DNA of 64,000 nt from the NCBI GenBank assembly GCA_937920555.1, contig CAKZTM010000004.1:1-64000 (forward strand), in the 5' to 3' direction. Each line of letters begins with the position of its first letter. The first letter of the stretch is position 1. A program made the position numbers and the translations under genes. The stretch comes from an uncultured Paracoccaceae bacterium. Lineage in GTDB: Bacteria > Pseudomonadota > Alphaproteobacteria > Rhodobacterales > Rhodobacteraceae. Of this stretch, positions 1 to 64,000 are shown piece by piece. The notes beneath the pieces were generated by a model. It was not told the origin of the DNA and did not search any database. It was given only the letters and a program-made list of their open reading frames with translations.

Positions 1-1032
1 GGCGTGACCACCATGGTGACCCGCCCCGACACAGACCCGCCCATTGATACGCCGGAAATCCTGCAATTCCAGCACCGCCGCGCCAATTCCGACAGCATCG
101 TGCGCGTCCTGCCAATGGCCTGCCTGACCAAATCCCGCGCAGGCACTGAAATGACCGAAATCGGCTTCATGCAAGACGCTGGTGCCGTGGCCTTCTCCGA
201 TGCCGACAGGCCCGTGACCGACAACAAAGTGCTCACCCGCGCGCTGGCCTACGCCGCCTCCATGGGCGCGCTTGTGATCGGCCACGCCCAAGATGCGAAC
301 CTCTCTCAAGGGGCCGCCGTCACCTCCGGTGCATTTGCCACCAAACTGGGCCTGCCCGCCGTGTCCCCCATCGCCGAGCGCCTGCAAATCGACCGCGATC
401 TGGCCCTCGTCCACGCCACAGGCGTGCGCTACCACATCGACCAAATCTCAACGGATCAAGGCATCCAAGCCCTCCTGCGCGCCCGCCGCGAAGGCACACG
501 CGTCACCGCCGGCGCCTCCGTGCATCACCTGACCCTCAACGAGTTCGATGTGGGCGACTACCGGACATTCTTCAAACTCAAACCGCCCCTGCGCGCCGAA
601 GAGGACCGCCTTGCCATTGTCCAAGCGCTGGCCGACGGCGATATCGACATTATCTCCTCCATGCACACCCCCCAAGACGAGGAAAGCAAACGCCTGCCGT
701 TTGAAGAGGCCGCATCGGGCGCCGTCGCGCTTGAGACACTCCTGCCCGCCACGCTCAGACTGGTCCATGCAGGCCAACTCACCCTGCCGCAACTGTTTCG
801 CGCACTCGCCTTGAACCCGGCAAAACTGTTGGGCCTGCCACAAGGGCGCATGGCCGTGGGCGCACCGGCGGACCTGATCTTGTTCAACCCAAACACACCC
901 TATATTTTGGACCGCGCGACACTCCGGTCGAAATCCAAAAACACGCCCTTTGATCTGCAACGCATGCAAGGCCGCGTGCTGAAAACCTTTCTTGCAGGCG
1001 CGGAAATCTTCCGCCACGATGCATCATCATGA
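1..1032 (+). CDS. pyrC: Dihydroorotase, 5' end cut by window
   Basis: Amidohydrolase-fold dihydroorotase, which cyclises carbamoyl aspartate in de novo pyrimidine synthesis. The reading frame is open to the first base of the window, so the N-terminal part, including the first metal-binding HxH motif, lies outside; about 343 of a usual 420-430 residues are visible. Visible support: the segment PMACLTKSRAGTEMTEIG, the GASVHHLTLNE segment (histidines that fit metal ligands), and the C-terminal NPAKLLGLPQGRMAVGAPAD block typical of amidohydrolases. It overlaps plsY by ATGA, so the two are translated together. Some alphaproteobacteria carry a catalytically weak second PyrC-like protein; that cannot be excluded without the N-terminus. 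Confidence 0.9.
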   Translation, partial: GVTTMVTRPDTDPPIDTPEILQFQHRRANSDSIVRVLPMACLTKSRAGTEMTEIGFMQDAGAVAFSDADRPVTDNKVLTRALAYAASMGALVIGHAQDANLSQGAAVTSGAFATKLGLPAVSPIAERLQIDRDLALVHATGVRYHIDQISTDQGIQALLRARREGTRVTAGASVHHLTLNEFDVGDYRTFFKLKPPLRAEEDRLAIVQALADGDIDIISSMHTPQDEESKRLPFEEAASGAVALETLLPATLRLVHAGQLTLPQLFRALALNPAKLLGLPQGRMAVGAPADLILFNPNTPYILDRATLRSKSKNTPFDLQRMQGRVLKTFLAGAEIFRHDASS

Positions 1033-1622
1033 TTGAAACATTGCAACTTATCGCCGTCTTTATCCTCAGCTACATGATCGGCTCAGTGCCGTTTGGCGTG
1101 CTGATCTCCAACATGTTCGGCCTTGGCGATCTGCGCGCCATAGGCTCGGGCAATATCGGCGCCACCAATGTCCTGCGCACCGGCAACAAATTTGCCGCCG
1201 CCGCCACACTCGCACTCGATATGGCCAAAGGGGCGGTCACGGTCCTTCTGGCCCGGTATTTCCTTGGCGAAACCGCAGCCCTGATCGCAGGATTGGCCGC
1301 CTTCTTGGGCCACCTGTTCCCGCTGTGGCTGAACTTTAAAGGCGGCAAAGGCATGGCCACGTTTTTGGGCGTGATGCTGGCGGTGTGCTTTCCCGCCGGG
1401 CTCATCGCCTGCGCCATATGGCTGATCACCGCCTTTATGGGCCGCATATCCAGCCTGTCAGCCCTCACATCCACACTGATCACACCGCTTTGGCTGCTCT
1501 TGCTTCACAGCTCGACCGCAGCCCTTTTGGGGGTGATCATGGCGCTTTTGGTCTGGGCTAAACACCATGCCAATATCAAACGCCTGCTGGGTGGAACCGA
1601 AAGCCTGATCGGCAAAAGCTGA
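1029..1622 (+). CDS. plsY: Acyl-phosphate:glycerol-3-phosphate acyltransferase PlsY
   Basis: Integral membrane enzyme that transfers an acyl group from acyl phosphate to glycerol 3-phosphate, the first step of phospholipid synthesis. 197 residues, the normal length, with about five hydrophobic segments. The family motifs are visible: SxPFG-type GSVPFGVLI near residue 18, GSGNIGATNVLR near 38, and GHLFPLWLNFKGGKGMAT near 95, where the GGKG loop binds phosphate. The start codon lies inside the pyrC stop (ATGA). The stop codon abuts that of the convergent radical SAM gene with no space (TGATCA). Confidence 0.95.
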   Translation: MIETLQLIAVFILSYMIGSVPFGVLISNMFGLGDLRAIGSGNIGATNVLRTGNKFAAAATLALDMAKGAVTVLLARYFLGETAALIAGLAAFLGHLFPLWLNFKGGKGMATFLGVMLAVCFPAGLIACAIWLITAFMGRISSLSALTSTLITPLWLLLLHSSTAALLGVIMALLVWAKHHANIKRLLGGTESLIGKS

Positions 1623-2645
1623 TCACTCCGCCGCGATTTTTGCCCCCTGATGAGAGGCCCGCCGCAGGTTTTGCGCCAGATTTTGCAATTGCGGCGCTGT
1701 GAGCGCATCCGCATCCGCACGCACCTGACGGGTCAGCGCCTCGTAGCGATCCGCCTGACCTGCCGCGATCCAATCGCGCGCCATATCGCGAAGACGCCCG
1801 TGCCCCAATTGACCCATCTGATAATCGCGCGAAAAGCCGTGGCCCATGGGCACAATCGCCCCGTCTGTCTCAATGCACAACGGATGCACCTGATCGGCAA
1901 ATGTGGTGGGCTCACATTTGGTAAGACCGCCGCGCAACTCTTCGGGCAAACGCGGCTGGAAATCCACCACAATACGCAACCGTTCGCCCATGCGCTTTTG
2001 AATATCCGCCGCCCGTCGCGCCGCCATTAGCGCCGCAGGCTCGTCCACATCCAAACGCTCAAACGCGCCGCCTTCCGCCGCTCGCCCGACAAGGTCCAAA
2101 GGATGCACTTGCAGAATGGAGGCACCGGCCTGCGCCGCGAAATCCGCGGCCCATTCCAGCTCATGGGCGTTGTCGCGGCATAAGGTGAATAAAAACCCAA
2201 ACGCGATCCCGGTCGCGCGCAAAGCAGGCACTTTGGCGGCCATCACCTCAAACGCCTTTGGATTGGCCCGCATCCGGTTGTGCCGCGCAGGCTCCCCGTC
2301 CAGCGAGATGACCACAAGATCAAGAACCGGCTTGAGCGCGTCCAAGCGGCGCTTGTCCAAAAACATGCCATTTGTGACCACAGCAGTTTTCATGTCCCGC
2401 ACCTTTGCGTGGGCCAGAACCTCCGTCATATGCGGATATAAAAACGGCTCCCCGCCCGATAAAGATACAAGCGAATATCCAAGCTCATGCGCATCATCCA
2501 CAGCCAATTTTAAATCAACACTATCAAGCGCTTCCGTCTGATCTGGACCGGATGAGGAATAACAATGCAAACACTGCAAATTACACTTTCGTGTCACATG
2601 AATTTGGAGCGGGCGCGTAGCATAGCTGCGACGTGGATCAGACAT
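1623..2645 (-). CDS. Radical SAM protein, candidate peptide-modifying enzyme
   Basis: 340-residue radical SAM enzyme. The cluster-binding motif CNLQCLHC (Cys21, 25, 28) is followed by GGEP at residues 64-67, both expected for binding SAM and a 4Fe-4S cluster. The C-terminal part (about 240-295) has the layout of a SPASM-type tail (CIETDGAIVPMG, later YQMGQLGHGRLRDMARDW) but holds only Cys244 and Cys257, too few for the usual auxiliary clusters. Ribosome site GAGG lies about 11 bases before the ATG. It is preceded on the same strand, after an 81-base gap with a hairpin, by a 61-codon acidic peptide gene, which suggests a maturase-precursor pair. The reaction and substrate are inferred, not known. 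Other radical SAM roles (cofactor or heme side pathways) remain possible. Confidence 0.85.
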   Translation of the reverse strand: MSDPRRSYATRPLQIHVTRKCNLQCLHCYSSSGPDQTEALDSVDLKLAVDDAHELGYSLVSLSGGEPFLYPHMTEVLAHAKVRDMKTAVVTNGMFLDKRRLDALKPVLDLVVISLDGEPARHNRMRANPKAFEVMAAKVPALRATGIAFGFLFTLCRDNAHELEWAADFAAQAGASILQVHPLDLVGRAAEGGAFERLDVDEPAALMAARRAADIQKRMGERLRIVVDFQPRLPEELRGGLTKCEPTTFADQVHPLCIETDGAIVPMGHGFSRDYQMGQLGHGRLRDMARDWIAAGQADRYEALTRQVRADADALTAPQLQNLAQNLRRASHQGAKIAAE

Positions 2646-2701
2646 GACAAAGACCTCATGGATTAAGAACTTGGGGTGAATAAAATGCGGCGAAGGCCGA
2701 C

Positions 2702-2722
2702 CATTTGGCCGACCTCCAAATG
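2702..2722 (-). other. Intercistronic hairpin between peptide and radical SAM genes
   Basis: A perfect 7-base inverted repeat, CATTTGG and CCAAATG, with a 7-base loop, starts 4 bases after the stop of the small peptide gene and ends 57 bases before the radical SAM start. There is no T-run after it, so it looks more like a stability or attenuation element than a full terminator. Such an element would give more peptide than enzyme from one transcript. Confidence 0.5.
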
Positions 2723-2726
2723 ACGC

Positions 2727-2912
2727 TCAAAATTGCATCATGTCAGGAAGGAACACGATATCATCGACAATACCGTCGATCATCCCGCCATTGCCGAGCA
2801 CACCGCGCACATCAAGCTCTACAGGCTCAAAGCTCACGGCCGAATAATCCGGCTTGGCATTGAAAAAGTCCTCGGGGGCCTGCCCAAGATCGCGCCAATC
2901 AATAATATACAT
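2727..2912 (-). CDS. Small acidic peptide, candidate RiPP precursor
   Basis: 61-residue peptide beginning MYIIDWRDLGQAPEDFF. An in-frame ATG 14 codons upstream (2954) exists, but the start at 2912 has a strong ribosome site (AAAAGGAG, about 7 bases away), so I chose it. The peptide has 9 Asp, 3 Glu, only 1 Lys and 2 Arg, no Cys, and no signal peptide or membrane helix. The second half alternates Gly, Asp and large hydrophobics (GNGGMIDGIVDDIVFLPD) and ends MMQF. It sits directly before a radical SAM gene on the same strand with a hairpin between. This is the normal layout of a ribosomally made peptide and its maturase, but I do not recognise the peptide family. Leader and core cannot be told apart from one sequence. 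Confidence 0.65.
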   Translation of the reverse strand: MYIIDWRDLGQAPEDFFNAKPDYSAVSFEPVELDVRGVLGNGGMIDGIVDDIVFLPDMMQF

Positions 2913-3048
2913 AACAGTAACTCCTTTTGCTAAGTTGGTTGGTAAAAGGAGCAATAATCGGCCCCGCGCAAAAGCTGCGTGAGGATCATCACCGATTTGA
3001 AAGAAAGATGCGCGGCCCGGTCAAGCACCAGACCGCAACGGACCAGAT

Positions 3049-4419
3049 CTAGTAGCTGTACTCGCCGTAAATCTTGGTCAAATCGCCCGCCCATTCGCCG
3101 TTATAACGAGCCAGCAATTCGTCCGACGGGGTTTCGCCGCGCGCAACAATCTCGTGAAGCGCATTCAGGAAATGGGTCTCATCGGGCAGCAACCCGTCAG
3201 CGCCCGTGCGCGCGCGCGCAGCCAAACCGGCCTTTGACACATCAAGCACATCCGCGGCCACATCCAATAGCGACCGCCCGGCAATTTCAGCCTTCAACCC
3301 CAGCTTGGCCGCATCGACCCGAAGCTGCTCACGCTCCTGAGTGCTCCAACCTTTGCAAATGTCCCATGCAGCGTCCAAGGCAGTGCTGTCATACATCAAA
3401 CCCACCCAAAACGCAGGCAACGCGCAAATGCGCCGCCACGGCCCACCATCCGCGCCGCGCATTTCCATGAATTTCTTGATCCGCGCCTCTGGAAATAGCG
3501 TCGTTAGATGATCCGCCCAGTCAGACAATGTGGGCACTTCGCCGGGCAATGCGGGCAGCTTACCTTTGAGGAAATCGCGAAACGACATGCCAAGCGCATC
3601 GATGTACTCACCGTCGCGGTAAACAAAATACATGGGCACGTTGAGCGCGTAATCGACATAACGGTCAAACCCCATACCGTCTTCAAAGACAAACGGCAGC
3701 ATGCCTGTGCGGTCATCATCCAAAGATTGCCAAATCCGCCCGCGCCAGGACTGATAGCCGTTGGGTTTGCCCTCAAAAAACGGCGAGCAGGCAAACAAAG
3801 CCGTGGCAATGGGCTGCAAGGCCAAAGCGACGCGGAACTTCTTGACCATGTCCGCCTCGGACCCGAAATCGAGATTCACCTGAACCGTACAGGTCCGGTA
3901 CATCATTTGTGTGCCATGAGTGCCAACCCGACCCATGTAATCGGTCATCAGCCGGTAGCGCCCTTTGGGCATCATCGGCATTTGATCATGGGTCCACAAA
4001 GGCGCTGCACCCAATCCGATAAACCCCGCGCCAATGGCCTCGGCCACCTCTTGAACCTCGCGCAGATGCACATTCACCTCGTCGCAAGTTTGATGAATGG
4101 TCTCTAAAGGGGCGCCAGACAATTCCAGTTGCCCGCCGGGCTCAAGGGACACATTGGCCCCGTCTTTTTCCAAGCCGATAATGTTCCCGGCTTCGCGGAT
4201 CTCGCTCCAGCCAAAGCGGTCGCGCAACCCTTCCAACATGGCCCGGATTGAGCGCGGACCATCGTAAGGCAAAGGATTGAGCGTGTCTTTGCAATAGCCG
4301 AACTTCTCATGCTCGGTCCCGATGCGCCAATCGGCCTTGGGCTTGCATCCATCGCTCAGGTACTCAGCAAGCTGGTCGCGGTGCTCAATCGGCCCGCCGC
4401 CGGATTGTGGAATAGACAT
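3049..4419 (-). CDS. gshA: Glutamate-cysteine ligase, plant/alphaproteobacterial type
   Basis: Makes gamma-glutamylcysteine, the first step of glutathione synthesis, in the cytosol. 456 residues, the usual length for the GCS2 plant-like class found in alphaproteobacteria. Supporting segments: IGTEHEKFGY near residue 33, LEPGGQLELSGAP near 96, and MYRTCTVQVNLDFGSEADMVKKF near 170. The start ATG follows GAGGACGTCCC. A CTAG-centred dyad lies about 150 bases upstream at 4570-4585. The gene is followed by the small peptide and radical SAM genes on the same strand, 136 bases away; there is no evidence that they are functionally linked. Confidence 0.95.
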   Translation of the reverse strand: MSIPQSGGGPIEHRDQLAEYLSDGCKPKADWRIGTEHEKFGYCKDTLNPLPYDGPRSIRAMLEGLRDRFGWSEIREAGNIIGLEKDGANVSLEPGGQLELSGAPLETIHQTCDEVNVHLREVQEVAEAIGAGFIGLGAAPLWTHDQMPMMPKGRYRLMTDYMGRVGTHGTQMMYRTCTVQVNLDFGSEADMVKKFRVALALQPIATALFACSPFFEGKPNGYQSWRGRIWQSLDDDRTGMLPFVFEDGMGFDRYVDYALNVPMYFVYRDGEYIDALGMSFRDFLKGKLPALPGEVPTLSDWADHLTTLFPEARIKKFMEMRGADGGPWRRICALPAFWVGLMYDSTALDAAWDICKGWSTQEREQLRVDAAKLGLKAEIAGRSLLDVAADVLDVSKAGLAARARTGADGLLPDETHFLNALHEIVARGETPSDELLARYNGEWAGDLTKIYGEYSY

Positions 4420-4569
4420 GGGACGTCCTCAGTTTTTTTCTGCGCTATGGTTAGTGGCCAGATAAGAGCGACACAAGAGCGGAAAGACATATGCAGCCTT
4501 TGGGCATCGGCGCGGCACGTATAATTTGCAGCCGCTCAAAGCCCCAAAACAGGTCAAAATACCGACACT

Positions 4570-4585
4570 ACTCAACTAGTTGAGT
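4570..4585. promoter_or_regulatory. CTAG-centred dyad, copy 1 (upstream of gshA)
   Basis: Perfect 16-base palindrome ACTCAACTAGTTGAGT in the 238-base gap between gshA and the next gene, about 150 bases upstream of the gshA start. The same 16 bases recur at 27409-27424, and related dyads at 9568, 9694, 16434, 31930 and 58482. Could be an operator for a dimeric regulator or a small repeat. Confidence 0.5.
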
Positions 4586-4657
4586 CGAACCGGAAAATAC
4601 AGCAAAAACAAAGCTCTGACCCAAAAATCAGCCACGAAAATTACACAGAATCAGATC

Positions 4658-5191
4658 TCAATGAAACACCCGAGGCGACACGTCCGGCTCGCGCTCCCAA
4701 AGCAGTTGCACATCCTCATAGGGTGCCTCAAAAGCGCGTGAAAATCGCGCAATGCTCAGCCCCGAAAGCGTTGAGAAAACGTCCAAAAGCTGCTCGGCCC
4801 CCGGCGCGTGCTGCGAAATGGTCAATGGTGGCCCGTCCTCATGGTAAAGCACCCATGCGCGCCCGCCCAGCTCGCCGCGGATTTCAAGCCGCATCAAAGC
4901 GTCCAGATCGACAAAGCCGCCCTCATGATCAGGATCAAAAAACCCGACCCGACGCTCGTCAACCAGCACCACACCCTTTTCGTGACCGCTGGGGTGAAGC
5001 CTGAGCTTGGCGATTGCAATCCAAAACCCGGCACCGGCAACACAGGCCAAAACCAAAGGCACAGCGACCACAATCCAACCCGCCGTTGCACTGAGCCGAA
5101 GCGCCATCCAAAGACAGCCAAGCAACAACAAAGCCCAAACAATGGGCTCGGCCAGAAAACGGATTTGCTCGGTAACCTCGCGCCTGATCAT
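4658..5191 (-). CDS. Conserved membrane protein of unknown function
   Basis: 177 residues from the ATG at 5191, which overlaps the rsmE stop as ATGA; a longer frame upstream runs into rsmE and was rejected. Two hydrophobic helices lie near residues 14-55 (EPIVWALLLLGCLWMAL and GWIVVAVPLVLACVAGAGFWIAI). After them comes a soluble part (about 60-177) with a beta-rich look (GVVLVDERRVGFF, WVLYHEDGPPLTI), similar in outline to membrane-anchored PH-like proteins. I do not recognise a named family. Coupling to rsmE suggests only co-transcription. Confidence 0.8.
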   Translation of the reverse strand: MIRREVTEQIRFLAEPIVWALLLLGCLWMALRLSATAGWIVVAVPLVLACVAGAGFWIAIAKLRLHPSGHEKGVVLVDERRVGFFDPDHEGGFVDLDALMRLEIRGELGGRAWVLYHEDGPPLTISQHAPGAEQLLDVFSTLSGLSIARFSRAFEAPYEDVQLLWEREPDVSPRVFH

Positions 5192-5916
5192 CCCCAATCC
5201 CCCCAATGCGCCTGAATAAGCGTCAGACCCGCAATAACGGCCGTGTCGGCCCGCAATATGCGCGGCCCCAAAGACAGCGAAATGCACGCGTCCAGCGTCG
5301 TAATCGCATCCACCTCGCGGGCCGAAAAACCACCCTCGGGGCCGACCAGAAGCACCACAGGACCACTGGGTCCACGCAACTGCGCAAGCGTGTCCGAAGC
5401 GCCCTCTCTTTCGTTCAAAAACAATATCTTACGCCCCACATCTAAATCATCCAAAGCGCGGTTCAACTTCACAACCTCATCAATTCGGGGCAGGTTCATC
5501 CCCCCCGACTGCTCGGCGGCTTCAATGGCGATCTTGACCATCCTGTCGGGCCTGACCCGCTCGGAATTGGTGAACTCTGTAAAGACCGGCGTGATCCGCG
5601 CCACCCCCAATTCCACCGCCTTTTCAACAATAAAATCCGTGCGCGCCCGCTTGACCGGTGCAAACATCAACCAGATATCGGGCAGCGCCACCTGCGCCCG
5701 CGCCTGCGCTTCACATACCAAAACACCCTGCTTGCCGGCCTTATCGACCGATGCCTGCCACTCCCCGTCACGCCCGTTGAACACAAGAACACTGTCGCCA
5801 ACCGACCGGCGCATGACACCGAACAAATAATGCGACTGCTCGCGCGACAGCGCAACACCTTGACCAACCCCCAACCCCTCGTCCACATAGAGGCGAATTC
5901 CAGCAGCTTTTTTCAC
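5188..5916 (-). CDS. rsmE: 16S rRNA m3U1498 methyltransferase RsmE
   Basis: SPOUT-class methyltransferase that N3-methylates U1498 of 16S rRNA using SAM. 242 residues, normal for the family. It has the N-terminal PUA-like part (HYLFGVMRRSVGDSVLVFNGRDGEW) and the C-terminal knot with LLVGPEGGFSAREVD and LSLGPRILRADTA, which form the SAM pocket. KRARTDFIVEKAVELGV near residue 88 is also characteristic. It is divergent from ubiA (26-base gap) and translationally coupled to the downstream membrane protein. Confidence 0.95.
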   Translation of the reverse strand: MKKAAGIRLYVDEGLGVGQGVALSREQSHYLFGVMRRSVGDSVLVFNGRDGEWQASVDKAGKQGVLVCEAQARAQVALPDIWLMFAPVKRARTDFIVEKAVELGVARITPVFTEFTNSERVRPDRMVKIAIEAAEQSGGMNLPRIDEVVKLNRALDDLDVGRKILFLNEREGASDTLAQLRGPSGPVVLLVGPEGGFSAREVDAITTLDACISLSLGPRILRADTAVIAGLTLIQAHWGDWG

Positions 5917-5942
5917 AAATCAGCCCCAAAAGCAGATAACCG

Positions 5943-6929
5943 ATGCGCCAGTCTATGACAGAACGCCCAGATGATGAAAGCCGAAGCGACACCCCAGTGG
6001 CCGACGCCACCGATGCCAATTGGGTGGACCGGTTTGCCCCTGTGCCAACCCGGCCCTATTTGCGGCTGTCGCGCGCCGATCGCCCGGCGGGCACATGGCT
6101 GTTGCTCATTCCGTGTTGGTGGGGGATCGGTCTGGCGGCAGCCACGGGTCATGGCTGGACCGCCCAGAGCATATGGCTGATGATCGCCTGCGCTATGGGG
6201 GCGTTTTTGATGCGCGGGGCGGGCTGTACATGGAACGATATCTCTGACCGGCACATTGACGCGCAAGTCGGCCGCACCCGCTCGCGCCCGATCCCCTCGG
6301 GTCAGGTCACGCCGAAAAAAGCGGCCGTTTGGATGATCGCCCAAGCGCTGCTGGCCTTCGCTATTCTGCTCACCTTCAACACCACCGCCATCATCCTTGG
6401 CATTGTGTCACTGGCCCCGGTGGCCATCTACCCGTTTGCCAAACGCTTCACATGGTGGCCGCAAATATTTCTGGGCATTGCCTTCAACTGGGGGGCCATT
6501 CTGGGCTGGGCGGCGGTCACCGGAACCCTGTCCTTGGCGCCGGTCCTGCTCTATCTGGCGGGGATCATCTGGACACTGTTTTACGACACGATCTATGCCC
6601 ATCAGGACCGCGAAGACGATGCCTTGATCGGGGTGAAATCGACCGCGCGCCTGTTTGCCGAAAACACACCCAAATGGCTGATGGGTTTCTTGATCGCCTG
6701 CACCGTGTTGCTTGCAATGTCGACTATCCTTGCATTGGCCCCAACCCAATCCCCCTTGCCGCTGCTGATCGCATTGGCAGGCGTGTGGGGGTTCGGCTGG
6801 CATCTGGCATGGCAATTGCGCAGATTGGACATCAACGATACCGACCTGTGCCTGAAACTATTTCGCTCAAACCGCGACGCGGGCCTGATCATCGCCTTAA
6901 GTCTTGGGATTGCCGCTTTGTCCGCTTGA
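5943..6929 (+). CDS. ubiA: 4-hydroxybenzoate polyprenyltransferase UbiA
   Basis: Membrane prenyltransferase that attaches the polyprenyl tail to 4-hydroxybenzoate in ubiquinone synthesis. 328 residues with about nine hydrophobic segments. Both Asp-rich motifs that bind Mg-diphosphate are present: NDISDRHID near residue 98 and YDTIYAHQDREDD near 212. An internal ATG (MTERPDD, 5955) is an alternative start; the N-terminal 40 residues are a variable polar extension. Head-to-head with rsmE, so the short gap should hold both promoters. Confidence 0.95.
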   Translation: MRQSMTERPDDESRSDTPVADATDANWVDRFAPVPTRPYLRLSRADRPAGTWLLLIPCWWGIGLAAATGHGWTAQSIWLMIACAMGAFLMRGAGCTWNDISDRHIDAQVGRTRSRPIPSGQVTPKKAAVWMIAQALLAFAILLTFNTTAIILGIVSLAPVAIYPFAKRFTWWPQIFLGIAFNWGAILGWAAVTGTLSLAPVLLYLAGIIWTLFYDTIYAHQDREDDALIGVKSTARLFAENTPKWLMGFLIACTVLLAMSTILALAPTQSPLPLLIALAGVWGFGWHLAWQLRRLDINDTDLCLKLFRSNRDAGLIIALSLGIAALSA

Positions 6930-6978
6930 ATGCAGCCAAGCCCGACGGTAAACAGACGCAAGGCTGTAACGGATCACC

Positions 6979-8817
6979 ATGAACTCCAAATCGCTCATAT
7001 TTCTAAGCTGCTCGATTGTGGCTCTGGCTGCGGCCGCGTGGTTTGGCGCAGGCTGGGCTGTGCGCTCGCTGGAAACCGATACAATGGACAAAGTGAATGC
7101 CTCGCTCAATGCAGCAGGCCAAAACTGGTCCAGCATAGAAACCGACGGCCTCATCGTCCGGCTCAACGGCGAGGCCCCCTCCGAGACCGCACGGTTCAGC
7201 GCCTTGGAAGTGGCCGCCCGGATCGTCGATACAAACCGCATCATCGACCAAACCACGATCAAAAACACCATGGCCGCGCAAACGCCGGCATTTTCCGTTG
7301 AGATTTTGCGCAACGACCCGGAACTATCCGTCATCGGACTGGTGCCGGGCAAAGATGGCCGCATAGATGTGCTGCAAAAGATTGAACCGCTGAAGCGTGA
7401 CAATCAGTTTACGGATTTGATGGAATCCATCGAGTTTGATCCGCCACCGGGCTGGGCCGAGGCGCTGGCCTTTGCCATCGAGATCTCCGCAGACCTGCCA
7501 AAATCACGCATTGTGGTGAAACCGGGCGGGGTCAGCGTTGAGGCGTTTTTCTCAGATCGCAGAGACAGCAAAGCCGCGCAAGAGGCGATCACAGCCGCCA
7601 AACCGGACGCCATCGATCTGGCGCTGGATTTTAACGCCCCCTTGGCCGTTGTGGCGCCGTTTCGGTTTGTCGCAAGCCTCAGAGACGGGGCGCTGAATGT
7701 CAAAGAATGCTGGTCAGACAGTGAAGCCTCCAAAGCGGCGATCTACACGGCACTGTCGGACTTTGGCGCTGAAGCGGACTGCCCAAAGGCTTTGGGCGCC
7801 CCCTCGCCGGAATGGGCCAACGCCGTCACAGCCAGCCTGGCGGCAATCCAGCCTCTGCAAAACGCGGATATCACCATCACCGATATGGACGTGACCTTGG
7901 CTGGGACTGAAACCACCGATCTGGCCGGGTTCGAGGCGGCAAGCGAAACCCTGCAATCCACCCTGCCGGAGTTTTTCTCCTTTAACACCCAAAAGCCGGG
8001 CCACGCCGCCCCCCCAGAGCCGCGCGATGTGGCAGCCCCGATTTTCACCGCCTCGCGCGCCACCGACGGGTCGATCTCACTCAATGGGCCGATGCGCGAC
8101 ACCATGTCCAAACAGGCAACTGAAAACTTCGCCTCCGCGCAATTTGGCGACGCGCCGATTTCTGCCACCTTGAGCGTGGTTGGCAATGTGCCGCCGGGAT
8201 GGTCGCCAAGGGTGCTGGCAGCGCTTGATGCGCTCTCACTGCTCCATGATGGCGCTGTTGAAATGACAATGGACCAGATTGTGCTCACCGGCAGATCGGC
8301 TCAGCAAGACGCGCCCAGCTTTATCAAAGAGGCGCTGCAAAGTGCCATCGGCGCAACTGCTTTGACCATCGACGTGGCCTATGTGCCCGAGCTTGCCGAT
8401 TTGGCCAGCCAATCGGATCTGGATGCGCGCGAATGCGAACGCCAACTGGGCGCGATCATGACCCAGGCGCAGATCATCTTTGATCCAAACTCGTCCACCA
8501 TCAGCGGCGAAAGTGAGCTTTTGCTCGATGAGATCGCATTTATCGTCACCTCATGCGTTGATGCCAAGTTCGAGATTGGCGGCCACACCGACAGCCAAGG
8601 GCGCGAGGAAATGAATTTGGCGCTCAGCCAGGCCCGCGCCGATGCGGTGATGGACGCGCTATTGTCGCGCAATGTGCTTTTGGACCAATTGACCGCAAAG
8701 GGCTTTGGAGAAACAGAGCCGATTGCCGATAACGAGACCGAGGCGGGCCGAACCCGCAACCGGCGCATTGCCTTCAAACTGACAAATGACAACGAGGCCA
8801 CCGATGAACAGAACTGA
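6979..8817 (+). CDS. OmpA-family protein with N-terminal BON-like region
   Basis: 612-residue envelope protein. An N-terminal hydrophobic segment (residues 5-27) works as signal or anchor. A BON-like stretch follows (IETDGLIVRLNGEAPSETARFSALEVA, near 48-75), and repeats of this kind seem to recur (for example GLVPGKDGRIDVLQK). The last 120 residues are an OmpA C-terminal domain, with the peptidoglycan-binding signature GGHTDSQGREEMNLALSQAR, then AKGFGETEPIADNETEAGRTRNRR. It probably ties the membrane to the cell wall. It overlaps the next small gene by 14 bases, so the two are probably co-translated. Confidence 0.85.
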   Translation: MNSKSLIFLSCSIVALAAAAWFGAGWAVRSLETDTMDKVNASLNAAGQNWSSIETDGLIVRLNGEAPSETARFSALEVAARIVDTNRIIDQTTIKNTMAAQTPAFSVEILRNDPELSVIGLVPGKDGRIDVLQKIEPLKRDNQFTDLMESIEFDPPPGWAEALAFAIEISADLPKSRIVVKPGGVSVEAFFSDRRDSKAAQEAITAAKPDAIDLALDFNAPLAVVAPFRFVASLRDGALNVKECWSDSEASKAAIYTALSDFGAEADCPKALGAPSPEWANAVTASLAAIQPLQNADITITDMDVTLAGTETTDLAGFEAASETLQSTLPEFFSFNTQKPGHAAPPEPRDVAAPIFTASRATDGSISLNGPMRDTMSKQATENFASAQFGDAPISATLSVVGNVPPGWSPRVLAALDALSLLHDGAVEMTMDQIVLTGRSAQQDAPSFIKEALQSAIGATALTIDVAYVPELADLASQSDLDARECERQLGAIMTQAQIIFDPNSSTISGESELLLDEIAFIVTSCVDAKFEIGGHTDSQGREEMNLALSQARADAVMDALLSRNVLLDQLTAKGFGETEPIADNETEAGRTRNRRIAFKLTNDNEATDEQN

Positions 8818-9115
8818 ACTGACGGTACTCGTGTCAGCGACATTCATGATCGCAATTCTCATCGGCTGGATATTGCGATGGCTTTACACGCGTATCGGTC
8901 AGGCGGGTTTGGCAACCGGAGCGGGCTCCAACGATCTTGCCGCGCGTTTGCATGCGGCCGAGGAGGCGCGTGATGCCGCCGTTGCGGACCGCGACGAGAC
9001 AATCGCCGACATGAAGCGACGGTTGGTCCAGACGGAGGCCGAACTGGCCGCGGCCATGGACGGGCTTGGGGCTGCCCGGCGCGAGGCGGACGCCGCTCGT
9101 CGTCAGTCTGATTAG
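8804..9115 (+). CDS. Small membrane-anchored coiled-coil protein
   Basis: 103 residues from the ATG at 8804, with GAGG 8-9 bases upstream inside the end of the OmpA-family gene. One transmembrane helix (VLVSATFMIAILIGWILRWLY, about residues 7-27) is followed by an Ala/Arg/Glu-rich helix (about 45-100) with a heptad pattern: LAARLHAAEEARDAAVADRD. Function unknown. The overlap with the OmpA gene suggests that the two work in the same envelope complex. Confidence 0.75.
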   Translation: MNRTELTVLVSATFMIAILIGWILRWLYTRIGQAGLATGAGSNDLAARLHAAEEARDAAVADRDETIADMKRRLVQTEAELAAAMDGLGAARREADAARRQSD

Positions 9116-9118
9116 CCC

Positions 9119-9170
9119 GCAGGCCGCGAAAGATTGCTTTTTCGCAGCACTGCTTTTGCGCCCGGCCTGC
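9119..9170 (+). terminator. Nested stem-loop after OmpA operon
   Basis: Outer arms GCAGGCCG (9119-9126) and CGGCCTGC (9163-9170) pair perfectly, and an inner stem GCGAAA/TTTCGC (9126-9131 with 9140-9145) lies inside. It starts 4 bases after the stop of the upstream gene. It lacks a clean T-run, so termination strength is uncertain. Confidence 0.45.
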
Positions 9171-9203
9171 AAGCGGCATCCTAAAGTTCTGCAACGCCTT
9201 TTT

Positions 9204-9305
9204 AGAGCGTTCCGCTTTAAACCGGGCTCACCTAAAGCTTTCCGAAATCTAATATTTCAAAACGTTAGGTCAGCCTTATGTCTCTAGCTAAAAGCAAAAC
9301 GCTTT
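9204..9305. repeat. Short intergenic element with inverted ends (MITE/RIME-like)
   Basis: The left end reads AGAGCGTTCCGCTTTAAAC; the right end, read on the other strand, begins AAAGCGTTTTGCTTTTAGC, so the ends match at most positions as an inverted repeat around about 65 inner bases. It resembles the general form of small palindromic intergenic repeats of alphaproteobacteria (ends of AGAGCGTT...GCTTT type), from memory. No second copy is seen in this window. Confidence 0.45.
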
Positions 9306-9567
9306 GGCTCAAGCCACTTGATATCGTTGCAGTCGGTATCACCCCTTGGGATTCAGAATAGATGGCTGACGCTTTAGCACGTCTCCAGCCTATCGATCAC
9401 ACAAGCAAGACCGCGGTGTCTGTTGGCCAGTTGAGCGGCAACACAAGGCACTCCCCCAAGAGGCTCAAAGGCACTCATCGCCGTGGTCTTTTTGAGACGG
9501 CATTCATCGATATTAGCGGGCGGTTTGGATGGGCCACACCCCTGCCCGCAAAAGGTTAACAACTGTG

Positions 9568-9587
9568 CTACTGCGCTAGCACAGTAG
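9568..9587. promoter_or_regulatory. CTAG-centred dyad, copy 2
   Basis: CTACTG and CAGTAG arms around GCTAGC, with one mismatched pair (9574/9581). Member of the window-wide family; it lies 455 bases upstream of the aminotransferase start, in the repeat-rich gap. Confidence 0.4.
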
Positions 9588-9693
9588 TGTCGGCCCACGC
9601 GCCGATTTTGCGCCGATTTTGGGCCGATATTGGCACCCCGAATTTGAAGCCACGGCCCGCCCCACTCTAATTCCATATTTCGTTAATTAACGT

Positions 9694-9717
9694 TTCTACT
9701 TTTCTAGAAAAGTAGAA
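9694..9717. promoter_or_regulatory. CTAG-centred dyad, copy 3 (perfect 24 bases)
   Basis: Perfect 24-base palindrome: arms TTCTACTT and AAGTAGAA around TTCTAGAA. The best member of the family and useful for defining its consensus. It is 326 bases upstream of the aminotransferase gene. Confidence 0.5.
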
Positions 9718-9831
9718 CCGAGACACAGCCAAAACCCACCCAAAAACAGCGCACGCCCTCGCTACGATTTGCTAAGAAACGACCCGTTTTGACCGCGCGG
9801 CCCGTTAACCTTCGCCCGAAAACCGCAAAAG

Positions 9832-9871
9832 TCCGACAAATGTCATACAAGAGTCATACACAAATCATACA
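9832..9871. repeat. Four direct repeats at 11-base spacing
   Basis: TCATACA occurs at 9843, 9854 and 9865, and a variant TCCGACA at 9832, each exactly 11 bases from the next. The spacing puts all copies on one face of the helix, as in an array of activator sites. It lies about 170-210 bases upstream of the aminotransferase gene. It is too short and unspaced for a CRISPR array. Confidence 0.5.
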
Positions 9872-10042
9872 CATTGTGACTCCTCCACTACCCCCGTTAA
9901 CCCTTGTAAATAAGGGCCCAAAACCCCGTCGCCCCAAAACCGTTAATCAATTTCCCTACCGCAGCGCAGCAAAACCCCCTTTACGCCACGAGGGGATGGG
10001 CCGAAACTGCCCCCGAAACACAGCTCTGGCGGAGATTCGAAG

Positions 10043-11173
10043 ATGACGCAAAACGGTTCAGCAATCGACCCCAATGGTTTGATGGAGTTCTCTGTCGTCT
10101 TCACCGACCGTTCCCTAAACCACATGTCAAAGACCTTCCAAAGCGTCATGAACGACATCTCCACCATGCTCAAAGAGGTCTATAACGCCCAAGGCGTGGC
10201 CATTGTGCCCGGTGGCGGCACCTTCGCGATGGAGGCCGTAGCTCGTCAATTTGCCAACAATAACAACGCGCTGGTATTGCGCAACGGGTGGTTCTCCTAT
10301 CGCTGGACACAGATTTTCGAGGCAGGCGACATCCCCGAGACCGCGACCGTTCTCAAAGCCCGCCGCACCGGCAATCACCACCAAGCCCCCTTCGCCCCTG
10401 CCCCGATTGACGAGGTGGTCAAGAAGATCGCAGATGAACAGCCCGACGTGGTGTTTGCCCCGCATGTGGAAACCTCCGCAGGCATTATCCTGCCGGACGA
10501 CTATATCGCGCAGGTGGGCCAAGCGGTGCATGCGTATGGCGGGCTTTTCGTGCTCGATTGCATTGCCTCGGGAACCATTTGGGTGGACATGAAAGCCCTC
10601 GGCGTGGACGTGCTGATCTCCGCCCCTCAAAAAGGTTGGAGCGCGTCTCCCGCCGCAGGTCTTGTCATGCTGTCAGAACACGCAATCGCGCGCCTTTCCC
10701 AGACCCAATCAAGCAGTTTTGCAGCCGATTTGGCAAAGTGGTATTCCATCATGCAAGCCTACGAAAACGGCGGACATGCCTATCACGCAACCATGCCCAC
10801 AGACGCTTTGACCAAGTTTTGCGACGCTATGCTCGAGACAAAAAACCTTGGATTTGAACATGTTAAGGCGCAACAACAGATCCTTGGAGGCCAAGTCCGC
10901 GCGACACTCAAAGATGCAGGCTTCAACAGTGTCGCAGCCCCAGGCTTTGAAGCGCCGGGCGTTGTGGTGTGCTACACGGACGACCCCGACATCCAAAACG
11001 GCTCCAAATTCGCAGCCCAAGGCATGCAGATCGCCGCAGGCGTGCCACTGCAATGCGATGAGCCGGAGGACTTCCGCTCTTTCCGTTTCGGGCTGTTTGG
11101 ACTGGACAAACTGCAAGATGTGGACGGCGCCGTGGCCAAAATATCAACCGTCCTGAGCGCGATCGACGCCTGA
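10043..11173 (+). CDS. Class V aminotransferase (alanine/serine-glyoxylate type)
   Basis: PLP enzyme of fold type I, 376 residues. The PLP lysine is in LISAPQKGWSASPAAGLVML near residue 195, preceded by GLFVLDCIASGTIWVDMKALGVD, where the Asp contacts the pyridine nitrogen. PGGGTFAMEAVARQF near residue 58 forms the phosphate-binding region. It resembles alanine-glyoxylate or serine-glyoxylate aminotransferases rather than cysteine desulfurases. The start has GGAG about 10 bases upstream. It stands alone behind a long regulatory region with an 11-base-phased repeat array, so it may be tightly controlled; the substrate cannot be fixed. Confidence 0.85.
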   Translation: MTQNGSAIDPNGLMEFSVVFTDRSLNHMSKTFQSVMNDISTMLKEVYNAQGVAIVPGGGTFAMEAVARQFANNNNALVLRNGWFSYRWTQIFEAGDIPETATVLKARRTGNHHQAPFAPAPIDEVVKKIADEQPDVVFAPHVETSAGIILPDDYIAQVGQAVHAYGGLFVLDCIASGTIWVDMKALGVDVLISAPQKGWSASPAAGLVMLSEHAIARLSQTQSSSFAADLAKWYSIMQAYENGGHAYHATMPTDALTKFCDAMLETKNLGFEHVKAQQQILGGQVRATLKDAGFNSVAAPGFEAPGVVVCYTDDPDIQNGSKFAAQGMQIAAGVPLQCDEPEDFRSFRFGLFGLDKLQDVDGAVAKISTVLSAIDA

Positions 11174-11296
11174 CGCCAAACCGCCTCACCGTACGCATCG
11201 TTACCAAGAGCGCAACTTCATCAGTTCGTAATTAATATGCCTTAGAGTGCGCCTACAGGTGGTGCAAAAACGGGTGTTTGGGAAACGGGTGGTATC

Positions 11297-12280
11297 ATGG
11301 CAATTTTTGGGGTTACATCCCAGTCAGGCAGGTTGTTCTGCCCTGATGATCCTGCGGTCGATGTCCGGCTGCATCTGGCTCATGCGTTGCGCCACGTGCC
11401 CAAACATGCGCCGATCGTGCTGATGATCCACGGCTATAAATACCACCCCGCCGACCCCACAGCAAACCCCCATAAGCTGCTGTTCTCGGCCAAACCCAAT
11501 CCCGATTGCCGCAAAGCCACCTCTTGGCCGCTTGCCCTTGGATTTGCCCCAATGACCCGCGATGACGGTCTGGCCATAGGATTTGCATGGGAAGGGAAGC
11601 CATCGGACAAGATCACCCCCAAACCGCGCCTGAGCAGCTTTGCCCATGTCTACACACAAGCCAACCGCGCAGGTGGACATTTGGCACGACTGCTCAAATG
11701 GATCTCTGAACTGGCCCCGGGCCGGGACATCGACATTGTCGCCCACTCCTTGGGCGCGCGCGTGGCCTTCAGCGCCCTGTCGCGCCGGAACAAACCCCAT
11801 AGGGGCCGGGTGATTTTGATGGGCGGGGCGGAATATGCCTCGGTTGTCGACCGGTACTTCCGGCACATCGACCGCACCCCGAAATTGGAGGTGTTTTGCG
11901 TGCGCACAGGCCGCAACGCGTTTGTGGACACGCTGTTTGAAACCTTTGCACCACGCCCCCATCCCAAAGACTATGCCATTGGCCGCGGCTTTCAGGGCCC
12001 GGAGCAAAACTGGATGAACATCCGCATCGATGAACCCGCAACTTTGGCCATGCTATCGGCACGCGGCATTGGCATAAGCCGGCCAAACCAGCGCAAACTT
12101 GTGGATCACTGGGGGTTTTACACCCGCGCGGGCATCATGGTGCTCTATCAAAACCTGCTGCGCCACCGGCAAAGCTGGCGGCTGGCGGATCTGCGCGAAG
12201 AACTGAACTGGGCGTCACAGCAACAAAACCCCGATATACCACCGAACGGTCTGGTGGTGAATTCGTCATACATGTCCTGA
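11297..12280 (+). CDS. Alpha/beta-hydrolase fold protein
   Basis: 327 residues. APIVLMIHGYKYHP (about 40-52) fits the oxyanion-hole strand, and DIDIVAHSLGARVAFSAL (about 145-162) is the nucleophile elbow with Ser in AHSLGAR. Later acid and histidine positions cannot be assigned securely. No signal peptide, so probably cytosolic. It resembles DUF900-type or esterase-like hydrolases; the substrate is unknown. It lies between the aminotransferase and a DMT exporter on the same strand, with gaps of 123 and about 90 bases. Confidence 0.75.
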   Translation: MAIFGVTSQSGRLFCPDDPAVDVRLHLAHALRHVPKHAPIVLMIHGYKYHPADPTANPHKLLFSAKPNPDCRKATSWPLALGFAPMTRDDGLAIGFAWEGKPSDKITPKPRLSSFAHVYTQANRAGGHLARLLKWISELAPGRDIDIVAHSLGARVAFSALSRRNKPHRGRVILMGGAEYASVVDRYFRHIDRTPKLEVFCVRTGRNAFVDTLFETFAPRPHPKDYAIGRGFQGPEQNWMNIRIDEPATLAMLSARGIGISRPNQRKLVDHWGFYTRAGIMVLYQNLLRHRQSWRLADLREELNWASQQQNPDIPPNGLVVNSSYMS

Positions 12281-12370
12281 TAGGAATGGCAGCCATGACG
12301 ATTGCGCATTTGTGCCACCACAAGTTTTGTGATTAACACCGCCGCAATCCTCAATGGTGTGAGATATCTC

Positions 12371-13366
12371 ATGACGACCGCAGCGCCCCAAACCTCGCAG
12401 CGAACCGGCATTCTACTGGCCATCGCCGCTTTCGCCGTTTTCGCGTCCCATGACGCCCTGATCAAGTATCTGGGCGGCTCATACGCCGTGTTTCAGATCA
12501 TGTTTTTCTCGGTCATGTTTGGTTTTCCGCCCATCGCCCTGTCGATGAGCGCGGCCAGCGCGCTTGACAACTTTCGCCCCCATCACCCGTGGTGGCTGGC
12601 GGCCCGGACCTTGTGCACGGTCGTTGGAATGGCCTGCGGATTTTATGCCTTCACCACATTACCACTGGCGGAGGCTTACGCGATCTTGTTTGCAACGCCG
12701 CTTTTGGTCACCGCCCTGTCCGTCCCAATGCTGGGGGAGGTTGTGCGCCTGCGTCGCTGGATCGCAATTTTGGTTGGCCTTTTGGGCGTTATGATCGTTT
12801 TGCGCCCCGGCACCACCGAGCTTGCTCTGGGCCATGCCGCCGCCCTGATCGCGGCCATTGTGGGCGCATTGGCCTCTATCATTGTGCGCAAAGTCGGCCC
12901 CGATGAGCGCAGCGCTGTCTTGGTGCTCTACCCGCTGACAACCACAATGGTGTGCATGGCCGTTGTGTTGCCATTCGTTTATGTGCCCATGCCGCTGCAA
13001 GACCTTGGCCTGACAGCGGTGATCGGCATCATGGCCTTTATGGGTCAATTTGCCATTATATCGGCCTTCAAGCGGACCAGTGCGACGCTTATCGCCCCCA
13101 TGCAGTATAGCCAAATTCTGTGGGCTACCCTGTTTGGCATGCTGTTTTTCGACGAATTTCCCGATATTTGGGTCGCGGTGGGGGCCGCGGTGATCATCGC
13201 CAGCGGCATCTATATTGTGCTGCGCGAAAGCAAAGAGGCGGTCTCGGACGAAAAGCCGGTCTTGCGCACCACCAATTACCGCTACTTCTCGGGTCTCAGC
13301 ACCGACCCGCGTGGCAGCAAACGTGGTGGGATATTCAAACGCTCAAAGAAGTCCCCGACCCGCTAG
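12371..13366 (+). CDS. EamA/DMT-family transporter
   Basis: About 331 residues from the ATG at 12371; a frame from 12302 adds 23 residues of unlikely sequence. Ten hydrophobic helices in two EamA repeats (for example GMACGFYAFTTLPLAEAYAILFATPLLVTALS, and in the second half QFAIISAFKRTSATLIAPMQYSQILWATLFG). Drug/metabolite superfamily proteins usually export small metabolites or amino acids; the substrate is unknown. The last 24 bases overlap the 3' end of the convergent FAH-family gene. Confidence 0.85.
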   Translation: MTTAAPQTSQRTGILLAIAAFAVFASHDALIKYLGGSYAVFQIMFFSVMFGFPPIALSMSAASALDNFRPHHPWWLAARTLCTVVGMACGFYAFTTLPLAEAYAILFATPLLVTALSVPMLGEVVRLRRWIAILVGLLGVMIVLRPGTTELALGHAAALIAAIVGALASIIVRKVGPDERSAVLVLYPLTTTMVCMAVVLPFVYVPMPLQDLGLTAVIGIMAFMGQFAIISAFKRTSATLIAPMQYSQILWATLFGMLFFDEFPDIWVAVGAAVIIASGIYIVLRESKEAVSDEKPVLRTTNYRYFSGLSTDPRGSKRGGIFKRSKKSPTR

Positions 13367-14443
13367 GTTGCGCATCAGATCGGCAATTCCAAATGTCCAT
13401 TCCGGGCATTCTGTGGACAGCTTCACGGTGTTGCAAAGCGCGCCCAGACCCGCACATTCAATGGTCACCACATCACCGATCTTGTGGGTAAATCCCTCTC
13501 CGGGGACATCCCTGTCCTCAGTCGGCGCAAACAAAGTGCCCAAAAACAGCATGAACCCATCAGGATATTGGTGATGCCGCCCAATGGTTTGGCGCACAAT
13601 GTCTTCGGGATCGCGTGAGATTTCTTTCATGGACGACGCCCCATGGAGCACAAACCCATCGGGCCCATCGACCCGCATTGTCAATTCCGCCTGCCGCACA
13701 TCATCAAGCGCATAGGTGTCATCAAACAGACGGATCATCGGGCCAATGGCACAACTGGCATTGTTGTCCTTGGCCTTGGACAAAAGCAGCGCAGAGCGCC
13801 CCTCCACGTCCCGCAGATTGACGTCATTGCCCAAAGTCGCCCCTTGGATCACGCCCTTTGAATTCACCGCCAGAACCACCTCAGGCTCAGGGTTATTCCA
13901 GTGCGACATCGGGTGCAGCCCCACATCCGCCCCATGCCCGACCGAGGACAGGGTTTGGGATTTGGAGAACACCTCAACATCAGGCCCAATCCCGACTTCG
14001 AGATATTGGGACCACATGTCTTCCTTGATCAAAGCCTGTTTGACCTGCGCGGCCTGCTCAGAGCCCGGCACGATATCGGACAAACTGTCACCGATCACGG
14101 CCGTCACGCGCTTGCGGATGTCTTCGGCCTTGGCCGGATCACCGCCTGCACGTTCCTCGATGACCCTCTCGACCATGGAACGGGCAAAGGTGACGCCGCT
14201 TGCTTTGATGGCCTGCAAATCACACGGGGCCAGCAGGTCGCCCGAAACAGGCACGCCCGGCGCTTGGGCGACATACGCCGCCGCATCCGCGCGCTCCAGA
14301 ATATCGCGAACCGTGGGCGCTTGGCTGGACGTGATATCAAGCAGTGCTCCGTCGCGCATTGTGACCACGCAGGGCCCTTGCGTGGATTGAACCCGACCAA
14401 TCCAGGTCCCGGTTTTCAGATCATCCGACAGCGACACGCTCAT
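13343..14443 (-). CDS. Fumarylacetoacetate hydrolase-family protein, probable 2-keto-3-deoxy sugar acid dehydratase
   Basis: 366 residues with a C-terminal FAH fold. The metal-binding part is visible: SHWNNPEPEVVLAVNSKG near 180, then TLGNDVNLRDVEGRSALLLSKAKD. In sugar degradation, FAH-fold enzymes of this length act as 2-keto-3-deoxypentonate dehydratases (as Caulobacter XylX), giving a ketoglutarate semialdehyde. That fits the aldehyde dehydrogenase of 2,5-dioxopentanoate type upstream at 16661-18160. Three bases separate it from the sugar kinase, so tal, kinase and this gene form one operon. The function is inferred from family and context. Confidence 0.8.
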   Translation of the reverse strand: MSVSLSDDLKTGTWIGRVQSTQGPCVVTMRDGALLDITSSQAPTVRDILERADAAAYVAQAPGVPVSGDLLAPCDLQAIKASGVTFARSMVERVIEERAGGDPAKAEDIRKRVTAVIGDSLSDIVPGSEQAAQVKQALIKEDMWSQYLEVGIGPDVEVFSKSQTLSSVGHGADVGLHPMSHWNNPEPEVVLAVNSKGVIQGATLGNDVNLRDVEGRSALLLSKAKDNNASCAIGPMIRLFDDTYALDDVRQAELTMRVDGPDGFVLHGASSMKEISRDPEDIVRQTIGRHHQYPDGFMLFLGTLFAPTEDRDVPGEGFTHKIGDVVTIECAGLGALCNTVKLSTECPEWTFGIADLMRNLAGRGLL

Positions 14444-14446
14444 GGT

Positions 14447-15346
14447 TTACCCTTCCAGAGTTGCAAGCCGTTTTCGCGCAACAACAACGGCCCCTGTCAC
14501 AGCGCCACTATCTGGCGGCACCACCGCCTGCGCCATGTCTGTTGGCAGATAGGGCAGATATTCCTGCCCAAGACCGCCCCAAAGGCACATGCGCATGCCA
14601 GCCTCATACCCCAAGGTCGAGAGGGCCAGCTCAATCCAGTCCGCCCCCTCCTGCATCAGCTCCTTGCCGACCACGTCACCAGCCTTGGCGGCGGCTACAA
14701 TTTCGCGTGCGAACTGGCCAAAATCCCCCGGTGTCGCTGGCCCGCCATCATCAGCGGCATTGGCAAATTGCACCATCTTTGAAGGGTCGCCATCGAACTT
14801 GTCTAATATCTGCCGCGTCAAATCCGAATGCGGGTAAATTCCGTCATGCGCATGGATTGTCCGGGTCAAAAGCCTGCGCCCCATTCGTGCGCCGCTGGCC
14901 TCATCGCCCAAAATGAAACCCCAGCCGCCCAGCGATCGGGTTATGCCATCTTTGCGGCAAGCAAAAAACGAGCCTGTTCCAGGTGCCGCAATCCCGCCAT
15001 CACCATCCCCCAAGGCGCCCGATATGACGATCTCCCGGTCATCGGTCACATAGACATGTCGGCACGGAAGGGCCGCTTCAACCGGCGCATTGCTCGCCGT
15101 CACGTTGGACCCCGCAAGGCCCAGAACAGCGTAGGTCGCTTCGATCTGCGCATCTGCCAAACCGGCCGCCGCAAAGGTCCTTTGGGTCAGGACCAGAAGG
15201 TTGTCGCAGGCCTCGGACATATCTGTCGCGACATTGGCGGCACCACCCTCAGCGCGGGCAAGCTCATTGCCGTTGCGGTCGACAAGTACCGACCGACTAC
15301 CTGTGCCGCCACCATCAATACCCAAAAAATAGGAAATACCAGCCAT
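14447..15346 (-). CDS. BadF/BadG-type sugar kinase (N-acetylglucosamine/glucosamine kinase-like)
   Basis: 299-residue ASKHA-fold kinase. FLGIDGGGTGSRSVLVDRNG at the N-terminus is the phosphate-1 loop and GTGSFFACRKDG near 122 the phosphate-2 region, followed by GGWGFILGDEASGARMGRRLL, typical of bacterial glucosamine/GlcNAc kinases. Sits between transaldolase (5-base gap) and the FAH-family gene (3-base gap). Which sugar it phosphorylates is not shown by the sequence. Confidence 0.85.
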   Translation of the reverse strand: MAGISYFLGIDGGGTGSRSVLVDRNGNELARAEGGAANVATDMSEACDNLLVLTQRTFAAAGLADAQIEATYAVLGLAGSNVTASNAPVEAALPCRHVYVTDDREIVISGALGDGDGGIAAPGTGSFFACRKDGITRSLGGWGFILGDEASGARMGRRLLTRTIHAHDGIYPHSDLTRQILDKFDGDPSKMVQFANAADDGGPATPGDFGQFAREIVAAAKAGDVVGKELMQEGADWIELALSTLGYEAGMRMCLWGGLGQEYLPYLPTDMAQAVVPPDSGAVTGAVVVARKRLATLEG

Positions 15347-15351
15347 TCAGA

Positions 15352-16305
15352 TCAGGCCGATGCTTCTAGTTTTTCAGAAATTTGGTTGCGCAAAATACCA
15401 AGATCTTTTGCAAATGCGCGGATGCCCTCTGCGGTTTTCTCCGTCGCCATTGCATCCTCGTTCATGTCCCAACGGAACTGCGCCTCGTTCATGTCCACCT
15501 TTGGCTCCGGGGTGAAATTGTCCGGCGACAGCTTACGCTCCAAAGAGCCGCTGTCGGCATCCATCTCATCCATAAGCGCAGGCGAAATGGTCAGGCGGTC
15601 ACAGCCTGCCAGCGCCATGATTTCGCCGGTGTTGCGGAACGATGCGCCCATGACAACAGTCGAGATGCCATTGGCCTTGTAGTAGTTGTAAATGGAGCGA
15701 ACCGACAAAACGCCCGGGTCATTTTCGCCGGTATAGGTCTCACCGGTTTTCGCCTTGTGCCAGTCCATGATCCGGCCCACGAACGGGGAAATCAGAAATG
15801 CCCCTGCATCCGCACAGGCAATTGCCTGAGCTTTGGAGAACATCAAAGTCAGGTTGCAATCGATGCCCTCTTTTTGCAGCACCTCGCAAGCTCGAATGCC
15901 TTCCCAGGTGGAGGCCAGCTTGATCAAAACCCGCTCCCGGTCAACGCCAAGGTCTTTATAGGCCGCAATAATCTCGCGCCCCTTCTCGACGGAGGCTTTG
16001 GTATCAAATGACAGATCCGCATCTACCTCCGTAGAGACCCGGCCCGGCACCAGTTTGCTCAACTCGTGACCCACCGCGATGGCCAGACGATCTGCGACCG
16101 CTCCTGCCACATCCCCGGACTGAGAGCGCCCCCACTTGATCGCCTCGTCCAGCGTATCTGCGAATTGATCCGTGCCAAGTGCTTTGAGTACGATAGAGGG
16201 ATTGGTGGTGCAGTCGACGGGCTTGAGACGGGCTACCGCCTCGATATCTCCAGTGTCTGCCACCACAGTCGTCATGTCGCGCAGTTGGTCTAGGATCGAT
16301 GTCAT
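15352..16305 (-). CDS. tal: Transaldolase
   Basis: 317 residues, the long TalB-like class of the pentose phosphate pathway; moves a three-carbon ketol between sugar phosphates. Motifs: DCTTNPSIVLKAL near residue 31, VDADLSFDT near 95, and IKLASTWEGIRACEVLQKEG near 130 with the Schiff-base lysine in LIKLAST. First gene of a tight tal-kinase-FAH operon. A perfect dyad lies 128 bases upstream (16434-16451). Confidence 0.95.
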   Translation of the reverse strand: MTSILDQLRDMTTVVADTGDIEAVARLKPVDCTTNPSIVLKALGTDQFADTLDEAIKWGRSQSGDVAGAVADRLAIAVGHELSKLVPGRVSTEVDADLSFDTKASVEKGREIIAAYKDLGVDRERVLIKLASTWEGIRACEVLQKEGIDCNLTLMFSKAQAIACADAGAFLISPFVGRIMDWHKAKTGETYTGENDPGVLSVRSIYNYYKANGISTVVMGASFRNTGEIMALAGCDRLTISPALMDEMDADSGSLERKLSPDNFTPEPKVDMNEAQFRWDMNEDAMATEKTAEGIRAFAKDLGILRNQISEKLEASA

Positions 16306-16660
16306 GAGCTAAATCCGGTCGTTAGATTGAATGTAAAACACCCACAGGGTGCCGACTTAGCGCTGTTTTATCAGCCCCTCGCGTTGATGCAAATGGTTAA
16401 GGTTTTGATCAGTCCTGCCGGGTCTAACAGAATTACTCCATTAATGGAGTAGAGTTGATTAAAGTAACAATATCATCGCGTTGAGCCTAAATTCAACGCA
16501 CCCCTTGAGAGCTGAAAAACTGACATCCGAGGCACCCTGAAGATAGCGTGGCCTAACGGTGGATCAACCCACCCTGTGATCCGCCCTATTCAGTTGAGCC
16601 ACAGCGCGGGCCAAAAACGGCGGCACCAGCATGCCCGAATAACAATATTTGATCGACGCC
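16306..16660. other. Non-coding gap upstream of tal
   Basis: 355 bases, with the tal promoter region on the left and the end of the aldehyde dehydrogenase gene on the right. It contains a dyad (16434-16451), a small hairpin (CACCC-ACA-GGGTG near 16340) and a GGATCA/TGATCC stem-loop (16561-16582) that may end the aldehyde dehydrogenase transcript. No gene seen. Confidence 0.5.
16434..16451. promoter_or_regulatory. Perfect 18-base dyad upstream of tal (related family)
   Basis: TACTCCATTAATGGAGTA, a perfect palindrome. Outer TACT/AGTA match the CTAG dyads, but the centre is ATTAAT. It lies 128 bases before the tal start. A divergent member of the family or a separate operator. Confidence 0.4.
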
Positions 16661-18160
16661 CTAGGCGATGTCATCCGGCAAGATAGAGGTCGGAATATTT
16701 TGGTAGCTGACAGGCCGCACAAACCTGCGGATCGCCAGAGTACCCACGGATGTGGCACCAAAATTGGTCGAGGCCGGATAAGGCCCGCCATGCACCATCG
16801 CGTCAGACACTTCCACTCCGGTCGGAAAACCATTGGCCAGAACCCGACCTGCCTTGCGCTCCAAGATAGGCAACAATGTCCGCGCCATGTCCGCATCGCC
16901 GTCATCCATATGCAACGTGCAGGTAAGCTGCCCCTCGATATGGCGCGCGACGTCGCGCATTTCATTCGCGTCTTTGGCCTTCACGACAATCGCAAGCGGG
17001 CCAAAAACCTCCTCCTGCAACGCGTCGTTTTTCAGCCAAGTGGCCGCATCTACCGCAAACAGGTTCGGCGTCGCCGTTCGCCCTTCGGGCGCGGTTTCCA
17101 GCAAAGTCTCAACACCCTTCGCCGCTTTTATACGCTCAACGCCGGACACATACGCCGCCGCAATTCCGTCAGTCAGCATCGCTTGTGGCCCTGCATCTTT
17201 CAAAGCGGCGGTGGCCCCCTCCACGAACCCGTCGGCTCCATCCAGAACCACAGCAATTCCGGGGTTCGTACAGAATTGCCCTGCCCCCATGGTCAGTGAG
17301 CCAGCCCAAGCGGCACCAAGATCAGAACCTCGCGCCGCAGACGCTTCGGGCAGCATAAACATTGGATTGACCGAACCTAATTCACCAAAGAACGGGATCG
17401 GCTCAGGACGGGCTGCACAAAGATCAAAAAGCGCACGTCCCGCCCCCAGCGATCCGGTAAATCCAACAGCGCGAATAAGTGGATGCTGCACAAGGGCGCC
17501 GCCAATGGCATGGTCTCCGCCCTGCACCTGAGAAAACACGCCTGCATCAACACCGGTTTTCGCGATGGCGGCCTCAAAGGCTTGAGCGACGATATCGCAA
17601 ACGCCGGGATGCGCCGGATGACCCTTGACCACAACCGGACAGCCCGCAGCAAGAGCCGCCGCCGTGTCGCCCCCAGCGGTGGAGAAAGCCAGCGGAAAAT
17701 TGGATGCACCAAAGACGGCCACAGGTCCAACGGGCCGCTGCATAACCCGGATATCGGGGCGCGGGAGCGGTGCCCGATCAGGCAGTGCCGCATCATGGCG
17801 GCGGTCCAAATAGTCCCCTGCCTCAATGTGATCTGCAAACAGCCGCAACTGTCCAACGGTGCGCCCACGCTCGCCTTGAAGGCGCGCCTCGGGCAGACCG
17901 GTTTCTTTCATGCCCTGCGCCGTCAGGTCATCGCCGCGTGTGTCAATCTCGTCGGCCACTGTTCTCAGAAACGTCGCGCGCTCCGCCCGGGAGGAATAGC
18001 CGTAGCTCCAGAATGCCGCTTCAGCGGCTTGTACCGCGCGGTCCACCAATTCCGGCGATCCGGCGGCGAAACTATCAGCGTCACCGCGAACCGGAGCGTT
18101 GGTGAAACTGGTCGGGCCATCCACCCATTCACCCGCAATCAGATGCTTACCGTTGAGCAT
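16661..18160 (-). CDS. NADP-type aldehyde dehydrogenase, probable 2,5-dioxopentanoate dehydrogenase
   Basis: 499 residues of the aldehyde dehydrogenase superfamily, in the branch that includes alpha-ketoglutaric semialdehyde dehydrogenases. The catalytic Cys is in MGAGQFCTNPGIAVV near 305, the general-base Glu in FFGELGSVNPMF near 270, and the cofactor loop in FTGSLGAGRALF. The starting motif LNGKHLIAGEWV is typical of this branch. It would oxidise the semialdehyde formed in pentose or sugar-acid breakdown to 2-oxoglutarate, matching the FAH-family gene nearby. It follows the TAXI receptor gene by 48 bases on the same strand. Confidence 0.85.
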   Translation of the reverse strand: MLNGKHLIAGEWVDGPTSFTNAPVRGDADSFAAGSPELVDRAVQAAEAAFWSYGYSSRAERATFLRTVADEIDTRGDDLTAQGMKETGLPEARLQGERGRTVGQLRLFADHIEAGDYLDRRHDAALPDRAPLPRPDIRVMQRPVGPVAVFGASNFPLAFSTAGGDTAAALAAGCPVVVKGHPAHPGVCDIVAQAFEAAIAKTGVDAGVFSQVQGGDHAIGGALVQHPLIRAVGFTGSLGAGRALFDLCAARPEPIPFFGELGSVNPMFMLPEASAARGSDLGAAWAGSLTMGAGQFCTNPGIAVVLDGADGFVEGATAALKDAGPQAMLTDGIAAAYVSGVERIKAAKGVETLLETAPEGRTATPNLFAVDAATWLKNDALQEEVFGPLAIVVKAKDANEMRDVARHIEGQLTCTLHMDDGDADMARTLLPILERKAGRVLANGFPTGVEVSDAMVHGGPYPASTNFGATSVGTLAIRRFVRPVSYQNIPTSILPDDIA

Positions 18161-18208
18161 GTTGTATTCCTCTTGATGGATTATTTTTGGAGATACCTGC
18201 GCCGCAAG

Positions 18209-19171
18209 TCACTGGGCACATGATGACTGATAGTCGGGCTCAAGCGCCAATTGCACACATTGGGAGCGCTCAAGATCGGGCACAAAGCCGGCTGGATCAA
18301 CCTCGATCCATTTGGGATGCCCGATGGTTGACAGGTCCGCGATATTGTCATGCACCAACCGGGTCACCTCGGAGATGAATTGGCAGTTGCGCAGGTTATA
18401 GTTGTTCTTGCGCGGCTTATAATCATAGGTGATCATAACCGACCCCACTTTGGCCACCTGCGTGTCTTCGGGGGCAAATGCATATGTGCCGCCCTCCACT
18501 ATGGTGCTTTCATAAACAGCGCTCAAAAGCGGGTCATCCAGTGCCAGAAGTTTCAGATCAACGCCGGTCAGATCAACCTCATCAAAGATCAGGCTAGGCA
18601 CGCCGTCCACAAAGAAAAATGCATCGAGCTGACCGGCAATGAGCGCCTGCAATGACGCCTCAGGGCCCATTGTCTCTTGGGCCGCCGGTTCAATATCCAA
18701 GAGATCAAGGATCACCGTGGCAGTCAGAAACGTACCGCTGCTTTTGTCGCCGATAGACACGCGTTTGCCACTCAGATCAGCCAAAGACGCGATGTCACCT
18801 GTGACGATCACCTGAATTTCTTCCGAATAAAGCGGGAAGGCCAGTTTGATATCTCTCAGAGTGTTAGAGATGTTGGGATCAATTGCCTCAAAGGTTTTGA
18901 GAAAGTTGATCACATCCGCCTGTATGAGCCCAAACTGTGTGTAACGGTTATTTTTCACGGCCAGCAGATTGTCGAGCGCGCCATTGGTCTCATTGACCAC
19001 AGGGTTCAGCCCGCATTCGCGCGCAAGACCGGCGATGTCGTCCACCACCGCTTTGGCGGTGCTGCCCTCTGGGCCCGCCATCATATTGATCGCAGCGGTT
19101 TGAGCATAAGCACCGGTTGCACTCGCCAGTGCCATGCATAGTCCACAAAACAGTCGGTTCAGGTTTCCCAC
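18209..19171 (-). CDS. TAXI-family TRAP-type solute receptor (orphan)
   Basis: 320 residues from a GTG at 19171, chosen because GGAGGAG lies just upstream and a signal peptide follows at once (LNRLFCGLCMALASATGAYAQ). A longer frame to 19285 runs into the previous gene and lacks a signal. The mature part has the TAXI pattern: INMMAGPEGSTAKAVVDDIAG, then YTQFGLIQADV and LSGKRVSIGDKSSGTFLTA. TAXI receptors feed solutes to fused TRAP permeases, yet no permease gene is in the window. It follows the AAA/coiled-coil gene by 31 bases, so the two are probably in one operon, and it may act as a periplasmic sensor or partner. Confidence 0.85.
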   Translation of the reverse strand: MGNLNRLFCGLCMALASATGAYAQTAAINMMAGPEGSTAKAVVDDIAGLARECGLNPVVNETNGALDNLLAVKNNRYTQFGLIQADVINFLKTFEAIDPNISNTLRDIKLAFPLYSEEIQVIVTGDIASLADLSGKRVSIGDKSSGTFLTATVILDLLDIEPAAQETMGPEASLQALIAGQLDAFFFVDGVPSLIFDEVDLTGVDLKLLALDDPLLSAVYESTIVEGGTYAFAPEDTQVAKVGSVMITYDYKPRKNNYNLRNCQFISEVTRLVHDNIADLSTIGHPKWIEVDPAGFVPDLERSQCVQLALEPDYQSSCAQ

Positions 19172-19202
19172 AAGCTCCTCCGTGCGATTCCCCCGCAAAG
19201 CC

Positions 19203-22200
19203 TTATGAGCCGCACATTTCCATGTTTTCGAGGAGAGCCACAAGGGTATGTGGGTTAACCCGCCCAAAAGTTTCCTTGAGCGCATCTGTCACACATTCCC
19301 CGCGTACCAAAGCCGCTTGCAGCTGGTCCTTCTTTTCTTGCGGTGCGCGACCAAGACCGGGTGCGTTTGTCAAGGCGTCCGCCACCAACGCCACATCGCG
19401 CGGTGTCAGATCCAGTTCCAGCCCCTCGTCGGCTTTCGGAGCGGCTTGCACCGCATTGGCTGCCGTGTCCAAAATAGCCGTGGTGCTTGGTGCCGGGGTC
19501 GCCGCCGTCGGACGCACCCGGATGGCTGGAACAACCGCCACTTCCAGCGTGTCGCTGGCAACAGAGCCTTGACCATTGCCCGCAGTGCCTTGAGTAGTCG
19601 CGGCCACCTGTTGCTGTTCAAGCTTGTCGCTCAACGCATTAAGAGCGGCCTGTTTGGTCTCCAACTCCTGCGCCACAAGATCAAGCTGCGCTTGCTGCTC
19701 GCGGAGTTTGGCGGTGCTTTGGACGGTCAAATCTTCCAGTTGGGCGCTCAGAGCCTCCCGCTTGGACAGAACCGCCGCAAGCTCTTGGTTGGAGCTTGAA
19801 ATGCGCTCCTCCAAAGTCGTTAACTCAGCCTTCTTGGTCTCCAACTCGGTCGAGAATGAGGACAGACCCTCTTTGGCCGCAAGTTCCTGCGATTTGATAT
19901 CTTCGAGCCGCTGCACGGTCGCATCGATCTCAGCTTCCGCGTCAGCCTTGTTTGCCAAGACGGTGTTCAAGTCCCCTTCGGCGGCAAGCGCACGCGCCTC
20001 TATCTCTTCAAGTGCGCCGGTCAATTCATCCCGCTCGGCCTGAAGAGTTGCCAACTCTCCGGTGGCGGAGGCAACTTGCGTCTGCTCTTGATCCACCGCC
20101 GCTTGAGCCGCGTTCTGATCCGCAATGACGCTGGCCGCTTGCAATTTCAAACTTTCAAGCTCGGCCCGCTGGGCTTCAATTTGAGCAGTTCCAGCATTCA
20201 ACTCAGCAACCAACTCATCGACCGCACTTTGCTTGTCAGCCAAATCGGCGGACAACGTGTCCAAAACCGCCGTCCCGGAGCTTAACTCCGCTTCGAGCGC
20301 CTGCTTTTCTTTCGTTAGAGCCTCAAACTGCGATGACGCGGTCTGGCGATTGGCCGTCAGAGCCTCCAACTGACCGTTAGCCTTCTCAATCTCGGCAGTT
20401 TTTGAAGCCAGCTCAGCCTCCAGCGCACTTCTGGTTGTATTCAGAAGCGTGACCTCCTGGTTAGAGGTTGTCACCCGTCCTGATTGCGCCTCCAGCTCGG
20501 AAACCAGCGCCCCCAACCGACCTTCGGCAGCCTCGGTCTTCCCCTCAAGGTCGCGCAAAGCCGTATTGCGTTCGACCAGAGCGGAGGATGCGACATCCAA
20601 CTCTTCGTTTGCCGACGCAAGCCGTGCTTCCGCCGCTTCAACCTCGCTGTTGAGCGCCTCGGAGGCGGCAATTTGCGCATCGCGGTCAGCCGTCAACCGC
20701 GCAAGGTCCGCCTCCACCTGCTCTTGTGTCGCCTTGGCTTCACCCAACTCACCTTGCAAGGTGGTCAGCTCAACCTCCGCTTCTGATTGTCGGGCCAGAA
20801 CCTGTTCCAAATCGGCTTCGCGACTGGCCAGCAGCCCCTCCGCCTCAGTCACTTTTCGGGTCAATTCATCATATTCAGCCTGACGGCTGGCCAAGGCCTC
20901 GCCAAGATTGGCAGTGCCAGCCTGACCTTCATCCAAAAGCGCTCTGTTCTCGGCAATCAGCGCCTCGGCCGCGGCCAATTCGTCGCGCATGAGCAAAAGC
21001 CGCTCTTCAGCCGTTTGTGCCTCTGTCGTCGCGCTTTCCAACCGCTCAGCGGCTTGAGCACGGTCACGCGCCATAAACGCCAAACGCCCCGCAGCCACCT
21101 CTATTTCCGCGTTTCTGCCATCAAGGACATCCCAACTCCGCGAAACTTCGGAGCTGACCGAATTAATCGCACGTTCAAGACTGCTCAGCGTACTTTGTTT
21201 TTGTGCGACCTGACTTTCAAGTGCCGCCAAGCGGTCCATGAGACGCTTTTCTTCACCGGCCAGTTCCACCCGCTCAGCGGCGGCCATATCATCCAAAATG
21301 GCCCGTTGCAGATCGCTGTTCTCGGTGGTTGTGTTGGTCCCGGAAGGCGCCAAATAGGCCGCACTCAGCGCACGCGGTGTGCTATCGCGGAAGGGCAGCA
21401 CGATGCCGTCTGGCGATGTATTTTCAGCCTGCAAATCGGGCTGTTTGATCTGCGTTATAACCGCAGCCAGATTAGGCTCTTCAGTATCGCCTCCAATAGC
21501 AGGTGCCGCAGCTACAACCGGTTCTGCGTCCGGCACAAGATCAACCACCGCATCTGCCGATGCTGTTTGTTCGACGGGCGTACCATCGCTGGTCGGCTCA
21601 AGAATGCCCGCAGGCTTGAGCGCTGTCCACAGCACACCCAAGGATGCGACACCCATCACCAAAACGCCTGTGGCCAAAACAAGTTTGCTTTTGCTCTTGC
21701 GCGGCGGAGGCACGTCGCGGAGCGCCTCTTTCAATTTGTCTGGAGCTGTGGCGACCAGATTTGGGGCACGCGTTTCCTGAAACGCAAACGCTTCGCTCTC
21801 GATCATGTTGTCGAGCATGTCTTCACCAAGACGTGGTGGCGCCCGCAACACTTCCGGCTGTGGATTACGCTCCGCCTGCTCGCGCGCGGCGACCTGCGCC
21901 AAAGCCGCGTTCAAATCAGCCGAGTTTTTGCCACCAGACGCTTTACCATCCGCTTTCCGGGCTGCGACCGTTGCTTCGGCTCTATTGTTCAAGGCCTCGG
22001 TTTCGCTATGTTCATCCAACCCAAAGGCCCAGCGCAATAGAGGGCGCGGATCGTTCACGTTGCGAATGGAATCGGGCAAATCTGCATTGGTTGCAAACAC
22101 ATTGCCGGGCTCTGCAAAGGACTTCTGGCCCGGTGCGCCGGTTGGCTGTTGGGCAGAACCCCCAGCTCCAGCAGCCACCGCATCGCGCTTTTCTTGTCCA

Positions 22201-23042
22201 CCCGAGCTGGGTGTCACGGCGGCAACTTCGGGACGTTTGGGCGCGGCACCAATCGGTCTTGGCGCTTTGACCAAGGACTGGATATGCGCCAGCGTAATGA
22301 CGGTCTCGCCATTACTCATCCGGCCATTTTGCACCTTATCGAGGACACTCAGAATATTGGCGGGTTTGCCTGACGTGCTTTCATGCAAGTAAGACGCCGC
22401 TTCATCCGCAATGGTGATGTCAGAGTTGCGCGCCAAATTGGCCACGGCAAAAGCACGGGTCTGATCTGCGGAAAACCGCTCCATCTCGACAACCACGTAA
22501 TTGTGACGACGGGCGGTCCCGCCATCAAGCCGCATGGTTTTGCGCAAGGCTTGAGACCCGCTGAAAATGTAGCGGATAAGTGGCTTGGGTGAGGTGCGAT
22601 CGCGCGCCAGCACCATCAGCAACTCAACCGTATTGGCCGGAACATTATCCGCATTTTCCAAAACGACGACAGTCTCGCGACCGCCCTCCCGGATGGATTG
22701 CACGGCACTCGTAATCGCCGTCAAAATAGCACTGCGGCCAAGATCGGCGGTATCCACACCCATCAAGTGGGCCAAATCCGCAACAACCTGATCGGGCTCG
22801 CCGGTTGCATCGTCCAAAGTTACGATGTTGAAGCCAAGATGGCTTTGCGTCTTCCAAGTATCGACCAGAGCGGCCTTGCCAACACCCCGCTCGCCGATAA
22901 TCACAACGGCTTTTGCATCACTCATACAACCAGCGGTGAGCTTTCCGAACGCCGCGCGCCAGCTCTCGGAGAGCGTTATTCCGGGAATCGCGGCCTCGGA
23001 ACTGGACTGATTCTTACCCAAATCTGGGTGACTCGACTGCAT
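19203..23042 (-). CDS. Large AAA ATPase-transmembrane-coiled-coil protein
   Basis: 1279 residues. Residues 1-255 look like an ExeA/TniB-type AAA domain: Walker A is GERGVGKAAL (50-59), with Ala where Ser/Thr is usual after Lys56, and the Walker B-like strand TVVVLENAD (124-132) has Glu but no Asp before it. Residues 260-450 are Pro/Ala/Gly-rich and disordered. A transmembrane helix lies near 454-474 (KLVLATGVLVMGVASLGVLW). A very long coiled coil of Ala/Glu/Leu/Gln heptads covers about 600-1170, and a small C-terminal domain (about 1200-1279) carries two Cys. The layout places the ATPase in the cytosol and the coil in the periplasm. I do not know a named family with this layout. It could anchor or drive an envelope or polysaccharide export machine. 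Confidence 0.8.
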   Translation of the reverse strand: MQSSHPDLGKNQSSSEAAIPGITLSESWRAAFGKLTAGCMSDAKAVVIIGERGVGKAALVDTWKTQSHLGFNIVTLDDATGEPDQVVADLAHLMGVDTADLGRSAILTAITSAVQSIREGGRETVVVLENADNVPANTVELLMVLARDRTSPKPLIRYIFSGSQALRKTMRLDGGTARRHNYVVVEMERFSADQTRAFAVANLARNSDITIADEAASYLHESTSGKPANILSVLDKVQNGRMSNGETVITLAHIQSLVKAPRPIGAAPKRPEVAAVTPSSGGQEKRDAVAAGAGGSAQQPTGAPGQKSFAEPGNVFATNADLPDSIRNVNDPRPLLRWAFGLDEHSETEALNNRAEATVAARKADGKASGGKNSADLNAALAQVAAREQAERNPQPEVLRAPPRLGEDMLDNMIESEAFAFQETRAPNLVATAPDKLKEALRDVPPPRKSKSKLVLATGVLVMGVASLGVLWTALKPAGILEPTSDGTPVEQTASADAVVDLVPDAEPVVAAAPAIGGDTEEPNLAAVITQIKQPDLQAENTSPDGIVLPFRDSTPRALSAAYLAPSGTNTTTENSDLQRAILDDMAAAERVELAGEEKRLMDRLAALESQVAQKQSTLSSLERAINSVSSEVSRSWDVLDGRNAEIEVAAGRLAFMARDRAQAAERLESATTEAQTAEERLLLMRDELAAAEALIAENRALLDEGQAGTANLGEALASRQAEYDELTRKVTEAEGLLASREADLEQVLARQSEAEVELTTLQGELGEAKATQEQVEADLARLTADRDAQIAASEALNSEVEAAEARLASANEELDVASSALVERNTALRDLEGKTEAAEGRLGALVSELEAQSGRVTTSNQEVTLLNTTRSALEAELASKTAEIEKANGQLEALTANRQTASSQFEALTKEKQALEAELSSGTAVLDTLSADLADKQSAVDELVAELNAGTAQIEAQRAELESLKLQAASVIADQNAAQAAVDQEQTQVASATGELATLQAERDELTGALEEIEARALAAEGDLNTVLANKADAEAEIDATVQRLEDIKSQELAAKEGLSSFSTELETKKAELTTLEERISSSNQELAAVLSKREALSAQLEDLTVQSTAKLREQQAQLDLVAQELETKQAALNALSDKLEQQQVAATTQGTAGNGQGSVASDTLEVAVVPAIRVRPTAATPAPSTTAILDTAANAVQAAPKADEGLELDLTPRDVALVADALTNAPGLGRAPQEKKDQLQAALVRGECVTDALKETFGRVNPHTLVALLENMEMCGS

Positions 23043-23254
23043 TTATGCCCCACACCTACTGAGATTTGCCGTATTTTTGGCAAATCACGGTTCAACAACT
23101 TGTTAAAACACATATGTTTGGCCTCAAGATTTATCAAATTCGACAGCAATTTGCTAGGTCCGAACTGATCTGCGCAGTACAACTCTTGATGAGCAGTTGA
23201 AGCGGGCTGTTATCAATGTTAAGTTCGTCCATGTACTTTTGGGGCGGTTGAGTA

Positions 23255-23656
23255 ATGCATAAGGTATTGTTGGTGAGCTTATCGGCAGCGCTGATATCCG
23301 TTCGAATGAGCGGAATGGCGGAGGCCGCTTATACAGAACGCGACGTAAACCGCATGGAAGACCTGATCTCCGCAGGAAACTGGGTCGATTTGCGGATTTT
23401 CCTTTTAGGCAATCCGCGCGTGCTCAACGGATCAGATCCGTTTACCCTGCAATTGCAGAGATTTCTTGAGGAAACCGATAGCCTTTACACGGCACTGACC
23501 TTCGATCCGTCGCTTTTTCCCAATATCGCAGTGGCGGTGCCAAGCGCGCCACCACCGCCGCGCGTTGCCCGTGCGCCTCAGCCCGTTCAAAACACTCCGG
23601 AAGTTGGTCAATCCAGCCAGCAGCCGCTCGCGGCGGCAGCTCAAAGCATCTACTGA
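23255..23656 (+). CDS. Small secreted protein of unknown function
   Basis: 133 residues with a signal peptide (KVLLVSLSAALISV, predicted cut after MAEA near residue 24). The mature part starts with a helical stretch (YTERDVNRMEDLISAGNWVDLRIFLLGNPRVL) and ends in a Pro/Ala/Gln-rich tail. Divergent from the AAA/coiled-coil gene with a 212-base gap. Its end overlaps the open frame of the glycosyltransferase-like gene. No family recognised. Confidence 0.65.
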   Translation: MHKVLLVSLSAALISVRMSGMAEAAYTERDVNRMEDLISAGNWVDLRIFLLGNPRVLNGSDPFTLQLQRFLEETDSLYTALTFDPSLFPNIAVAVPSAPPPPRVARAPQPVQNTPEVGQSSQQPLAAAAQSIY

Positions 23657-24734
23657 TTTTGCGACGGCCGGTTCCTTGAAACCTCGGACCCTTAAAATTG
23701 CTGTCGTCACGGACCCCCGGTTCCCGGGCGGAACCGCAACCGCTGTTGCACAGGAACTGCCCAACCTGAGCCAATTTGGCAAGCTTGAGGTCCACGGAAT
23801 TTCCTCTCGGATGTTCCCCGATGCGCCGGTCAACCCCACACTGAAAGCCGCCATTGATCAGCAGAAATTGGAGCTGATTTGGGACAGGCAGGTCATATCA
23901 GCGGATTTGATCATTCTGCATAATCCGTCATTCCTCAAATTCGACAAAGAGCTGAAATCTCGCTTGGTGTGCCAGAACTTGATTGTGGTCGCCCATGAGA
24001 ATTTCACCACCCCCGATGGGGCGCTGGCCTTCGATGTGACCGGATGTTTGCAGCAGATTTCGGACGCCGCACTATGCGCCAAGAAGTTTTTGGCCCCGGT
24101 CTCGGATTACAACAGGATAACTGTGGCCGGTTGGCTGGACGCGGGATCAACGTGGCACCTGACCGATCAAAACTGGACCAACATTTGCGAGTTGGACGTG
24201 TATCCGCCAACGGACGCACCACGCGACCGGCGGGGACGCCACTCCCGGCCCGGATATGAGAAATTTCCAGGCCGGGCCACAATGGAGCGTTTGTTCCCGG
24301 CTCATGCAGAGCATGTCGCCATATTGGGGGCCGATACATTTGCCGATGACACCCCGCCGGCGCACTGGACCATGTATAATTTCCGAACCTTGCCCGTGTC
24401 CGAGTTCTTGGCAGAAATCGACTTTTTCATCTATTTTACCAACGCCAATTGGCGCGAAAGCTTTGGGCGTGTGATTGCCGAAGCGACCGCTGCGGGGAAA
24501 CTTGTCATCACGGATCCTGCGACCGCGCAAAATTTTGGAGACGGCATCATAGGCGCCGCACCCGATGATGTGGACGGCCTCATCGCTGGTTTCATCGCCG
24601 ATCCGCAGCGATACGTGGAAACCGTGATCCGCGCGCAAAAGGCGCTGACGACCTATAGCGCTAAGATGTTTGCAGGACGCACCGCGCGCACTATAAGCCA
24701 AGTGACGTCCATCCCGTTTAAGGCCACCGCATGA
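23565..24734 (+). CDS. GT-B glycosyltransferase-like protein
   Basis: Up to 389 residues; the start is uncertain. The frame opens with TTG at 23565, inside the preceding gene; a TTG at 23676, just before the first beta strand KIAVVTDPRFPGG, is a reasonable alternative. The C-terminal half has the GT4 donor-site pattern NWRESFGRVIAEATAAGKLVI (E-x7-E) near residue 300. It ends with ATGA overlapping the next gene. Probably cytosolic, adding a sugar to an envelope glycan; donor and acceptor unknown. Confidence 0.75.
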   Translation: MPVRLSPFKTLRKLVNPASSRSRRQLKASTDFATAGSLKPRTLKIAVVTDPRFPGGTATAVAQELPNLSQFGKLEVHGISSRMFPDAPVNPTLKAAIDQQKLELIWDRQVISADLIILHNPSFLKFDKELKSRLVCQNLIVVAHENFTTPDGALAFDVTGCLQQISDAALCAKKFLAPVSDYNRITVAGWLDAGSTWHLTDQNWTNICELDVYPPTDAPRDRRGRHSRPGYEKFPGRATMERLFPAHAEHVAILGADTFADDTPPAHWTMYNFRTLPVSEFLAEIDFFIYFTNANWRESFGRVIAEATAAGKLVITDPATAQNFGDGIIGAAPDDVDGLIAGFIADPQRYVETVIRAQKALTTYSAKMFAGRTARTISQVTSIPFKATA

Positions 24735-26785
24735 TCCTGATTGCCACCGGAGAGAGATCCGAAAACGCCCTCCAGCAGGCAATTGTCTTTGCAGATCAGC
24801 TGGCTGCCGACGGTCTGGCACCTGTTCTGGACGCAGCCAATCTGGCCGAGGACACACGCATGGCAACGCGGTACGCGGCCCTGCGCTACCTGGTCGATAT
24901 CGATAGAATAGAGCTGTCCCATGTGATCGTGCTAGGGACGCATGTGAATGACCCGGCGAGCCTGAACTCGATGCGGCATCTCAACCTTCTCAGCGATGCG
25001 CAAGTCGTTGGGCTGGGACATTTTGAAACACCTCAGGATCAGATTTCTGCGGCGTCTCGCCTGAGCTATATGACAGGCCGCACACCTCGGATGATATCGA
25101 TGTTGGACCTGCCGCAGATAACCGCAGGCACCAGCATCTGCCCCTGCATTGGCGTCGACATTCCCAAAGCGCCATCCCCGCATTTGCGCGGCAAGCCTGG
25201 GGTCGCGTTGGTGGTGCCGGGCCTTGAAGAGCCGAGCCTGCTAAACGGGTTGCAATACCTGACCACGGCCCGGGCGTTCAACACACTGGCCTATATGTCT
25301 GGTAAGGACAAATCTGAGTGGATGCGCATGTTCCAGCCTGGCGCTCATGTTTACGGGTTTTCGGAAATTGGCCCATCTGCGCTCAGCGCTATGAGCGACA
25401 TTGTGGTCATGTGTGGCCCCATCGGGAACAACCAAAACGCCCTTTGCCTTTTGAACAATCAAATCGCCGCGGGAGGTGCCATTGTCGATGCCAGCCCTGA
25501 TGGCGCGTTCGAGCGTGCGGGTCTGCCGGTCCACAGAGGTCCAGCCGATCTAGGCTACCTACAACCGTTTTTGACCGAAACTATTTTGCCAAATCTTGAC
25601 GGGATAAAGACTGCCGCGAAATCCTCATCCGCGGCCTCTCGCGTGTCATTGATGCAGATTTTAGAGATTGAGAGACCAAAGACCGCGCCCGCAAGGCCCA
25701 ACTCCCAAAAGTCGGTACATTTCATGCCGACAAACGGAATTGGTCTGGGCCATGCGCAACGCTGCGTGCTGATTGCAGAAGCTCTCAAGACAAAAAAGGT
25801 CCAGCCCTCGTTCTTCGCCTTTCCATCATGCCTGCCAATGATCAACAAATCTGGTTTTGCAGGCGTGCCCCTTATCCCCCAGTCCACATTGCATGAGACC
25901 GGCGGCGCCAATGATTTAGCCAACTATCCACGCTTGCGCAGCAAAATGGCACAGGGTGATGTGTTTGTGTTTGACGGCGGCTACGTATTTGACAGCGTGT
26001 TTCGCACGATCGTTGAGCGCAAGCTGTCTTCTGTGTGGATCAGGCGCGGATTGTGGCGACAAGATCAGGACAATCGCATCCCACTGGATCGGGAGAAGTA
26101 CTTTTCCCGCGTGATCGTGCCCCATGAAGCCTTTGAGAGCCTGAACCAGAATATCTCGGCCGGGGCGCATATTCGGCAAGTGGGTCCGGTTGTGCGGCAA
26201 ATCACGCCAGACGCGAAGAGCAAAGCCAAACTTCACGAAGCGCTCAAAGCGGAATTGGGCGTCGAGTTTGATCGGCTTATTGTCACCATGCTGGGGTCGG
26301 GCGTGGTCCACGACATGTCCGCAAGTGCAACCACCGTGTGCAATGCGGTGGAGACGCGGGACGATTGTCTGAACCTGCTGGTGGCATGGCCAAGCTCGAA
26401 TGTTCCGGCCGAAAGATACGCATGGACGCGCTCAAAAGTGGTCAAAACTATGGCCGCAAGCTGGCTCGCGGCACATGCGGATTTTGTGGTGACGGCCGCC
26501 GGATACAATTCTTTTCATGAGGTGCTTTACAACAAAGTGCCCGCGATCATTGTGCCGCAAACAGCGCAAATCCTAGATGATCAGGAAGCCCGCGCAGAGG
26601 CGGCTGCAGAGCTGGGGCTGGCGGCTCATGTGCCAGCGGGCAAACTCAGCCAGTTGGACCGGGAAGTGCGTCGCTTTTTGGACCAAGGCAAAGCCGATGA
26701 AATGCGCAAGGCCCTGACCGATTTTGAATTGCCAACACCCGGAAACCAGATGGCCGCCGATCTGATCATGGAGATGTGCCAATGA
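24731..26785 (+). CDS. Two-part protein with MurG-like glycosyltransferase half
   Basis: 684 residues. The second half (about 330-684) is a GT-B enzyme like MurG or UDP-glycosyltransferases: acceptor-side loop NGIGLGHAQRCVLIAEAL near 342 and donor-side segment VVTAAGYNSFHEVLYNKVPAIIVPQ near 590. The first half (1-310) has Rossmann-like strands (MILIATGERSEN, SHVIVLGTHVND, VALVVPGLEE, DIVVMCGPIG) and may be a second, degenerate GT-B unit; its motifs are not recognisable. Overlaps its neighbours at both ends by ATGA, so the four genes 23255-27192 form one operon. Confidence 0.75.
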   Translation: MILIATGERSENALQQAIVFADQLAADGLAPVLDAANLAEDTRMATRYAALRYLVDIDRIELSHVIVLGTHVNDPASLNSMRHLNLLSDAQVVGLGHFETPQDQISAASRLSYMTGRTPRMISMLDLPQITAGTSICPCIGVDIPKAPSPHLRGKPGVALVVPGLEEPSLLNGLQYLTTARAFNTLAYMSGKDKSEWMRMFQPGAHVYGFSEIGPSALSAMSDIVVMCGPIGNNQNALCLLNNQIAAGGAIVDASPDGAFERAGLPVHRGPADLGYLQPFLTETILPNLDGIKTAAKSSSAASRVSLMQILEIERPKTAPARPNSQKSVHFMPTNGIGLGHAQRCVLIAEALKTKKVQPSFFAFPSCLPMINKSGFAGVPLIPQSTLHETGGANDLANYPRLRSKMAQGDVFVFDGGYVFDSVFRTIVERKLSSVWIRRGLWRQDQDNRIPLDREKYFSRVIVPHEAFESLNQNISAGAHIRQVGPVVRQITPDAKSKAKLHEALKAELGVEFDRLIVTMLGSGVVHDMSASATTVCNAVETRDDCLNLLVAWPSSNVPAERYAWTRSKVVKTMAASWLAAHADFVVTAAGYNSFHEVLYNKVPAIIVPQTAQILDDQEARAEAAAELGLAAHVPAGKLSQLDREVRRFLDQGKADEMRKALTDFELPTPGNQMAADLIMEMCQ

Positions 26786-27192
26786 CCCAGAAGAATTGGG
26801 CCAGCGTCGTCGCCTCAATCACGCCATTAGAGCCTTACGATCTGGATGGGATGATCGATGGATTGAAACCGGCTCAGGCAAAGCCAAATGGGCTGACGTT
26901 TCCGCAAGGGATCGAGAACACCCCTTTGCCTTTGAGTTTTGAAGATGAGACGACAGTTTGCTTTGGTGCGCGGATCACCAAAGATACGCCCAACCGGCTG
27001 AAACTGGCCATGATGCTGGCCCAAATGGCCGCTGAAAAAGGGGCCAACCCGGTGATCTTGAGCCATGTGGAGTATTGCGGGCTGGAGCAATACGGTTTCC
27101 GGGTCGAACGGATTGGTGGCGCGACCGAGGCTGAGATTGCCGCTTGCGAAGCGCAAGTTTGCGACTTTTGGAATATCGTTATGGTCATCTAG
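26782..27192 (+). CDS. Small conserved-looking protein, unknown
   Basis: 136 residues from the ATG overlapping the previous stop (ATGA). No signal peptide or membrane helix. It has a mixed alpha/beta look (ETTVCFGARITKDTPNRLKLAMMLAQMAAEKGANPVILSH), with three Cys and a hydrophobic C-terminus (NIVMVI). No family recognised. The tight overlap suggests it is a partner of the MurG-like protein. Confidence 0.7.
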   Translation: MTQKNWASVVASITPLEPYDLDGMIDGLKPAQAKPNGLTFPQGIENTPLPLSFEDETTVCFGARITKDTPNRLKLAMMLAQMAAEKGANPVILSHVEYCGLEQYGFRVERIGGATEAEIAACEAQVCDFWNIVMVI

Positions 27193-27500
27193 GGGCAGTT
27201 CCCCGGATCAGGACCATTTTGGATTTGCCTCGCGGCTATAGCGGCCTCACGAAACGCCGTGCGTGTCGCAAAATCGCGCTGTCGGCCGCATCACCTTATC
27301 CACACGCGGCACCGACGCGGGAGAAGCCCGACGCGCGGCGCATCCCTGAACTTAGAAAAATCACGAATTAGCCCATAAGCCTTTGTTCTAATTAGAGCAT
27401 TCAATTCTACTCAACTAGTTGAGTGGAGCCACTCAAACCCAGCAAAAACACGAGATTTGCGGTGGAAAAACACCGGCGTTCCGTGCCACTCTGGGCGCTA
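27193..27500. other. Intergenic region with dyad
   Basis: 308 bases between the glycan operon and the membrane-protein gene. It contains a GGGG-CAGTT-CCCC mini-hairpin right after the upstream stop and a CTAG dyad (27409-27424). An in-frame extension of the next gene to 27423 would start inside the dyad and was not accepted. Confidence 0.5.
27409..27424. promoter_or_regulatory. CTAG-centred dyad, copy 5
   Basis: ACTCAACTAGTTGAGT, identical over 16 bases to the copy upstream of gshA at 4570-4585, with CT before it in both. It lies 77 bases before the chosen start of the membrane protein at 27501. Confidence 0.5.
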
Positions 27501-28874
27501 ATGAAAGCGTATCTTTTTCAACGACTAACCCTGCTTCTTGTCTGCGCCGCAGCACCGGCCGCCGGTCATGTCTCGGAGCGGGCTCTTGTCCTGCTTTTGC
27601 CCACGGAAATCTATATCAGGTCCGGCGTTATCGCAGTGGCTCTCACAGTCGCCCTGCTCTTCTTGATCCCACCGGGACTATTCAAGACCTTGTTCAAGCC
27701 GGTCGCTTTGCCAAAACTGCCAATGCCCAACCTGTCGATCGCCACCAGTCTTGCGGCGACACTGCTTTTGCTGGCAGCCATCTACGCGGGGTTTAACGGC
27801 TCCCGCGATCCATTATCCAACCCTCTGCCACTTCTGATCTGGACCATCTGGTGGATCACCCTTCCGATCTTGTCAGCTCTGTTGGGAAACATTTGGCATT
27901 TTATAAATCCATGGACCGGCCTTTACCGCATCAGCCGTCTGCGCCCGCTATTTCACCTGCCCGAGCAAGTTCAGTTCTGGCCCGCAGTTGCGACGATGCT
28001 GGCCTTTTCCATATTCACGGTCTCGGATATTGCCCCGGATGATCCAGACAGGCTGGCCGTAATCACCCTGTCTTACTGGATATTCACCTCGGCCATGACG
28101 GTCCTGTTTGGCCTGAAATGGTTGCGCACATGCGAGCCCTTTACCGTCTTTTTCAGCCAAATCGCCAGATTGAGCCCCTTGTCACAGGAACCCGCATTAA
28201 AGGCCGGCTGCCCGGGGAGCTTCTTGATCACACATCCAGCCCCCATGTCCCTGGCGGCTTTGATCATCGTGGCCCTTGCCGCAGGATCCTTTGACGGTCT
28301 GAACGAGACCTTCTGGTGGCTCGCACAGATCGGCATAAACCCACTGGAATTTCCGGGGCGCTCCGCCGTGGTCCTTCCCAATGCTGTGGGTCTTTTGCTG
28401 AGTATTGCTGCCCTTGGAATTATAACCGCCCTGTGCACGTGGCTGGGGCTCAAAATGGTCGGCGCGCAAAAAGAGTTCCGCGCCCTTTTCCCGCGCCTCA
28501 CGCTTTGCCTTCTGCCCATCGCACTGGCCTACCACATTGCACATTACCTGACCTCCTTCATGGTCGGCGTGCAATACAGCCTGAAAGCCGCCACCGACCC
28601 CATGAGCAACGGCGCAGACATCCTTGGCCTGGGACAGTTCTATGTCACCACCAGCTTTTTCAATGTCGCCACCACCGTGGAGAAAATCTGGCTCACCCAA
28701 GCCAGCGCAATCGTTATTGGTCATATTTTGGCGGTTCTGATAGCTCATGCCATCGCATTGGGTGCGTTGGGCGACCATAAACGTGCCACTCTTAGCCAAT
28801 TGCCCGTCGCCGCCTTCATGATCGCCTATACTTTCATCGGCCTTTGGATACTGGCGCAACCGACAGGGGTATAA
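27501..28874 (+). CDS. Polytopic membrane protein, unknown
   Basis: 457 residues from the ATG at 27501 (MKAYLFQRL), chosen because a signal-like hydrophobic segment follows and the upstream extension is polar. About ten to twelve hydrophobic helices. A conserved-looking region after the signal (GHVSERALVLLLPTEIYI), and polar or aromatic groups within membrane segments (NIWHFINPWTGLYR, LAYHIAHYLTSFMVG), suggest a transporter or a redox/metal-handling membrane protein. I do not recognise the family. It precedes a substrate-binding protein gene on the same strand by 65 bases and might share its promoter. Confidence 0.75.
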   Translation: MKAYLFQRLTLLLVCAAAPAAGHVSERALVLLLPTEIYIRSGVIAVALTVALLFLIPPGLFKTLFKPVALPKLPMPNLSIATSLAATLLLLAAIYAGFNGSRDPLSNPLPLLIWTIWWITLPILSALLGNIWHFINPWTGLYRISRLRPLFHLPEQVQFWPAVATMLAFSIFTVSDIAPDDPDRLAVITLSYWIFTSAMTVLFGLKWLRTCEPFTVFFSQIARLSPLSQEPALKAGCPGSFLITHPAPMSLAALIIVALAAGSFDGLNETFWWLAQIGINPLEFPGRSAVVLPNAVGLLLSIAALGIITALCTWLGLKMVGAQKEFRALFPRLTLCLLPIALAYHIAHYLTSFMVGVQYSLKAATDPMSNGADILGLGQFYVTTSFFNVATTVEKIWLTQASAIVIGHILAVLIAHAIALGALGDHKRATLSQLPVAAFMIAYTFIGLWILAQPTGV

Positions 28875-28939
28875 GCCCATAAATTTCTGGACTTTTTTCG
28901 AAAGTGGCGACAGCCTGTATATACCAACGTGGGAGCATT

Positions 28940-30235
28940 ATGATGACCAAATCGAAACCAAGCCTAATCACCCCAAACCGCCGCACGATTTTGAGCGGTT
29001 TGGCAGCTACCGGAGCGGCAAGTGCCATGCCGGGCTTTGTACCCTATGCGCAAGCTCAGTCCTCTGAGCCGATCAAGATCGGATTTCAGGTACACCGGAC
29101 CGGCATTGGCGCTGCATATGGGCGTTGGTATGATCGCACAACGCAAGCAGCCGCAGCCCTGATCAACGAGGCTGGTGGCATCAATGGCCGCCCCATCGAG
29201 ATTGTGTCCGAGGATGACGGAACAGACCCAAAACGCGGTGCCGAGGTTCTTGAAAAGTTTGCCAACCAGCACAGTTGTGACGTCTCTTTCGGGACGCTGT
29301 TTAGCCATGTTGTGATCGGCTCGGCGCCCCGTGCAGCCGAGCTGAAAATGCCCTATTTTGTTGTCTCCGAAGGGCACCATGTGGCCTCTGGGATGCTCAA
29401 CCGCTACACGCTTCAGCCCGGCATCACGGATGTGAAATCCCAAGTGCAGGCAATGGCCCCGTTTGTGGCTGAAAACTTGGGCAAAAAAGTCACCATGGTC
29501 TATCCGGATTTCGCGTTTGGTCATGACCACCGCGATTACTTCTCAGAAGCTATGGCACAGGCGGGCGGCGAAATTCTGGAACTGATCCCGATCCCGCCCA
29601 CCGAGACATCTTTCGTGAAATACTTCCCAAAAATCCCACGCGACACTGAGGTGTTGTACCATGTCATGGTGGGGCCTGCGGTGCTAACATTCGTCAAAGA
29701 ACTCGGCGAGTTCTTCGGCGGCCAAGGCCCGGAGCTTTTCGGCTTCATTGATAGCCTAGAGGCGGTTGATATGGCCTCGTCGGGTCTGGAGTTTCTGGAT
29801 GGCAGCCATTTTTGGGAGGGCAACCCGCGCTATGCGCAGGCTGACAACAGCGCCTTTGACACATTCTTCCGCGAAAAAGTCGGCGTTGATGCAAATGGCG
29901 CATCCGTGAGTGACCCCAAAGATATCTCGACCTACGCCCATATGTTTGGCTGTTGGGAGACGCTCCATGTCATCAAGGCGGGTATGGAAGCGGCTGGATA
30001 TCAGGGACCGGGTGATCGAGCCAAACTGATCGAAGCGGTTGAAGCCATGACCACTATGGACCACTCAAATGAGCACCCGCAAGGGCCCAAGATCTTCAAC
30101 GGGAAAACCCATCAGGTGTTTGGCCAACAGTATATCACCAAGGTCAATGGCGACCGGATGGACTTGGTTCACACGGCCTCCATCGAAGAGACCTTCTATG
30201 AAGACGAGGTCGACTACACGACCCAAAGTTTCTGA
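28940..30235 (+). CDS. ABC transporter substrate-binding protein (Leu/urea/amide class, Tat-exported)
   Basis: 431 residues from the ATG at 28940, with GGGAG about 8 bases upstream. A twin-arginine signal (NRRTILSGLAATGAASA) precedes a type I periplasmic binding fold starting PIKIGFQVHRTGIGAAYG, then NEAGGINGRPIEIVSEDDGTDP, the hallmark of branched-chain amino acid/urea/amide receptors. It probably serves the livHMGF genes at 32078-35338, but a strong terminator and two unrelated genes lie between. The ligand is unknown. Confidence 0.85.
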   Translation: MMTKSKPSLITPNRRTILSGLAATGAASAMPGFVPYAQAQSSEPIKIGFQVHRTGIGAAYGRWYDRTTQAAAALINEAGGINGRPIEIVSEDDGTDPKRGAEVLEKFANQHSCDVSFGTLFSHVVIGSAPRAAELKMPYFVVSEGHHVASGMLNRYTLQPGITDVKSQVQAMAPFVAENLGKKVTMVYPDFAFGHDHRDYFSEAMAQAGGEILELIPIPPTETSFVKYFPKIPRDTEVLYHVMVGPAVLTFVKELGEFFGGQGPELFGFIDSLEAVDMASSGLEFLDGSHFWEGNPRYAQADNSAFDTFFREKVGVDANGASVSDPKDISTYAHMFGCWETLHVIKAGMEAAGYQGPGDRAKLIEAVEAMTTMDHSNEHPQGPKIFNGKTHQVFGQQYITKVNGDRMDLVHTASIEETFYEDEVDYTTQSF

Positions 30236-30247
30236 TTTTTATCTATT

Positions 30248-30278
30248 GCGCGGGGCGCCCATCACAGCCGCCCCGCGC
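30248..30278. terminator. Strong stem-loop between convergent genes
   Basis: Perfect 10-base stem GCGCGGGGCG / CGCCCCGCGC with an 11-base loop, starting 13 bases after the stop of the substrate-binding protein gene and ending 17 bases before the stop of the convergent DUF2306 gene. Probably ends both transcripts. Confidence 0.65.
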
Positions 30279-30294
30279 ATGGCTTTGCCCGCGT

Positions 30295-30834
30295 TCATCG
30301 CCGTGCCATGCGTCGCAAAGGCAAGACCAGCGCGTTCCACCACACCAATACCACCAAGATGACCGCAAGCGCCGGGATGCCCCATACGGCCAGCGCAACC
30401 AATTCACTATGGCCGCTAAAAACTTGCACTAATCTGGGCATCAAAATAGCTTCGAACACCAGCCGACCCGGCATCAATGCGAACGCGCCCGCCACCACAA
30501 ACCCGCCCAAATAAATCGGGATCATAGTTTGCATGTGCAACTTCACATTGCCCAACCGGATGGCCCGAACCCCGATCACTGTCGACACGACAACATAGAC
30601 CGACAGCAAATGGATCCAACTCCACGGCCCCCATTGGTTAATCTCGTGAATAAAAAAAGAGCTGAGCGCCGTGAGCATGGCCGCACCTGCAAACACCCGT
30701 CCGCTCCAACGGTGCAAAACAGTTCCGCGCCGCGCCAACATCACAGCAGTTCCGACCAAAAAGCCCAGAACCGCAAAACCCAAATGCACCTTGATGACAA
30801 AACTCGCGTTGCTCCACCCCATCAAATCAATCAT
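30295..30834 (-). CDS. DUF2306 membrane protein
   Basis: 179 residues from the ATG at 30834, which has a strong ribosome site (AAGGAGG, 7 bases away). Four to five hydrophobic helices; VIKVHLGFAVLGFLVGTAVMLARRGTVLHRWSGRVFAGAAM with its HxxxG and HRxxGR pattern is typical of DUF2306. Function unknown, perhaps heme- or redox-linked through the conserved His. Divergent from the LytTR gene, a frequent pairing that suggests the LytTR protein may control it. Confidence 0.8.
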   Translation of the reverse strand: MIDLMGWSNASFVIKVHLGFAVLGFLVGTAVMLARRGTVLHRWSGRVFAGAAMLTALSSFFIHEINQWGPWSWIHLLSVYVVVSTVIGVRAIRLGNVKLHMQTMIPIYLGGFVVAGAFALMPGRLVFEAILMPRLVQVFSGHSELVALAVWGIPALAVILVVLVWWNALVLPLRRMARR

Positions 30835-30933
30835 ACGAAACCTCCTTGCGATTAGGTCGCCCCGACATGCTTTGTAGGGCAGACAACACATGCTAAGTTC
30901 TTGGGATTGGCAGCACTTGGATAGCGAAACTGA

Positions 30934-31740
30934 ATGAATGACGGTGAAAACTTCGCGAAACGCACGGTCTGGCTAATCACGAAGCGCGAGTTGCAGACCA
31001 CATTGGGATCACCGAGTTTCTGGATCGGGCTGATATGTGTGGTCGCAATCCTGACCGTCTCGGGCCCGTTTGACACCGCGCAGGATTTCACCGCTCTTCA
31101 ACGTTTCGCCTATTGGGGCGGCATTGCCTTTTCAACCTATATTCTGGCCATGTGCTGCATGGTGCCAGTGGTCTATCTGGCCCATGTGAAATCCTGGAAT
31201 TGGGGGAAATCTGCCCTCCTGGGCGGGCTGGCCGCAGGTCCTCCAGTCGGAATTTTGGTCTTTGTGATCAACTCACAAATTGCCGGGCTCGATGAAACCA
31301 CCATCAAGAGCTTGGTGCGTCTGATTATACTATGCACCGTGATCGCCATTGCCATTGCCTTCTTGCGCCAACTGGTGATCAACGGGCGCAAGGCAGCGCC
31401 TACGCCGGAGATCATTAGGGGGCCATCCAAGACCGATATCTTTGTGCGCCGACTTTCGCCCGAGGTAAGAGGGGATGTGCTGAGCCTGCAGGCGCAAGAT
31501 CATTATATCGAGGTGACGACAACACGCGGCAATGAGCTGATCTTGATGCGCCTCGGAGACGCCACACAGGAATTGACCGGTCTGGATGGACGCCGTGTGC
31601 ACCGCTCATGGTGGGTGGCCAAGGCCGCAATCTCAGCGCTAAGATCGGAAAAAGACCGGCTGTGGATTGACCTGAAGGACGGACGAAGCGTTCCTGTCAG
31701 CCGTGCCAATGAAAAGGCAGTCCGGCACTGGGCAAGCTGA
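30934..31740 (+). CDS. Membrane-bound LytTR transcription regulator
   Basis: 268 residues. Four hydrophobic helices fill the first 150 residues (FWIGLICVVAILTV, WGGIAFSTYILAMCCMVPVV, LLGGLAAGPPVGILVFVI, LVRLIILCTVIAIAIAFL). A LytTR DNA-binding domain covers about 165-265 (DVLSLQAQDHYIEVTTTRG, then RVHRSWWVAKAAI). The membrane part presumably senses a signal and positions the DNA-binding part. Divergent from DUF2306 with a 99-base gap that should hold its target site. Confidence 0.85.
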   Translation: MNDGENFAKRTVWLITKRELQTTLGSPSFWIGLICVVAILTVSGPFDTAQDFTALQRFAYWGGIAFSTYILAMCCMVPVVYLAHVKSWNWGKSALLGGLAAGPPVGILVFVINSQIAGLDETTIKSLVRLIILCTVIAIAIAFLRQLVINGRKAAPTPEIIRGPSKTDIFVRRLSPEVRGDVLSLQAQDHYIEVTTTRGNELILMRLGDATQELTGLDGRRVHRSWWVAKAAISALRSEKDRLWIDLKDGRSVPVSRANEKAVRHWAS

Positions 31741-32077
31741 GCCTGGCCGTTTGAGCGGACGGCCACGGGGACTTTGGGCGCCTGTTTGCTTAGCCGCAGC
31801 CATCGGCCCTTGCCAGAGACATGACCGCCTTGTTTGTGCCATTGCACCGCTGTACCCAGCCCCCAAATATCACGCAGCATAAATTCGGCCATTTTTCACA
31901 TAATCCTTTGTAATAAAATACCTTTTCAGTTCTACTCAACTAGAGGAGTAGAATCGCCAAACGCCCCCCACAAAATCCCCAAAAAGACGCGCAAAGCGCT
32001 CAATAAACCTATCTCCAAGCCTTGCCCTTTCGCCCCTCTCGTGTAGAAATTCTCCCTATTGTAAGCTGGGGGTTGAT
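31741..32077. other. Upstream region of livH
   Basis: 337 bases without a gene. Contains the CTAG dyad at 31930-31953, AT-rich DNA before it (TAATAAAATACCTTTT) that could serve as promoter, and nothing else that I can support. Confidence 0.5.
31930..31953. promoter_or_regulatory. CTAG-centred dyad, copy 6 (upstream of livH)
   Basis: 24-base dyad with perfect outer arms TTCTACTC / GAGTAGAA around AACTAGAG, 124 bases before the livH start. Outer arms are the best preserved part, as expected for protein contacts. Confidence 0.5.
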
Positions 32078-33004
32078 TTGGAGTTTGGACCGCATTTGAT
32101 GCTCGCCCTGATCGAGGGTCTTGTGCAGGCTGCGGTGCTCTCTTTGACGGCACTTGGCCTGTCCTTGGTCTTTGGCGTTATGCGGGTCGTCAACGTGGCC
32201 CATGGCGAATTCTTCATGTTGGGCGCCGTCATCGCATGGTGGGTCGCCACACTTGTGGGCACCAATCCGGCACTGGGCTTTATCGCGGCTCTCATTGCCG
32301 CCCCAATCATCGCCGGCCTGATCGCCGTCATAACCGACTGGCTTGTGCTCAAACGCATCAACTACGACCCGGAAGCCACAATCGTGGCCACGATCGGTCT
32401 TCTATATATCCTGCAACAATCGGTTTTAATGACATTTGGCCCGGACGCCCGCCCGGTGGAGGCACCGTTTAACACCCGCCTTGCGATCCCGTGGATAGAA
32501 AACACGGATGCAGGCTGGGCGCTGTATTGGCCGTGGGGATTGTCGACAACCAGCTACAAACTCTTCGTGATTGTCGCTGCAATCGCACTTTTGTCGCTGA
32601 TCTGGTACATAATGTCTCGCACCAAACTGGGCCTGATCCTGCGCGCCACTCAGCTTGATAGTGAAACGGCACTCGCCTTTGGCATCCCGGTGGAGCGCGT
32701 CTACGCGCTCGTCTTCGGTATTGGTGCCGCACTGGCCGCTGTGGCCGCCGTTTTGATCGTCCCCATCCAACAAGCCCATTATCTGATGGGGGCCGACCCG
32801 CTGCTCTTAAGCTTCATTGTCGTCATCATCGGCGGGCTGGGCAGTCTGCGCGGCACCGTCATCGCCGCCCTGATTATCGGTATGTCCGACGGTATCATTT
32901 CGGTCTTCTTCACGCCCACCCTGGCCAAAATCATGGCCACGCTGCTGGTGGCAATGGTGCTGGTGTACCGCCCACAAGGCCTGTTTGGGACCAGACGCGT
33001 ATGA
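32078..33004 (+). CDS. livH: Branched-chain amino acid-type ABC permease LivH
   Basis: 308 residues, inner-membrane permease. The start is probably TTG at 32078 behind a GGGGG stretch; the first ATG at 32099 would shorten the protein by 7. The N-terminal family pattern is clear: GLSLVFGVMRVVNVAHGEFFMLGA near residue 27, then repeated hydrophobic helices and GADPLLLSFIVVIIGGLGSLRGTVIAALI near 240. livM starts within its stop (ATGA-type overlap). Part of livHMGF; the cognate binding protein is probably the one at 28940. Confidence 0.9.
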   Translation: MEFGPHLMLALIEGLVQAAVLSLTALGLSLVFGVMRVVNVAHGEFFMLGAVIAWWVATLVGTNPALGFIAALIAAPIIAGLIAVITDWLVLKRINYDPEATIVATIGLLYILQQSVLMTFGPDARPVEAPFNTRLAIPWIENTDAGWALYWPWGLSTTSYKLFVIVAAIALLSLIWYIMSRTKLGLILRATQLDSETALAFGIPVERVYALVFGIGAALAAVAAVLIVPIQQAHYLMGADPLLLSFIVVIIGGLGSLRGTVIAALIIGMSDGIISVFFTPTLAKIMATLLVAMVLVYRPQGLFGTRRV

Positions 33005-33936
33005 ACCGGAACCTCGCCCTTCATCTGGCCGTGATTGCAGCACTTTATATCCTGCATTTGACCCTTCCTGCCTACCATCATGGACAGGTCGCCCGGATCA
33101 TGGTCTTGGCCGTGTTTGCCATGGGGTACAATATTCTGTTTGGCTATTCTGGGCTTTTGTCGCTGGGTCATGCCATGTTCTTTGCCGCCGGCATGTACGG
33201 CATGGGCCTCTCCGCGCAACATCTGGGATTTGCCACCCTACCTGCCTTTTTGATCGGCATTTTATGCGCAACCGCATTGGCTTTTGTCGTAGGGCTTTTG
33301 GCTCTGCGCACCATCGGCGTGGGCTTCATGATCGTCACGTTGATGTTCGCCCAAGCGGGATATCTGACCATCCTTTATTTCGGTGAATATACCCGCGGTG
33401 ACGAGGGCTTTGTGCTCACCAATACCGCCCGCAATTTTGGCAATTTGGACTTTTCCACAGCCGACACCCGCTACCTGGCAGCCCTGTGCCTGTTTAGCGG
33501 TGCGCTCCTGCTCAAGCTGCTGATCGTGCGCTCCAAACGCGGCCGGGTCATGGTCGCCGTGCGCGAGAACGAGGAACGGGCCCGCATGCTGGGCTATAAT
33601 ACGTGGTCTACAAAGCTCTACGCTCTCACACTTTCGGGCCTATTCTCAGGTGCGTCCGGGGCCTCTTACGCCATCTTGTTTGGATATGTGGGCGCAAGTT
33701 TCGCCGCCGTCCCTTACTCCATCTTCCCGCTCCTATGGGTGCTCGTTGGCGGGGCTGGCACGACACTTGGGCCCGTGATCGGCACCGCTTTCATGTTCTA
33801 TCTGATCGACTACGCCTCAGGGGTTACGGATGCCTATATGCTGGTGGTCGGGGTTACGCTGGTTCTTATCACTCTGTTTGTGCCCGGCGGCATATTGGGT
33901 CTGGTCAAATCAAGGTTCGCGCGATGGATACCATGA
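33001..33936 (+). CDS. livM: Branched-chain amino acid-type ABC permease LivM
   Basis: 311 residues with eight to ten helices. Family segments: AVFAMGYNILFGYSGLLSLGHAMFFAAGMYG near 37 and RGRVMVAVRENEERARMLGYNTWSTKLYALTLSGLFSGASGA near 180, the loop that contacts the ATPase (EAA-like). Ends in the start of livG. Confidence 0.9.
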   Translation: MNRNLALHLAVIAALYILHLTLPAYHHGQVARIMVLAVFAMGYNILFGYSGLLSLGHAMFFAAGMYGMGLSAQHLGFATLPAFLIGILCATALAFVVGLLALRTIGVGFMIVTLMFAQAGYLTILYFGEYTRGDEGFVLTNTARNFGNLDFSTADTRYLAALCLFSGALLLKLLIVRSKRGRVMVAVRENEERARMLGYNTWSTKLYALTLSGLFSGASGASYAILFGYVGASFAAVPYSIFPLLWVLVGGAGTTLGPVIGTAFMFYLIDYASGVTDAYMLVVGVTLVLITLFVPGGILGLVKSRFARWIP

Positions 33937-34643
33937 ACCTGTTGGAGACCCAGAAGCTGACCCGCCATTTTGGCGGGATCACGGCTGTGGACGATGTCAA
34001 CTTCTCGCTCAAAGACGGGGAGATCCGCGCACTGATCGGACCGAATGGCGCGGGAAAAACAACCTTCGTCTCACTGGTCACCGGCCGGATCGAGGCCAGT
34101 TCGGGCCGCATCTCATTTGCCCATGAGGACATCACCCATCTGCCTGCCCATAAACGCATCGCGCGTGGTATGGGCTACACGTTCCAGATCACCTCCATCT
34201 TCCCCGATCTGGATTGTTTCGAGAATGTCCACCTCGCCGCCCAGCGCAATTTTGAGGGCCCTGCACGAAAACTATACTCCTTCACCCGAATGATCTTAGA
34301 GCAGGTCGGCCTTAACACCTACCGCACAGACATCGCAGGCGATCTTGCCTACGGCCATCAACGCCTTCTAGAAATCGCGATGGGGCTGGCCCAAAGGCCC
34401 AAACTTTTGATCTTGGATGAACCCACCCAAGGCCTTGCCGGGGGCGAAATCAAAGACTTTATGCACCTCATCCGCGAGGTATCAGACCGCACCACCATCT
34501 TGTTGATCGAACACAATATGGACGTGGTGATGTCGCTGGCCGAGAAAATCACCGTTATGGACCAGGGCAAAATCATCGCCGAGGGAACACCTGAGGAAAT
34601 CCAAGCCAATGAGGCCGTGCAAACGGCGTATTTGGGGGGCTGA
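33924..34643 (+). CDS. livG: ABC transporter ATPase LivG
   Basis: 239 residues from the ATG at 33924; a second ATG at 33933, inside the livM stop (ATGA), is equally possible. Walker A GPNGAGKTT near 41, signature region LAYGHQRLLEIAMGLAQRPK near 150, Walker B LLILDEPTQGLA, and the H-loop region LLIEHNMDVVMSLA. The C-terminal tail AEGTPEEIQANEAVQTAYLGG is typical for LivG. Confidence 0.9.
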   Translation: MDTMNLLETQKLTRHFGGITAVDDVNFSLKDGEIRALIGPNGAGKTTFVSLVTGRIEASSGRISFAHEDITHLPAHKRIARGMGYTFQITSIFPDLDCFENVHLAAQRNFEGPARKLYSFTRMILEQVGLNTYRTDIAGDLAYGHQRLLEIAMGLAQRPKLLILDEPTQGLAGGEIKDFMHLIREVSDRTTILLIEHNMDVVMSLAEKITVMDQGKIIAEGTPEEIQANEAVQTAYLGG

Positions 34644-35338
34644 TGCTAAAACTGAGCGGCATAAACGCGGGCTACGGCAAGAACCAAGTGCTGTTCGAGC
34701 TGGACTTGAGCGTGGACAAGGGCGAGGTGCTGTGCGTCATGGGCCGCAACGGGGCTGGAAAAACCACCGCCATGAAAACCATCATGGGCCTTATTCAACC
34801 CAATAGCGGTCAGGTCGAATTCGAAAAGCGAAAGATCAGCAAACTTGCGCCCCACACCATTCCCAAACTGGGGATCGGATATATCCCGCAAGGGCGACGC
34901 CTGTTTTCTGAGCTGACGGTCGCGGAAAATATCGAGATTGGCCTGATGACCCGCAAAAAGGGCAAGGCCACCCGCGACAAAGTGCTGGACATGTTTCCAA
35001 GGCTGGGTGAGCGCCTGAAGCAAAGGGCCGATACGTTATCTGGTGGCGAGCAGCAGCAATTGGCCACGGCGCGTGCCCTTTGTTTGGAGCCGTCCGTGCT
35101 TTTGCTGGACGAGCCAACCGAGGGGCTTCAACCCTCCATGACCGCGCTCATTCGCGAAACCGTGCTGACCCTCAAAGGTGAAGGCGTTGGGATCATTCTG
35201 GTGGAGCAACGCGAGGACGCGGTGCGCGCAGTCGCCGACCGTGTCGCCTTTATCGAAAATGGCCGGAATGCCGCCACTCATACCATCGAAGAACTGACCG
35301 AAGACCCCAGCCCGTTTCGCAAGCATGTTGGCATTTGA
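34643..35338 (+). CDS. livF: ABC transporter ATPase LivF
   Basis: 231 residues; start overlaps the livG stop by one base (TGATG). Walker A GRNGAGKTT near 36, the Q-loop region GYIPQGRRLFSELTV, signature LSGGEQQQLATARAL near 134, Walker B LLLDEPTEGLQPS. Last gene of livHMGF. Confidence 0.9.
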   Translation: MLKLSGINAGYGKNQVLFELDLSVDKGEVLCVMGRNGAGKTTAMKTIMGLIQPNSGQVEFEKRKISKLAPHTIPKLGIGYIPQGRRLFSELTVAENIEIGLMTRKKGKATRDKVLDMFPRLGERLKQRADTLSGGEQQQLATARALCLEPSVLLLDEPTEGLQPSMTALIRETVLTLKGEGVGIILVEQREDAVRAVADRVAFIENGRNAATHTIEELTEDPSPFRKHVGI

Positions 35339-35506
35339 GCCACGCGGGCTGACCTACATTGCTTTGCTACCGGACAGAAAACGGCTGATTTGCAGGCGAA
35401 AATCCCATGCAAAATGAACGTATGAAGAGCCTCACTTGCCCAACAATGCGCTGGTTAAGCCGTTAACTAACTTGACGATGGCCGCTTGACCGCGATACGC
35501 GCCCTA

Positions 35507-36430
35507 ATGACTTCTCAAGAGGCACCCATTTCAAAAGACCGTTTGGTCCTCGGCATCGCGTTGATGATGGGCTTCATTATCACGGGTCCTTTCATTGATT
35601 TGTTTGCAAAACTGGCAACCGCAGCCGTTCCGGTCGCGCAAATCGCCTGCGCCCGTTTCCTGTTCCAAGGGGCGATTATCGCTCCTATTGCAGCACTTAT
35701 GGGGCGCTTGCACCGCCCCGACAGGCGGGAGCTTGGGCTCCACCTTCTTCGCGGAGCGATGATCCTGCTGTCTACCGCCTGCATTACGGGCGCTGTAAAG
35801 TTCATGCCCATTGCCGACGCCATCGCGATCTTTTTCGTGGAACCCTTGTTTTTAACCTTGATGGGTGGGTTTTTCTTAGGCGAAACAATCGGTTGGCGAC
35901 GGATTTCCGCCTGCGTCATCGGGTTCATAGGCGCTCTTCTGGTGATCCAACCCAGCTTTGCGGCCTTCGGGTGGCCCGCCTTCCTGCCCCTTGCCACAGC
36001 AGTGTTTTTCGCAATTTACCTGCTGCTGACCCGTACAATGGCCCAAAGGATCGACCCGCTAGCGCTTCAAACCTATACAAGTGGGGCCGCTTTATGTGTG
36101 GCCATCCCGATCCTCGCTGCATTCAACGGCTCAGGCATTTCGTTTCTTGATCCCATATGGCCCACGGGCCTACCACTCTTGTGGCTCGCACTGGGCGGTC
36201 TGTCTGCCGCCATCGCCCATATCTTTTTGACATATGCGTTTCGCTTCGCCCCTGTCACGCTGCTGGGCCCAATGCATTATATGGAAATCGTAACCGCCAC
36301 GATCCTCGGATATCTCGTATTTGGTGATCTTTTCAACGGCTTGGCCGCATTTGGCGTTCTCGTGATTATCAGCGCGGGTCTTTATCTTGTTTTTCGGGAA
36401 CGCCAGTTGGAGCGGCAAGCAGGTCGCTAA
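35507..36430 (+). CDS. EamA/DMT-family transporter
   Basis: 307 residues from the ATG at 35507; a TTG 21 bases upstream is an alternative. Ten helices in two EamA halves (PFIDLFAKLATAAVPVAQIACARFLFQGA and FRFAPVTLLGPMHYMEIVTATILGYLVFGD). Substrate unknown. Its last 62 bases overlap the convergent thiamine pyrophosphokinase gene, an unusually long antisense overlap. Confidence 0.85.
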   Translation: MTSQEAPISKDRLVLGIALMMGFIITGPFIDLFAKLATAAVPVAQIACARFLFQGAIIAPIAALMGRLHRPDRRELGLHLLRGAMILLSTACITGAVKFMPIADAIAIFFVEPLFLTLMGGFFLGETIGWRRISACVIGFIGALLVIQPSFAAFGWPAFLPLATAVFFAIYLLLTRTMAQRIDPLALQTYTSGAALCVAIPILAAFNGSGISFLDPIWPTGLPLLWLALGGLSAAIAHIFLTYAFRFAPVTLLGPMHYMEIVTATILGYLVFGDLFNGLAAFGVLVIISAGLYLVFRERQLERQAGR

Positions 36431-37088
36431 CCGTCTCCAGATATTTGACTGGCAAGATCATCAACATCGGGCCCGCGATCTTCACCCGCATGGGCCCGCC
36501 CAAAGCCGCATTTGAGGTGCCAATCTGACCCGACGGGCTAAAATTCAACCCCTCAATGGGCCATCGCAACCCGTCGGAGCCTATTCCCGCGACCTCACCC
36601 ATTGGGAAAAGTGAGACCGGATCGCCTGCCGCCATCTCAATCTCGAACTCATCCGGGCAGCAAAAGGTCACGTCCCCGTCGCCGATCAAAATGGCGCGTT
36701 TCTCACGATAGGCTACCAGCGACCGCAAACAGGCCAGCGAATGGTCCAGCCTGCGCCCCAGAAACCCAACACAAAGATATAGATCCGCCTCCACCGTATA
36801 GAGGCATTTCTCAAAATCCGTGCTCTCCTGCTCGTCCAGATGGACCAAATTCACGCCCTTATCCTGCCAAATTTGGAAATTAGTTAATGAGTCGAAGTCA
36901 CCCACGATGTGCTTAACGGGGATTTTGTGAGCGTGCGCGTAATTTGCACCTCCGTCGGCGGCCACAACATATGGCGCAAAACGCATAACGCGTTGTAATT
37001 GCTCCATATTGACCGGTCCGCCACCGAGTAGTGTAACGATGCTTGAGGCTTTGTTTTGGGTCTTAGACATCAGATATGGATGCGTCAT
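36369..37088 (-). CDS. thiN: Thiamine pyrophosphokinase
   Basis: Converts thiamine to thiamine diphosphate with ATP. 239 residues; a later ATG at 37070 (MSKTQNKASS) is possible. Motifs: VVAADGGANYAHAH near 41, VGDFDSLTN near 62, and ESTDFEKCL near 88 with the acidic metal ligands; the C-terminal beta sandwich contains GLRWPIEGL. Divergent from the large acidic protein gene. Confidence 0.85.
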   Translation of the reverse strand: MTHPYLMSKTQNKASSIVTLLGGGPVNMEQLQRVMRFAPYVVAADGGANYAHAHKIPVKHIVGDFDSLTNFQIWQDKGVNLVHLDEQESTDFEKCLYTVEADLYLCVGFLGRRLDHSLACLRSLVAYREKRAILIGDGDVTFCCPDEFEIEMAAGDPVSLFPMGEVAGIGSDGLRWPIEGLNFSPSGQIGTSNAALGGPMRVKIAGPMLMILPVKYLETVSDLLAAPTGVPEKQDKDPR

Positions 37089-37170
37089 GCAGCATCTTTG
37101 GTCAATGGGTGCATTGATCGGGATGCCCAGTCGAGTGTGTACTGCGTGACATTATGTGAGGTACTAAAGT

Positions 37171-38838
37171 ATGGCTGATTTCGCCAAAAAGTTGACGGTT
37201 TCTTTCGGCGCGTTTTCTTGCACGCTTTCTGGTTTTGACAATCCATTTCCTGTGATGCGCCAAGTCGTTGATTACTTTCAGGATTTGTCAAAAATGGACC
37301 CGAGTTTCGGTGCCCATCCAGAGCGGCCCGACACCGAAGCCTTGCGCGCCTTGGCAGAAAAAACCAGTGGTCTGTCGGTTGGCGCGGAAATGCGCGGTGA
37401 CGAAGTTGTCCTAAGCTCGGTCGCTGACGAGTTGGACACGCATGACACCGAAAATATGGCACAGGACGCGACCACCATAGCCGCGGCCCCACAACAGCAG
37501 GTTGAGGATACCCCAGAGCCTCAGCACGTCACCACCGATGAGGCCCCAGCCCCGTCAGAGCCACCAAGCGTCGCAGAGAATACCAAAGCTGACGCCACAG
37601 ATGCGGCCACTGCTGAAAACGACAATATGGCCGGCGTCTCCGATATCTTCGCCCAGCTTCAACTGGAAGATCTGGATGATGAGGTGTTCGAAAATATCGA
37701 CGCCGAGGACATCTACGATGCGGTCCAGCCAGAGCAGGACGATGCAGCGGAGCTTCACACGGAGGACGTCAGTGGCTATCTGCGCGAAGCTGTAGCATTC
37801 ACCGATGTCGAGAATCCCGATGCAGAGGATTTGCTGGTGGACGTGCCCGAAGATGCGCCTACCGCCACAGACCACGCGGCACCCGAAACCTCAGAGATGT
37901 TGCCAATTTGGCAAGCTGAGCTGGTCTCCGATGAGCCTGTTGACGAGGTGCCCGAGGCGTCCTTGGCCGCGTTTGAAGATGCGGTCGATGAGACGACAGA
38001 AGAAGACGATGAAACTTTGTCTTTCGAAGACCACGTAAAAGCGGAAGAAACCGCCCTGAGCCGCATCATCGCAGCGACGCAAGATCCCGAGGAACTTGAT
38101 GCCTCCAATCCCCTAAGTGCCCTGCGCGAAGAGGCACAATTGGCCGAAGATGAGGCCGCGCTGGACCATGATTTGGCGGAACTGGATGATGATGCGCCCC
38201 TGATCGGTGAAAATGCAGCCGAAGAGGCACGCTCTCTGCTTCTGGGATTTGGCGGTGCAGCCAGCCTTGACGCGACGCGGCACGTGCCTGCCAGTTCCAT
38301 CGACACACGCACACCTGTTTCGCAAACGCATGCGCTCTCGGCCATGGGCATCTTTGAAGAAGAAGAAGATGACAGAGAGTTCAGCTGGGATGAGGCCCCG
38401 CAACCAACCGCTGAGGTGGAGCCAGAAGCCAAACCGGCGCCACTCTTGTTGACGCCGTTGCAAGAGGTCACCCCAAACGAACAGGAAATTGAGGTTGCCG
38501 AAGAGCCATCGCCAAATTCGATCATCGATTTGGACCAGGACGATCCGCGCGCGGATTTGCGCCGTTTCGCCCAATCTGCGGGTGCAGTTTCGCTAACAGA
38601 CCTGCTTGAGGTTTCTGCGGCCTACAGCACTCTTGTGAATGGCCGCCCAAGCTTCAGTCGCGGCGAGGTTTTGGACCTTCTCGATCAATTCAGCGATGAG
38701 GACGGATTTTCGCAAGAAGCCCGGATCAAAACCTTCGGATCGCTCCTGCGAGGCGGTCGAATTCAGCGCATCGAAAATGGCGAGTATGAGATGACAAATG
38801 ACGCCTTGTCGGACTACGAGACACGCAGAACCGGATAA
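37171..38838 (+). CDS. Large acidic, mostly disordered protein
   Basis: 555 residues. A folded N-terminal part of about 70 residues (KKLTVSFGAFSCTLSGFDN, then MRQVVDYFQDL) and a folded C-terminal part of about 95 (DPRADLRRFAQSAGAVSLTDLLEVSAAYSTLV, then GEVLDLLDQFSDEDGF) flank some 380 residues very rich in Asp, Glu and Ala with few basic residues. Start preceded by GAGG. No signal peptide, so cytosolic. I know similar architecture from Roseobacter-group proteins of unknown role but cannot name a function. The C-terminal part could bind a partner. Confidence 0.75.
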   Translation: MADFAKKLTVSFGAFSCTLSGFDNPFPVMRQVVDYFQDLSKMDPSFGAHPERPDTEALRALAEKTSGLSVGAEMRGDEVVLSSVADELDTHDTENMAQDATTIAAAPQQQVEDTPEPQHVTTDEAPAPSEPPSVAENTKADATDAATAENDNMAGVSDIFAQLQLEDLDDEVFENIDAEDIYDAVQPEQDDAAELHTEDVSGYLREAVAFTDVENPDAEDLLVDVPEDAPTATDHAAPETSEMLPIWQAELVSDEPVDEVPEASLAAFEDAVDETTEEDDETLSFEDHVKAEETALSRIIAATQDPEELDASNPLSALREEAQLAEDEAALDHDLAELDDDAPLIGENAAEEARSLLLGFGGAASLDATRHVPASSIDTRTPVSQTHALSAMGIFEEEEDDREFSWDEAPQPTAEVEPEAKPAPLLLTPLQEVTPNEQEIEVAEEPSPNSIIDLDQDDPRADLRRFAQSAGAVSLTDLLEVSAAYSTLVNGRPSFSRGEVLDLLDQFSDEDGFSQEARIKTFGSLLRGGRIQRIENGEYEMTNDALSDYETRRTG

Positions 38839-38852
38839 TTGAGCAGCGTGAT

Positions 38853-38885
38853 CACGCCTTTGGGACATCAAATCCTAAAGGCGTG
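38853..38885. terminator. Bidirectional stem-loop terminator
   Basis: 13-base arms CACGCCTTTGGGA and TCCTAAAGGCGTG pair with a single G-T pair, around a 7-base loop, between the convergent stops of the acidic protein (38838) and the Slam-like gene (38892). Confidence 0.65.
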
Positions 38886-38891
38886 AATGCA

Positions 38892-40226
38892 TCAAAAATC
38901 CTTCGTCATCAATATGTTACACTCATAAGCGTCAAAATCGTAAAAGCCGATATTTGATGAGGTTGTTTGCCAGTTGCAGGTGACCCGCGGCGAGAACCCC
39001 TGCCAGCTATAGGTCGAGTTCAACACCGACGCGGTAACCGTCATGTACCGGTCATTTCGCTCCATCTGCGTAAAGCCGAAATCAGCGTCAAACCACCGCA
39101 ACCCAACCTCGGCGCCTGCAAAAGTTGCCCAGCCCCCGGTCCAGTTTTTCGAAACACCGACATTCACTGCCGCACTTCTAAACTTAAACGCATCATCCTT
39201 TGGCAAGCCACGCCCAACCGTGATGCCGCCATTGATCGACGTGCTGGGATTGATGTTGCGCTGAACACCCAACTTGAACGTCGCCGAGGGCCCGCTTTGA
39301 GTATCAAGCGTATCAAAAGTCGTCTGCTGAATCAGAGCCGAATAAGTCAAAATATTGGGCCCTGACAGGGCTCTGCGACCTGAGAATACAAGACCAAATG
39401 TGTTTGCCGAACTGTTGCTCACCGTGTCGGGAACGCCCACAATATTGGACGGCTGAACCAAATCACGCCGGAATGTGCGCCGGGCAAAAGCCTCCCACGA
39501 CCAAATGCCGCTCTCGCTGGCATTCTCAAATCGCGCCGACAGGCTTGGCTGAAACACGTTAAAGACACTCTCAGAATAGAGAACCTGCGTGGCAGATGCG
39601 GTCAGTGTAAACAGACCACCCTCAGCGCGCGGAATTCGTAAAAACCCGTTTACACCCAATTGAAACCCGACGCCCGACGTCTCTCTGCCCGACTGGCTTA
39701 TCGTCCCCGAGTTGGGATCACCGGCCAAAATCACCGTGTTTGTGGTGCCCCGGTTGATGTTGCTCGACGGCACAATGGCGAAGCTCGCCCCAAACCCCGA
39801 TGGAATATTTTGCTGAATTTGCCGCAAAGCGTTTGCGTATTGTTGGCGCAGACCATCGCGCCGATCCGTCTCTAGAAGCGTGCGAAAATGAAACCGCGCC
39901 GCCTCAAAGTCGCCCATCTGAAACAGGGTTTGCGCAAGCACTTGCCGGATCTCGATCAGATCAGGTTGAACCGCCAATATCGCCCGGTAAATCGTCACCG
40001 CATCGCCGGGGCTGCCTTGGGCCGTGAAAATCTGCGCCTCAAGAAACAACTCATCAATGTCACTATGAGGTGTCTCGGCCAAAGCCGCTCTGGCGCCGTC
40101 AAAGTCGCCTTGCCGGACCAGATCAAGTATCCCCACGGCTGTGGATTGCCCGACCGCAGGCGTGAAAGGCACCATCAACAATAATGTGAGGCCCGCAATC
40201 GCGGCCTTAAATGTCTTTTGTTTCAT
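38892..40226 (-). CDS. Slam-like outer membrane protein (DUF560, TPR plus beta barrel)
   Basis: 444 residues from the ATG at 40226 (MKQKTFKAAIAGL), chosen because a signal peptide (LTLLLMVPFTPAVGQS) follows; the longer frame overlaps the upstream gene deeply. Residues about 30-140 hold TPR-like helices (GDFDGARAALAETP, GDAVTIYRAILAVQPDLIEIRQVLAQTLFQMGDFEAARFHF). The rest is a beta barrel with alternating aromatic/polar strands and a terminal Phe (LMTKDF), which suits Bam insertion. Slam proteins move lipoproteins or other substrates to the cell surface. No lipoprotein partner is next to it. Confidence 0.8.
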   Translation of the reverse strand: MKQKTFKAAIAGLTLLLMVPFTPAVGQSTAVGILDLVRQGDFDGARAALAETPHSDIDELFLEAQIFTAQGSPGDAVTIYRAILAVQPDLIEIRQVLAQTLFQMGDFEAARFHFRTLLETDRRDGLRQQYANALRQIQQNIPSGFGASFAIVPSSNINRGTTNTVILAGDPNSGTISQSGRETSGVGFQLGVNGFLRIPRAEGGLFTLTASATQVLYSESVFNVFQPSLSARFENASESGIWSWEAFARRTFRRDLVQPSNIVGVPDTVSNSSANTFGLVFSGRRALSGPNILTYSALIQQTTFDTLDTQSGPSATFKLGVQRNINPSTSINGGITVGRGLPKDDAFKFRSAAVNVGVSKNWTGGWATFAGAEVGLRWFDADFGFTQMERNDRYMTVTASVLNSTYSWQGFSPRVTCNWQTTSSNIGFYDFDAYECNILMTKDF

Positions 40227-40440
40227 CCTTGTCCGGATCCTCTCGCCCGATGCCCTTAAACACAGCCTTAAACGGCAGAGCCCACAGGATGCCAAGAACG
40301 ATGTAGACAAGCAACTCCACCCAAATGGGCGGACGGCCCATCAGCGCCAGAATGCTGATGGCCACCATAATGTATAGCGGTAAACCAATAAGAAGGATGA
40401 TCAGCGACCAACGTCTGCGTGCTTTGTAAGAAAGTGCCAT
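40207..40440 (-). CDS. DUF2842 small membrane protein
   Basis: 77 residues with two helices (WSLIILLIGLPLYIMVAISILAL and WVELLVYIVLGILWALPFKAVF) and a charged C-terminus. The match to DUF2842 is by pattern and by position after purA. Its start codon overlaps the purA stop (TGATG), and its end overlaps the Slam-like start by 20 bases, so the three are co-transcribed. Function unknown. Confidence 0.85.
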   Translation of the reverse strand: MALSYKARRRWSLIILLIGLPLYIMVAISILALMGRPPIWVELLVYIVLGILWALPFKAVFKGIGREDPDKDETKDI

Positions 40441-41732
40441 CAGTCCTCAAATGGATCAGTGACAAGGATCGTATCCTCCCGCTCGGGAGATGTGGACAAC
40501 AAAGCCACCGGACATTGGATCAGCTCCTCAATGCGCCGCACATATTTTATCGCATTTCCGGGCAATTCGGCCCAACTGCGGGCGCCGGCCGTGCTTTCCG
40601 ACCAGCCTTCCATAGTCTCATAGACGGGAGTGGCCCGGGCCTGCTGATCTGCAGCGGTCGGCAAATGGTCAAGCTCTTCGCCGTCCAACATGTAGCCAGT
40701 GCAGATTTTCAGCTCTTGGAAACCGTCCAGAACATCGAGTTTGGTCAAGGCTATACCATTCACCCCGGATGTGGCACAGGTTTGCCGGACAAGAACCGCA
40801 TCAAACCATCCACAACGCCGCTTGCGCCCCGTTACGGTGCCAAATTCACGCCCGCGCTCGCCCAATCGCTGACCATCCGCATCATCCAGTTCAGCAGGAA
40901 ACGGCCCTTCGCCCACACGGGTTGTATAGGCTTTAACAATCCCCAAGACATAATCGATCGCTCCCGGCCCAAGACCGGTTCCGGTCGCCGCCATCCCGGC
41001 AGTTGTGTTCGACGAGGTGACAAACGGGTATGTGCCAAAATCGATGTCCAGCAATGCACCCTGCGCGCCTTCAAAAAGAATTCTCTTGCCGGCCTTCCGG
41101 TAGGCATTCATCGCCTTCCACACAGGTTGCGCATAGGGCAAGATTTTTGGCGCAACCTCCAACAGCTTGGCTTTGAGCTCGGCTCCATCAATCTCGGGCA
41201 GGCCCAACCCCCGCCGCAAAGCATCATGATGGGTCAGCAGGCGATTGATACGCAAATCCAGCGTCGGCTCATCGGCCAGATCCGCCACGCGAATGACCCG
41301 ACGGCCCACCTTATCCTCGTAACACGGACCAATCCCGCGCCCTGTTGTCCCGATCTTGGCGACTGAATTTTGGTCCTCACGGGCGCGGTCCAACTCACCG
41401 TGAACAGGTAGAATAAGCGGCGTGTTTTCGGCTACCATGAGGTTTTCAGGCGAAACCGAAACACCCATTTTCCTAATCTTTTCAATCTCTTCTACAAGGG
41501 CCCAAGGGTCCAGAACGACGCCGTTCCCAATGACCCCCATCTTGCCGTCACGCAAAATGCCCGATGGCAGCAGCGAGAGCTTGTAAACCTCCCCGTCAAT
41601 GACCAGCGTATGACCTGCGTTGTGGCCCCCCTGAAAACGAGCGATGACGTCGGCACGCTCAGAGAGCCAATCAACGATCTTGCCCTTACCTTCATCGCCC
41701 CACTGAGCACCAACAACGACTACGTTCGCCAT
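40440..41732 (-). CDS. purA: Adenylosuccinate synthetase
   Basis: First committed step from IMP to AMP: GTP-dependent joining of aspartate to IMP. 430 residues, normal length. N-terminal [18 protein letters not shown] is the GTP loop; [12 protein letters not shown] and [19 protein letters not shown] near 128 and [24 protein letters not shown] are family motifs. Confidence 0.97.
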
Positions 41733-41760
41733 GAGATTGCGACTCCCTAAACTGCGTCAA

Positions 41761-41783
41761 CGGGCCGCTTATAGCGCGGCCCG
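41761..41783 (-). terminator. Hairpin between serA and purA
   Basis: Perfect 8-base stem CGGGCCGC / GCGGCCCG with a 7-base loop, about 50 bases after the serA stop and 29 before the purA start. No strong T-run follows on the minus strand. Confidence 0.5.
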
Positions 41784-41829
41784 CCCAAAGCCTGAATGGC
41801 TAAATCAAACGCCTGTCAATTTAACCGGC

Positions 41830-43422
41830 TCAGAAGATCAGAAACTTAACCTGATCCACTTGCGGCAATTCTGCGATTTCGGCCAAAGTTTCCTCGGTGA
41901 CCGGATCATCAACCCCCCAAAACGCGATCGCATCACCACCTTTGGCAGAGCGGCCCAAAGCGAAAGTGGCAATATTCACGCCCAAATCCCCCAACTTTGA
42001 TCCTACCGTTCCGATAAAACCGGGGGTGTCGTCATTGGTGGTGTAGATCATGAAAGGCTGCGGCTCGGCCTCAAGATTGATGCCCTTGATTTGGATGAAA
42101 CGCGGCTTGCCGTCGGAATAGATCGTCCCGGCTACCGATTTGGTCTGGTTCGCCGTTTTCACAACAAGGCGAATGTACGATCCAAACGCCCCCTGACGGT
42201 CTTTGCGGGTCTCGGTGATCTGCATGCCGCGTTCACGGGCAACAACAGGGGCCGACACCATGTTCACCCCCCCTTCCCCAACCAAAGGCTTCATCATACT
42301 TGCCGTCAACGCCGAGGTCAGCGGCTTAAGGTTCAACTCACCCACATCGCCCACATATTCGATCTCAATCTCGTTAATGGCGCTTTCCGTGACCTGCCCG
42401 GCAAATCCTCCAAGCATCTCGGCCAGTGCAATCCACGGCTTCAGGATCGGCGCTTCCTCGGCGGTCACCGACGGCGCGTTAAGCGCATTGGAAATAGCGC
42501 CCTTCATCAAATAATCCGACATTTGCTCTGCCACTTGCAGGGCCACATTCTCTTGCGCCTCGGACGTGGCCGCACCCAAATGCGGCGTGCACACGACGTT
42601 TGGAAGCCCAAATAATGGGTTCTCGTTGGCTGGCTCTTGCGCAAACACATCGAATGCCGCACCCGCCAGCTTGCCCGATTTCAACGCCTCCGCCAGAGCG
42701 GCCTCGTCCACAAGTCCGCCACGGGCGCAATTGATCAATCGCGCAGTTGGCTTCATTTTTGCAATCATCTCAGCCGATAGAATGTTGGCCGTGTTGTCGG
42801 TTTTGGGCAAATGCAGCGACACGAAATCGGCCCGAGACAGCATCTCACCCAAATCATCATACTTCTCAATGCCCAGCGATTTTGCCTTCTCGACCCCCAA
42901 AAAAGGATCATAGGCGATCACCTTCATCTTCAAACCTTGCGCACGCGAGGCAACGATAGACCCAATATTACCGGCCCCCACCAAACCAAGAGTTTTGTTG
43001 GTGATCTCCACGCCCATGAACTTCGACTTTTCCCATTTCCCCGCCTGTGTAGAGGTATCGGCCGACGGAATTTGGCGCGCCACCGCAAACATCATCGCAA
43101 TGGCGTGCTCTGCGGTGGTTATGGAATTTCCAAAAGGCGTGTTCATCACCACGATCCCTTTGGCGGTCGCGGCTGGAATATCCACATTGTCCACGCCAAT
43201 CCCAGCGCGTCCAATAGCTTTGAGGTTGGCGGCTTGGTCGATAATCTCGGCGGTCACTTTGGTGGCGGACCTGATCGCAAGCCCATCATAGTCGCCGATA
43301 ATTTCTTTCAGTTTTTCAGGGTCTTTTCCAAGGTTAGGCTGGAAATCAACATCCACACCATTGTCTTTGAAAATCTGTACGGCGGCTTCCGAAAGCTTGT
43401 CGGAAATCAGAACTTTTGGCAT
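41830..43422 (-). CDS. serA: D-3-phosphoglycerate dehydrogenase, long form
   Basis: First step of serine synthesis. 530 residues from the ATG at 43422 (MPKVLISDKLS), chosen because AAAGG lies at a good distance, while the ATG nine bases earlier has it too close. NAD-binding LGLVGAGNIGSIVASRAQGLKMKVIAYDP near 142; active-site arginine/histidine region RGGLVDEAAL and TPHLGAATSEAQENVA. The C-terminal 200 residues are the extra substrate-binding and ACT domains (serine feedback), ending QVDQVKFLIF. Follows serC by 25 bases. Confidence 0.95.
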   Translation of the reverse strand: MPKVLISDKLSEAAVQIFKDNGVDVDFQPNLGKDPEKLKEIIGDYDGLAIRSATKVTAEIIDQAANLKAIGRAGIGVDNVDIPAATAKGIVVMNTPFGNSITTAEHAIAMMFAVARQIPSADTSTQAGKWEKSKFMGVEITNKTLGLVGAGNIGSIVASRAQGLKMKVIAYDPFLGVEKAKSLGIEKYDDLGEMLSRADFVSLHLPKTDNTANILSAEMIAKMKPTARLINCARGGLVDEAALAEALKSGKLAGAAFDVFAQEPANENPLFGLPNVVCTPHLGAATSEAQENVALQVAEQMSDYLMKGAISNALNAPSVTAEEAPILKPWIALAEMLGGFAGQVTESAINEIEIEYVGDVGELNLKPLTSALTASMMKPLVGEGGVNMVSAPVVARERGMQITETRKDRQGAFGSYIRLVVKTANQTKSVAGTIYSDGKPRFIQIKGINLEAEPQPFMIYTTNDDTPGFIGTVGSKLGDLGVNIATFALGRSAKGGDAIAFWGVDDPVTEETLAEIAELPQVDQVKFLIF

Positions 43423-43447
43423 ATCGTGCATCCTTTTCAGGGTGAAA

Positions 43448-44626
43448 TTATTGGGCTGCGCCCGATTGTGTTTTGACGGTGTGAAAGGCCCAGTCGAGCC
43501 AGGGGGTCAAAGCCTCTACATCTGCGGTATCGACGGTAGCGCCGCACCAAATCCGCAACCCGGCAGGCGCGTCTCTGTAGCCACCAATGTCATGTGCTGC
43601 ACCTTCTGCATCCAGAAGGGTTACCATGGATTTGACGAATGCCTTTTGTCCCGCATCATCCAGTTTTGCGATATCTGGATCGGTAATCTTCAGGCAAACA
43701 GATGTATTTGAACGATTTTCCGGCTGCTCCACAAGATTTGCAATCCACTCCGAGCCATCAACCCAGTTTTGCAAAGCTGCGAAGTTGGCATCCGCCCGCG
43801 CCATGGTTGATTGCAAGCCACCAAGACCAACCATCCAATCCAGCGCATCATCCGCATCCGCCACACACAGCATCGACGGGGTATTAATCGTGGCACCCGA
43901 AAATATGCCGTCAATCAACTTTCCGCCCTTTGTCAGACGAAATATCTTGGGCAAAGGCCAAGGCGGCGTGTAAGTTTCCAGCCTCTCTATGGCACGCGGC
44001 GACAGGACAATCACGCCATGCGCACCTTCCCCGCCCATCGCCTTTTGCCAAGAAAATGTAACAACATCGAGCTTCGGCCAGTCCAAATCTTGCGCAAACG
44101 CCGCGGATGTCGCGTCGCAAATCGTCAATCCGCCTCGATCATGCGCAATCCAGTCAGCATTTGGCACGCGCGCACCCGAAGTCGTCCCGTTCCAAGTGAA
44201 AACCACGTCTGCATCTTTGCGAACTTGGCTCAGATCAGGCAATTCGCCATAGCCCGCCTGTAAATGCGCGACATCATCAAGCTTCAGTTGCTTGATAATA
44301 TCCGTAGCCCATCCAGCACCAAAACTTTCCCACGCAAGCACATCCACAGGGCGCTGACCAAGCATGGACCATAGGGCCATTTCAACCGCCCCAGTATCCG
44401 AGGCTGGTACAATTCCAACCTTGTAGCCGTCCGGGACACCCAAAACGCTCGCAGTTTTGTCAATAACCGACTTTAGCTGCGCCTTTGGCTCTTTAGCACG
44501 GTGGGACCGACCCAAAAACGCCCGCTCCGCGATAGAGGCGGCGGACCAACCGGGTCTTTTGGGGCATGGCCCCGATGAAAAGGAAGAACGCGCAGGCATA
44601 GCCTGCGGCTTTGAAGGGAGGCTCAT
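43448..44626 (-). CDS. serC: Phosphoserine aminotransferase
   Basis: Makes phosphoserine from phosphohydroxypyruvate. 392 residues from the ATG at 44626 ([13 protein letters not shown]), with GGAG upstream inside a conserved leader hairpin. [12 protein letters not shown] near 16 and the PLP lysine region [22 protein letters not shown] near 215 identify the alphaproteobacterial SerC class. Operon with serA, giving two steps of the serine pathway in order. Confidence 0.93.
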
Positions 44627-44680
44627 AGACGGCTCCGTCGTCGGGGCGAGTTTCCTGAGCATGCCGCCGTTCGCCCTAGC
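44627..44680 (-). ncRNA. serC leader RNA motif (probable)
   Basis: Right before the serC start codon the transcript can form two stems. One has arms GGGCGA (44676-44671) and TCGCCC (44649-44644); the other has GACG/CGTC arms around a loop holding the GGAG ribosome site (44642-44628). Alphaproteobacterial serC genes are known to carry such a two-hairpin leader, the serC motif, overlapping the ribosome site. The match is by position and structure, not by model search. Confidence 0.6.
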
Positions 44681-44818
44681 CAAACGACATACCCAAGACC
44701 GCTCCTAAAGTGCCGCCTGAGTGTTTTCAAGGAAAGAATTGTCGCAATTTTTCCTTTAACACTTGCGCCCCGACAGACGACCAAGTGCAGCAATTGCACC
44801 AGCGCCGCAGAACCCTGT

Positions 44819-45049
44819 TCAGGGCATCCAGAACCGCTTGAGCGACTCTTTCTCCGCTTGCGCCCGCGTAAGCCCGAGGTCATCAAGATGTTGTGCCGTC
44901 AATTGACCAAGGGCGCGCCTTGATTTCCTGCGGTGTGACCAGACCGTCAGAACGTTTGCCATATAAATGAGGAGGACCGCCAAAGTTGGCCGTGTATGCG
45001 CGCCAGTTTTGCTGGCATTCATGTCTAAATCGGAGCGCGAATAAGTCAT
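44819..45049 (-). CDS. DUF1127 small protein
   Basis: 76 residues from the ATG at 45049, with GAGGTGG upstream. A hydrophobic segment (TLAVLLIYMANVLTVW) precedes the DUF1127 block RRKSRRALGQLTAQHLDDLGLTRAQAEKESLKRFW. Small proteins with this domain have been linked to RNA regulation and phosphate or stress adaptation in alphaproteobacteria. Divergent from the MocR gene, which may control it. Confidence 0.85.
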   Translation of the reverse strand: MTYSRSDLDMNASKTGAHTRPTLAVLLIYMANVLTVWSHRRKSRRALGQLTAQHLDDLGLTRAQAEKESLKRFWMP

Positions 45050-45060
45050 AACCACCTCAT

Positions 45061-45120
45061 TTGTATTGGTACAATTTTGAAAATTCAACTTGCTTTGATA
45101 CGTTTATCGATACAATTTGA
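45061..45120. promoter_or_regulatory. Repeated ATACAATTT sites, probable MocR operator
   Basis: GGTACAATTTTGA (45068-45080) and CGATACAATTTGA (45108-45120) are near-identical and exactly 40 bases apart, about four helical turns. The first overlaps a TTGTA/TACAA dyad (45061-45074). Shorter GATACAAAA copies follow at 45132 and 45152. MocR regulators usually bind direct repeats in the divergent promoter region. Confidence 0.5.
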
Positions 45121-45148
45121 AAGCCAACCGCGATACAAAAGAATTGTT

Positions 45149-46543
45149 ATGGATACAAAACCACATCTCTCGCTAGAGGCCCATCGCGGCCCTAAGTACA
45201 AACGTCTCTATCATGCGTTGGAAACGGCGGTTCGTTCAGGCACAATGAAGCCCGGTCGCAAACTGCCGCCCGTCCGGGAACTTGCATGGCAATTGGGCAT
45301 AACCCCCGGAACCGTGGCGCGGGCCTATCAGATGGGGACCGACGAAGGTCTGCTCGAAGCAACGGTCGGACGCGGCACTTTCGTCAAAGGTCCATCGCGC
45401 GAGCTGCCCGAGGTCCCCGCAAATTTCGTCGCCATGCCCTATGATGACGGCGATCACAACTTTCGCAATGGCCACACGGTTGAGCTTGGGCAAAACGAGC
45501 TTATCGCCAACATCACGCAGGACGTTCTGGTCTCTTCTGCGATCAACTTCGCCCAATATGTCCGCGATGACGCTTTGGCAGGATGCCGCACCCAAGCATC
45601 GCAGTGGCTGCACAAAAAAGGGCTGACGGGCGCGCCGGGCGATCTGGTGCTGACCAATGGCGCACATAATGCAGTGATGGTGGCGCTGAACGCCATTCTG
45701 AACGGCCGCGAGCCAACGATTGCAACGACCGAGCTAACCTATCCGGGGTTTCGCCAGACCGCCCATATTTGCCGCGCAAGGTTAATTGGCATAGAAAGCG
45801 ACGACGAAGGCATATTGCCCGATGCGCTTGAATTTGCCTGCCGGAACGACCGCGTGCAGGTGCTTTTGATCTCCTCGAACGTGCACAACCCCACATGTGT
45901 CGCAACCAGTTTGGAGCGACGCTGCGCAATTGCCGAGCTGGCGCGGCGTTACGACTTTCAGATCATTGAAGACGATGTTTACGGAACTCTGATCGACGAC
46001 AAACCAATTGGCTTCGATCAACTCTGCCCCGAGAGGACCTGGCACGCCACGTCCTTGTCGAAATGCTTCGCCGCCGGTCTGCGAATAGGCTTTTTGCAAT
46101 GCCCTCAAGGGCTTGGCCCACTTGGACTACGGGTCATGCAAGGCATGAGCTTGAGCATCTCGCAACTCTTAACGAAGGTCGTCGAGCGCCTTTTTGAATG
46201 CGGCGCGGTAGAGGAATACGGGGCGTTGATCGCAGCAGAAAACACCAAACGTGTGAACCACACGCGCAACATTCTAGGGAAATGGGATGTTCAGTCGCGC
46301 AATGGCGTCAACTATGTCTGGGTCGGAATTCCTGAGGGTTGGTCCGGTTCAACCTTCATGTCGGCCTGCGAAGCACAAAAACTGCTAGTAGCGGTGGCCG
46401 ACAAATTCACCCTTCCCGGCTCAATCGCTCCGAATGCTGTAAGGCTGACCCTATCTGACCCACAAAGCCTTGATACGCTGAGCGAGGGCTTGAATAAGGT
46501 GGACGCAATCCTGAGCAACCCGCCCTCAGGACTTCTAACGTGA
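45149..46543 (+). CDS. MocR-type GntR/aminotransferase transcription regulator
   Basis: 464 residues from the ATG at 45149. Winged-helix GntR domain at about 10-75 (YKRLYHALETAVRSGTMKPGRKLPPVRELAWQLGITPGTVARAYQ) joined to a class I aminotransferase-like domain; the PLP lysine should be the one in HATSLSKCFAAGLRIGFLQCP near 305. Such regulators sense PLP or amino-acid-related signals. The next gene, a DMT exporter, overlaps by four bases (GTGA) and is probably under its control. Confidence 0.9.
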   Translation: MDTKPHLSLEAHRGPKYKRLYHALETAVRSGTMKPGRKLPPVRELAWQLGITPGTVARAYQMGTDEGLLEATVGRGTFVKGPSRELPEVPANFVAMPYDDGDHNFRNGHTVELGQNELIANITQDVLVSSAINFAQYVRDDALAGCRTQASQWLHKKGLTGAPGDLVLTNGAHNAVMVALNAILNGREPTIATTELTYPGFRQTAHICRARLIGIESDDEGILPDALEFACRNDRVQVLLISSNVHNPTCVATSLERRCAIAELARRYDFQIIEDDVYGTLIDDKPIGFDQLCPERTWHATSLSKCFAAGLRIGFLQCPQGLGPLGLRVMQGMSLSISQLLTKVVERLFECGAVEEYGALIAAENTKRVNHTRNILGKWDVQSRNGVNYVWVGIPEGWSGSTFMSACEAQKLLVAVADKFTLPGSIAPNAVRLTLSDPQSLDTLSEGLNKVDAILSNPPSGLLT

Positions 46544-47448
46544 TCGATCAGGCCACCCGGCGAGATTGGCTCAGTCTTGCACTCCTTGGGCTCATTTGGG
46601 GCGCGTCATTTTTGGGTGTCGCTGTGGCGTTGGACGGGTTTGGCCCGCTGACTGTGGCGGCTGTTCGGATCGCAATTGGGGCCATCGCTTTGATGGTCAT
46701 GGCATTCGCCACAGGCGTTGGACTGCCCGACTTCACAACCCCCACCGGCAAACGAGTTTGGCTACACTGCTTGGGCTTTGCCATCTTCACCAACGCGCTT
46801 CCGTTCTCACTGCTAAGCTGGGCGCAACTGCATGTGGCCTCCGGCTTTGCCGGGATCACCATGGCCGTGGTCCCACTATTTGTGCTTCCGTTGGCCCGGG
46901 TCGTCCTCAAAGAACCCATGACAGCCCGGAAAATATCCGGCTTTCTTATGGGCTTTGTCGGTGTCCTTGTGCTCATCGGCCCTCAGGCTTTGGGCGGTCT
47001 GGGATCAGCCACAGAAAACGTGGCCAGAGTGGCATGTGTCGGTGCATCCTTGTGCTATGCCACGGGTACAATGATCACCCGAACCGCCCCCCAAACGCCA
47101 CTTTTGAGCTATTCAGCCGCAGGATTGTTGATCGGCGCACTTATCATTGTACCAATTGCGCTGATGATGGAAGGCATACCACCAGCGCTCCCAGCAATCC
47201 CGATATTTGCGCTGATCTATCTTGGCATCTTCCCCACCGCCCTCGCCACATTGCTGTTGGTCAACGTGGTCAATTCAGCAGGCCCCACATTCATGAGCTT
47301 GGTGAACTACCAAGTCCCGATCTGGGCCGTGGTATTTGGCATCATATTCCTGGGCGAGGCATTGCCCCCCACCTTTATCACCGCATTGGTGTTGATCCTT
47401 GGCGGCCTGTTCATCAGTCAAGCCAAGGCACGGCGGTTCAGACCTTAG
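46540..47448 (+). CDS. EamA/DMT-family transporter
   Basis: 302 residues, start GTG overlapping the MocR stop. Ten helices; first repeat [40 protein letters not shown], second [14 protein letters not shown]. The pairing with a MocR regulator suggests export of an amino acid or related amine. It overlaps the convergent glmM by 11 bases. Confidence 0.88.
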
Positions 47449-48775
47449 CGACCTCAGCGCAGATATCATCGATCACGGTTTTCAGCAGAGCTTTATCCTC
47501 GCATTCGCCCATAACCCGCACCAAAGGCTCTGTACCGGATTTGCGGATCAAAAGACGGCCGGTTTTGTCAAACTTGTCCTCTCCGTCAGCGATTGCCTTG
47601 ACCACATTATCAGCGCCCAGAGGATCTGTTCCGGCCTTGAAGCGTACATTTTTCAAAAGCTGCGGCACCGGTTCAAACACATTGGCCAACTCCGAGGCCC
47701 GTTTGCCGCTCTCCACCATGGCCGCTAGGAACTGCAACGCCCCGATCAAACCATCCCCGGTGGTCACATGGTCGCGAAAGACAATATGGCCGGATTGCTC
47801 ACCGCCCAGATTATAGTCGCCCGCGCGCATCGCCTCGACCACATAGCGATCTCCAACAGCCGTGCGCAGAAGCTTCAGCTTTTTGGCCTCCAAATGGCGC
47901 TCAAGACCCAAATTCGACATCACCGTCGCCACAAGCGTGTTGCCGTTCAGCTTACCAGCCTTGGCCCAAGAGGTCGCGATAAGCCCCATGACCTGATCAC
48001 CGTCAGCAACCCGGCCCTTCTCATCAAGGATCATCACCCGGTCCGCGTCGCCATCAAGAGCAATGCCAATATCCGCGCGGGTCTGCTTGACCATGGCCGC
48101 CGCCGCCCCCAAAGAGGTCGACCCAACATCCTTGTTGATGTTAAATCCGTCCGGCGACACCCCCAAAGGAATGATCTCGGCCCCAAGCTCAAATAGCACT
48201 TCAGGCGCCGTCTTATAGGCCGCACCATTGGCGCAATCGATCACAATCCGCAGACCATCCAAACGCAGCTTTCGCGGGAAGGTCATTTTCGCAAATTCAT
48301 TGTAGCGGGCGCGGTCCCCGTCGATACGGCGCGCAGAGCCAATCATAGCAGGCTCCGCAAGCACCGGTTCGGCCTCCAAAAGCCGCTCCAACTCAGCCTC
48401 GACGCTATCCGAAAGCTTATAGCCGTCGGGGCCGAAAAACTTGATGCCATTATCCTCATGCGGATTGTGCGAGGCGGAAATCATCACCCCCAAATCAGCA
48501 CGCATGGAACGGGTCAGCATCGACACCGCAGGGGTGGGCACCGGCCCAAGAAGAAACACGTCCATCCCCACAGATGTGAGGCCCGCTGTGAGTGCATTTT
48601 CAAGCATATACCCTGAACGCCGCGTATCTTTTCCGATCACAACCCGGTGCTTGCGGTCTTTACCGCCAAAATGCTGGCCTGCGGCAGCACCAAGCTTCAG
48701 CGCCATTTCAGCCGTCATAGGTGCCGTGTTCGCGCGGCCTCGCACACCGTCAGTTCCAAAGAGTTTTCGTGACAT
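47438..48775 (-). CDS. glmM: Phosphoglucosamine mutase
   Basis: Converts glucosamine 6-phosphate to the 1-phosphate for UDP-GlcNAc, needed for wall and lipopolysaccharide. 445 residues. N-terminal [12 protein letters not shown], active-site serine in [23 protein letters not shown] near 98, metal loop [16 protein letters not shown] near 240, and sugar-binding [20 protein letters not shown] near 320. Confidence 0.97.
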
Positions 48776-48858
48776 TTATCTGTTCTTTTTCAATTGGTTT
48801 GCGGCTTCGATAAGCCCAAGAGCGTGACTTCGCAACAAACATTGAGTTTCGATGTGTT

Positions 48859-49866
48859 TCACAGATGAAGGTGTGACCACATAGTGATGGCCTGACGGGT
48901 TTGCGCCACATCGTGAACGCGAATGATCTGCACACCTTGCCTAAGCCCGTCCAATGCCACCGCAATAGACCCCGGCGCGCGGGCTTGTGCATCCTCCGCC
49001 CCCGTCAACGTGCCTATAAACCGCTTGCGCGACACCCCCAAAAGCAGCGGGCAACCAAGGCCGTGAAATAGCGACAACCCCCGCAGAAGCTGCAAATTAT
49101 GCGCCACCGTTTTTCCAAACCCAATCCCCGGATCAAGAATGATCTTGTCGCGATCGATCCCCGCCGCCACAGCCGCATCGCGCCGGGCTTGCAGATAATC
49201 GTAAACATCGAGCAACACATCGTCGTATTGTGGGCTCTTTTGCATCGTCTTGGGGTCACCTGACGCATGCATCAGACAAATGGGCACATCCAGACGCGCG
49301 GCAACCGCAAACATCTGCGGATCGAAAGATCCCGCCGATACATCGTTGATCATCGCAGCCCCGGCCACAACGGCACGGCTTGCCACATCGGCCTTTCGGG
49401 TGTCGATAGAGATCGGCGCCGACAGGTCCGCGTCTTTTATCGCGGCAATGACCGGCTCGGTTCTGCCAATTTCCTTCTCCGCGCTCACAAAATCCGCGCC
49501 GGGACGGGTCGACTCGCCACCAATATCAAGGATATCGGCCCCCTCACTCAACATCAGGCCCGCGCGCGTAACCGCATCCGGCAGGCTTTCATGCGCGCCA
49601 CCATCAGAAAAACTGTCCGGCGTCACATTCAAAATACCCATGATCTGAGGCCGCATCAGATCGAGCCCGCAAAATCCCTTACGCCTGCGCGTCAGTGTAT
49701 CCAAGGCCTCCTCAGGGATCTCCGCGACGGGCACCAGTTGCGCTGGCGCACCACGCGCAAGCATCTGCGCATGAGAAAACCAAAGAGGGCCGCCCGCAAG
49801 CCGAGCAACCTCACTGGGCTTTGAGGGCCCGCTTTGCACGATTGGCCGCCAATAGGTCTGAGCCAT
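48859..49866 (-). CDS. folP: Dihydropteroate synthase
   Basis: Joins p-aminobenzoate to the pterin in folate synthesis. 335 residues: about 60 N-terminal residues before the core, then IMGILNVTPDSFSDGGAHE, ILDIGGESTRPGADFV, and INDVSAGSFDP, LDPGIGFGKTVAHN and VSRKRFIGTL of the TIM-barrel active site. Start codon abuts the stop of the GNAT gene. The N-terminal extension is longer than in E. coli. Confidence 0.95.
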   Translation of the reverse strand: MAQTYWRPIVQSGPSKPSEVARLAGGPLWFSHAQMLARGAPAQLVPVAEIPEEALDTLTRRRKGFCGLDLMRPQIMGILNVTPDSFSDGGAHESLPDAVTRAGLMLSEGADILDIGGESTRPGADFVSAEKEIGRTEPVIAAIKDADLSAPISIDTRKADVASRAVVAGAAMINDVSAGSFDPQMFAVAARLDVPICLMHASGDPKTMQKSPQYDDVLLDVYDYLQARRDAAVAAGIDRDKIILDPGIGFGKTVAHNLQLLRGLSLFHGLGCPLLLGVSRKRFIGTLTGAEDAQARAPGSIAVALDGLRQGVQIIRVHDVAQTRQAITMWSHLHL

Positions 49867-50313
49867 TCAAATATCTTTCCGAAAATAGACCACCCGCTCG
49901 GTCTCTTCAAAGCCCAAGCGCTTGTGCATACGAATTGAAATGTCGTTGTCGATCAATACATCCGATCCAAACTCCAAAAAACCTTGCGCCCGCGCCACAT
50001 TCTCCAGATGCGCCATAAGCGCTGCGGCCACCCCCTCTTGCCGCACGTCCGGGCGCACCCAAATTCCTTCGAGAAACGGCACCGGCTGGCTGTTGCAGCC
50101 ATTGGCAAACTCGCGAATGTTGTATTCGGCAAACCCGACAATGCGCCCCTCATGCTCGGCACAAAATCCGGCCCGAACAGACGAATTCAAAATCCGGTCA
50201 ATCTCCACAGACATGCCTGTTTGGCTGGCACCGGGAAACAACGCGCCGTACATTTCCATCCAGACAGCGCGATCCCGCTCGGTCATCTGGCGGATGCGTA
50301 AGCGCTCAGTCAT
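49867..50313 (-). CDS. GNAT acetyltransferase
   Basis: 148 residues from the ATG at 50313 (a second ATG sits one codon earlier). Acetyl-CoA motif A is VPFLEGIWVRPDVRQEGVAAAL near 75-100. The general outline (RAVWMEMYGALFPG, YVVYF-type ending EETERVVYFRKDI) resembles aminoglycoside 6'-N-acetyltransferase-like proteins, but the folate operon position argues for a housekeeping role. It overlaps folB by 8 bases. Confidence 0.82.
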   Translation of the reverse strand: MTERLRIRQMTERDRAVWMEMYGALFPGASQTGMSVEIDRILNSSVRAGFCAEHEGRIVGFAEYNIREFANGCNSQPVPFLEGIWVRPDVRQEGVAAALMAHLENVARAQGFLEFGSDVLIDNDISIRMHKRLGFEETERVVYFRKDI

Positions 50314-51277
50314 CAATCCTGATATTTTGCAAGCTCTGCGGGGCGGTCACGTCGGCAAAAAAGACATGCGGCTTGCCGCCATCAACCTCCCGTGGGGCAC
50401 CGATTTCGATCACCGCCACCGCATCAATCTCACCAGCAAACCAATGGGCCAAGCGGCGCGGTTGGCTGGCGCCAACTTTTGGCCTGTGAACCGCATCCAG
50501 CACAATTTTTGAAGGCGCCCAGACCGACATGTTGCCCTGCTTTGCGGCCCAATCCAGCTCGGTTCGGGTTTCAACAACCACGCAACGATCATCATGAGAG
50601 GCTAAAATCCACGCGTTTTGCTCAATCGCCAAAAGCCCGATGCGCCGCTGAACCACGTGATCCACCGGTCGCAAGTCCGACGCAACCGGCTCAAGGGCAA
50701 TAATCGCGGGATGATCAAGCGCGTCGATGGCATCAAGCCAAGCACCCAAATTCGGTGCTGAAATAACACCCGACGGCATGAACACAACAACAGGCCGCAC
50801 CGCCTCAACGGCAACCGGACGCGCAGCCTCAACCGGCCGCACCACGCCACCTGCCTCATCGACACGCGAACGCATGATCTCCACACCCAATGCCCCCGGT
50901 ATGCGGTCCAGTTTTTCGATCCGCACAAATACCCGGATGGCACGGCGATCTTCCAAACACCGCTCGGCCACATGCTCGGCCAGGGTTTCCAGAAGGTTCA
51001 ACCGTTCCGTGGTCAACTCGGCATCGATTGCCTCTGTGATGGTGTCATAGCTGATGATTTGATCGACATCATCCTTGGCAGCCCCATTGTGGCGGGCCAC
51101 TTCAAGCACAACATTGAACCGAAGACGCTGGGTGACACCACGCTCCGATTGAAACGCGCCGATCTCTACATCGCGCACATAGTCGCGCACAGAAATCCGG
51201 TCGAGAGGGTCAGAACCCGATGTCGCTTCCGCCCGTTTCGACGGAAGCCCGAATGCTAATGAAGTCTCGTCCGCCAT
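50306..51277 (-). CDS. folB: Dihydroneopterin aldolase with C-terminal extra domain
   Basis: 323 residues from the ATG at 51277 (MADETSLAFGLPS); a start six codons upstream is possible. Residues about 25-150 are dihydroneopterin aldolase (RISVRDYVRDVEIGAFQSERGVTQRLRFNVVLEV and NLLETLAEHVAERCLEDRR). The remaining 170 residues are a second domain that I cannot name, with Rossmann-like pieces (PVVVFMPSGVISAPNLGAWLDAID). Normal FolB has about 120 residues. First gene of folB-GNAT-folP, so the extra part may work in folate or pterin metabolism. Confidence 0.85.
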   Translation of the reverse strand: MADETSLAFGLPSKRAEATSGSDPLDRISVRDYVRDVEIGAFQSERGVTQRLRFNVVLEVARHNGAAKDDVDQIISYDTITEAIDAELTTERLNLLETLAEHVAERCLEDRRAIRVFVRIEKLDRIPGALGVEIMRSRVDEAGGVVRPVEAARPVAVEAVRPVVVFMPSGVISAPNLGAWLDAIDALDHPAIIALEPVASDLRPVDHVVQRRIGLLAIEQNAWILASHDDRCVVVETRTELDWAAKQGNMSVWAPSKIVLDAVHRPKVGASQPRRLAHWFAGEIDAVAVIEIGAPREVDGGKPHVFFADVTAPQSLQNIRIDD

Positions 51278-51331
51278 ATGTCCACCCAAGCCCAATATCC
51301 CCCCTATAGGAGCTTTGGGCTAAAGGATCAA

Positions 51332-52183
51332 TCAACGGCGCGACAGCTGCGTGCCGCGTTTGTAGAAGATATGCGCGCCATATTTGGCGGTGCGGCTCAA
51401 GCTACGTGACCAAAAGGGACGAACAGCTGTGGTGTGATAATGGGTCGCGCCATTTGTCAAAGGACGGGTCTCTGCAACCACGATCTCTTTGGCAATGTCT
51501 TTGGCCCGGTTCCACGCCCGCTTTTCATGGATAGTCTCCGGCAGGCCATCGCAGTTATAAGAGAATTGGCAACGATGCTTTTTATTGGCACCCTGATTGA
51601 CCACCTCGCAAACCGTGTTGGGATAGCGACGGCTATCGACCCGGTTCAAAATCACCTCAGCCACAGCACGCTGCGCCTGAATGCTCTCACTGCGGGCCTC
51701 AAAATAGATCGCCTCTGCCAGACAGTACCACTGAGCCTGCCCGCGACGCTTCGGCGCCTCGGCGGCCAAGGGTGCTATATCAATCGGCGCGACACCCTCA
51801 AATGCAGAGACATCTTCAATCAACGCCAATGTCGCCAAAGTAAGAGGCTCCGGCGCAGTCTGCGACCGCTCAAGCTGCTCAACTTCAGCCACCAGAACAG
51901 GATTGCTAACAACCGGGAAGGCAGACCGCTGCCATGACAGACCGGTGCGCGGAGCCAAAAGCCCCTCCAGCCTTTGGGACGCCCGCGAGCTGTCCTCTTG
52001 ACTCTCAACGATCAGAATTTGGTTGGTGATTGCCGCGTCCGCCTCGGGCACGGAGCCCGTGTTGACCGACGCAATCGCCGAAATAGAGGCAAAAACACTT
52101 AGGGTTGTAACAACAGCCGCCGCCTTAGCCCGCCCGAAGCGGCCAAGGGCCGCATCAGCGCCCTGCACAATATTGGTTATCAT
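51332..52183 (-). CDS. SleB-type cell wall hydrolase
   Basis: 283 residues from the ATG at 52183. An N-terminal hydrophobic segment (AAAVVTTLSVFASISAIAS) probably exports or anchors the protein, then about 100 residues of linker. The C-terminal 125 residues are a Hydrolase_2/SleB domain: CLAEAIYFEARSESIQAQRAVAEVILNRV, with the catalytic Glu in EAIYFEAR, and GATHYHTTAVRPFW near the end. Acts on peptidoglycan in the periplasm. Confidence 0.88.
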   Translation of the reverse strand: MITNIVQGADAALGRFGRAKAAAVVTTLSVFASISAIASVNTGSVPEADAAITNQILIVESQEDSSRASQRLEGLLAPRTGLSWQRSAFPVVSNPVLVAEVEQLERSQTAPEPLTLATLALIEDVSAFEGVAPIDIAPLAAEAPKRRGQAQWYCLAEAIYFEARSESIQAQRAVAEVILNRVDSRRYPNTVCEVVNQGANKKHRCQFSYNCDGLPETIHEKRAWNRAKDIAKEIVVAETRPLTNGATHYHTTAVRPFWSRSLSRTAKYGAHIFYKRGTQLSRR

Positions 52184-52602
52184 AAGCAATTAAATTCCGC
52201 TGCCCGATGGACCCCCACTGGCAACAGAATACTCCATTTGTAGCGTACAGCGTGATCTTCTATCGATCATCGCGGGCGAGTCCAGCGCCCGATCCCCATG
52301 AGCGAATTCCCGCCGATATGATTTTACATGAAATTTAAGCGTAAACTATGCGATCTTTGTTAAAAAGCAGAGCCTTAAGCCATATTTTTAGACGCCGCCG
52401 CTCTAGAACCCTAAGCGCTGTTACCAAACGTTAACGCAGCCGCCCAGTGACAAATTTGACGCTATTCAGACAAACCGTCGAATCGCAAACCCGTGTCCCC
52501 CAATGACCGCAAGACACGGCGCGGCCTCTCCATCTGGCCAGCAAAAATCAAAATTATCCGTAAATAGTCAATTCCTTGGGTCTTTCTGCGGCCTCGAACC
52601 GT
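52184..52602. other. Non-coding region between wall hydrolase and PPDK-like gene
   Basis: 419 bases. Contains the promoter side of the hydrolase gene, AT-rich DNA near 52320-52440, and a stem-loop CCGTGTC/GACACGG (52491-52519, 15-base loop) about 84 bases after the PPDK-like stop that may terminate it. A half of the dyad family (TACTCCATT near 52230) occurs, without its partner arm. No gene seen. Confidence 0.5.
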
Positions 52603-54819
52603 TTAAGCATCCGGTGCCAAAAGGCTGGCCTGAGCCGCCGCGAGCCGTGCAATCGGAACCCGAAACGGCGAACAGGATACATAATCAAAGCCTGCAATCT
52701 TGCAAAAACGAACGCTGGCCGGATCGCCCCCATGCTCACCGCAAAGGCCAAGCTCAATATCCGGATTAGCCTCACGACCGCGACTGGCAGCCATCAATAA
52801 CAATTCCCCGACGCCTTCAAGATCCAAGGCCAGAAAAGGATCTTCGGGATAGACACCGTTATTGACATATTCGCGCATGAACCGACCCGCATCATCGCGC
52901 GACAACCCGTAAGTCATCTGGGTCAAATCATTAGTGCCGAAGCTCAAAAAACTGGTGATGGCTGCAAGATCGCCTGCGCGAAGAGCCGCGCGCGGGGTCT
53001 CGACCATAACCCCCAAATGAAACTTCGGTAGAGCGCCGGTCTCGTCAAAAATCTGGGCTGCAACCGCCTCAATCCGGGATTTGACCAACTCAACCTCACG
53101 CTGCGCAGAAACAAGCGGGATCATAATCTCAGGTATCACTGTGTGGCCGGAGCTTTCGGACACAATCGCCGCCGCCTCGAATATCGCGCGGGACTGAACC
53201 TCGTAAATCTCCGGCATGGTAACCGCCAGCCTGACCCCGCGCATGCCAAGCATCGGGTTATATTCCCCCATCGCCTCAATCCGCGCTTTGACTGTGGCCA
53301 CTGACATATCCATCGATTTGGCCAAAGCCGCTATTTCGTCCACACCTTTGGGCAAAAACTCGTGAAGCGGTGGATCAAGCAACCGGATCGTCACCGGCGC
53401 CCCCTCCATCACCTCAAACAATTCAACAAAATTGCTCCGCTGCATGGGCAATAGCCGCGCCAAAGCAGCACTGCGCCGCGTGGCATCCTCCGCGAGTATC
53501 ATCTCGCGCATCACATTGATCCGGTCGCCCTCGTAAAACATGTGCTCGGTCCGGCACAGCCCGATCCCGTCCACCTTAAACCGCTTGGCCGTCAGGGCCT
53601 CCTGCAGGGTATCAGCATTGGCGCGCACACCAATGGCGCGGGTCTCATCCGCCCACCCCATCAACGTTGTGAACGCCTCCGATAGCGGTCGGTGGCTCAG
53701 CTTCAGCGCCCCGCGCATCACTTGCCCGTCACCGCCATTGAGCGTGATCAGATCGCCCTCACCCAATGTGCTGCCATCGGGCAAAGTGACCCTCCGCATA
53801 TCCGCATCTATCTTCAACTCGGACGCACCAACCACGCAAGGCACACCAATTCCTTGCGCAATAACAGCGGCATGGCTGGATGTGCCCCCCGTAGAGGTCA
53901 ACACGCCCGCCGCAGAATGCATACCGCGAATATCTTCCGGCGAGGTCTCATTGCGCACCAAAATGGCCGGTTGCCCCTGCGCCTTCGCGGTTTGCGCAGC
54001 CTCCGCCGTAAACACGATCCCGCCCTGAGCCGCCCCGGGACTTCCCCCGATGCCGCTTGCAATCACATCCACATCCCCACCGGGCTCGATTTGCGGATGA
54101 AGCTGCTCGGTCAGCCCGCGCGGATTGACCCGCAACAACGCATCCTCGCGCGACAACAGCCCGTGGCCAACCAGATCAACCACCACTTGCACTTCCGCAC
54201 GCGCCTTCCGTTTGGCCGGGAACAGCCCGATCAGCGTCAACCCGTCGCCCTCCCCGATGACCTCGATGGCCGGTGCATCGTGCAAAATGCTGCTGCCGTG
54301 ATCCAGACAGGCGCGAATATTGGGTGGAAAAGTCGTGCGCAACGAGACCCCCGATATCTCATCAACACTTTGAATATTCTGAACCGCTCCGTCGATCATC
54401 TCGTGGACGATCAGCCCAAGCCCCGCATTCTCCGGCGCGCCACTGGCCCGGCGCAAAATCAGCGCGGTAGGTCCAGTCCAGGCCTCGGCCATGGACACAA
54501 TCACCTCAAGAACGCTCTCCAGCCCCTGAACATCCGTAACCACGGCAGGCCCACCCCAAGCCGGGTCTTCGGGGCTGCCGCGCACGACCAAACGGGCCGC
54601 GCCCTTCAACGGGCCTAGGGCTTGGAGCACCCGCTCCCGAACCGCCTCAATCCCACTTTTCGAAATCTTATCAATGAGTTGAAAGGACAGCACAAAACCA
54701 TGGGGCACAGTTACACCCAATGACGACATGCCCGACAGACGTGCCGCGCGCGCGCCAAAATCAGACGCCACAAGAGGCGTTTTTGACCTCAAAGGTGCTA
54801 TGTCAGCCGTCTGGCCCAT
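52603..54819 (-). CDS. PPDK-like PEP-utilizing protein with shortened N-terminal domain
   Basis: 738 residues from the ATG at 54819; a longer frame overlaps glyS and was rejected, and an ATG at 54837 is close. C-terminal two thirds match pyruvate phosphate dikinase: phosphohistidine loop STGGTSSHAAVIAQGIGVPCVVG (His near 316), then the PEP barrel (GIGLCRTEHMFY, RLLDPPLHEFLPKG, EYNPMLGMRGVRL, FGTNDLTQMTYGLSRDD) and LGLCGEHGGDP with the catalytic Cys. The N-terminal ATP-grasp part has only about 310 residues before the His loop, about 140 fewer than PPDK, and its nucleotide motifs look eroded. It may have lost ATP/pyruvate chemistry. It follows glyS closely. Confidence 0.85.
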   Translation of the reverse strand: MGQTADIAPLRSKTPLVASDFGARAARLSGMSSLGVTVPHGFVLSFQLIDKISKSGIEAVRERVLQALGPLKGAARLVVRGSPEDPAWGGPAVVTDVQGLESVLEVIVSMAEAWTGPTALILRRASGAPENAGLGLIVHEMIDGAVQNIQSVDEISGVSLRTTFPPNIRACLDHGSSILHDAPAIEVIGEGDGLTLIGLFPAKRKARAEVQVVVDLVGHGLLSREDALLRVNPRGLTEQLHPQIEPGGDVDVIASGIGGSPGAAQGGIVFTAEAAQTAKAQGQPAILVRNETSPEDIRGMHSAAGVLTSTGGTSSHAAVIAQGIGVPCVVGASELKIDADMRRVTLPDGSTLGEGDLITLNGGDGQVMRGALKLSHRPLSEAFTTLMGWADETRAIGVRANADTLQEALTAKRFKVDGIGLCRTEHMFYEGDRINVMREMILAEDATRRSAALARLLPMQRSNFVELFEVMEGAPVTIRLLDPPLHEFLPKGVDEIAALAKSMDMSVATVKARIEAMGEYNPMLGMRGVRLAVTMPEIYEVQSRAIFEAAAIVSESSGHTVIPEIMIPLVSAQREVELVKSRIEAVAAQIFDETGALPKFHLGVMVETPRAALRAGDLAAITSFLSFGTNDLTQMTYGLSRDDAGRFMREYVNNGVYPEDPFLALDLEGVGELLLMAASRGREANPDIELGLCGEHGGDPASVRFCKIAGFDYVSCSPFRVPIARLAAAQASLLAPDA

Positions 54820-54902
54820 GTTATCTCGCTGTCCCATGCGTTGCAGCGCAACATAACTGAGATCGACAACGGAGCAAGCATCAACAAAGCTTAGCGCTAA
54901 AT

Positions 54903-56927
54903 TTAACCGTCCAAAGCGGAAAACGCCGCGACGCTGTTCATCACCGTTCGAATTCTGTTGAGCAAACACAAGCGATTACGGCGCACCACGTCATTCTTGG
55001 TATTCACCTGAACAGCTTCAAAAAACGCGTCAATGGGCGCCCGAAGGGATGCCATCACGCCCATGGCCTTGGCGAAATCCTCATCAGACACCGCCTTGGA
55101 AATATCCGGCTGCGCCTTATCCAGTGCGGCAAAAAGCGCCTTCTCAGAAGCCTCTTCCGCAAACTTTGGATCAGGATCCAGCGAATATTCAATCCCGTCC
55201 TTTTTCTCTTCCGCCGCCAAAATATTGTTGGCCCGTTTGAACCCTTGCAGCAGGTTCTCCCCATCCTCGGTATCAAGGAAATCTTGCAGCGCCCGCGTGC
55301 GTTTCACCAGCAATGTCAAATCATCAGAGCCGGGCATAGCGATGGAGGCATCAATCACGTCGTGACGGACGCCTTGGTCGCGAAGATAGACTTTGAGACG
55401 GTCGTGGATGAACGCGAGGAGATCGCCATCCGCGGCAGACATCCTGATATCATTCTCCAGCACAATCCGAATGACACCCAACGCCGCACGGCGTAGCGCA
55501 AACGGATCTTTGCTCCCGGTGGGCTTCTCATCAATCGCCCAAAAACCGGTCAAAGTGTCGATCTTATCGGCCAAAGCCACCGCCACTGACAACGGCTCGC
55601 TGGGCACATCATCGGACGGACCCAACGGCGCGTAATGCAGCTCTGCCACATCGGCCACCGCGTCAGGCAAACCAGATGCTTTAGCGTAATACTTTCCCAT
55701 CACCCCTTGCAGCTCTGGGAACTCGTAGACCATCTCAGAACTTAGATCAGCCTTGGCGATCCGCGCTGCTTTTTCCGCCAAATCGGGATCGGCCCCAACT
55801 TTCGGCGCAATCTCACGGGCCAAAGCCGCAATTCGGTCAATTCGTTCCTTTTGGGTGCCCAGTTTGTTGTGAAACGTCACATTCCCCAGCTTGTCAACCC
55901 ATGCTTCCATGCCGTCTTTGGCGACCCGCAGGTCGTTTTCCCAAAAGAACTTTGCATCCGACAGGCGCGCGGCCAGAACCTTGGAGTTTCCAGCCAAAAT
56001 GGTTGCCCCATTATCGGCCGTTTCCCGGTTGGCTACGGTCACATATTTCTCAATACGGGCCGTCTTTGGATTGCGCACTGAGAAGAATTTCTGGTGCTCC
56101 CGCATGGACGTTTGCAGCACTTCTGGCGGCAACTCAAGGAAGTCCGCGCCGATCTCGCCCATCAGCACAACCGGCCATTCCACGAGCCCTGAAACCTCCG
56201 CCAAGAGCGCTTTATCTTCAACCAATTCAAGTCCTTGTGCGAACGCGATCTGCTCTGCATCATTCCAGATCTGTTCTGCCCGCTCATCGCTGCGAAGAAC
56301 CACATGAGCGCGTTTCAGCTTGGCCTCATAGTCCTCAAAATCCGTGACAGCAAATTGCGCAGGCGCCATGAACCGGTGGCCGAAAGTCGTATCGCCCGCG
56401 GTAATTCCATCAACTTCAAAGGGCACAATCACCGCCCCGGCCTCATCGCTCAAAATGGTCAGGATCGCGTGCAAAGGCCGCACCCATTTCAAACTTCCAG
56501 TCCCCCAGCGCATCGACTTTGGCCAAGGAAAATTGCGTATAGTTGAATCTAGAACTTCCGCTATGATGCCAGCTGCCGGACGCCCTTCCTGAACGATCTT
56601 TGCGAAATAAACTTGACCCTTTTTGTCGTCGCGAACCTCAAGATCGTCGCGCGTTAAACCAACGCCACGCAAAAATCCTTCCAAAGCCTTCTCAGGCGCG
56701 TCAACCCGCGGTCCTTTACGCTCCTCAACAGTGCGAGGCGCTTCTGCCAGCAATCCATCAATCGCCAATGTAAGCCTGCGCGGCGTGGCAAAAGCCGCCG
56801 CTCCGCCATAGGTCAGACCCGCCTCAACAAGTCCATCCGTCACCATCTTGCGAAGGTCGTCTGCAGCCTTTCGCTGCATACGCGCGGGGATTTCCTCGGA
56901 AAATAATTCAATAAGAAGATCAGGCAT
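54903..56927 (-). CDS. glyS: Glycyl-tRNA synthetase beta subunit
   Basis: 674 residues, normal for the heterotetrameric enzyme. N-terminus LLIELFSEEIPARMQRKAADDL, SMRWGTGSLKWVRPLHAIL near 140, and TVTF-type middle with VTFHNKLGTQKERI; DALR-type anticodon region at the end. Follows the DUF6446 gene by 5 bases in a glyQ-DUF6446-glyS-PPDK-like operon. Confidence 0.96.
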   Translation of the reverse strand: MPDLLIELFSEEIPARMQRKAADDLRKMVTDGLVEAGLTYGGAAAFATPRRLTLAIDGLLAEAPRTVEERKGPRVDAPEKALEGFLRGVGLTRDDLEVRDDKKGQVYFAKIVQEGRPAAGIIAEVLDSTIRNFPWPKSMRWGTGSLKWVRPLHAILTILSDEAGAVIVPFEVDGITAGDTTFGHRFMAPAQFAVTDFEDYEAKLKRAHVVLRSDERAEQIWNDAEQIAFAQGLELVEDKALLAEVSGLVEWPVVLMGEIGADFLELPPEVLQTSMREHQKFFSVRNPKTARIEKYVTVANRETADNGATILAGNSKVLAARLSDAKFFWENDLRVAKDGMEAWVDKLGNVTFHNKLGTQKERIDRIAALAREIAPKVGADPDLAEKAARIAKADLSSEMVYEFPELQGVMGKYYAKASGLPDAVADVAELHYAPLGPSDDVPSEPLSVAVALADKIDTLTGFWAIDEKPTGSKDPFALRRAALGVIRIVLENDIRMSAADGDLLAFIHDRLKVYLRDQGVRHDVIDASIAMPGSDDLTLLVKRTRALQDFLDTEDGENLLQGFKRANNILAAEEKKDGIEYSLDPDPKFAEEASEKALFAALDKAQPDISKAVSDEDFAKAMGVMASLRAPIDAFFEAVQVNTKNDVVRRNRLCLLNRIRTVMNSVAAFSALDG

Positions 56928-56932
56928 TTAAC

Positions 56933-57445
56933 TCAACTTTCAGGTGCGGGTGGACAGCCTTCAGGCAGTGTATCTCCAGCAAAAGAGGCCTCACCACACG
57001 CGTTTATTTGGCGCCACATAAACGCGCGCCCATCCTCATAATGTGCCACGTAGCGCGAGAACCCGTAAACCTCATTTTCCGCAACAAGTATCGCGGTGGC
57101 CTTCTCATTGAGAATGTCGAGTGTAATTTGTTTAGCGTCAAAGCAATCAAACCAACTTGGGGCCACCAAAGGCTCTGCCACATCGCGAAACTCGACCGAC
57201 GGCGCATAATCCCAATCGACCTCGAAACAGGCACGCAGTTTCAAAGGCGACGTATCCGCATTGATCCCGCGATAGTTCGACACCGGCCAAGGATCACCAT
57301 AGGCCGTGATTTCCGCCACGTCGGTCTCTTCTTCGTAATAGGCGCGGGTCTGGTAGTACCAAAGAGCGATCCCGAATATCACACAAAAGGTCAGTAGACC
57401 CTTCATCAACAACTTACCGCTCGTTCCTTTTCTGCGTCGTTTCAT
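56933..57445 (-). CDS. DUF6446-like membrane-anchored protein
   Basis: 170 residues from the ATG at 57445, which overlaps the glyQ stop (ATGA). One N-terminal helix ([20 protein letters not shown]), then a periplasmic-looking domain with four Cys ([34 protein letters not shown]) that could pair. Sits between glyQ and glyS, as in many Rhodobacterales (from memory). Function unknown. Confidence 0.8.
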
Positions 57446-58374
57446 GCGGCTTGCCCTCCGGCTTCGGTTTGCACAAAGGCATCGGCACATAGTTTTGCAA
57501 GTGCGCGAACGCGCCCGATATAGGCCTGCCGTTCAGTCACGGAAATCACGCCGCGCGCATCCAGCAGGTTAAACACGTGGCTCGCTTTGATACACTGATC
57601 ATAAGCCGGGTGGGCCATAATGATCCGCTTGCCCGTCTTTGGGTCTTCGCTGGGCGCATCAAGGATGCGCTGGCATTCGGCCTCCGCGTCTTTGAAATGT
57701 TGGAGCAATGTGTCCGTGTCGGCCACATCGAAATTCCAGCGCGAATATTCCTGTTCGGTCTGTTTGAAGACATCGCCATAGCTGAGCGGAATGGGCGATT
57801 GCGGGTCATTGAAGGGCATGTCCATGACGTGATCCACGCCAAGAATATAAATCGCCAGACGCTCAAGACCGTAGGTCAACTCACCGGAAACCGGCTTGCA
57901 GTCATGGCCGCCAACCTGCTGGAAATAGGTAAACTGAGAGACTTCCATGCCATCGCACCAGACCTCCCAACCAAGGCCCCATGCCCCAAGCGTCGGGCTT
58001 TCCCAATCATCCTCCACAAAGCGGATATCATGGATTTCTGCATCAATTCCAATAGCTTGCAACGAACCCAAGTAAAGATCCTGCAAATCCGGCGGCGACG
58101 GCTTGATGAGCACCTGATACTGATAATAGTGCTGAAGACGGTTCGGGTTTTCGCCGTAGCGACCATCTGTGGGCCGCCGCGAGGGCTGCACATAGGCCGC
58201 GGCCCAGTGATTGGAACCAAGTGCACGCAGCGTGGTTGCGGGGTGAAATGTGCCCGCGCCAACCTCCATGTCATAGGGCTGCAAAATAGCGCACCCCCTT
58301 GAAGACCAATAGTTTTGCAGCCTCAGGATGATCTCCTGAAATGACTTTGGTTTTGAGGTCTCTGAGCCGGTCAT
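57442..58374 (-). CDS. glyQ: Glycyl-tRNA synthetase alpha subunit
   Basis: 310 residues. [42 protein letters not shown] at the N-terminus and [28 protein letters not shown] near 80 are the class II synthetase signature of GlyQ. A CTAG dyad lies 107 bases upstream of the start (58482-58505). Confidence 0.97.
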
Positions 58375-58481
58375 GGGCGCGCAATCTTTGTGCTGGGTAC
58401 GTTTGCGCTCTCATTAGGCAATGGGCGGCTTGGGGTCAACTTGGGATCGCGGTACGAGCTGCCTCAAAAGGTTAACGTCAT

Positions 58482-58505
58482 TTCTACTTTTCTAGAACAG
58501 TAGTG
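58482..58505. promoter_or_regulatory. CTAG-centred dyad, copy 7 (upstream of glyQ)
   Basis: TTCTACT left arm with a TTCTAGAA centre, as in the perfect copy at 9694-9717; the right arm is degenerate (CAGTAGTG instead of AAGTAGAA). 107 bases before glyQ. Confidence 0.45.
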
Positions 58506-58558
58506 CTCAAAGCCGTGCTGGGAAACGGCCAGCCCTGCTGGCAAGCCCACCCCCAGCG

Positions 58559-59563
58559 TCACCCCAGAATTTCGGAGATGCGCACGACCCGCTCCTCATC
58601 CACCGACTTGACCGCTGCCTCAGCCAGAGCAAGTGCGCGCAAACCATCATCGCCCGTTGTCGGCGGGACCGATCCGCTCTCAACCGCATGCACAAAGGCC
58701 GCAATTTCGGCCGCATAGGCATCCCGGTAACGGGTCATGAAGAAGTCCTGCAAAGGCGCGCGCCGAAAGCCATGCGCATCGGCTATCTCCACACGATTTG
58801 TATGGTGATTGTGAGCCGAGGCCGACCCGCCCGAGCCATGCACTTCGATCCGTTGATCATAGCCGTAAGTGGCGCGCCTTGTGTTGGTGATGGTGGCCTG
58901 ACGACCCGAAGCGGTCCGCAAAATCACATTCGCACTGTCATAATCCCCAAGCCTACCGATCTCAGGATCAGTCAGCACAGACGCGGCCGCCATCACGGTT
59001 TCAACCTCTTCGCCAAGCATCCAGCGGGCCACATCAAAGTCATGGATTGTCATGTCGCGAAAAATACCGCCCGAGCGCTTGATGTAATCGCCCGGTGGTG
59101 CGCCAGGATCGCGCGACGTCAGCGTGACCATCTCCACATCACCAATGGCCCCTTCATCAATGGCCGCCCGGAGCGCTTGAAAATCAGGATCAAACCGGCG
59201 CTGAAAACCGACCATCAAAGTGCCCTTGGTCTGAGCCACCACACCCAAACACGCTTTGACACGGGCCAGATCAAGGTCCACTGGCTTTTCGCAAAACACC
59301 GCTTTTCCGGCACGGCAAAACTGCTCAATCAGGTCAGCATGGGTGTCTGTGGGGGTGCAGATGATCACCGCATCAATATCGCCCGACGCGGCAATCTCAT
59401 CAATCGTGCGGATATCGCACCCATGTTCGGCCTGCATCGCTTTGGCAGCGGCCTCGACGGGCTCGGCCACGGCAATCAGTTCAGCACCTTTCACATCGGC
59501 AATCGCCGACCCGTGCACCTGCCCGATCCGGCCTGCACCAAGAACGCCCATTCGTACCGTCAT
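58559..59563 (-). CDS. Gfo/Idh/MocA oxidoreductase, inositol 2-dehydrogenase-like
   Basis: 334 residues. N-terminal Rossmann loop GVLGAGRIGQVHGSAIADV; EKP motif AVFCEKPVDLDLARV near 96, which carries the catalytic Lys; GGIFRDMTIHDFDVARWMLGEE near 165 with His/Asp of the active site. Fits myo-inositol 2-dehydrogenase (IolG) or another NAD-linked sugar dehydrogenase. Part of the operon from the TIM-barrel gene to here. Inositol as substrate is inferred from the neighbours. Confidence 0.85.
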   Translation of the reverse strand: MTVRMGVLGAGRIGQVHGSAIADVKGAELIAVAEPVEAAAKAMQAEHGCDIRTIDEIAASGDIDAVIICTPTDTHADLIEQFCRAGKAVFCEKPVDLDLARVKACLGVVAQTKGTLMVGFQRRFDPDFQALRAAIDEGAIGDVEMVTLTSRDPGAPPGDYIKRSGGIFRDMTIHDFDVARWMLGEEVETVMAAASVLTDPEIGRLGDYDSANVILRTASGRQATITNTRRATYGYDQRIEVHGSGGSASAHNHHTNRVEIADAHGFRRAPLQDFFMTRYRDAYAAEIAAFVHAVESGSVPPTTGDDGLRALALAEAAVKSVDEERVVRISEILG

Positions 59564-59572
59564 CCGCTTTTC

Positions 59573-60364
59573 CTAGTTATCGTTGGTGTCTGGATAGGCC
59601 CCGACCACCTGTTGATCGAAATCGATAATCGAACCGGTCACGACACCCGATTGGGGACCAAGCAAAAAGGCGGTCAGAGCCGCTACCTCCTCCGGCTTCA
59701 CCAGCTTTCCGAAGGGCATGTTGTCCTCCGCATCCTTGATCCAGCCTGCGGGACGATCATGGGACGCTCTTTGCCGGTCATCTTCGCCGGGTGTGTCCAT
59801 CCAACCGACATTGATGCCGTTTACCCGAATGTGATGCTTGGCCAAAGTGTTGGCGGAGTTCTTGGTCGTGTAAAGCAGTGCGGCCTTGGACGCCCCATAG
59901 GGTGCCAAGAAAGGCAACCCGCCATGAACCACAATGGACAAGATATTAACCGCAGCGGCTTCATATTTCTTCTCAATGGCCAGCTGCGCAAAACGTTGCA
60001 GGGCAAAGAACGGCCCCTTGCTGTTGGTGTCATGTATCCGGTCCCAGTGATCCGGAGAGGTATCAAGGATCGAGCCGCGCTCAGTATTGCCCGCCGCATT
60101 CACAAGTGCGGTAACCGACCCCATACGCGCAGCCGCATCGTTGACCATCGCAATGGCGGCCTCCGTATCGCTCATGTCAGTCTGGATAAAACTAGCCTCA
60201 ACACCATCTTTGCTGAGCGCCTCGGCGGTCGCTTCACCCGCTGGATTAATGTCGGTCAGAACCAGTTTTGAACAGCCTTGCCCGATCAGCTCTTTGGCGA
60301 TTGCAAGGCCAAGACCCTGCGCTGCACCTGTGATGAGCGCAGTCGTCTCAGTGTGAAATTGCAT
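59573..60364 (-). CDS. Short-chain dehydrogenase/reductase
   Basis: 263 residues of the classical SDR type. Cofactor motif ALITGAAQGLGLAIAKEL (TGxxxGxG) at the N-terminus, NAAGN near 88, and the catalytic Tyr-Lys pair in APYGASKAALLYT near 157. Overlaps the ABC ATPase stop by one base. Probably oxidises a polyol or sugar taken up by the adjacent transporter. Confidence 0.88.
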   Translation of the reverse strand: MQFHTETTALITGAAQGLGLAIAKELIGQGCSKLVLTDINPAGEATAEALSKDGVEASFIQTDMSDTEAAIAMVNDAAARMGSVTALVNAAGNTERGSILDTSPDHWDRIHDTNSKGPFFALQRFAQLAIEKKYEAAAVNILSIVVHGGLPFLAPYGASKAALLYTTKNSANTLAKHHIRVNGINVGWMDTPGEDDRQRASHDRPAGWIKDAEDNMPFGKLVKPEEVAALTAFLLGPQSGVVTGSIIDFDQQVVGAYPDTNDN

Positions 60365-61140
60365 CAGGCAGCACCCTCGAATTCAGCACCGGTTTTCGCA
60401 CCTGTAATATAGGCGACGATATCTTGGCCGTCAGTTTCCTCTTTCTTGAGGTCCGCCACCATGCGCCCGCGCCGGAACACAACAATACGATCCACCAAAT
60501 CCATCACCTGCCTCATGTTATGAGACACCAGAATGAGCGGTTCGCCATCCTCTTTCAAGGTGCGGATGATGTTTTCCACCTGCGCTGTTTCCTGAACGCC
60601 CAAGGCCGCCGTCGGCTCATCCATGATCGTCAGTTTCGAGTGAAACGTTGCCGTGCGGGCAATAGCCACGCATTGGCGCTGTCCCCCGGACATGTTCTGG
60701 ATCGTGTTGCGGATGTTGGGGATTTTCACACCGGTTTTGTTCAAACCGTCGATAGTATCCTGACGCATGGCCTTATAATCAAGTAGCCGGAACGGTCCCA
60801 ACCAGTTCAGCTTGGTTTTTTCGCGCCCCAGAAAAAGATTATCCGGAACATCCAGATGATCAGCAAGGGCAAGGGTCTGAAACACCGTCTCAATCCCCGC
60901 CTCACGCGCATCCAAGGGCCCTGCAAAATGCACGGGCTTGCCATCAAAGATGACCTCGCCGCGTGTGCGTTGCTCCACGCCAGTGATTTGCCGGACAAAG
61001 GTGGATTTACCAGCCCCGTTGTCGCCCATAATGGCCACATGCTCACCTTTGCGCAGCGTGAAATTCGCGCCCTCAAGCGCATGCACACCGCCGTAATGCT
61101 TGGTCAGGTCGCGGGTCTCAAGAACGATATCGTCACTCAT
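60364..61140 (-). CDS. Sugar ABC transporter ATPase, single-domain
   Basis: 258 residues with one ATPase cassette, half the size of two-domain ribose-type ATPases. Walker A GDNGAGKST near 38, signature NMSGGQRQCVAIAR near 148, Walker B LTIMDEPTAALG. This one-domain form occurs in FrcA-like fructose/inositol systems. Works with the permease 13 bases upstream. Confidence 0.9.
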   Translation of the reverse strand: MSDDIVLETRDLTKHYGGVHALEGANFTLRKGEHVAIMGDNGAGKSTFVRQITGVEQRTRGEVIFDGKPVHFAGPLDAREAGIETVFQTLALADHLDVPDNLFLGREKTKLNWLGPFRLLDYKAMRQDTIDGLNKTGVKIPNIRNTIQNMSGGQRQCVAIARTATFHSKLTIMDEPTAALGVQETAQVENIIRTLKEDGEPLILVSHNMRQVMDLVDRIVVFRRGRMVADLKKEETDGQDIVAYITGAKTGAEFEGAA

Positions 61141-61153
61141 GGCTTTGCCCTCC

Positions 61154-62227
61154 TCAAGCTTTGTTGCGTTGTCGGTACTGGTCCAGAATGACCGCCGCGA
61201 TAATAATCCCGCCCATGGCCATCAACTGATAGGAACCATCAAGCTTGATATAGGTAAAGCCTGACCGGATGACGCCCAGAACCATGGCCCCCAAAACCGT
61301 ACCGATGATGGAGCCGCGACCACCTTGCAGGGAAATCCCGCCAATCACCGCCATGGCGATGGCAAATAGCTCGTAGAACTCGCCCATGCCCGCCTGCGCG
61401 GTGACAGCCTTTGAGCTCAACACGATCCCCGCAAACGCCGCCAGCATCGCGGCAATGGTGTAGACCATCACCTTGTGGCGGCGCACATTGATCCCGGACA
61501 TGCGGGCCGCTTCCTCGTTCGAGCCGATGGCATAAGTGTGCTTGCCGTAAACCGTGTAGCTCATGATCAGCTGAAAGATGATCGCGAGAATGATGAACCA
61601 CACGACCGGCATCATGCCCGACCCGATCCAAGCGTAGCTCTCTGTGGGGAAGGAAATCGGGTTCCCGCCCGACCACCAAAGTGCGATGCCACGGCAGATC
61701 AGGAACATGCCCAGCGTGGCGATGAAAGGTGGAATGCGGAAATAGGCGATGAACGTGCCGTTGATGGCACCGATACAGGCCCCGAAGGCCAAACCGATCA
61801 CCACCGGCACGATCACCGGCAAATCCATAGCCCATGTCCCGAAAAGCGCTTTGGGGTTGGGAAAGCCGTTGACCAGTTCGGTCTGCCCGAAGCTCATGGC
61901 GATCATCGCCGTGGCCGCGACCAGCGGGCCGGAGCTTAGATCAATTCCGGCGGTGATAATCACCTGCGTCACACCAAGGGCGATGATGCCGATAATAGCC
62001 ACTTGCAAAATGATGATCTGCAAGCGGGCTTCGTTGAAAATACTGTCAAAGCGGTCTTTTGTATCAAACAAAAAACTTTGCCCGTTCATGTAAGGCGCGA
62101 CTTGGCCGATGATCTCGAAAATAGCAATGATGATGACCAGAGCTAGAAGAATGTTCAGCTCGTTGGGCCATGATCTTTTGGATTTATCGAACGTCAGGCC
62201 GCCGGTTCCGTGGCTTGTGTCTGCCAT
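61154..62227 (-). CDS. Sugar ABC transporter permease
   Basis: 357 residues with eight to ten helices. The EAA-like ATPase contact region and family patterns are visible: GVTQVIITAGIDLSSGPLVAATAM near 105, GRGSIIGTVLGAMVLGVIRSGF near 310. Ribose/fructose/inositol class of permeases. Confidence 0.9.
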   Translation of the reverse strand: MADTSHGTGGLTFDKSKRSWPNELNILLALVIIIAIFEIIGQVAPYMNGQSFLFDTKDRFDSIFNEARLQIIILQVAIIGIIALGVTQVIITAGIDLSSGPLVAATAMIAMSFGQTELVNGFPNPKALFGTWAMDLPVIVPVVIGLAFGACIGAINGTFIAYFRIPPFIATLGMFLICRGIALWWSGGNPISFPTESYAWIGSGMMPVVWFIILAIIFQLIMSYTVYGKHTYAIGSNEEAARMSGINVRRHKVMVYTIAAMLAAFAGIVLSSKAVTAQAGMGEFYELFAIAMAVIGGISLQGGRGSIIGTVLGAMVLGVIRSGFTYIKLDGSYQLMAMGGIIIAAVILDQYRQRNKA

Positions 62228-62257
62228 GCTCGCCTCTCCTGTTGGGCGGAATTATGA

Positions 62258-62283
62258 GGGGCGGCACACATACGCGCCGCCCC
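62258..62283 (-). other. Strong intercistronic hairpin between binding-protein and permease genes
   Basis: Perfect 8-base GC stem GGGGCGGC / GCCGCCCC, loop of 10, 22 bases after the stop of the binding-protein gene. No T-run. Such hairpins protect the upstream message so that the binding protein is made in excess. Confidence 0.6.
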
Positions 62284-62305
62284 AAATCAAAGGGGTTAAA
62301 AACCC

Positions 62306-63262
62306 TTAGTTCTTGTCGAGGAAGTCACCCATATTCGCCGGTGTCACCAGAACGAATGGGATGTAGACTTTCTGGTCAACATCTTCGCCAGCGATCAGCT
62401 TGAGAGCCGCATCGATGGACCCTGTGCCTTGACCAACAGAGTCTTGGAACACAGTGACGTCATAGTCGCCAGCCGCCATCGCCAAGAGAGCGTCCTGAGA
62501 CGCATCAACACCGCCAACCTGCACGTCAGCCATATCCATGCCGTTTGCCTTCATGGCTTGGATCGCGCCAATGGCCATCTCGTCATTATTGGCCAGAACA
62601 AAATCAAATGGCTCACCGGAGGACATCCAGTTGGTCATAAGATCCTGCGCCTCATCACGCGACCAATTCGCGGTCTGCTCGTCGATGATCTCCATGAAGT
62701 TACACATGTCCATACCGATCACGTCATAGACGTCCTTGGAGCGCTGAACAGCCGCTTGGTTGGAAAGCTGACCGTTCATCAAATAGCCACGCGCACCGTT
62801 GCCAAGCCCCGCCGCGCGAAGGTTCTTGCAAACCTCGAATGCGGACAAAGTACCGGACTCAATCTCGTTGGACGCCACGAAGGCTTGGGTCGGTGGCAGC
62901 TCGTTTACGTTGTCAGGCTCGCGGTTGACATAAACCAGCGGCACATCACCAGCCGCCGCAGAAACAGCCGCACCAGCGGATGTGTCAACGATGTTCACGA
63001 TGATCGCGTCCACGCCTTGAGCGACGAAGTTCTTCACTTGGTCGATCTGCTTGGCAAGATCATCCGTCGCATCTTCCTGCTGGTAGGACAGGCCATCGAT
63101 AGTGCCCGCATACTCTTCCATGCCGTTGCGCAGAACAGTCAGCCAGTTGTCGTCAAACCGCGAAAACGTCGCGCCGATTTCCTGAGCCATCGCGGATGTC
63201 GCCATCATCGGGGACGTTGCCATGAGCATTGTCAGGCCAGTGGCCAATAAAGTCTTCTTCAT
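62306..63262 (-). CDS. Sugar ABC transporter substrate-binding protein
   Basis: 318 residues with signal peptide (KKTLLATGLTMLMATSPMMATSAMA, cut near 26). Mature start QEIGATFSRFDDNWLTVLRNGM, then VDAIIVNIVDTSAGAAVSAA and VPLVYVNREPD, as in ribose/galactose/inositol-binding proteins (type I periplasmic fold). Ligand inferred to be inositol or a related polyol from the IolG-like and TIM-barrel neighbours. Confidence 0.9.
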   Translation of the reverse strand: MKKTLLATGLTMLMATSPMMATSAMAQEIGATFSRFDDNWLTVLRNGMEEYAGTIDGLSYQQEDATDDLAKQIDQVKNFVAQGVDAIIVNIVDTSAGAAVSAAAGDVPLVYVNREPDNVNELPPTQAFVASNEIESGTLSAFEVCKNLRAAGLGNGARGYLMNGQLSNQAAVQRSKDVYDVIGMDMCNFMEIIDEQTANWSRDEAQDLMTNWMSSGEPFDFVLANNDEMAIGAIQAMKANGMDMADVQVGGVDASQDALLAMAAGDYDVTVFQDSVGQGTGSIDAALKLIAGEDVDQKVYIPFVLVTPANMGDFLDKN

Positions 63263-63315
63263 TTAGGTCTCTCCCTTTAAGGGTGCCCGGCTCACCCAGA
63301 ATTCGTATGCCGGAT

Positions 63316-63330
63316 GCCCCTTTTTGGGGC
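63316..63330 (-). other. Small hairpin between TIM-barrel and binding-protein genes
   Basis: GCCCC/GGGGC stem with a five-base loop, in the 91-base gap between the upstream TIM-barrel gene and the binding-protein start. Weak; may tune expression within the operon. Confidence 0.35.
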
Positions 63331-63353
63331 TGTTGATTCATCGAAAGCTTATA

Positions 63354-64000
63354 TCATGCGGCTTTTTCCGCCAAACATTGCCCGATGAAGTTAAATGACC
63401 GCGAAAGCGCTGCTTCCGGGTCGCTCAAACCGTGGACCGAAGGCGCAAATGCCTCCATGGAAATCGGTCCGTTAAATCCAACTTCTTGCAGTGCGCGCAG
63501 TTGCTCCACATTGCCCAACAGGTCCGCCTGATCCACCAGACCTCGATGGGCATCTGTCATATGTTTGGGCGCAACTTGATCCGTCACACCTGACACATGC
63601 ACCACAGCCGTCTGATCTGCGAAAACAGGCCCACCGCCAGCCAAATGATGATGGAACGTGTCATGTATCAGCTTAAACCGCCCGTCAGGGGCCACCGCCA
63701 CCAGATCCTCGATCACCGCATCCTTGTGGCGCAAGGCACAGGTCTCAAAGCCCAAAGGCTCTATCAGACCGACCAAATCAAACTCTTGCAAAAGCGGTGC
63801 CAGCGCCCGCAACGCAAGCCGCAGATCATCGCGGCGGTCACTGGCACCAAGCCGCGCCCCGTCATTGCGCGGGATCAAACTGATCGCCTCCGCGCCGCAA
63901 GCCCGCGCCATCTCCATTAGTGACCGCGCGTCCGAGAGCTTGTGATCGGACATATCATTGAAGGCTTTCACTTCCGCCACCGCAAGAATGCGCAATCCAG
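63354..64000 (-). CDS. Sugar phosphate isomerase/epimerase-like TIM-barrel protein, 5' end cut by window
   Basis: At least 213 residues; the frame runs on past the window end, so the true start is outside. The xylose-isomerase-like barrel shows GLIEPLGFETCALRHKDAV (metal-binding Glu), KLIHDTFHHHLAGG (Asp/His ligands) and VGFNGPISMEAFAPSVHGL (final Glu). Belongs with IolE/IolH/IolI-type inositol enzymes or related isomerases. First visible gene of the sugar operon. Confidence 0.85.
   Translation of the reverse strand, partial: GLRILAVAEVKAFNDMSDHKLSDARSLMEMARACGAEAISLIPRNDGARLGASDRRDDLRLALRALAPLLQEFDLVGLIEPLGFETCALRHKDAVIEDLVAVAPDGRFKLIHDTFHHHLAGGGPVFADQTAVVHVSGVTDQVAPKHMTDAHRGLVDQADLLGNVEQLRALQEVGFNGPISMEAFAPSVHGLSDPEAALSRSFNFIGQCLAEKAA

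Follow-up and report, generated by a model that had tools for sequence, protein, structure and literature searches.

The window analyzed here, a stretch of 64,000 nucleotides from an uncultured Paracoccaceae bacterium, contains on its minus strand a gene for a 61-amino-acid peptide followed by a gene for a 340-amino-acid radical SAM enzyme (Table 1). The peptide has a net charge of -9 and no Cys, and its ATG start codon is preceded by CTTAGCAAAAGGAGTTACTGTT. A preliminary description of this DNA had reported a 61-codon gene with a very good ribosome site, a charge of about -9 and no Cys, and on its strand a 340-residue radical SAM enzyme with CxxxCxxC and GGEP motifs. Both genes were confirmed, the second by its match to the Pfam radical SAM core family (PF04055, E=5e-19). 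The plus strand carries a dihydroorotase-like gene and plsY, whereas enzyme, peptide, and gshA are on the minus strand, with RsmE-like and UbiA-like genes farther on; these flanking genes were named from reading the sequence and not from family searches. No protease, exporter, or other RiPP genes were found near the pair, and the neighboring genes thus bear out the earlier remark that no protease or exporter adjoins it.

TABLE 1 Features of the peptide/radical SAM locus in the window and small partner genes at related loci
Feature	Position	Strand	Basis
340-aa radical SAM enzyme, proposed peptide maturase	1626..2645	(-)	CNLQCLHC (CxxxCxxC), GGEP, Pfam; stop codon 1623-1625
Intergenic hairpin (12-bp stem, 4-nt loop) 3' of the peptide stop codon	2691..2718	(-)	z -1.6
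61-aa acidic Cys-free peptide, proposed precursor, MYIIDWRDLGQAPEDFFNAKPDYSAVSFEPVELDVRGVLGNGGMIDGIVDDIVFLPDMMQF	2730..2912	(-)	ORF with ribosome binding site; stop codon 2727-2729
Proposed core, residues 43-61, GMIDGIVDDIVFLPDMMQF	2730..2786	(-)	Alignment with G083 peptide, shuffle test, G-I-x(1,2)-D motif
Peptide ribosome binding site region	2915..2927	(-)	AAAGGAG ~8 nt 5' of ATG, from sequence
Two-gene cassette between convergent plsY and gshA, approximate extent	1623..3048	(-)	Comparison with G005
98-106 aa C..G.C.D partners	L011:6562-6882, L012:7899-8219, L013:8170-8466, L014:6979-7296, L030:5823-6140, L120:1147-1449		Location immediately 5' of a related radical SAM enzyme gene

The two genes appear to form an insertion at a site that can be followed in related genomes. 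In relative G005 (L129), plsY and gshA adjoin in convergent orientation, approximately 70 bp apart, and the extra material between them in the window consists of the peptide and enzyme genes alone, so that these two genes look like one inserted unit. The alternative, that the pair was lost from the relatives rather than gained by the window, is less simple than a gain, given the rarity of the pair. In G006 (L133) and G007 (L127), the plsY-gshA spacing is 0.4 to 0.5 kb, with unrelated ORFs inside it; what lies at this junction varies from genome to genome.

A search of hundreds of genomes from the window's taxonomic family yielded one true orthologue of the enzyme, which is encoded in G083 and is 54% identical over 333 columns. 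Directly 5' of it lies a gene for a 77-amino-acid peptide (L031:7660-7890), likewise Cys-free and with a net charge of -7, and none of the window's flanking genes are present in this neighborhood. The local alignment of the two peptides (AVSFEPVELDVRGVLGNGGMIDGIVDD in the window, AVKFEAIE---KILPGDDGMIDGIPSD in G083) has a Smith-Waterman score that was matched by 4 of 5,000 shuffles. A peptide with such a score in the equivalent place, next to an enzyme with that level of identity, lifts the locus above chance. Peptide and enzyme are a real, conserved two-gene pair. The short gene adjoins the putative modifying enzyme and has been kept paired with it, as in RiPP biosynthesis, at two loci, those of the window and G083, which also provide the two known members of the peptide family. 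The window peptide had no Pfam or NCBIfam match at an E value of 10 or below, and PADLOC likewise gave no family for the small proteins, in agreement with the earlier failure to recognize a precursor family.

Homology between the two peptides is confined to the C-terminal half, AVxFExxE...GMIDGI..D...MxF, in which a D and an F past GMIDGI and the terminal MxF are shared, and the N-terminal halves gave no convincing alignment. Conservation of the C-terminal part beside enzymes of this similarity would be the pattern expected of a precursor with a leader and a core. The preliminary description had located the core in the C-terminal half, and this half is indeed the conserved one; the conserved segment, however, is GMIDGI plus the terminal MxF and not LPDMMQF as such. 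The G083 peptide has two G-I-x-x-D sites (IDNGIVDPWF and MIDGIPSDFF) and the window peptide one, and the former are possibly repeated core motifs. A weak match of the peptide search in G187, among 296 genomes of the same family, was dismissed, as it sits within a long unrelated frame.

The gap between the two genes, which share one strand, is 81 nt in the window and 74 to 81 nt across the window and G083 loci. It contains a hairpin in the window, and a hairpin of equal geometry (12 bp, 4-nt loop; z -1.8) follows the peptide stop codon in G083. Each hairpin by itself is just mildly stronger than shuffles, and a long U tail 3' of the hairpin is absent at both loci; an attenuator or an mRNA stabilizer is a possible function. 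The order of short ORF, hairpin, and enzyme gene would also fit a leader peptide acting as an attenuator, through which translation or transcription of the enzyme is regulated; the enzyme's substrate would then be a small molecule. We consider this highly unlikely, since the ORF has no run of regulatory codons, the hairpins lack the long U-run, and the amino acids of GMIDGI are kept in an orthologue whose hairpin sequence differs.

The enzyme belongs to the radical SAM superfamily: the cysteines of CNLQCLHC are invariant in all aligned relatives, and its AlphaFold model (mean pLDDT of 69) matches radical SAM structures. SkfB was both the best fold match in the PDB (E=3e-14) and the closest solved structure by profile (6efn, E=3e-33). 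Apart from its match to the radical SAM core, the enzyme reached the cut-off of no family in Pfam or NCBIfam; many NCBIfam maturase models gave 50 to 93 bits, compared with cut-offs of mostly 180 to 725. Among the rows aligned, the only invariant cysteines of the family are C21, C25, and C28, which form the radical SAM cluster motif. The Pfam scan detected no SPASM domain, and no auxiliary-cluster cysteine of the SPASM/twitch type is invariant, although the alignment of the C-terminal third shows a P-h-h-I-x-x-DG-x-x-x-P pattern reminiscent of SPASM without its cysteines. No RRE/PqqD domain was matched in the enzyme in the Pfam scan, which a divergent RRE could escape, and there was no PqqD match in the window's own genome, which is 83% complete. 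Prokaryotic viperin was rejected as an assignment: the PADLOC models cover only residues 14 to 119, and viperin_w_prok scored 74 bits against a cut-off of 180.

The best NCBIfam matches of the enzyme were AhbC/NirJ (E of about 1e-26), and the class-level matches found outside the window's taxonomic family, which we rejected as family members, were NirJ-type enzymes encoded mostly beside heme-d1-type regulator genes. The enzyme might accordingly be read as a tetrapyrrole radical SAM protein of the heme-d1/AhbC-NirJ type next to an incidental peptide. This reading appears extremely improbable to us: (i) the scores of 80 to 93 bits fall short of cut-offs of 500 to 650, and the full-length equivalog score is not reached, with 88 to 93 bits against 515 to 650; (ii) the match is confined to the radical SAM core, from residue 16 to about residue 190; (iii) the window family is on a long branch apart from NirJ; and (iv) tetrapyrrole genes are absent nearby, and every family member has a small partner encoded upstream.

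Members of the enzyme family are rare, and all were found in a single taxonomic family, that of the window. It was detected in 6 of 293 order-level genomes (E≤1e-20), in 7 of 391 genomes at E≤1e-50, and in 6 of 395 family-level genomes at E≤1e-45, the last including the remote relative G004; each count takes in the window's own genome, which is the only one of its genus. A scan of genome contigs returned two remote bacterial loci only, the plasmid search no orthologue, and the search of viral contigs remote radical SAM genes only. In our literature searches, we came across no account of this peptide/enzyme pair.

Seven more genomes (G101, G363, G118, G479, G305, G306, and G985) encode enzymes 26 to 33% identical to that of the window. 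The enzyme tree separates these from the window and G083 as two groups, with supports of 93/99 and 92/96, below the strict threshold of the program. A small ORF lies directly 5' of the enzyme gene in all nine genomes, and in the seven distant ones it encodes a partner of 98 to 106 amino acids immediately upstream, with gaps of -4 to 14 nt in six genomes and of 45 nt in G985. The expectation that the pair would always co-occur thus holds for a small partner in general, but not for this peptide family, which was found at the window and G083 loci only. The distant partners are one family with an invariant C..G.C.D, and the members scanned matched no Pfam or NCBIfam family above cut-off. Of the two halves of the system, this family may be the larger and the more interesting. 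Homology of the window and G083 peptides to the partners was unsupported by pairwise shuffles or hhalign profile comparison. A G-I-x(1,2)-D pattern is common to both groups (P of about 0.003 to 0.006 in shuffles, for a pattern chosen post hoc), and the G305 partner has MIDGI at its second site.

Structure prediction for a distant partner gave two helices and two beta-hairpins in a compact alpha/beta arrangement, with a pLDDT of 82 in the best of five models and of 55 to 64 in the other four. The C..G.C site and the second, FPYGI-like site lie close to hairpin turns of the model, and the fold search returned no significant solved relative. Judging by these models, the distant, Cys-containing partner is probably a folded protein. 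In addition, at L032:6008-7434 (G004) and L022:3542-5068 (Mycolicibacterium sp. CBMA 213 plasmid pCBMA213_1), in two distant phyla, a radical SAM enzyme is preceded by a protein of 113 to 118 amino acids with a conserved FEGGDFGTV..GP.GPRP, which had no NCBIfam or Pfam family above cut-off; these loci look like a separate small-protein/radical SAM pair.

In six of the seven distant genomes, the partner gene runs into the enzyme gene or stops just short of it, as is seen for subunits produced at equal levels. A predicted compact domain encoded in this way would suit a stable subunit or substrate-binding partner of an enzyme that acts on something else, either a metabolite or another protein, and the absence of an RRE and an exporter is in line with such a role. 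For the window pair we consider this unlikely, since in its clade the genes are 74 to 81 nt apart with a hairpin between them, and the peptide is short, acidic, and conserved only in its C-terminal segment, as a precursor would be.

The pair is most likely a precursor and its maturase, of a kind absent from the libraries and papers searched. We consider it likely that the two genes are a stand-alone, RiPP-like cassette in which the enzyme acts on the conserved C-terminal segment of the peptide, at or near GMIDGI. A strong ribosome site of its own would drive translation of the small acidic peptide. The enzyme would be translated from the shared transcript, probably in smaller amounts owing to the intervening hairpin. 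The enzyme would bind the peptide, cleave SAM at its single [4Fe-4S] cluster, and abstract a hydrogen atom from the GMIDGI..D..MxF segment. Since the peptide lacks Cys, thioether chemistry is excluded, and since the enzyme also lacks conserved auxiliary-cluster cysteines, the likeliest outcome would be a single-cluster reaction, such as an epimerization, a C-C or C-O cross-link, a rearrangement, or a decarboxylation. The modified peptide would probably act inside the cell or be trimmed by a housekeeping protease; we infer an intracellular product from the lack of export and protease genes and of a PqqD match in the 83%-complete genome.

A further-reaching reading, which we offer tentatively and hold to be rather doubtful, is that of a new class of radical-SAM-modified peptides, in which enzymes without auxiliary clusters perform new chemistry on a Cys-free MIDGI-type core and members of the wider family, in the same bacteria, act on the same kind of G-I-x-x-D site within small folded proteins, with one chemistry common to two sorts of substrate. 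Many of the well-studied radical SAM peptide maturases depend on auxiliary Fe-S clusters and an RRE, and their gene clusters include genes for export and proteolysis. If the proposal is correct, a two-gene mobile cassette without such parts, whose unassigned enzyme family has two dissimilar kinds of small protein as partners, would offer a compact route to new peptide chemistry and to a role of a modified peptide inside the cell. The cassette is small enough for direct testing in E. coli.

Among known systems, SkfB/SkfA and CteB/CteA resemble the pair in that a short precursor gene lies directly ahead of the gene for a radical SAM maturase, and SkfB is the best match by profile and fold. They differ in the peptide Cys, N-terminal RRE, conserved SPASM/twitch cysteines, and exporter, all of which are lacking here. 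SkfB is a sactipeptide maturase, sactionine chemistry requires a peptide Cys, and the auxiliary cluster is used for thioether formation. Assignment to the sactipeptides or ranthipeptides was rejected, since core Cys donors are absent from both the window and the G083 peptides. Single-cluster enzymes acting on peptides have a precedent in the proteusin epimerases (PMC8326336). However, proteusin precursors have a long nitrile-hydratase-like leader, of which no conserved counterpart was found here, and the epimerases (PoyD and OspD type) carry a C-terminal RRE and a catalytic Cys, neither of which was found in our enzyme (Pfam scan; no further invariant Cys). The mycofactocin system (MftA/MftC) is similar in that a radical SAM enzyme acts on a short peptide whose core may remain in the cell as a redox compound. 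In MftA, an IDG motif lies close to an aromatic residue of the C terminus. In contrast, the window peptide has no NCBIfam match, the enzyme scored 64 bits with MftC against a cut-off of 265, and no other mycofactocin genes were seen near the pair. Spliceases act at an XYG motif, whereas the window peptide has IDG in its place, G985 has DKG, and no PlpY-like partner was seen; the likeness to spliceotides (PlpX splicease) lies in the distant partners, which have PYG, AYG, or KYG sites at predicted hairpin turns.
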